From an uncultured archaeon (GTDB lineage Archaea; Halobacteriota; Methanosarcinia; Methanotrichales; Methanotrichaceae): a DNA stretch of 24,670 nt. The notes below the pieces were generated by a model. The model did not search any database. It had not been told where the DNA came from and worked only from the letters and a program-made list of their open reading frames with translations. The position numbers were made by a program, and so were the translations under genes. Position 1 is the stretch's first letter; each line of letters opens with the position of its first letter. This document shows, in pieces, positions 1-24,670 of the stretch. Location of the stretch: positions 1 through 24,670 of the forward strand of contig CABMDX010000171.1 in the NCBI GenBank assembly GCA_902385025.1. Reading direction: 5' to 3'.

Positions 1-119
1 ACTCCCTTGCCCATTGCTCCATATCCCTAAGTGGGGCGACTATATCTATATATTTTTATTGTTTAAAGACAATGCAGCAGGGTTGATAATAATATTCTGT
101 ATTCCCTACCTAATGGGAG

Positions 120-1348
120 TTAAGGTTTTAATATAAGGGCTGCCTTAAAGCTTTCTAGATAATGTTCCTTATCTTTAATAAGTTCCTTGCTTAGTGTTGC
201 AAAGGTTTTATTAAGCGAATTAGTAGGTATGCCGCATATGGCTCGACGAAATACATAACTTTCAACCAACTTTAAAATTTCAATAAATTCTTCTTGATTT
301 AATAAATTTTTGGAACAATCGTCATAAAGTTGCAGCAAAAAGGGATATGCTACATCAACTTTTAAAGCATTAATATCCCCCAAAATAGGCGCCACTTGCT
401 CTCCTGCATTATCCAGTAATGCTAATTTTGCGAAATATTTGAAATAATAATTGACATCCTCGACGACCGCGTATTTATCAAATTTATTAGTGCATGAAAC
501 ATGTTTTTTGAATTCGTCATAGACTTCTTTCATCTTTGGTATGTTTCCAGAAGTCTTAATAGTAAGATAATCTCGCATAAATCGATCAAATTTTTGTGAA
601 TATTCGTCGGCAGCGAATCGTTTTTCCATAGGAAACCAATAAGTCTGATACAGTTTGGCCTGGTCTTCAGGATCTAGATCCATCAAGATGAAGTTTCGAA
701 TCAGATCTGATTGCGAGAGATCTAAACCTGTTGAGTTTAGACTCTCAAAAATAAGTTGGGGGTTGTCGTTTTGATCTAAAGCGATCTCTCCTATCATTAA
801 TTTGCCTATGGCATCATAAATCTGCAACGGATCTAGTTTACATTTCTTAAGTTCACTTAAAAAATAATTATAATTTTCGACTATTTTATTTGAAACCGGA
901 TTTTGGAGCTCACGATCTTCAATAATATCAATAAACGTGCCCTTATCATTTTGAGTTAAGATTAGTTTATAGCGTTGATCGCCCGTTTCATCACTATTAA
1001 TTAATAGATTGTTGAGAATTTTCTTGCGGCTTAAGCTTGTCTCTTTTTTATTTTGTTCGATAAATAGTCCTAATGCTACTAATAGCAATGAAATAGTGAC
1101 AAGGCGTTGTTGTCCGTCAATTACTGTATATCGTTGTGGCAAAGTGATAGGAGTCGGAATGCTCCTATAGACTATAGATCCGATAAAATGAGCTGGAAAA
1201 TAAGCGTGCTATTTGTTAACATGAGGATATCTTTCCAAAGTTTCTCACACTGCTTCGGATTCCAGCTATAGGTTCGTTGGTAGATTGGAATTATAAATTG
1301 CTTGGTACCATTGAGCAGCTTGAATAAATGTGCTTGATTTGCGATCAT
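120..1348 (-). pseudogene. DUF262 (GmrSD-like) protein gene, frameshifted
   Basis: Two minus-strand pieces together read as one DUF262 protein. The first piece (from ATG at 1348) carries FIIPIYQRTYSWNPKQCEKL, the typical N-terminal DUF262 motif. The second piece (down to 120) carries VIDGQQRLVTISLLL, the signature DGQQR motif. They lie in different frames. After LWKDILMLTNS the first frame hits TAG, while the next frame reads YFPAHFIGSIVY directly into the DGQQR part, so a frameshift sits near 1196-1215. DUF262 is the N-terminal nuclease/NTPase-like domain of GmrSD-type modification-dependent restriction proteins. Full-length members are usually about 550-600 residues and end in a DUF1524 HNH domain. 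I see no such domain before the stop at 120, so the gene also seems to lack its C-terminus. It is probably inactive, unless the frameshift is a sequence error. Confidence 0.8.
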
Positions 1349-1390
1349 GAATCCGACACCTATGAGGTCCTTTGCAGGGATTATAATCAT

Positions 1391-1673
1391 ATATAATCTT
1401 AAAATTAACCCTTGAAAAAGAAGGTTTTTTCCATCCGATTAAAGATTATTTTTTAGGGTTAATTGCTATGGGAACTTAAATTGTGGATTTACATTAATCT
1501 CCAATGGGCGAAACGCGATGAAATTTGCCTACATCCTCGCTATTCCCATGACCTCTGCCACTTGCCAGCAAGAATATCCAAAAGAGAGGATTATTCGCTC
1601 CACGGCGTCTAGCTGCAATCCAATTAAAATGGCACGTGAGACGAAACAAGGATAAAGCAATGATGCATATCAG
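1391..1673. repeat. AT-rich intergenic stretch with a 10-bp inverted repeat
   Basis: No gene is supported between the DUF262 pseudogene and the RelE-type toxin. The stretch contains a perfect 10-bp inverted repeat, AATTAACCCT at 1403-1412 and AGGGTTAATT at 1455-1464. A second 7-bp pair, TAATCTT at 1395-1401 and AAGATTA at 1442-1448, crosses it. The repeat lies just upstream of the DUF262 start, so it could be an operator or a transcript structure. Chance is also possible in AT-rich sequence. Confidence 0.4.
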
Positions 1674-1944
1674 TCAATAGTTGCGATAGATTATACTCCT
1701 GTTGCCAATATCTATAATATGGATGACAAGGGCCTTTTCGCTTATATTCATAATAACACGATGATCTCCCACCCGAAATGAATAGAGAGGGACTTCAAAT
1801 GAACCCTTCAACTTCTTTATATAGCGTTTGGGATCTTCAACTTCGGAAAGGGCATCTATCGAATTGAGGATGCGCTTTGCATTTTCCTTTGGAATCTTCT
1901 TGAGGGCCTTCACCAGCGCCTGGTGAATAGAGCACCTGAAACAT
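1674..1944 (-). pseudogene. RelE/ParE-family toxin with a one-base frameshift
   Basis: The body (GTG-initiated from 1913) reads VKALKKIPKENAKRILNSI and continues through RVGDHRVIMNI to a terminal NRSIIYRNY, the pattern of RelE-superfamily ribosome-dependent mRNA interferases. The usual N-terminus is missing from that frame but present in another. The upstream antitoxin ends in TGATG, whose ATG (1944-1942) starts MFQVLYSP, a typical RelE beginning. Removing one G from CCAGGCG near 1921-1923 would join MFQVLYSP to ALVKALKKIP and give a normal toxin of about 89 residues. The one-base stop/start overlap with the antitoxin is typical of translationally coupled antitoxin-toxin pairs and supports the upstream start. 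As read, the toxin is probably inactive or very poorly made, unless the extra base is an error. Confidence 0.75.
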
Positions 1945-2183
1945 CAGGAAGACTCCAGCATCTTCCTAACTTCCTGGCTGGTAAAAGATCTACCCTCCTT
2001 GAGATCTTTTAAAGCTTCGTCTATCTTTTTTTCAGTCTCTGAATCCAGGGGCTCTTCATCAAGGATAATGCTGGCCAGGCGGTCAATAACATCGCTGTAG
2101 CTCTCTGTCGGGTGGAGCTTGAGATGATCCAGGCGGTCTCTGACCTTCGGATCGATCTCAACCAGCAATGAGGCAGTAGACAT
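1944..2183 (-). CDS. Antitoxin of a RelE-type toxin-antitoxin pair (DUF7557-like)
   Basis: The 79-residue protein begins MSTASLLVEIDPKVRDRLD and continues with LKLHPTESYSDVIDRL, the short ribbon-helix-helix-like core shared by archaeal antitoxins of the DUF7557 type. An acidic, amphipathic C-terminal part follows (DSETEKKIDEALKDLKEG, then TSQEVRKML), as in antitoxins that wrap around RelE toxins. The frame stays open upstream to 2288 and would add a hydrophobic stretch, but the ATG at 2183 gives the expected antitoxin length, so I use it. The stop TGA overlaps the toxin ATG by one base. The antitoxin looks intact although its toxin is frameshifted. Such antitoxins normally bind their own promoter together with the toxin. 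Confidence 0.75.
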   Translation of the reverse strand: MSTASLLVEIDPKVRDRLDHLKLHPTESYSDVIDRLASIILDEEPLDSETEKKIDEALKDLKEGRSFTSQEVRKMLESS

Positions 2184-2439
2184 AGCATTATCATTGATCT
2201 TCAAGATTAAAAAAGTAATGAACGAAACGGCCAGGACTATAGCGAGTGGCATCATAGGCATCCGAGCACCAGGTCGGCAGCATTCCATAAATTGACAGAA
2301 CCTTTAGAGATCTCATTATTTTCCACTAAAAATAGATCCAACAGCAGCCTAAACCCGGCTAATGGCTTCAGGTTGCCCTGTGTTCTCGAAGGGAGATTTA
2401 ATTAAGCTCGGCCGCATAATCCATTAATGGTGATGTCTG

Positions 2440-2661
2440 TTGATTAAGCCAAAATTGGAAGGCGATAAGCTCTCCCTTCCCATGAACATCATGCAAAAAG
2501 CAGGTTTAGTGGATGGAGACGAAGTTGAAGTGAGGCTCGAAGAAGGGAACGTAGCTATCAAGTCATTGATTAATATGGCTCGATTCAAGAAGGAGCTAAG
2601 TGGCTGTATTGAAGGCTCAAATTTCGATCCTCTTCTGGTCAAGAAAATATGGAAAGCCTGA
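2440..2661 (+). CDS. AbrB/MazE-type antitoxin (VapB-like)
   Basis: The 73-residue protein reads IKPKLEGDKLSLPMNIMQKA and then GLVDGDEVEVRLEEGNVAIK, the swapped-hairpin AbrB DNA-binding fold with its LP and GDEVEV signatures. The C-terminal tail (FKKELSGCIEGSNFDPLLVK) would bind a toxin. The only start in this frame after an upstream TGA is TTG at 2440. An ATG at 2433 in another frame begins MSV and would join this frame if one base were removed, so the true start may be lost to a small indel. The gene ends 13 bases inside a PIN-domain ORF, the usual vapB-vapC overlap. It is probably the surviving antitoxin of a decayed VapBC pair. Confidence 0.75.
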   Translation: MIKPKLEGDKLSLPMNIMQKAGLVDGDEVEVRLEEGNVAIKSLINMARFKKELSGCIEGSNFDPLLVKKIWKA

Positions 2662-2813
2662 CTTTCATCGATTCCAATATCTGGTTTTGCCACTTCAGGC
2701 AATATGCAAAAGAGCATGAAACCATATCAGAGGGCCTGGAGCGAATCCTCGACGGCGAAGTTGCGCGCGGGAATATCTCTCGAATACTTTTGTTTAAAGC
2801 TGGAACTCCCTGA
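2649..2813 (+). pseudogene. PIN-domain (VapC-type) toxin, N-terminal remnant
   Basis: Starting from ATG at 2649, overlapping the AbrB-type gene by 13 bases, the frame reads MESLTFIDSNIWFCHFRQYA, then KEHETISEGLERIL. This is the N-terminus of a PIN RNase with its first metal-binding Asp in FIDSN. The ORF stops after 54 residues at TGA 2811-2813, against about 130 for a full PIN toxin, and the remaining acidic residues of the active site are absent. Between 2814 and 2955 another frame reads APRLLTQDLVEILLQSG, with no clear PIN features, so the rest was probably lost or replaced by a rearrangement. Confidence 0.65.
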
Positions 2814-2960
2814 TCTCTCTCATTCAAAGCACCTCGTCTCCTAACGCAGGATTTGGTTGAGATTTTGCTGCAAAGCGGCATACTACCTCCTAATGAGAGT
2901 TCAACGGATCTAGAGTCCAAAAAGGAAAGAGAAATATATCTTACTCGCTTATGATTAATA

Positions 2961-2975
2961 AAAGGAGGAAATCCT
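2961..2975 (+). promoter_or_regulatory. Strong Shine-Dalgarno of the sulfatase gene
   Basis: AAAGGAGG lies about seven bases before the ATG at 2976. It is one of the clearest ribosome binding sites in the window and fixes the sulfatase start. Confidence 0.8.
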
Positions 2976-4586
2976 ATGAACGGATTGTTATGTAAACTGG
3001 CGATCGTCACGTTTCTATTAATCTCGGTTGCCAGTTGCAGCCTCGATTCGGGTAACACTGGTCTGTCTCCCATACCACATGATCTGAAGGGACACGGTGC
3101 TGACCAGATAACACCAGAGAATTCAGGGGCAGAGGTTTTAACGAATAGGAAAAATGCTTTATCCAATAATTCGAGCCTCGCGGAGGTTATTACTGAGGAT
3201 GTGATGCCTGCGCCTCCAAAGCCGAATATCATTATCATACTTGTAGATAATATGGGCTATATGGACCCCGGCTGCTATGGAGGTGGCGACGTGTTAGGAG
3301 CACCGACTCCCAGGATAGACCAGATGGCTCAGGAGGGTTTGAAGCTTACATCCTTCTATTCTGAGACACAGTGCACTCCCACTAGGGCGGCAATCATGAC
3401 CGGAAGGCTGCCCATCAGGACCGGCATGACCCTGGCATCTGAAGCGGGATCTCTTGCGGGCATGTCTCCCAACGAGACCACACTGGCAAAAGTGCTATCC
3501 AATGCCGGCTATAAGACGGCAATGTTCGGCAAGTGGCATCTGGGTGATATCGATGAAAGCATGCCTCAGAATATGGGTTTTGATGAATGGTTCGGGATAT
3601 TGTATCATCTGAATACCTACAGTCTGAAAGAGCGCATCGGTTTCGATCCCAAATGGGATAAAGGCCTGGATGAAAATTATGGAATGGTGGAAGCCAGGAA
3701 AGGCGAGAAGCTCAAGCTCATAGTGCCACTAAATACGAGCAGTTTGGGAATTGTTGATGAGCAGTGCACAGACAGAGCAATTGCATACATCAATAATCAG
3801 GCCAACTCCACCAAGCCCTTCTTCATATACCTTCCTCTGGCCAGGACGCACTTTCCCAGTGTTGCAAATCCGAAATTTTCAGGGGCATCTAACAGGGGTC
3901 CATATGGTGATGGAGTAGTAGAGACCGATTATCATGTAGGCCAGGTACTGGATGCACTTCGAGATATCGGGAAGGACAATAATACCATAGTAATCTTCAC
4001 AAGCGATAACGGCCCGACGCTTGACCAATGGCCTGATTCGGGGTATTCTCCATTCCGGGGCGGAATAGGCACAGTCTACGAAGGAGGTGTGCGCGTTCCC
4101 TGCATATTCAGGTGGCCTGGTGTGATCGAGAAAGGAAGAGTATCCAACGAGATTATGTGCTGCCTGGATCTATTTACAACCCTTGCAAATCTGGGTGAAG
4201 GAAAGATTCCTTCGGACAGGCCTATCGATGGCCTGGACCAAACGAAATTCCTGCTCGGTTCTCAGAAGAACTCCAGCAGAGAATGGGTGGTGTGGTATAC
4301 TGGAACCGATAGTGCCGCTACGACGCTTCCAGCAGCTATGCGCTGGCATCAGTTCAAGATAATCAGGAAAGGATATGATTCATTCCAGGGACCTGAAAGC
4401 GATTACTCCCAAATTCCCGCTGTCTATAATATCGAAATGGACCCAAGCGAGCAGCATAATATCGCAGGGGAGCACGATTTCGCGATAACAGCATTCCAAA
4501 CGGTCTATAGACAGCTTGTGGCGAGCATGAGGAAATATCCGAACACGCCATCAAGGGCATATCCAATAGTAGGGGGTGGGAGCTAA
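2976..4586 (+). CDS. Cys-type sulfatase (arylsulfatase family), predicted lipoprotein
   Basis: The 536-residue protein begins with a lipoprotein signal (hydrophobic AIVTFLLISVASC, lipidation Cys21). A low-complexity linker of about 60 residues follows, then an alkaline-phosphatase-fold sulfatase domain from about residue 83. The sulfatase signature CTPTR (Cys133-Arg137) would give a formylglycine nucleophile. Other expected residues are visible: Asp91 and Asn92 in VDNMGY, Lys186 and His188 in GKWHLG, His292 in ARTHFP, and Asp344 and Asn345 in FTSDNGP. The family cleaves sulfate esters. The substrate cannot be told from sequence. Export and membrane anchoring suggest action on external sulfated polymers or on the cell's own surface glycans. 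No formylglycine-generating or anaerobic sulfatase-maturating enzyme is visible in this window. It sits alone, after the decayed VapBC remnant, with its own strong ribosome binding site. Confidence 0.92.
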   Translation: MNGLLCKLAIVTFLLISVASCSLDSGNTGLSPIPHDLKGHGADQITPENSGAEVLTNRKNALSNNSSLAEVITEDVMPAPPKPNIIIILVDNMGYMDPGCYGGGDVLGAPTPRIDQMAQEGLKLTSFYSETQCTPTRAAIMTGRLPIRTGMTLASEAGSLAGMSPNETTLAKVLSNAGYKTAMFGKWHLGDIDESMPQNMGFDEWFGILYHLNTYSLKERIGFDPKWDKGLDENYGMVEARKGEKLKLIVPLNTSSLGIVDEQCTDRAIAYINNQANSTKPFFIYLPLARTHFPSVANPKFSGASNRGPYGDGVVETDYHVGQVLDALRDIGKDNNTIVIFTSDNGPTLDQWPDSGYSPFRGGIGTVYEGGVRVPCIFRWPGVIEKGRVSNEIMCCLDLFTTLANLGEGKIPSDRPIDGLDQTKFLLGSQKNSSREWVVWYTGTDSAATTLPAAMRWHQFKIIRKGYDSFQGPESDYSQIPAVYNIEMDPSEQHNIAGEHDFAITAFQTVYRQLVASMRKYPNTPSRAYPIVGGGS

Positions 4587-4880
4587 TCTCAACTCCTAAA
4601 ATTTGCATAACCTGTAAAGCCATTTTCTCTTTTTTCGATTTGATATAATTGCAGGATCTTATTATAAGAAAAGATGCATAATACTATGCCTGGGGAAGGA
4701 ACTTGACAACCTGTGATCAACGACGCGATTTGCTCTTCAAATCTGCCGATTCTTGATGGTCCCGGTCTCTCTCTCCTTGCAATGGTTGTCTCGTAAGGGC
4801 TTTCTTCATGTCTCATTTCCCAGAGGAGACCTGGCGCTTTCGCCTTCAATTGAGCCCGGACACCCTTGAGCGCGAATTCG

Positions 4881-5327
4881 TCACCCTCCGCCGTGCAATG
4901 CGATCCACCCCGCACACGAGAAGGCGAACTTCGCTTCAGCATCCCAGCCCAGTCTCGCTAGGGCCACGCCCTTGTTATGCCAGGCATGAGCATTCCCAGG
5001 GTTGATCTGCAATGCCTTTTCAAATGAGGAGATAGCCCTATCAAATCGCTCCAGGGCGCAGAGCATCAATCCCTTATTGTACCATGCATCGTGATGGCGC
5101 GGGTCGAGCATGCATGCCTTTTCGAAGGATCTGAGGGCCTCCTCAAACCTGTTCAGACCGGCCAGAGCCAGGCCGTGATGATTCCAGAGATCTGCATCCT
5201 CCGAATCGATCTGAATGGCTTGATCATATGTCGCTATGGCATTTTCAAACTGGCCCGCGTTGAGAAGTCCATTTCCCTTTCTGATCAAAGAGGCGACTTT
5301 CTCATTGCATGGACGGGATTGTGCCAT
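4881..5327 (-). CDS. Small TPR-repeat protein
   Basis: The 148-residue protein consists of about four 34-residue tetratricopeptide repeats, at roughly residues 11-44, 45-78, 79-112 and a partial fourth. Typical cores are ATYDQAIQIDSEDADLW and SFEKALQINPGNAHAWHNKG. It has no signal peptide or membrane segment, so it should be a soluble protein-binding scaffold. Start ATG at 5327 lies divergent from the ketopantoate reductase gene with about 80 bases between them. No strong ribosome binding site is visible. The last dozen residues leave the TPR pattern and end at TGA; this may be natural. The partner is unknown. The roughly 295 bases between this gene and the sulfatase hold no gene I can support. 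Confidence 0.85.
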   Translation of the reverse strand: MAQSRPCNEKVASLIRKGNGLLNAGQFENAIATYDQAIQIDSEDADLWNHHGLALAGLNRFEEALRSFEKACMLDPRHHDAWYNKGLMLCALERFDRAISSFEKALQINPGNAHAWHNKGVALARLGWDAEAKFAFSCAGWIALHGGG

Positions 5328-5410
5328 TTAACTTTCCATTTTGGCCTGCCAAGTGGATAAGCCTTTGTTTTTCGAAAGCCTCTTAAGGGACAATTCTCTA
5401 AGCCCGTTTC

Positions 5411-6430
5411 ATGAATCAAGGCAACAGGCCCAGCTATCTCATCTACGGCGCAGGAGCCTTAGGCAGTGTCCTGGGAGGATTTCTGCAAAAAATCGGGCGC
5501 CGCGTGACATACGCCGGCAGAGGAGAGCATTTCCTGGCATTCCAGGAAAGGGGTTTGAGGATCACAGGTATTTGGGGCGACCACTTCGTCCCGCCTGAGG
5601 AGATAAAGGCCCTCTCTGGCCTCACACCCCCCCAGGAAAAATTTTCAACGATACTTCTTTCTGTTAAATCCAAAGACACTGATGCTGCGGCATCTGAGGC
5701 CTCTGCGCTTCTGCAAGATGACGGCATCATGGTCTCCATTCAAAACGGCCTCAATAATTGGGAGACTATTGCAAAACATGTGGGCCAGGAGCGGACTGTT
5801 GGCTCGCGTGTCATCTTCGGGGCAGACATTCCCCTGCCGGGCCTGGCAAGAGTTACCGTCAACGCTGATGATGTGCTGCTTGGAGAGCCTTTCCTGCCCA
5901 CAAATCAGAGCCTCTTGCAGACTCTGCAAGAGGACCTGCGTTGCAGCGGCATACCTGCCAGAGTTGTGTCAAGAGATGAGATCTGGGCAGCTCTCTGGGG
6001 AAAGGTGCTCTACAATAGCTCTCTTAATCCTCTGGGAGCCATTCTGGAGGTCCCCTATGGGAAATTGGGGGAAAACGATGAGACGCGCGAGATCATCAGG
6101 ACCATCATCAAGGAGATTTTCCTGGTTTTGGAGGCCAAAGGAGTGAAGGTTCCCTACCGGGACGCAGATGATTATTACCATTATCTCCTGGAGAAGCAGC
6201 TTCCACCCACAAAAGGCCACCGCGCCAGCATGCTGCAGGATATTCTGCTTGGAAGGAGAACGGAGATCGATGCCTTGAACGGGGCCATCTCCCAGTATGC
6301 CAGGAAGCTGGATATACCAACGCCTTACAATGACCTGCTCACACTCCTGATGAAGTTCAAGGAGAGGCCGGAAAACCAGGGACAGGGGAAGGCAGATGAT
6401 GTGGTTCTGCCTGCTTTGCATCGCGGCTGA
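5411..6430 (+). CDS. panE: 2-dehydropantoate 2-reductase (ketopantoate reductase)
   Basis: This is a 339-residue member of the ApbA/PanE family, which reduces 2-dehydropantoate to pantoate with NADPH in the coenzyme A pathway. The N-terminal Rossmann motif GAGALGS (residues 13-19) is followed by a basic stretch suited to NADP. The family motif QNGLNNWE is at 111-118. The catalytic region ALWGKVLYNSSLNPLGA holds the conserved Lys198 and Asn202. The C-terminal helical domain contains the typical HRASMLQDILLGRRTEID and ends in a short variable tail. Length fits the family. Start ATG at 5411 has no good Shine-Dalgarno sequence. The GerW-like gene follows 47 bases downstream on the same strand, so the two may be cotranscribed. 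Archaeal members of this family can be sensitive to CoA feedback; that cannot be judged here. Confidence 0.92.
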   Translation: MNQGNRPSYLIYGAGALGSVLGGFLQKIGRRVTYAGRGEHFLAFQERGLRITGIWGDHFVPPEEIKALSGLTPPQEKFSTILLSVKSKDTDAAASEASALLQDDGIMVSIQNGLNNWETIAKHVGQERTVGSRVIFGADIPLPGLARVTVNADDVLLGEPFLPTNQSLLQTLQEDLRCSGIPARVVSRDEIWAALWGKVLYNSSLNPLGAILEVPYGKLGENDETREIIRTIIKEIFLVLEAKGVKVPYRDADDYYHYLLEKQLPPTKGHRASMLQDILLGRRTEIDALNGAISQYARKLDIPTPYNDLLTLLMKFKERPENQGQGKADDVVLPALHRG

Positions 6431-6477
6431 GAAAGCCTTTTCATCTATCAGCAACAACAATTAATGGGAGTGATAAG

Positions 6478-6855
6478 ATGGATAACCTGGCAGAGATTCT
6501 TCAGACCATAACTGGAGAGATGCAAAAGTCTCTCTCCGCGAGGACGGTAGTTGCAGAACCCATTGCTGCAGAGGGCAAGACCATAATTCCGCTGGTCAGT
6601 ATTGGCGCGGGCTTTGGCGCCGGATCGGGTAGTGGAAAAGACCAGAGCAGCTCTGGCGGAAGCGGAGGTGGAGGTGCCCTGGGCATCAAGCCAGTGGCAG
6701 TGGTAGTAATAGACCAGGAGGGCGTTCGTGTGGAGCGGCTGACTGAGACCAAGCATTCTCTGATAGAGCATCTGGTGGAGTCAATGCCCAGGTTCATCGA
6801 GAGCATGTCCCGCAAGAAGGAGAAGCATATCGAGGTCGAAGAGCCACATGAATAG
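6478..6855 (+). CDS. GerW/YtfJ family protein
   Basis: The 125-residue protein has the spore YtfJ (GerW) layout. An N-terminal helix carries LAEILQTITGEMQKSLSART, and the central part reads EGKTIIPLVSIGAGFGAGSG. A Gly/Ser-rich loop (KDQSSSGGSGGGGALGIKP) follows, then the strand PVAVVVIDQEGVRVERL and a charged C-terminus. In Bacillus the family is tied to spore germination, but it is widespread in non-sporulating archaea, where its role is unknown. No signal peptide or membrane segment is visible. GGGAG lies before the ATG. The stop is TAG. The roughly 250 bases downstream hold no gene I can support, only short open frames with poor coding character. Confidence 0.88.
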   Translation: MDNLAEILQTITGEMQKSLSARTVVAEPIAAEGKTIIPLVSIGAGFGAGSGSGKDQSSSGGSGGGGALGIKPVAVVVIDQEGVRVERLTETKHSLIEHLVESMPRFIESMSRKKEKHIEVEEPHE

Positions 6856-7102
6856 GAATGATATGCACAATAAATGTCCTGTCGGACAGTGAGAAGAGTT
6901 CCAACGGGCGAGTAATTTGTGCTGCTGCACGGATATCCATATTGAGCCCCAGCGGCAGAGAAAGTATCCCGGATGAGGATCGCGGGAACGGCAAGTCAGA
7001 GACGAGGATCAATTGGGCCACTGGAACGGAAAGAAGAGCAGAATGGCCGCCAGTGCATCTTGGGCAATGCCATTCTCTTGGCTATCTTCAACCTCACCCG
7101 GT

Positions 7103-7660
7103 TTATCCGGATTTCGTATTCTCTGTGGTGAAGGTAATCTTGACCTCTCCAGGATACTCGCTGTTCATAACGTCTGCGAAAATGTCTTCTGCGACGGCAT
7201 TTAAATTGCTGTAGTAATCAGATATATCGTCGTTGAAGAATTGAATGACTGACTTCTTAAAGATAACCGCAATCTGCCATTGACTGCGGGGATTCGGCGG
7301 CGATGTGCCAACTATATTTATGGCATCCACGAAATATTCATTGCCCGCCAAGCCGCCTTTGATTGCCTGCAGAACGGCGTTCACAGGATCTGTTCCCACT
7401 GGCAGCGAAGGCTTGATTGGTTTTCCGGAACGATCCAGAACTTGCACATGCACTTTGATATTGCCCATATCGTAGGAAGTCTTGAGTATCGCAGCCAGAG
7501 GATAGCTGGTCCCATCCACAGCCACTATATCTATGAAATAGTTTGCGCCTTCCTGCCGCATGGGTTGCACATGTACCGACGGACTTCTTCCAATAGAATA
7601 TAAGATCTTATTATACAGCGTATACCATGGCGGACTTAGCTTAAACGTCTTTGCACTTAT
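7103..7660 (-). CDS. Hypothetical protein with a probable ATA start codon
   Basis: I do not recognise this family. From the first standard start (GTG at 7570) it is 155 residues, but the frame is open and protein-like for 30 codons further, reading SAKTFKLSPPWYTLYNKILY and then SIGRSPSVH. The sequence AAGGAGG sits about seven bases before an in-frame ATA at 7660-7658, and no ATG, GTG or TTG is correctly placed there. An archaeal TATA box lies just upstream. The natural reading is a 185-residue protein whose ATG has become ATA. The body (YFIDIVAVDGTSYPLAAIL, NIKVHVQVLDRSGKPI, QWQIAVIFKKSVIQFF) suggests an alpha/beta soluble protein without signal peptide. If ATA does not start translation, a shorter product from GTG 7570 is possible. 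Confidence 0.7.
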   Translation of the reverse strand: MSAKTFKLSPPWYTLYNKILYSIGRSPSVHVQPMRQEGANYFIDIVAVDGTSYPLAAILKTSYDMGNIKVHVQVLDRSGKPIKPSLPVGTDPVNAVLQAIKGGLAGNEYFVDAINIVGTSPPNPRSQWQIAVIFKKSVIQFFNDDISDYYSNLNAVAEDIFADVMNSEYPGEVKITFTTENTKSG

Positions 7661-7670
7661 AGCAATTCCT

Positions 7671-7706
7671 CCTTATTAGGGGATTACGTCTTATATATTT
7701 ATACAT
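7671..7706 (-). promoter_or_regulatory. TATA box and ribosome binding site of the ATA-start gene
   Basis: On the minus strand TATAAATATATAAG (about 7691-7704) matches an archaeal TATA element, followed about 20 bases later by AAGGAGG. The arrangement points to initiation at 7660 rather than at the internal GTG at 7570. Confidence 0.55.
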
Positions 7707-8060
7707 TATGTACGAACTAAACTCAGCACTACTTGTTTGAACAATTCATACTGATTCATGTAGGCATTCTCTTGAATACGAAGTCTTCCAAGGTGATCGG
7801 GACCACATGGAAAATGATTAATCAGTATCTTCTAAACCAAAAAGATGCTAAGGTATTAGAAGCGCAAAGTTAAATATCTTACGAAGTAGAAAACATATCT
7901 ATAAACTTGCTCAAGACTCCTATTAGCTTCCTGGACGAGCTGCATAATTAAGGAATGCAACTTGCAGCTATCATAGATATTCTCTATTCACTATCAAATT
8001 TTGCGCGACTGTGTCGTAATATCGATGATCGTTCTTTGAAGAAAAATGAGAACCTCAGAT
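7707..8060. other. Intergenic stretch without a supported gene
   Basis: About 350 bases of AT-rich sequence between the ATA-start gene and dodecin. The only structure I see is a 9-bp inverted repeat, ATACTGATT at 7748-7756 and AATCAGTAT at 7820-7828, with a nested CATGT/ACATG pair. Open frames here are short and look random. Confidence 0.5.
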
Positions 8061-8303
8061 TCAGAGCGTCTCTGGCTCGATCTCGTGCTTGAAAGATAAC
8101 TTAACTCTGGCCCTATACTCCATGATTTCTCCCTCAACCAGCAGCGTATCCAGCTTTGCCACCTCTGCGATCCGGACATTTGTCAACTCCCGGGAGGCGG
8201 TGTCAACGGCATTCTTGACTGCCTCTTCCCAGCCCTTTGTAGAGGCACCAACTATCTCGACAATATCATAGATGCGGCCACTAATTGCTTTTTCCATAAT
8301 CAC
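8061..8303 (-). CDS. Dodecin family flavin-binding protein
   Basis: This 80-residue protein has the dodecin pattern: YDIVEIVGASTKGWEEAVKN, then ASRELTNVRIAEVAKLDTLL, then VEGEIMEYRARVKLSFKHE. Dodecins are hollow dodecamers that store or buffer flavins (riboflavin or FMN in archaea and bacteria). The strand-helix-strand-strand layout and length are typical. The aromatic residue that sandwiches flavin in the best-known archaeal dodecin appears here as Trp in KGWEEA. The start is uncertain. GTG at 8303 is nearest to AAGGAG (8322-8317), while ATG at 8297 gives MEKAISGRIYD. The gene stands alone on the minus strand, with about 120 bases between it and the end of the HEAT-repeat gene. Confidence 0.9.
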   Translation of the reverse strand: MIMEKAISGRIYDIVEIVGASTKGWEEAVKNAVDTASRELTNVRIAEVAKLDTLLVEGEIMEYRARVKLSFKHEIEPETL

Positions 8304-8425
8304 TTTATTGGCGCTTCTCCTTGATATATTTTATCCGGTGTATTATTGGAAAAATTGATAAAAAAGGCTCAATCCGCTGGGCATATGAAAATTGAAAAAA
8401 GCTCAAAGGATAGAGCAGATATAAT

Positions 8426-9013
8426 TTACTCTGCCTTCTCCTCGGTTTTGGCAGCCTCAGGCTCCGGCGTCTTTTCTTCCTTCTTTGGCCCATGGCCTAA
8501 AGCGATCAGAGAGGCTTTGGCCTGAATCCTGGCTAATGGATAATCGTCCTTGGCCACCTTCTCCAGGGCTTCGACCGCTCGGTTATCCTTAAGTTCCCCA
8601 ATGATCCAGGCAGCTCCTGCGCGCACATCCTTATCGGCGTCGCCAAGAGCCGCTATCACGCGCTCCGAGACCTGCTTTCCGTAAGACGCAATACTTACCA
8701 TGGCATTGCTCTTGACCAGATACTCTTCATCCTTGAGCGCTTCGACGAGCGCTTCCAGGGCCTCGGAGGCCTCGCGCTTGGAGAGGAGGATGATGGCGTT
8801 GGAGCGCACCAGCATATGCTTGTCTTTGGTTGCTGCTATCAGCTTCTCGGTGGACCAGCTTGGATCTGGAAGCTCTGCAGGCATGGAAGGTGCCTCAGCC
8901 CCACAGGTGGGGCAGGCTTCCTCCGTCATGGATCTGGTAACTATGGGCTCTGCCTTATCCCCAGTTTTCTTCTCTTCAGTCGTAGTCTCATCTGCTTTAT
9001 TTTCTTCTTCCAT
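8426..9013 (-). CDS. HEAT-repeat (PBS lyase-like) protein
   Basis: This 195-residue protein has an acidic, low-complexity N-terminus, a possible metal-binding CPTCG (Cys34 and Cys37) and about four HEAT-like repeats from residue 50 to 173. One repeat reads DADKDVRAGAAWIIGELKDN. A Glu/Lys/Pro/Ala-rich tail follows. HEAT repeats of this type often act as protein-binding adaptors. It starts 17 bases after the iorB stop on the same strand, so it is probably the third gene of the iorA-iorB operon and may help assemble or tether the oxidoreductase; that role is inference. No clear Shine-Dalgarno sequence is visible. Only one CxxC pair is present, so a zinc or iron site would need ligands from another subunit. 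Confidence 0.85.
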   Translation of the reverse strand: MEEENKADETTTEEKKTGDKAEPIVTRSMTEEACPTCGAEAPSMPAELPDPSWSTEKLIAATKDKHMLVRSNAIILLSKREASEALEALVEALKDEEYLVKSNAMVSIASYGKQVSERVIAALGDADKDVRAGAAWIIGELKDNRAVEALEKVAKDDYPLARIQAKASLIALGHGPKKEEKTPEPEAAKTEEKAE

Positions 9014-9030
9014 GCTTTTTATTTGGCTGC

Positions 9031-9618
9031 TTATTCTACTTCAGCTTTTCCTAGGGAGAAGGCCTTCTTGTTTGCTTCCAGGTACCGGCCCGGCACTACC
9101 TCTGACAGTGCTGCCTGGAGAAGATCTTCGGGCAGGGGAATATATCTGCATAATGCGCCCAGCATTACAACATTCATTGCCTGGGCCGTGCCAGCCTGAC
9201 GGGCGAGTCTGGTAGCATCCATGGATTTTACCTCCCGGCAGAGGCCACTGAGTGGAGCGAGAATCTCCTCCCAGGAAGGATAGGCGAATTTCCCGGTGGT
9301 TACAGTCACGGGCAGAACAGGGCCTGTATTCACCAAAGCGACGCCTTCCGGAGAGAGAAAATGGGCAAAACGCAGCGCCTCTGCGGGCTCCAGCGCCAGC
9401 AGCACATCCGCCCCGCCGGAGGCGACCATGGGACTGTAGCGGCATCCGATGCGTGTATGATTGATCACGCTGCCACCCCGCTGGGCCATGCCGTGCGTCT
9501 CTGCGCCGCGCATGGGCTTTGCGGCCATAACTCCTGCCCGTCCAATAACATCCGATATCAGGATAACTCCCTGACCGCCTACTCCAACTATCACTATATC
9601 GCACTCCGAGGTTCTCAT
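9031..9618 (-). CDS. iorB: Indolepyruvate:ferredoxin oxidoreductase, beta subunit
   Basis: This 195-residue protein is the gamma-domain-type subunit of IorAB. It begins CDIVIVGVGGQGVILISDVI, with a glycine-rich turn, then carries AETHGMAQRGGSVINHTRIG, the family signature, and ADVLLALEPAEALRF. With IorA it oxidises indolepyruvate and other arylpyruvates to aryl-acetyl-CoA, passing electrons to ferredoxin. In methanogens the reverse direction can make aromatic amino acids from arylacetates. I use the ATG at 9618 because GGAGGTG lies nine bases before it. The frame is open further upstream but overlaps iorA. This ATG overlaps the second TGA of the iorA frame as ATGA, typical of translational coupling. 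Confidence 0.93.
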   Translation of the reverse strand: MRTSECDIVIVGVGGQGVILISDVIGRAGVMAAKPMRGAETHGMAQRGGSVINHTRIGCRYSPMVASGGADVLLALEPAEALRFAHFLSPEGVALVNTGPVLPVTVTTGKFAYPSWEEILAPLSGLCREVKSMDATRLARQAGTAQAMNVVMLGALCRYIPLPEDLLQAALSEVVPGRYLEANKKAFSLGKAEVE

Positions 9619-11399
9619 GGCTTCACCTCCTGGATGGCACCGCTGGGTCAGATCTTGGCGCAAACCCCGCATCCGGTGCACAGATTATTGATCCGGGCCG
9701 CATCACCCGAAAACTCAATGGCCGGGCAGCCGAACTCCAGGCAAACCCTGCATCCCCCGCAATCTGCGCCGATGGAGAAGACCTTGCGTTTGCCGCCAGA
9801 TCGGCGAGCCCTGATCACGCATGGCTGCCGGGCAATGACAACCGAGAGCCCATCAAACTCCTTCGCCCTCTGGAAGCAATCCATTGTAGCTTCCATATCG
9901 TAAGGGTCGGCGGTCTCCACAAATCCTGCCCCCAGGGCTCTGGCAAGAGCCTCAAGTGATACCTGAACCGTCAATTCGCCTGTGGCCGTGACGCCAGTTC
10001 CCGGATGGGGCTGATGGCCGGTCATGGCCGTAGTGGAGTTGTCGAGGATGGTCACAGTAATCCTGGCTTTATTGTAGGCGGCATTCATCAGGCCGGTCAG
10101 GCCGCTGTGCAGGAATGTGGAGTCACCGAGGCTCGCGCAGATACCCTCCGTCTCGCCGGCAAAGCGAATGCCGCTGGCGAGAGTTATGCTGCCGCCCATG
10201 CAAAGGCACGTATCCACCGTTCCCATGCCCACGGCCATGGTATAGCATCCGATGTCGCTCGGGTAGATGGCCTTCTTGCCAAAGACCCTTCGCATGGCGT
10301 AGTAGGTGGCGCGGTGGCTGCAACCCGGGCAGAGTGCCGGTGGCCTGGGGGGCAGGATCTTCTCTGCAAAAGAGCTCCGGGGCGCCCTTTCCGCCAATCC
10401 TTGCATGCGAGCAATGGCATTTCTCACCATCAAAAAGTCCAGCTCTCCCTCCCGCGGAATGCTTCCCTCTTTGCCCAGAATTTCAACAGTCGGATTGACC
10501 TTTCTCGCCACCCTTTCTACCTGCTCTTCCACAACCGGCTCCAGCTCCTCGAGCACCATAACCCTGCTGACATGCTCCAGCATGCGAACGATCAGTCTAT
10601 GAGGCATGGGATAGCAGCCCAGGCGAAGAAGGGATACATCCTCGTCCAGATCCCTTATGGCCTCCTCTGCATAAATTCCGGCTATGCCCGAAGCGATGAT
10701 TCCTGTGCTCCCCCGGAGCTGCAGCTTATTCCAGGGAGCTTTCTCCAGCTCTGCCTCCATTTTCGCCTGCTTTTCCAATAGCTCGGTATGCAGCGGCCTG
10801 GCATGCACAGGAAGAGCGACCCGTCGCGCAGGGTTCTTCACGAACTGCTTTTGTCCTTGCAGGCACTTTGCATACTGGTATTCCACATCAGCCCGAGCAT
10901 GCGAGACGCGTGTGGTGGGCCTGAGCATCACCGGTATGTTGAACTTCTCAGACAGCTCAAAGCCATAAGCTGCCATATCCTTTGCTTCCTGGGGGTCCGC
11001 AGGATCAAGGCAGGGTATGGAGGCAAATTGTGCGTACCGCCTTGAATCCTGCTCATTCTGAGAGGAATGGCAATAGGGATCGTCAGCCGATATCACTACC
11101 AGACCCGCGCCCACACCAAGATAGGCCAGGGTCATGAAGGGATCGGCAGCAACATTCAAGCCAACATGCTTCATGGTGGCTGCAGCGCGCGCGCCCGTCC
11201 AGGAGGCCCCTGCCGCCACCTCCAGTGCCACCTTTTCATTCACAGACCATTCCAGGTGCAGCGGCAGGTCGCCTTTGAGATCAACCAGCGTCTCGATGAT
11301 CTCCGAGGATGGGGTGCCGGGGTAGCCCGCGACGAGCCCCACCCCTGCCTCCAATAAGCCTCTTGCGATTGCTGCGTTTCCGAGGAGATATTCTCTCAC
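9615..11399 (-). CDS. iorA: Indolepyruvate:ferredoxin oxidoreductase, alpha subunit, with in-frame TGA near its end
   Basis: The protein begins REYLLGNAAIARGLLEAGV and has the pyrimidine domain GYPGTPSSEIIETL. The thiamine-diphosphate domain has PALCPGCSHRATYYAMRR and GDSTFLHSG (about residue 428, numbered from TTG 11405). It ends in a ferredoxin-like module. The first cluster motif is complete (Cys549, 552, 555, 560). The second has Cys576, 579 and 582, then a TGA (9650-9648) exactly where CxxCxxCxxxCP needs its fourth cysteine. Past it the same frame reads PSGAIQEVKP and stops at TGA 9617-9615, overlapping the iorB ATG as ATGA. I therefore annotate through the internal TGA. Strict reading would end at 9648, leaving a three-cysteine second motif. 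GTG 11399 has AGGATGG six bases upstream; TTG 11405 is an alternative start. A TATA box lies about 20 bases before the start. Confidence 0.9.
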
Positions 11400-11412
11400 A
11401 GTCAACCATCCT

Positions 11413-11430
11413 TTAAATATATTTTAAACT
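11413..11430 (-). promoter_or_regulatory. TATA box of the iorA-iorB-HEAT operon
   Basis: On the minus strand TTTAAAATATATTTAAA (about 11414-11430) is a strong archaeal TATA-like element. Its distance of about 20-25 bases from the iorA start implies a very short or leaderless transcript. Confidence 0.5.
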
Positions 11431-11589
11431 ATATTCCAGCTCTGAATAGTTGATGCCCTTCCCATCTGATAATCGTTTTGATTCTCGATTGCGGCATGAT
11501 ATTTATTGAAGGGTGGCGGGACCTGGGCTTTGCTTTGACCGGGAAGTGAAGCTCGATAAAAGAAGCGCAAAAATTAATTAGCCAGATCT

Positions 11590-12645
11590 GTGCAACATCC
11601 TCTGATGGTTGAATGGCAATCCGATTCTGTTGGATCGATATTTAATTACCTCTCGCCTGGCTGCCGAATCTGTCGCCAGGGTGCGGGTCTGGTGCTATTT
11701 GTCACCGGCAATTGCGTGCGGAGCTGCTTTTACTGCCCGCTCTCTGAGGAGCGGCGAGGCAAAGATGCGGCATTTGCAGATGAGAAGCAAGTGGAATGCC
11801 TGGAGGATATGCTGGCCGAGGCCAGGGCGATAGGAGCACTGGGCACAGGAATCACTGGCGGAGAGCCGCTCATGAGGCTGGAATATGTCCTGCAGTGCAT
11901 TCGTGCCCTGAAGCAGGAGTTCGGACCCCTGCATCATATTCACCTCTATACCGGCCAGTATCCTGATCACGAGACCCTGCGGAGGCTGAAAGATGCGGGC
12001 CTGGACGAGATTCGCTTCCATCCCCCTATATCGGATTGGTCCAATCCGGAAAGACTGAAGGCAGCACTGCAGGAAGCAAAAATTCTGGGGCTTGTGCCAG
12101 GAGTGGAAATACCGGCAATAAGGGAGGCACCGGAAATAATTGAAGTGGTAAGGGAAGCAGATGCATTCATAAATCTCAATGAGCTGGAGTTCTCTGAGAC
12201 AAACTTTGCAGGTCTTGCTGCTCAGGGCTTCCTGCCAGAGGATCTGGGCTGCGGGGCGGTCGGAAGTGAAGATATAGCCAAAGAGCATTTCCTTGTCCAG
12301 GATATCAAGGTCCATTATTGTCCTTCTCGCTTCAAGGATGCAGTGCAGCTCCGGGAGCGACTGAAGAGGCGCGCAGAGCGCACGGCTCGGCCCTTTGATT
12401 ATGTCAGCGATGAGGGTACAATAATCTTCGGCACCATAGAAGGAGATACAAAGAGGGCACTGCGGATTCTTCAGGAGCTGGACGTTCCCGAGGAAACATA
12501 TTTCTGTCAAAAGGAGAGAATCGATATTGATGCCTGCATACTGGAGGATATTTGCGAAGAGCTGAAAAGAGCAGACTGCGCTCTGAGCATAATTGAGAAG
12601 TATCCCCTGGAAGGCGGACTTGTTGTAGAGAGAATACCTTTATAA
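11590..12645 (+). CDS. Radical SAM protein of the COG2108 family
   Basis: This 351-residue protein carries the radical SAM cluster motif Cys42-xxx-Cys46-xx-Cys49 in TGNCVRSCFYCPLSEERRGK and the SAM-binding GITGGEPLMR (about 88-96). A barrel follows with HHIHLYTGQYPDHETLRRL, ending in a C-terminal domain of about 130 residues. An extra CxxC (Cys25, Cys28) precedes the motif in SPGCRICRQG. The pattern matches the uncharacterised archaeal family annotated as related to pyruvate formate-lyase activating enzyme (COG2108). The reaction is unknown. It starts at GTG 11590, or at ATG 11605; neither has a clear ribosome binding site. It diverges from iorA, and the DUF2551 gene follows 38 bases downstream on the same strand. 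Confidence 0.85.
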   Translation: MQHPLMVEWQSDSVGSIFNYLSPGCRICRQGAGLVLFVTGNCVRSCFYCPLSEERRGKDAAFADEKQVECLEDMLAEARAIGALGTGITGGEPLMRLEYVLQCIRALKQEFGPLHHIHLYTGQYPDHETLRRLKDAGLDEIRFHPPISDWSNPERLKAALQEAKILGLVPGVEIPAIREAPEIIEVVREADAFINLNELEFSETNFAGLAAQGFLPEDLGCGAVGSEDIAKEHFLVQDIKVHYCPSRFKDAVQLRERLKRRAERTARPFDYVSDEGTIIFGTIEGDTKRALRILQELDVPEETYFCQKERIDIDACILEDICEELKRADCALSIIEKYPLEGGLVVERIPL

Positions 12646-12683
12646 TCCTTAAATTCATTCCTAAGGGGCGGTGATTTTGCCGG

Positions 12684-12986
12684 ATGGAGAGCGCTGAAGA
12701 ACGAATCCAGGAGAGGCTCAGGAATTATCTAAAGCGGGACGGGATAGGAATCCGGAAAGCCGTTTTGAAGCTGTTTTTGAGCGATGGAGCATACACCACC
12801 GAAGATGTCTTCACATACCTGGCCAAAGAGGGTTTCGATGTCAGCTATCGCGGAGTCTCGGCCATGGTCGGGCTCATGAATACGCGCCTGGGCATCCTGA
12901 GCATCGATGTCTCCGGGGATCATAATGTCTATTCCCTCAAGGGCGATCACAAGGGTGTCGTGAGGTTGGTGCTGGAGAATTATTAG
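12684..12986 (+). CDS. DUF2551 winged-helix-like protein
   Basis: The 100-residue protein matches the methanogen-restricted DUF2551 family. It reads RLRNYLKRDGIGIRKAVLKL, then DGAYTTEDVFTYLAKEGFDV, then SYRGVSAMVGLMNTRLGIL, ending in a short strand pair VYSLKGDHKGVVRLVLENY. The helix order and the final beta wing suggest a DNA-binding winged helix, but no target is known. GGTGA lies about nine bases before the ATG at 12684. It follows the COG2108 radical SAM gene by 38 bases and is probably cotranscribed with it. The stop is TAG. About 140 bases to the next gene hold nothing I can name. Confidence 0.85.
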   Translation: MESAEERIQERLRNYLKRDGIGIRKAVLKLFLSDGAYTTEDVFTYLAKEGFDVSYRGVSAMVGLMNTRLGILSIDVSGDHNVYSLKGDHKGVVRLVLENY

Positions 12987-13125
12987 GTTTTGATGTTTTA
13001 TTAACGTTTGAGTGCGTTCAAGTGCGCTGATGGGGCCATGGATGATCGTTATGGGGATCAAACATTCTGCTCCTTTTCTCGAAGTGGCATTTTCCATTGA
13101 GAACTGCCGGTGCAGGCATCCTCTC

Positions 13126-14628
13126 TTAGTTTGGCGCTTCCCCTCGTTTCATCCTCTTCAGGTACTTGTTTAATGCAATGTCCGCCACGAGATTTATGCC
13201 CGTCAGGGCGGCATGAACGGCCGGGCCAGCAGTCATCCTCTCGCTGTACAGGCGGTGCAGCTTCTTTAAATGCCGCAGGTTATATTCCAGACACAGTCCC
13301 ACCAGCTCCCAGTGCTCTGGCAGTGCATCCTGCTTGGCAAAGCCCCTGACGCCCCCGAGCTTTGTGTCGGCAATGGTCGTGAAGAAGAGCGGAAGCATGA
13401 GTCCGGTGTAATCCTTGAGCGATTCGACCAGCTCCGTGGTCTTGATGACATCGCTGGCGGTTTCGCCAGGCAGCCCCAGCACAAGGCTGGCCACAGGAAG
13501 CCAGGATTCTTCATCAAAGAGGCGGTAGCAGTCCCTCACAATCTCGGGCCAGTTTCCTATATCTCCGGGAAGCGCTTTGCGGGGCATATGCATCTGCAGG
13601 ATGCGACAGGATCCGGTCTCAATGCCAATCCAGGCAGACATATACTTTTGATTAGAGCCGACCCCTACCACTTCTGATATCTTGCGCAAGAGCCCCTGGC
13701 TCTGATGCACGGCGGCGAGGCTCAGGTGCGAGACATCCAGCGTCCTTGGCCCCAGCTTCATTACGTTTGCCACCAGCTCCAGGACCTTCTCTTCTGCAGG
13801 ATGCATTCCCTTTGAGCCGTAGGCGAAGAAGTCTTCACAATGCAGAAGAATGTCCCTCTGGCCGCCAGCCAGGTTCACCCTCACATCCTCCAGGATATTT
13901 TGCATCGGGCGATGGCGCATGGTGCGCATGGTGGGGGAGCAGAAAGCGCAGCCCCTCCAGCAGCCTCTGCCGATCTCCACTATCCCTCCGATGGTGGCGC
14001 CGCGGTTTATGGGAATTCTCTCTGCGGGAACTGCGGTTCCCCTGATCACTGGCGGGACAGTCTCTCCCAGCAATATCTTGCGGCAGACCTCTGGAAAATC
14101 GGATTCGCCCTCGCCAAGATAGATGTGATCCACTCCTACATCCTCACCTATCAGCTCCCAGGACCCGTTGCCTCCAACTACGATTCTTGGCTTATGCTTT
14201 TTCAGAAGCGGATGGTTGACCAGGGCCAGGAACTTGCTGCGGTTATGGGGCGGACCGCGGCGAATTATGTCCTCCAGCTCACGCACGGCAATCTTTCCCA
14301 TGGGATCATCGTGAGTAATTCCCACGATCTTCGTGTCCGGACCAATTGCCTTTTCCAGATGAGCAGGATGGGCTACCATGACATCATCTCGGGAGTAGCC
14401 TGCCTCCAGCAGCGCCGCCTCCACCTTGCGCATGCCGCAGGGGGCATATTGCGCCGAGCCGTCGCCTCTTGCCGGAACTGGCGGACAGAAGAAGGACCTG
14501 AAGATCCAGTCGGGCAGCACAGATGCGGGCATGATGGCCGCAAAGCCCAGCATCACGCCCCCATAGTAGCTGCTCATCATGGTCTCATCGCTTGTGAGAA
14601 CGATTTTTTTGCCCCGGCTCGCTGACAT
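13126..14628 (-). CDS. B12-binding-domain radical SAM protein
   Basis: The protein is about 500 residues from ATG 14628. The N-terminal half resembles the cobalamin-binding Rossmann region of B12 radical SAM enzymes (KKIVLTSDETMMSSYYGGVM, KPRIVVGGNGSWELIGE, DHIYLGEGESDFPEVCRKIL). The radical SAM motif follows at RGCWRGCAFCSPTMRTMR (Cys223, 227, 230) with an ISAWIGIETGS-like strand (MSAWIGIETGSCRILQMHMP) and a VLGLPGETASDV loop. Such enzymes carry out methylations, ring changes or sulfur insertions. The substrate is unknown. Longer starts up to 14724 would overlap the divergent sulfurtransferase gene, so I choose the ATG at 14628, with GGGAGGGG just ahead of it. About 70 bases separate the two divergent starts, so they may share control. 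Confidence 0.85.
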   Translation of the reverse strand: MSASRGKKIVLTSDETMMSSYYGGVMLGFAAIMPASVLPDWIFRSFFCPPVPARGDGSAQYAPCGMRKVEAALLEAGYSRDDVMVAHPAHLEKAIGPDTKIVGITHDDPMGKIAVRELEDIIRRGPPHNRSKFLALVNHPLLKKHKPRIVVGGNGSWELIGEDVGVDHIYLGEGESDFPEVCRKILLGETVPPVIRGTAVPAERIPINRGATIGGIVEIGRGCWRGCAFCSPTMRTMRHRPMQNILEDVRVNLAGGQRDILLHCEDFFAYGSKGMHPAEEKVLELVANVMKLGPRTLDVSHLSLAAVHQSQGLLRKISEVVGVGSNQKYMSAWIGIETGSCRILQMHMPRKALPGDIGNWPEIVRDCYRLFDEESWLPVASLVLGLPGETASDVIKTTELVESLKDYTGLMLPLFFTTIADTKLGGVRGFAKQDALPEHWELVGLCLEYNLRHLKKLHRLYSERMTAGPAVHAALTGINLVADIALNKYLKRMKRGEAPN

Positions 14629-14697
14629 CCCCTCCCAGTTTAGAGTTAAGGCAGATAACGTTGTTGGAAGGGTAAAGCCCAACAAGTTTTTATCGGA

Positions 14698-16221
14698 TTG
14701 CCGACTTTTGAGAAATTCGTGCAAGAGAAGTCGTTATCGGAAATCAACGAACGCATTCGCGACGGCTCGGCCCGCGTTGTAACAGCCGAGGAGATGCCTG
14801 ACCTTGTTGACGAGCTGGGCCCTGCCGGAGCAGTGCGTGAGGTGGATGTAGTCACCACTGGTACCTTCGGGGCCATGTGCTCCTCGGGAGTATTTCTCAA
14901 CCTTGGCCACAGCGATCCCCCCATAAAGATCGCAAAAGCCTGGCTTAACAAGGTTGAGGCTTATGGAGGAGTGGCCGCAGTCGACCTTTTCCTCGGAGCG
15001 ACACAGCCTTCTGAAGATAGAGGAATAGAGTATGGCGGAGCGCATGTCATGGAAGAGCTTCTGGCAGGAAAACAGATCGAGGTAGAGGCTCAAGGGGTCG
15101 GAACAGACTGCTACCCACAGATGGAGCTGGAGACCAATTTGCGCCTGGAGGACTTCAACCAGGCCACCATGGTCAATCCCCGCAACGCTTATCAGCGCTA
15201 CAACGCTGCCACCAACTCATCCGACCGCACGATGCATACATACATGGGTACACTGCTTCCGCGCCTGGGAAATGTTCACTATAGCGGCGCGGGGGTGCTC
15301 TCTCCCCTATCCAATGATCCGAGCTTCGATTATATCGGGATTGGAACGCGCATCTTCCTGGCAGGCGCCCAGGGGTACGACATGGGCTCCGGAACGCAGC
15401 ATAACCCTCAGAATGGCTTTTCCACGCTCATGGTCACAGGCGACATGAAGAGGATGAATAACACATTCCTGCGGGCAGCAACATTTCACAAATATGGCCC
15501 CAGCCTGTATCTGGGAATAGGCATACCTATCCCGGTTCTAAATGAAAAGATCGCCAAAAACACGGCCGTCAGAGATCGAGACATCACCGTCCCGGTTGTG
15601 GACTACGGCATACCGCGCCGCGACCGGCCTTCTTTGAAGCTGGTGAGCTACGAGGATCTGAAATCGGGCATAATAGATCTCAGCGGAAAAGAGGTCTCCA
15701 CCTCATCTCTGTCCAGCTTCCATATGGCCAGGGAGGTTGCCAGGGAATTGAAGTCTCAGGTGGAAGCGGGCGAGTTTCTGTTAAGTTCGGCTGTGGAGCC
15801 GCTGGCGCGCATAGGCAGCTCCCGGCCAATGAAGCAGACAAAAGAATCGCCAAATGTGGGGGATGGCATGAGCCGTGATGTGGTAACCGTCAGAGATGAG
15901 ATCCGTGTGGACGAGGCTGCCAGGCTCATTGTAATCGGAAGCTTCGACCATCTACCTGTTGTATCCAAAGATGGCCGGCTGATTGGCATTATCACAGCTT
16001 GGGACATCTCCAAGGCTGTGGCAAGCGGCAAATCATCTCGCATAGCTGAGATCATGACCCGCCGGGTTTACTCTGTCCGGGTGGATGAGCCCATTGAGCT
16101 TGCAGCCAGAACATTAGACACACATAGCATCTCAGCTCTGCCTGTGGTAGACAGGGACGACAAAGTGATAGGCATGATCACCAGCGATCATCTCTCCCGC
16201 CTGCTTGCGCGGAGGCGATAG
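14698..16221 (+). CDS. L-aspartate semialdehyde sulfurtransferase (DUF39 plus CBS)
   Basis: This 507-residue protein belongs to the family that converts aspartate semialdehyde to homocysteine in methanogens, characterised as MA1821 in Methanosarcina. The DUF39 domain runs from about residue 10 to 370. It has Cys61 in VVTTGTFGAMCSSG and Cys138 in VGTDCYPQME, matching the two conserved cysteines of the characterised protein. Two CBS motifs follow at about 386-505, with DHLPVVSKDGRLIGIITAWD and SALPVVDRDDKVIGMITSDH, which may sense adenosyl compounds. The start is TTG 14698 or GTG 14722; neither has a ribosome binding site, so a leaderless transcript is likely. The NIL/ferredoxin partner follows after two bases. 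This route serves homocysteine and methionine synthesis in organisms that take sulfur as sulfide. Confidence 0.93.
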   Translation: MPTFEKFVQEKSLSEINERIRDGSARVVTAEEMPDLVDELGPAGAVREVDVVTTGTFGAMCSSGVFLNLGHSDPPIKIAKAWLNKVEAYGGVAAVDLFLGATQPSEDRGIEYGGAHVMEELLAGKQIEVEAQGVGTDCYPQMELETNLRLEDFNQATMVNPRNAYQRYNAATNSSDRTMHTYMGTLLPRLGNVHYSGAGVLSPLSNDPSFDYIGIGTRIFLAGAQGYDMGSGTQHNPQNGFSTLMVTGDMKRMNNTFLRAATFHKYGPSLYLGIGIPIPVLNEKIAKNTAVRDRDITVPVVDYGIPRRDRPSLKLVSYEDLKSGIIDLSGKEVSTSSLSSFHMAREVARELKSQVEAGEFLLSSAVEPLARIGSSRPMKQTKESPNVGDGMSRDVVTVRDEIRVDEAARLIVIGSFDHLPVVSKDGRLIGIITAWDISKAVASGKSSRIAEIMTRRVYSVRVDEPIELAARTLDTHSISALPVVDRDDKVIGMITSDHLSRLLARRR

Positions 16222-16223
16222 AC

Positions 16224-16610
16224 ATGAAGCTTATGCTGCATGTGGCCCCTGGCATTGTTCGCCAACCTCTGATCGCCTCGGTCATCCTGGAAACTTCGGC
16301 TCTGGTGAACATTGAGAGAGCCAGCATTGATGCTGTGAGCGGAGAGATCGTACTGGAGGTGCCGGCCGAAAAGTGTGCCGTGGTAAAGGAGGCCTTCGAG
16401 AGGCGCGGGGTCAAGGTAGTGCCTTTGGAGATACCCGTCATTAGGGATGAAAACGAATGCGTTCACTGCGGAGCCTGCGTCTCGATCTGCCCTACGCAAA
16501 CCTTCCGCTTCGAAGATTGGCGAGTGGTTGCAGATGAAGGAAAATGTATTCAGTGCGGAGCCTGCATCATGGGCTGTCCCCAGCGCGCACTGAAGCTGGT
16601 GCTAAAGTAG
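16224..16610 (+). CDS. NIL-domain 2[4Fe-4S] ferredoxin, sulfurtransferase partner
   Basis: This 128-residue protein has an N-terminal NIL domain (residues 1-70, MLHVAPGIVRQPLIASVI and KEAFERRGVKVVPLEI). Two complete [4Fe-4S] motifs follow: Cys79, 82, 85 and 89 in NECVHCGACVSICP, and Cys108, 111, 114 and 118 in GKCIQCGACIMGCP. It corresponds to MA1822 of Methanosarcina, the electron carrier needed with the DUF39 sulfurtransferase for homocysteine synthesis, where it is thought to supply reducing power to the persulfide step. It starts two bases after the stop of the sulfurtransferase gene, so the two must be cotranscribed and probably translationally coupled. The stop is TAG. Confidence 0.93.
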   Translation: MKLMLHVAPGIVRQPLIASVILETSALVNIERASIDAVSGEIVLEVPAEKCAVVKEAFERRGVKVVPLEIPVIRDENECVHCGACVSICPTQTFRFEDWRVVADEGKCIQCGACIMGCPQRALKLVLK

Positions 16611-16641
16611 AACTTTTACTATTTTTTTATGAATACATGAC

Positions 16642-16800
16642 ATGCCAGCTAAAATAAGACGGCCACAGATCCCGGGAACACCATTCAAAGTTGTTCTGCT
16701 TGTGAAAGCACTGAAAAAATGGAACTTTCCGACGGATTGCACATGTATCCTTCAGCGAACGGCTGCCCGTACTCATATATTTTTTATATCTGAAGTATGA
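16642..16800 (+). CDS. Possible small ORF of 52 residues
   Basis: An ATG at 16642 opens a frame reading MPAKIRRPQIPGTPFKVVLL then VKALKKWNFPTDCTCIL, ending at TGA 16798-16800. The first half has a basic, protein-like composition. No ribosome binding site is visible and the second half is poor. It may be a remnant or chance. I do not recognise it. Confidence 0.2.
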   Translation: MPAKIRRPQIPGTPFKVVLLVKALKKWNFPTDCTCILQRTAARTHIFFISEV

Positions 16801-16927
16801 ATCTTTTTTAGTAATACTATTAACATCCTAAAGAAATCAGAGATTTTATATGGGATGAGAGTTAATACCACAGATATAAGTCAGTGGTGAATATTTCGGC
16901 GGTTGGTGGGGGATTGTTGTATTGATC

Positions 16928-17026
16928 GATGTTGATTATGCTTCAAAAAAGAGTGCAGGCTGCTCTCTTTATTTCATCCTAATATTTTCGAAGCCTTTGG
17001 CCGGCATTTATCAAAGGCTCAACATC
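16928..17026 (+). other. Three nested inverted repeats upstream of the giant TPR gene
   Basis: An outer pair GATGTTG (16928-16934) and CAACATC (17020-17026) encloses two hairpins. The first is AAAGAG-t-GCAG-g-CTGC-t-CTCTTT at 16948-16970. The second is AGCCTTTG (16992-16999) with CAAAGGCT (17012-17019). The second hairpin directly abuts the outer stem. This could fold as a three-way junction in RNA or act as clustered operator sites. The likely TATA element lies just downstream, so a role in DNA is as likely as one in a leader. Confidence 0.35.
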
Positions 17027-17050
17027 AATATACATTTATATATTATTATT
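17027..17050 (+). promoter_or_regulatory. Probable promoter of the giant TPR gene
   Basis: ATTTATATATTATTATTG (about 17033-17050) looks like an archaeal TATA element. GGAGGTG at 17067-17073 is the ribosome binding site for the ATG at 17083. The rest of 16611-16927 holds T-rich runs that may end transcription from the sulfurtransferase operon, and one doubtful small ORF. Confidence 0.45.
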
Positions 17051-17082
17051 GTTTCATATGTTTTGTGGAGGTGGCAAGCCGC

Positions 17083-20000
17083 ATGGCCGAAGATAGCATC
17101 ATCACCTGCTTGAAATATCTGCATGATATTCTCGATGACCCGAAAGGCTACGAGCCAGAGCGCCTGAAGGAGCTCTCCGCCCGGGCGCCAGAGAGTGTCT
17201 CTTCCTTTATAAAAGCAATTCTCTCCTCAGATGATATCGGCATGCAAAGCAAGCTTGGTGTGCTCGCAGATCATGCCAATTCCACCAACAGTTTCATGGG
17301 CTGGTTTTGCCTGGGAGCCCTAGCCCACCGTCTCTACTTCCATCAGGCCGCGGTGGAATTTTATGCTCAGAGCCTCTGCATAGCTCGTAGCCAGATGGAT
17401 CTCCAAAAAATCTCGCAGGCATTAGAAGGCCAGGGTGGCCTCTACTTCGAGGAAGAGGACTGGGATCGAGCCCGCCAATGCTATGAAGAAGCAATGCAGA
17501 ACCTGAAAAAAGCAGGTGCAAGCGAACAAAAGGCCCGTGTTCTGAAAAATCTCTGCCATGTCTACCGCATGCAAGGGGAGGATTCAAATGCCATCAAATG
17601 CTGTCACCAGATTCTGCATGAGCCAGAGGACCAGAAAGGATCTTTGCATCCAGAGGCCTGGAGCGATCTTGGAAGATTGCACCAGATGCAGGGCGATTTG
17701 GCTTTGGCCAGGGAATGTTTTCAAAAAAGCCTGGATGAGAGAGAAAAGAACAGGGACGCGAGTGGCCAGGCAGCGACTCTGGCATCTCTGGCTGAAATCT
17801 ATCAGCTCCAGGGTGATCAGGATAGGGCGCATAGCTGCCTTGAAAGGGCAAGACACTTTTTGCAGGATTTGGGAGACCAGGTTGGCGCAGCCAGGATGAG
17901 GTGCCTCCAGGGCGACCAATATGCTCTGGAGTCAAAGTGGCCTCAGGCCCTGGATTGCTATCAAGAGAGCCTGGCGGGGCTTATGGAATTCGACTCTTCC
18001 CGCGCTGCTGAAACCCTGAAGCGAATGGGCAACTGTTTTCTGGAGACAGGCGCACTGGAGGCGGCGGCGGACAGTTTCCAGAAAGCTGCGAAGCTAATGG
18101 AGGCCCTGGACGATCTCTCAGGTCGTGCAGATGGTTTGAGCTCTCTGGCTGGCATATACCAGCGACAGGGCAGACAGGATGAAGCCCTGCAAGAGCTTGG
18201 TCAGGTTCTCAAAATCAGGGAGCAGCAAAACGATTGGAAAGGCATCATGGCCGCTTTAAATGTTATGGGTACAATCCATGCACAGGAATGTGATTGGAAG
18301 AAGGCGGCAGAATGTAGCCAGAAAGCCCGGGATATTCTGACAAAATGCGGCGACACAAAGGAAGCTGCTTTGGCCCTCTCAAATCAGGGAAGCATTTGTC
18401 ACCTGCATGGCGATCTCGAAACCGCTCAGGATTACTATATTCAAGCCATGGAGATCTTTGATAGGCTGGATGAGCCGCAGGAAAGGGCCCAGGCCCAATC
18501 GAATCTTGGGCTGATCTATCAGCGCAAAGGCGATTTGTTAGGTGCGCAGGAATGCTTCCAAAGCTGTCTGGCTGCTAGAGTTGAGATGGGTGACCAGGCT
18601 GGTGCAGCCGCCACAAAGGTGAATCTGGGACTCATTTTTCAGCTTCAAGGAAAATGGGATATCGCAAAATCTCATTTTCTGGAATCTGCCCGGACCTTTG
18701 AGGAGCAAAGAGACATGCAGGGCGTCTCTGCTGCTCAAAACAATCTCGGAAACCTCTATGCAGACCAGGGCGACCTCCTGGCAGCCGCCAAATGCTTCAG
18801 ACGGAGCATCGAGGCCAAAGAGGCCTGCGGCGACAAGCATGGCATTGCAACAACCGAGGGAAATCTTGCCGGCATTTACCTGCAGATGGGCCAGAAGGAG
18901 AAAGCAGAGGAAATGTACCGCAAGGCTCTTTCAGGCTTCACTGAGAGCTCTGACTGCAAAGGGATGGCCAACTCCCTCCTCGGCCTGGCCTGCCTATTGG
19001 CAGACAGGGGCGACCTGGAGGAAGCTTTGCAGCATTTTCGGAGCAGTTTATCTCTGGCGATAGAGCTGCAGGATTCGCAGGCCATGATCCCCGCGCTGGA
19101 AGGCTTTGTGAATATCTGCCAAAAGCAAGGCAACTGGCAGGGGGCGGAAGTGAAGATCTCTCTGGTTTTAGAGTCTCTTCGAAGTTGTGGCAATTATCAG
19201 TCAGAGGCCGCAGTCTTGTGCAGCCAGGGAAATCTTCGGGCAGATCTTGGACAGTGGGAGGGTGCCCTGCACTGCTATCAGGAGAGCCTGGAAATCCTAG
19301 AGCGGTTGGGGGATGATTACAGCATAGCCGTTGCCAGGAACAATCTGGGCAACATCTGCTATCGGCGCGGAGACTGGACTGGTGCTCTTGAGAACTATCG
19401 CTTAAGCATAAAAGGCTTCGAGAGGGCTGATGATGCCCTAAGCCAGGCTTCGGTCCAGAGCAACCTGGCCAGCCTCTGCTACAAGAGAGGCGAGTGGCAA
19501 GAAGCTCTGGATTGCTACCATGAGAGCCTGGCCATTTTCGAGAAGTTGGAGGATGAAGCTGGCGCGGCCCGGGTACTTGGCAATCTTGGCACATTTTACA
19601 GCCGGAGGGGGGAAGGAAGCCTGGCACTGGAGCATTTCACAAGGAGCCGGGACACTCTACTGAGATTGCGGGATCGTGGGGCAGCTATGGAGATGCAGTC
19701 CTGTATCGACATGATCAAAGCAGGCCAGGGTGATAGAACCACCGACCTGGACAATCTTTACAGGCAACTGGAGGATTTGAAAGCAGAAGGCGACATCTCC
19801 GGTCAGGCAGAGGTGCAGGGTGCTCTGGCAGGCGAGCATGTTGATAGGGGTCAATGGGATCAGGCTCTTTTGTGCTACCAGAGAAGTTTGGAGCTTTTTG
19901 TGCAATCGGGAGAGGTCTACAACCAGGCCCAGACTCTATTCAATATGGCCCTGGTAGAGAGAGATAAAGGCAATCTGACTCGGGCGACAAGGCTATTTGA

Positions 20001-20916
20001 AGAGGGCTTGAAGATATTTCAGAGCCTTGCCGCAGTTCCCTGCATTGCCCTCTGTGAGCTCAACTTGGCTGCAATCCTTGGCCAGGGGGGATTGCCCTCT
20101 AAGGCCCTGGAGCTATTCCATAAAGCCCTGAACGTCCTGGAGGGCCTGGGCGCTCTTCCGGATCTATGTGAGGGCTATCTTTCCCTGGCCCAGTTCAAGA
20201 TCCGCGAGGGCCTCCTTCAAGAGGCCGGTTTCTATCTCTCTATGGCTGAGACCCTGATTTCTCGCACCAACTACCAGCCCCTCCAAATTCAGCTATATAG
20301 TGCCATGGGTGAGCTAAATCAGAAGGAAGCGAAGCTTGATCTGGCTCAGGACTGCTTTGAAAAGGCCTTGACCCTTGCCAGGCGGCTTATGCATCTGCAT
20401 GAGGAAGCAAAAGCCTGTGCAAATCTTGGGAGGCTGGCCCTGGTCAGGAGCGACTATCAGGGCGCGCGGGATCGACTGCAGCAGGCTCTGGCAATTTTCA
20501 CGCGTCTGGGGGCAGTGCATGACTCCATTTCAATTTACGGTGATTTGACCGGCCTGTTCATAGCTCTGGAGGATTATGAGAAGGCAGAGGAGATGGCACT
20601 CCTCAGACAACGCCAGGCCAGGATTCTGGGATGCGTCGATCTGAACGTCCTGGCACTGACAGATCTCGCCGAATGCGAGGCCCATACAGGCAGAAGCGAT
20701 GCCGCTAGAGCCGATTATGCCCATGCCGTGCAAATTGTTCAGAATGAGAGATCCAGGGTTCCATCAGAGACGGTTAACAAAATAGCAGGAAAAGTCATAG
20801 ATTTCCTGAAGATTGGGCAGGAGGAAGAGCCTCTGGACCCGGCGTTGCGCTCAAAGCTGCAAAAAGGAGACTACGAAGCCTTTATGGCTGCGCTGCCTTC
20901 AGAGTTCAAAAAATAG
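17083..20916 (+). CDS. Giant TPR-repeat protein
   Basis: This 1277-residue protein is built almost entirely of about 29 consecutive 40-residue tetratricopeptide repeats, of the TPR_12 type seen in kinesin light chain and LGN-like scaffolds. Typical repeat cores are NNLGNLYADQGDLLAAAKCF and NNLGNICYRRGDWTGALENY. The 21st unit (about residues 870-910) is degenerate and may act as a hinge. A short N-terminal helix region precedes the repeats and a tail (EEEPLDPALRSKLQKGDYE) follows. No signal peptide, membrane segment, NTPase, CHAT, kinase or other catalytic domain is visible, so it is probably a soluble superhelical scaffold. I use ATG 17083, with GGAGGTG nine bases upstream; GTG 17065 is an alternative. 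The stop is TAG, and the next gene ends one base away on the other strand. Partner unknown. Confidence 0.92.
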   Translation: MAEDSIITCLKYLHDILDDPKGYEPERLKELSARAPESVSSFIKAILSSDDIGMQSKLGVLADHANSTNSFMGWFCLGALAHRLYFHQAAVEFYAQSLCIARSQMDLQKISQALEGQGGLYFEEEDWDRARQCYEEAMQNLKKAGASEQKARVLKNLCHVYRMQGEDSNAIKCCHQILHEPEDQKGSLHPEAWSDLGRLHQMQGDLALARECFQKSLDEREKNRDASGQAATLASLAEIYQLQGDQDRAHSCLERARHFLQDLGDQVGAARMRCLQGDQYALESKWPQALDCYQESLAGLMEFDSSRAAETLKRMGNCFLETGALEAAADSFQKAAKLMEALDDLSGRADGLSSLAGIYQRQGRQDEALQELGQVLKIREQQNDWKGIMAALNVMGTIHAQECDWKKAAECSQKARDILTKCGDTKEAALALSNQGSICHLHGDLETAQDYYIQAMEIFDRLDEPQERAQAQSNLGLIYQRKGDLLGAQECFQSCLAARVEMGDQAGAAATKVNLGLIFQLQGKWDIAKSHFLESARTFEEQRDMQGVSAAQNNLGNLYADQGDLLAAAKCFRRSIEAKEACGDKHGIATTEGNLAGIYLQMGQKEKAEEMYRKALSGFTESSDCKGMANSLLGLACLLADRGDLEEALQHFRSSLSLAIELQDSQAMIPALEGFVNICQKQGNWQGAEVKISLVLESLRSCGNYQSEAAVLCSQGNLRADLGQWEGALHCYQESLEILERLGDDYSIAVARNNLGNICYRRGDWTGALENYRLSIKGFERADDALSQASVQSNLASLCYKRGEWQEALDCYHESLAIFEKLEDEAGAARVLGNLGTFYSRRGEGSLALEHFTRSRDTLLRLRDRGAAMEMQSCIDMIKAGQGDRTTDLDNLYRQLEDLKAEGDISGQAEVQGALAGEHVDRGQWDQALLCYQRSLELFVQSGEVYNQAQTLFNMALVERDKGNLTRATRLFEEGLKIFQSLAAVPCIALCELNLAAILGQGGLPSKALELFHKALNVLEGLGALPDLCEGYLSLAQFKIREGLLQEAGFYLSMAETLISRTNYQPLQIQLYSAMGELNQKEAKLDLAQDCFEKALTLARRLMHLHEEAKACANLGRLALVRSDYQGARDRLQQALAIFTRLGAVHDSISIYGDLTGLFIALEDYEKAEEMALLRQRQARILGCVDLNVLALTDLAECEAHTGRSDAARADYAHAVQIVQNERSRVPSETVNKIAGKVIDFLKIGQEEEPLDPALRSKLQKGDYEAFMAALPSEFKK

Positions 20917-20917
20917 A

Positions 20918-21568
20918 TCAAAGTCCCGAGCACATTACCGACGGCAAAAAGGATAGCTGCAAATCCATTTCTGCCAGATCGTGCCTTATTTGAGGATCTT
21001 TGAGGAGAAGGTCCAGCTCGCTCAAGCGACCGATCACATCTCCGATCCTGGCAGCCTTATGCTCGCTTCGGGAGCGGACCGGTGCATAGTATATCTCTGC
21101 CGAGGTGCAGTCCACATCCACACCAAAGAAATCCCGGCTATAAAAGCCCTTGAATTGCTGGATGATCGGCCTGTAGATCACCTTCAGGGTGGGGACATAA
21201 AACTCCTGCAAGAGCAAATCTTGCACCCGATTCTTCATTTCTGCAATTTTGAGACGGATGTAGCCCTGGCCATGTATGTAGTTGGCATAATGAATATTAT
21301 ACTTTATGCGGGAGCGCAGGTCCGTGCTTATGCCAAGGACGAACTCGCTTGTGTCATCGGTCTCGGTGGGGTCGAGGTTAAGGAAATATTTGATGAGCAG
21401 CATATATCCATTCTCAAAACGGATGAATATATGAGATTCGTCGCTTTGCGTGGTCTTGACAGTTATATCCGAAACCGTCCACTTGAAGTGATTTTGGGCC
21501 TCTTCCTTGGTGTAGCTATGCATGGCAAACTCTCTGACCTTCTCCAGCAGATCTCCCATCGTCTCCAT
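20918..21568 (-). CDS. Hypothetical protein
   Basis: I do not recognise this 216-residue protein. It has balanced, soluble composition with alternating strands and helices: TVSDITVKTTQSDESHIFIR, then FENGYMLLIKYFLN, then an acidic loop DPTETDDTSEF, then long helices (IAEMKNRVQDLLLQEF, RIGDVIGRLSELDLLLKDP). No signal peptide or membrane segment is visible. It starts at ATG 21568 with only a weak AGG upstream. The frame is open and protein-like for another 11 codons (YLSDAREYARQ) after a TAG, with no start codon, so the true N-terminus may be altered. An opposite-strand ORF at 20981-21598 covers the same DNA but looks like a shadow. It lies 144 bases downstream of the YkgJ-like gene and may share its transcript. 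Confidence 0.65.
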   Translation of the reverse strand: METMGDLLEKVREFAMHSYTKEEAQNHFKWTVSDITVKTTQSDESHIFIRFENGYMLLIKYFLNLDPTETDDTSEFVLGISTDLRSRIKYNIHYANYIHGQGYIRLKIAEMKNRVQDLLLQEFYVPTLKVIYRPIIQQFKGFYSRDFFGVDVDCTSAEIYYAPVRSRSEHKAARIGDVIGRLSELDLLLKDPQIRHDLAEMDLQLSFLPSVMCSGL

Positions 21569-21712
21569 TTGCCTAGCATATTCTCTTGCATCAGATAAAT
21601 ACTATGCTGAAAGGAAGGTGGTTGCATCGGGCCATGGGCTGTAACACAAGAGTTCCTGCGATTTGCTGCAGATGTCTCATCCAGACAGAAACACCTCATC
21701 CAGATCTCTCTA

Positions 21713-22228
21713 TTAAGTTTTGATGCAGCATCCGATAAAATCTTCGATTTCTCCCAGCAATCCATTAGCGGACCCCCATCCGATCATGGGATTTTTGTAC
21801 TGCAAATTCAGGAACCCTGCAATCCGCTGACGGAAATCATCTGTTGCAGTTATATTTATATCATCAAGTTGCCTGTTGATGGTGTCCATCAGGCTTTCGG
21901 CCTGCATAACGATTTTCCTGCCCTTATCAAGATCCAGATCTCCATTATTGAGCCTCTTCAGAAGAAGGCATTGATACCTTTTGCGGGCATCCAGGCGGCT
22001 GTGGTACATCGAGCATCTGTCATTTTGATAGATATGGCAGGGCAAGCGAAAGGCAAGCTCTCCATCATCTGCACAAAAGTATTCTAAATTCATGTCTTCT
22101 GCCAGCTTTATCTCATCATGCAGCAAGGCGGCGCGATTGAAAATTAATCCCTGGCAGCAGAGCCCGCAAGAGAGACATAGCACACTGCTATTTGATTCGT
22201 ATCGCCGTGTCTCATCTCTGGAATACAT
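21713..22228 (-). CDS. YkgJ-family cysteine-cluster protein
   Basis: The 171-residue protein has the YkgJ/Fli-B-like cluster. Cys18, Cys21, Cys24 and Cys25 lie in CLSCGLCCQG, then Cys64 in RLPCHIYQND, Cys72 in RCSMYHSR, and Cys87 in KRYQCLLL. The family (UPF0153) is thought to bind zinc or an Fe-S cluster, and its biochemical role is mostly unknown. The second half (ESLMDTINRQLDDINITATD and onward) is helical and lacks known motifs. It starts at ATG 22228; no Shine-Dalgarno sequence is visible. The next gene on the same strand, a hypothetical protein, follows after 144 bases. About 170 bases upstream are non-coding. Confidence 0.82.
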   Translation of the reverse strand: MYSRDETRRYESNSSVLCLSCGLCCQGLIFNRAALLHDEIKLAEDMNLEYFCADDGELAFRLPCHIYQNDRCSMYHSRLDARKRYQCLLLKRLNNGDLDLDKGRKIVMQAESLMDTINRQLDDINITATDDFRQRIAGFLNLQYKNPMIGWGSANGLLGEIEDFIGCCIKT

Positions 22229-22409
22229 GCAGGAGGGATGGATTATTTCGCATATTTACGCCTTTTTAGCGGGACCTGCAAATATCTGACAATTGCCATT
22301 TGCTGGAAGCCTGGAACCTCAATTGGGCGACTGGAGGAAAGATCAGAGTAAAATATAGCCTCGCTCTAAACCATCTGCAAAAATCCAACATCTTGAGGTG
22401 CATCCGTTA

Positions 22410-22943
22410 ATGGCATCCAAAAGATCCCAGGGGGACATAGACCAGGAAACAATGGAAAAGGTAGCTTCTCTTGCGGTGAAGCATCTGGAAGATCTCATTG
22501 CAGCCATGCAAAGCGCGCAGGAGCAGGTCTCCTCTGGCACGCCCTTAGAGGCGGTTCATGTGGCAGATTTTCAGCTCTACCTGGCAAGAACGGACAATGG
22601 AGTGGAGCAGGGCCGCATCCGGGCCGTAGCCACTTCCATGGAATACGAAGAGTTCGTGAGGCTGATCAAGCGCGCTGCATGCGAGAGTGGCATCCGCCTG
22701 GAGGCCGAGGCAACACTGGAGGTGACACTTCCAGAGGCAGAGTTCGGAGATGGCCTCGTCACAGGAGGCTTTGGCAATTTCAAAGGAATCGCGGTAGAAG
22801 TGCATAACGACTGTCTGATGATTCTGATGGAAGAGGTATGCAAAATTCTGGAAAGGCGCGGCCTGGCAGTAAGATGCATTCCCGATGAGGATGTGATATT
22901 TTACCTTTCAGTCGCGCAGGAAAAAGGAAAAGAGAATTTATAA
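22410..22943 (+). CDS. Hypothetical protein
   Basis: I do not recognise this 177-residue protein. It starts with a helical N-terminus (DQETMEKVASLAVKHLEDLI), then strands VADFQLYLARTDNGVEQGRI, then EATLEVTLPEAEFGDGLVTG with a glycine-rich GGFGNFKG loop. It ends with a C-terminal helix and strand (LERRGLAVRCIPDEDVIFYL). No membrane segment is visible. GAGGTG lies about 11 bases before ATG 22410; a GTG at 22398 in the same frame is a weaker start. The membrane methyltransferase gene begins about 20-25 bases downstream, so the two probably form an operon. The stop is TAA. Confidence 0.7.
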   Translation: MASKRSQGDIDQETMEKVASLAVKHLEDLIAAMQSAQEQVSSGTPLEAVHVADFQLYLARTDNGVEQGRIRAVATSMEYEEFVRLIKRAACESGIRLEAEATLEVTLPEAEFGDGLVTGGFGNFKGIAVEVHNDCLMILMEEVCKILERRGLAVRCIPDEDVIFYLSVAQEKGKENL

Positions 22944-22968
22944 GGATTGATGATCAAATTGTTTGGTT

Positions 22969-23568
22969 ATGGTTATGATTGCAGGCCCGCTGGCTATGAC
23001 AGGATACTTTGTACTCTTTGCTCTCGTGCATAGTCTGCTGGCCGATCCACGCTTCAAGAGCAGGGCCGGAAGATGCATGGGTGGCATCTTTGAGCGCTGG
23101 TTCCGACTGGCATTTGTATTTCTTGCTATAATCATGGTCCTTCCGTTCGTCTATATCCTTGCATTCCTGCCTGGCAGGATGATTTACTTTATTCCAGCGC
23201 CATTTACATGGCTGATGGCAGCAGGCCAGCTACTGGCGGCTGTGGCCCTGCTGGCTGCACTTCGCCAGACGGGCTTTGCCTATTTCCTTGGACTTGGTCA
23301 TGGAGGGAGTAAAGCGGGATCATCAGGGCTTGTGACTGACGGCTTCTACTGCCACCTCAGAAATCCACTGTTCTTCTTTGGCGCATTCTTCCTGTGGCTT
23401 TCTCCCGTTATGACCTAGAGTCTTCTGACATTCAATCTTCTGGCCACGATCTACTTTTACCTGGGCGCTCGCCATGAGGAAAGGTCGCTAAGAGAGGAGT
23501 TTGGGCAGGATTACGAGGATTACCGGCAAAAGGTGCCAATGTTCCTGCCGCGACTGAAATGCAATTGA
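22969..23568 (+). CDS. Isoprenylcysteine/phospholipid methyltransferase-like membrane protein with internal TAG
   Basis: Read through one TAG, this is a 199-residue membrane protein of the ICMT/PEMT methyltransferase type. The first part has four hydrophobic segments (GPLAMTGYFVLFALVHSLL, AFVFLAIIMVLPFVYILAFL, WLMAAGQLLAAVALLAAL, PLFFFGAFFLWLSPV). It carries the family motif LVTDGFYCHLRNPLFFFG. After SPVMT the frame meets TAG (23416-23418). It then continues with SLLTFNLLATIYFYLGARHE, ERSLREEFGQDYEDYRQKVP and a TGA at 23566-23568. The second piece holds the conserved EERxLxxEFGxxYxxYxxxVP motif that these enzymes need for SAM and substrate binding. If the TAG stops translation the enzyme loses that motif. 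Many relatives have Trp (TGG) near this point, a one-base change from TAG; that is from memory, not alignment. The start is ATG 22969, with ATG 22975 and TTG 22963 as alternatives. Confidence 0.75.
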
Positions 23569-23579
23569 TGCCGCGAGAG

Positions 23580-24302
23580 CTAGACCAGGGCCTCCCATAC
23601 CGCTTTTTGCAGCAATGCAATTACCGGTAGCTTGATGATGATCGCAAGTCTCTCCCCGCCAATAGTGCCGATGACAATGGATGAACGCTCGTCTGATATC
23701 ATCAGCCCATCTATGCGGCTGCTTATCCCATCGATGATGGCGTCCTTGAAGAACCTCTCCGATCCCGCCTTCATCTCCAGAACCCTAAAGCCCAAATCCT
23801 TGAACTTCTCTTTTTTGTCGACCTTGATTCTCAGGTTTTCCACCTTCCCAAGCTCTGCCTTATACTCCCTGAGAAGCTCCGGGCTGCGGCAGAATATGAT
23901 CAGCTCCGAATCGACCCTGCCCAGGAAATCCTTTACGCGGTTCTTTATTCCCCATTCGCTGCGAACGCACCATACAGGAGAGCTGCCGTGCGCCTCAAGA
24001 TTGAGGCTCAATAGCTCGCTGGTGGACCTGTCGATGGAGGCCACCAGCTCATCCCTGAGCCTTTCCATGACCCGATCCGGCTCCACAGCCCGGTAGTAGG
24101 TGGGCGAGCCTTCCACATACTCCACAAAACCCTTTGTGGCAAGGTCCTTCAGAATGTCATAAATCCTGGTTCTGGGAACGCCAGAGAGCTCATGCACCTC
24201 TCTGGCCGTGGCCTCCCCTCTGCCAACGAGTGTAGCATAAGCTTTGGCCTCATATTCTGTAAGTCCAAGTTTTCGCAGGCCTTCAACGATATCCTCTTGC
24301 AT
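23580..24302 (-). CDS. TrmB-family transcriptional regulator
   Basis: The 240-residue protein has an N-terminal winged helix typical of TrmB. It reads GLRKLGLTEYEAKAYATLVG, then ATAREVHELSGVPRTRIYDI, then LKDLATKGFVEYVEGSPTYY. A coiled linker (residues 75-100) and a C-terminal phospholipase-D-like TrmB sensor domain (SELIIFCRSPELLREYKAEL, then GLMISDERSSIVIGTIGGER) follow. TrmB regulators bind palindromes near promoters and respond to sugars or other ligands. The start ATG at 24302 overlaps a perfect 8-bp palindrome, which suggests self-repression. The stop is TAG. It diverges from a secreted S-layer-like protein gene that it may control. The C-terminal sensor is shorter than in sugar-binding TrmB proteins, so the ligand is not predictable. 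Confidence 0.9.
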   Translation of the reverse strand: MQEDIVEGLRKLGLTEYEAKAYATLVGRGEATAREVHELSGVPRTRIYDILKDLATKGFVEYVEGSPTYYRAVEPDRVMERLRDELVASIDRSTSELLSLNLEAHGSSPVWCVRSEWGIKNRVKDFLGRVDSELIIFCRSPELLREYKAELGKVENLRIKVDKKEKFKDLGFRVLEMKAGSERFFKDAIIDGISSRIDGLMISDERSSIVIGTIGGERLAIIIKLPVIALLQKAVWEALV

Positions 24303-24322
24303 TGTAACTCATTTAGTTACAA
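24302..24322. promoter_or_regulatory. Palindromic operator at the TrmB-type regulator start
   Basis: TTGTAACT (24302-24309), a 5-base spacer CATTT, and AGTTACAA (24315-24322) form a perfect 8-bp inverted repeat. Its inner end is the A of the regulator's ATG. A nearby AATCTAAATAGATT (24325-24338) may serve as the TATA region, so the palindrome would cover the transcription start. A leaderless, self-controlled promoter is likely. Confidence 0.6.
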
Positions 24323-24414
24323 CAAATCTAAATAGATTATTGGCAGCATAAGATATCGGAATTGCTCTCGCATGATTCAAAAGTCAAGGCGGAAAGATAA
24401 GGGCGGATGAAATA

Positions 24415-24670
24415 ATGCACAGATACCAGGATAATAGCTCCAGAAAATATATTTTTGCAGGTGTGCAAGGCTTGCTTATGCTGGCCATAATTGCGGTAGT
24501 GATGCCGGCAGTTTCTGCATTGGAAGCTGGTGCGCCCATTCCTCCGGAGGAGTTTGGGGATGATTACTACAAGGTATACGGCACGCCGAATATTACCCTC
24601 TCCCTGGAAAGCACCAAATTCGATCAGGGCGAAGCTGCATCCCTATTCCTGATCCTGACAAACCGCGGAA
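24415..24670 (+). CDS. Secreted S-layer-like (COG1361) protein, N-terminal part
   Basis: The gene runs off the window end, so only about 85 residues are seen. It begins MHRYQDNSSRKYIFAG with a basic N-terminus. A hydrophobic signal segment (LLMLAIIAVVMPAVSA) follows, with likely cleavage after VSA. The mature part (GDDYYKVYGTPNITLSL, then FDQGEAASLFLILTNRG) resembles the CARDB-like beta-sandwich start of COG1361 extracellular proteins that methanogens place next to TrmB-like regulators. GGCGGATGA lies a few bases before the ATG at 24415. It diverges from the TrmB gene with about 110 bases between them. The exact function is unknown; surface or cell-wall association is inferred. Confidence 0.75.
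   Translation, partial: MHRYQDNSSRKYIFAGVQGLLMLAIIAVVMPAVSALEAGAPIPPEEFGDDYYKVYGTPNITLSLESTKFDQGEAASLFLILTNRG

Follow-up and report, generated by a model that had tools for sequence, protein, structure and literature searches.

An in-frame TGA at a conserved cysteine codon of an archaeal iorA gene is probably a sporadic base error in a draft genome

Background

The closest described counterparts of the gene reported here are the archaeal alpha subunits of indolepyruvate:ferredoxin oxidoreductase (IorA, family TIGR03336). It shares with them a match over the whole length, the TPP domains, two cysteine motifs and an iorB gene directly downstream; in contrast to these proteins, the gene as written has a stop codon in place of the second motif's fourth cysteine. 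A TGA codon where all compared relatives have cysteine is also a feature of archaeal selenoproteins. Published accounts place selenocysteine (Sec) in some methanogens, in Lokiarchaeota and in Bathyarchaeota (PMC2933860, PMC8211752, PMC9499178). According to a further paper, SelD, SelC and SelB are confined to archaea known to use Sec, and the entry for Methanosaeta thermophila gives a SelB-like protein together with a partial pylS derived from a short read (PMC3037878). A third point of comparison is the sporadic in-frame stops of draft genomes, such as the one in iorA of genome G026: these likewise are unconserved, of mixed stop codons and in unrelated genes, and nothing in our data sets the iorA TGA apart from them.

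A literature search found no report of the iorA TGA site. Among solved structures, six partial relatives were found, none of which is IorA itself at the cut-off used.

The iorA locus

The window (the whole 24,670-nucleotide stretch of DNA analysed) is contig C171 of draft genome G000, which consists of 2,278,623 bases in 390 contigs and has an estimated completeness of 78.6% and contamination of 0.96%. The features at the locus are as follows:

9031..9618, minus strand: iorB (PF01558 POR), intact, its ATG overlapping the downstream iorA stop
9618..9647, minus strand: conserved tail PSGAIQEVKP, 10 codons, 3' of the iorA TGA
9648..9650, minus strand: in-frame TGA, at the fourth cysteine position of the second CxxCxxCxxxCP motif
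9618..11405, minus strand: iorA, indolepyruvate:ferredoxin oxidoreductase alpha subunit, with the TGA read through; 596 codons, TTG start as listed

An alternative GTG start lies two codons 3' of the TTG. The iorA open reading frame has 585 codons without read-through and 596 with it. On the minus strand, the codons leading into the site are TGC ACC GGA TGC GGG GTT TGC GCC AAG ATC TGA, and those that follow the internal TGA are CCC AGC GGT GCC ATC CAG GAG GTG AAG CCA TGA; the end of the read-through peptide is CTGCGVCAKI-[TGA]-PSGAIQEVKP. The terminal TGA (9617-9615) overlaps the iorB ATG (9618-9616) as ATGA. The first-pass annotation had placed an in-frame TGA at the last cysteine of the second [4Fe-4S] motif and had continued the frame to a TGA overlapping the iorB ATG; both statements are borne out, the first at 9650-9648 of the minus strand and the second 10 codons on. 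Of the peptide that it quoted, PSGAIQEVKP is exact, whereas C-TGC-VCAKI is one G short of the actual CTGCGVCAKI.

Scored with cysteine in place of the TGA, the protein reaches 817.2 bits for TIGR03336 (IOR_alpha), above the curated cut-off of 650.9, in a match that covers its whole length (residues 4-591). As written, its second CxxCxxCxxxCP motif is incomplete, with the TGA at the fourth cysteine. This score, together with the cysteine codons found in the 109 other loci described below, confirms that the observation is real and more than chance.

Comparison with related IorA sequences

The closest named IorA matches are from Methanothrix metagenome-assembled genomes (MAGs), at 77-84% protein identity (the 84% match is partial); one match at 81% is filed as an uncultured Methanosarcinales archaeon. 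We compared 112 iorA loci, two of which are the window itself and one of which (L048) ends before the site, leaving 109 others, a set that includes the paralogue from G000 and counts some genomes twice. The codon at the position of the TGA is TGC in 51/109 and TGT in 58/109; one or the other is present in the closest relatives whose sequence extends to the site (81-82% identity), and a stop at this codon occurs in G000 alone among the loci compared. It had been suggested that a natural C-terminus would be indicated by relatives that stop at this TGA and lack the tail beyond it. When examined, the relatives were found to keep both the cysteine and, after it, a tail similar in length to that of the window; a natural C-terminus is therefore rejected, as 0/109 other loci end there.

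G000 carries a second IorA-like gene on contig C301 (L002), 46% identical to the first, with no stop and with TGT at the matching codon. The protein of this gene (G000:C301:3271-5004) reads CLGCGKWLGLGCP, with tryptophan in place of the third cysteine of the first motif; its TGG codon is one base from TGC or TGT. Stops elsewhere in the family include an in-frame TAG in the iorA of G026, a member of another genus, at a different codon (L026 position 1743), and one listed stop, internal or terminal, in each of three IorA-like paralogues: TGA in G024:C265:197-1927, TAG in G050:C3:392271-394130 and TAG in G044:C2:433363-435222.

Further in-frame stops in G000

Stops were counted in 267,496 bases of G000 (the window plus 40 stretches from contigs that were picked by number or because they contain tRNAs or the IorA paralogue), with 1.6 Mb of the relative G004 as the comparison. 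Unfiltered counts consisted largely of shadow frames on the antisense strand and of stops 5' of start codons; alignments were therefore kept only if their differences fell mostly at third codon positions, and the stops within them were inspected. The filtered set comprises 126 alignments and 29,289 codons, some antisense shadows remaining. Of 20 stops within it, five were judged by hand to be internal to conserved genes: those in iorA, a membrane methyltransferase-like gene, ribosomal protein S13, a UppS-family prenyltransferase and a DeoC/LacD-family aldolase. Fourteen others were judged to be upstream stops, natural gene ends or antisense shadows, and one, in a transposase-like fragment (L160), was set aside. 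A stricter filter (83 alignments) kept three of the five sites (iorA, UppS and S13); the other two, outside this filter, rest on the alignments of relatives and on profile matches. The L160 stretch (C96, about 13044-13283), which we take by resemblance to be a transposase fragment, carries an in-frame TAA.

One of these stops is the second in the window:

22963..23568, plus strand: presumably a membrane methyltransferase-like gene with an in-frame stop (named by resemblance; no Pfam match)
23416..23418, plus strand: TAG inside this gene

The codon at 23416-23418 is GAG in 8/15 relatives at ≥50% identity and other sense codons in the remaining seven. All 29 other loci realigned have sense codons here, and no stop is seen in the gene in the other matches listed.

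The S13 gene has a TAG at position 5017 of contig C85 (L159) and is the only S13 match found in G000. The site is CAG in all 17 genus members with a match (24 searched), none of which reports a stop; among 16 matches from more distant genomes, 12 report one or two stops each. In 12 distant loci that were realigned (4/16 lay outside the realignment), a stop falls inside the alignment only in L321, where a TGA stands at position 21, ahead of the conserved core, and we take the distant stops to be gene ends or upstream stops. Ribosomal protein S13 is indispensable; since G000 also shows a single copy, the protein has probably not truly been lost.

The UppS-family gene has a TAG at position 927 of contig C351 (L216), at a variable position of the protein; a TAA is listed for the corresponding matches of G017 and G004 and is located past position 259.

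The aldolase TGA is at position 18877 of contig C46 (L157). The two halves of the gene match adjoining positions of the PF01791 profile (2-55 and 58-229), and the TGA aligns with glycine (GGA) in a G004 paralogue, the residue thus being read from a paralogue and not an orthologue. Orthologues in 16 genus members (79-88% identity) have no stop. The orthologue of G009 (G009:C36:24835-25324) is split into two pieces, one of which contains both a TGA and a TAA; stops are also listed in lower-scoring matches of G006, G009 and G051. Because G000 has two further aldolase paralogues without stops, and because the G009 orthologue is in pieces with stops, this stop could mark a pseudogene: the aldolase may be dispensable, and its TGA may be genuine, both here and in G009.

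Controls and error load

The same filter applied to 45 control loci around iorA in relatives gave one internal stop (the G026 iorA TAG) in 57,344 codons, a rough comparison, as these loci include duplicates and come mostly from one gene neighbourhood. Inspection placed six control entries with stops, on L017, L034, L035 and L036, 5' of likely start codons; the remaining stops were judged either to precede the start of iorA or to be antisense to iorB. The count of internal stops is thus 5 in G000 versus 1 in the control, or 4 versus 1 without the iorA stop, which was ascertained; numerically, this excess is small.

From the five nonsense sites, we estimate an error rate in G000 of approximately 1 per kb, assuming that about 4-5% of random substitutions produce stops. 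Private changes at invariant columns, examined residue by residue in four genes, show no excess in G000, in a comparison of little power: there are four in IorA including the stop (range 0-9 over 29 sequences), one in S13 (the stop itself), one in UppS and none in the methyltransferase-like gene. This lack of excess does not itself favour error, and it speaks for a low error rate. Indel errors are not evident in the G000 sample, apart from one weak frameshift candidate.

Origin of the iorA TGA

Taken together, these results make a sporadic base error in the draft assembly the probable origin of the iorA TGA. According to this explanation, a spurious or non-heritable base would have replaced the third position of a TGC or TGT cysteine codon when the fragmented draft genome was sequenced or assembled, and the living organism would most likely make a normal IorA of full length that has both [4Fe-4S] motifs and is coupled to IorB. 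The stops of G000 fall at different residues (Cys, Gln, probably Gly, and variable positions), as random hits would, which fits sporadic errors. The first-pass annotation had left error or mutation as the default; this default is supported, and the further stops in unrelated genes of G000 shift the balance within it towards error. Neither the doubt over the aldolase, nor the distant S13 matches, nor the stricter filter changes these odds, since the S13, UppS and iorA sites stand in each case. We accordingly rank a base error first, a private nonsense mutation second and recoding as very unlikely, and we do not regard the iorA TGA as a biological novelty.

A recent nonsense mutation or strain polymorphism that truncates IorA by 11 residues comes second and is unlikely. 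The protein would then end at CTGCGVCAKI, the fourth ligand of the second cluster would be lost and iorB would be translated from its own ATG; the second IorA paralogue, free of stops and with TGT at the matching codon, may cover for the loss. The intact iorB and tail and the lack of a general excess of private changes are consistent with such an event, and IorA is not known to be essential. A mutation in iorA leaves the S13 stop unexplained, however: independent mutations would be needed in several genes, and the truncation is found in 0/109 other loci.

Reading of some stops as sense in this lineage, by a suppressor tRNA or by SelB-like delivery of Cys-tRNA, is far less probable still. In its favour, G000 holds several in-frame stops, and the literature offers precedents: in Methanosarcina mazei, Cys-tRNA-Cys is bound by a SelB-like protein, MM1309, with reported homologues in Methanosaeta (PMC4329189), and some bacteria are reported to have a tRNA-Cys whose anticodon is UCA (PMC7609411). 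The stops of G000 nevertheless mix TGA and TAG, and the compared relatives carry sense codons at the same sites. No consistent amino acid can be assigned to either codon, TGA standing for Cys in iorA and for the Gly of a paralogue in the aldolase, and TAG for Gln and for variable positions. Neither codon is lost or rare as a terminator: 69 gene ends in G000 comprise 29 TGA, 20 TAG and 20 TAA (32, 20 and 17 in G004). No UCA or CUA anticodon is present among the tRNAs called by ARAGORN, with 23 tRNA matches in the 78.6%-complete G000; two tRNAs that it did not call appear by eye to be intron-bearing Lys(UUU) and Ser(UGA). As an account of the stops in general, pyrrolysine or TAG reassignment is rejected, as the best PylS score (searched in G000 only) is 20.2 bits against a cut-off of 178.15 and TAG ends 20/69 genes.

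Decoding of the UGA as selenocysteine, which the first-pass annotation had listed among its alternatives, is extremely improbable. The TGA replaces exactly a conserved cysteine, the usual signature of a Sec site, whereas three parts of the machinery were not found over the cut-off in G000 or the relatives searched: SepSecS (TIGR03531) is over the cut-off in 0/60 genomes, with no match in G000 (78.6% complete) and with Methanocaldococcus jannaschii positive as a control; tRNA-Sec (RF01852) is over the cut-off in 0/60 genomes and in 5/14 controls; and SelD (TIGR00476) is over the cut-off in 0/41 genomes and in 2/14 controls. Two of the four weak tRNA-Sec matches in G000 coincide with ARAGORN calls of tRNA-Leu and tRNA-Arg, and the weaker SelD matches seen in 41/41 genomes are probably related enzymes. 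Unlike the sites of archaeal selenoproteins, moreover, the stops of G000 also fall at non-cysteine sites, the aldolase TGA standing where the aligned G004 paralogue has glycine. In the window, no family reaches the gathering score in an Rfam scan whose models may not include the archaeal SECIS. Selenocysteine is rejected on the missing SepSecS, tRNA-Sec and SelD, and the earlier remark that Sec is not known in Methanosarcinales holds as far as these three were searched, G000 being incomplete.

Equally improbable is a reading of the iorA UGA as cysteine that needs no selenium machinery, as might happen if an MM1309-like, SelB-like factor delivered Cys-tRNA-Cys, since the stops also occur at non-cysteine sites and are absent in relatives; if reads bore out the TGA and a full-length peptide were seen as well, such a factor would be the first to consider.

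True recoding would mean that archaea can read UGA in a previously unseen manner, and nothing here supports it. A site with the textbook appearance of Sec or Cys recoding can arise from one doubtful base in a draft genome; before recoding is claimed, a cheap test is to ask whether essential single-copy genes of the same assembly, such as S13 here, also contain stray stops.

Other features of the window

Some 3 kb from the iorAB operon, positions 14698-16610 of the plus strand encode a homocysteine biosynthesis protein, which combines PF01837 with CBS domains, and after it a small protein of ferredoxin type. Positions 17065-20916, also on the plus strand, encode a protein of 1283 amino acids that consists largely of TPR repeats.
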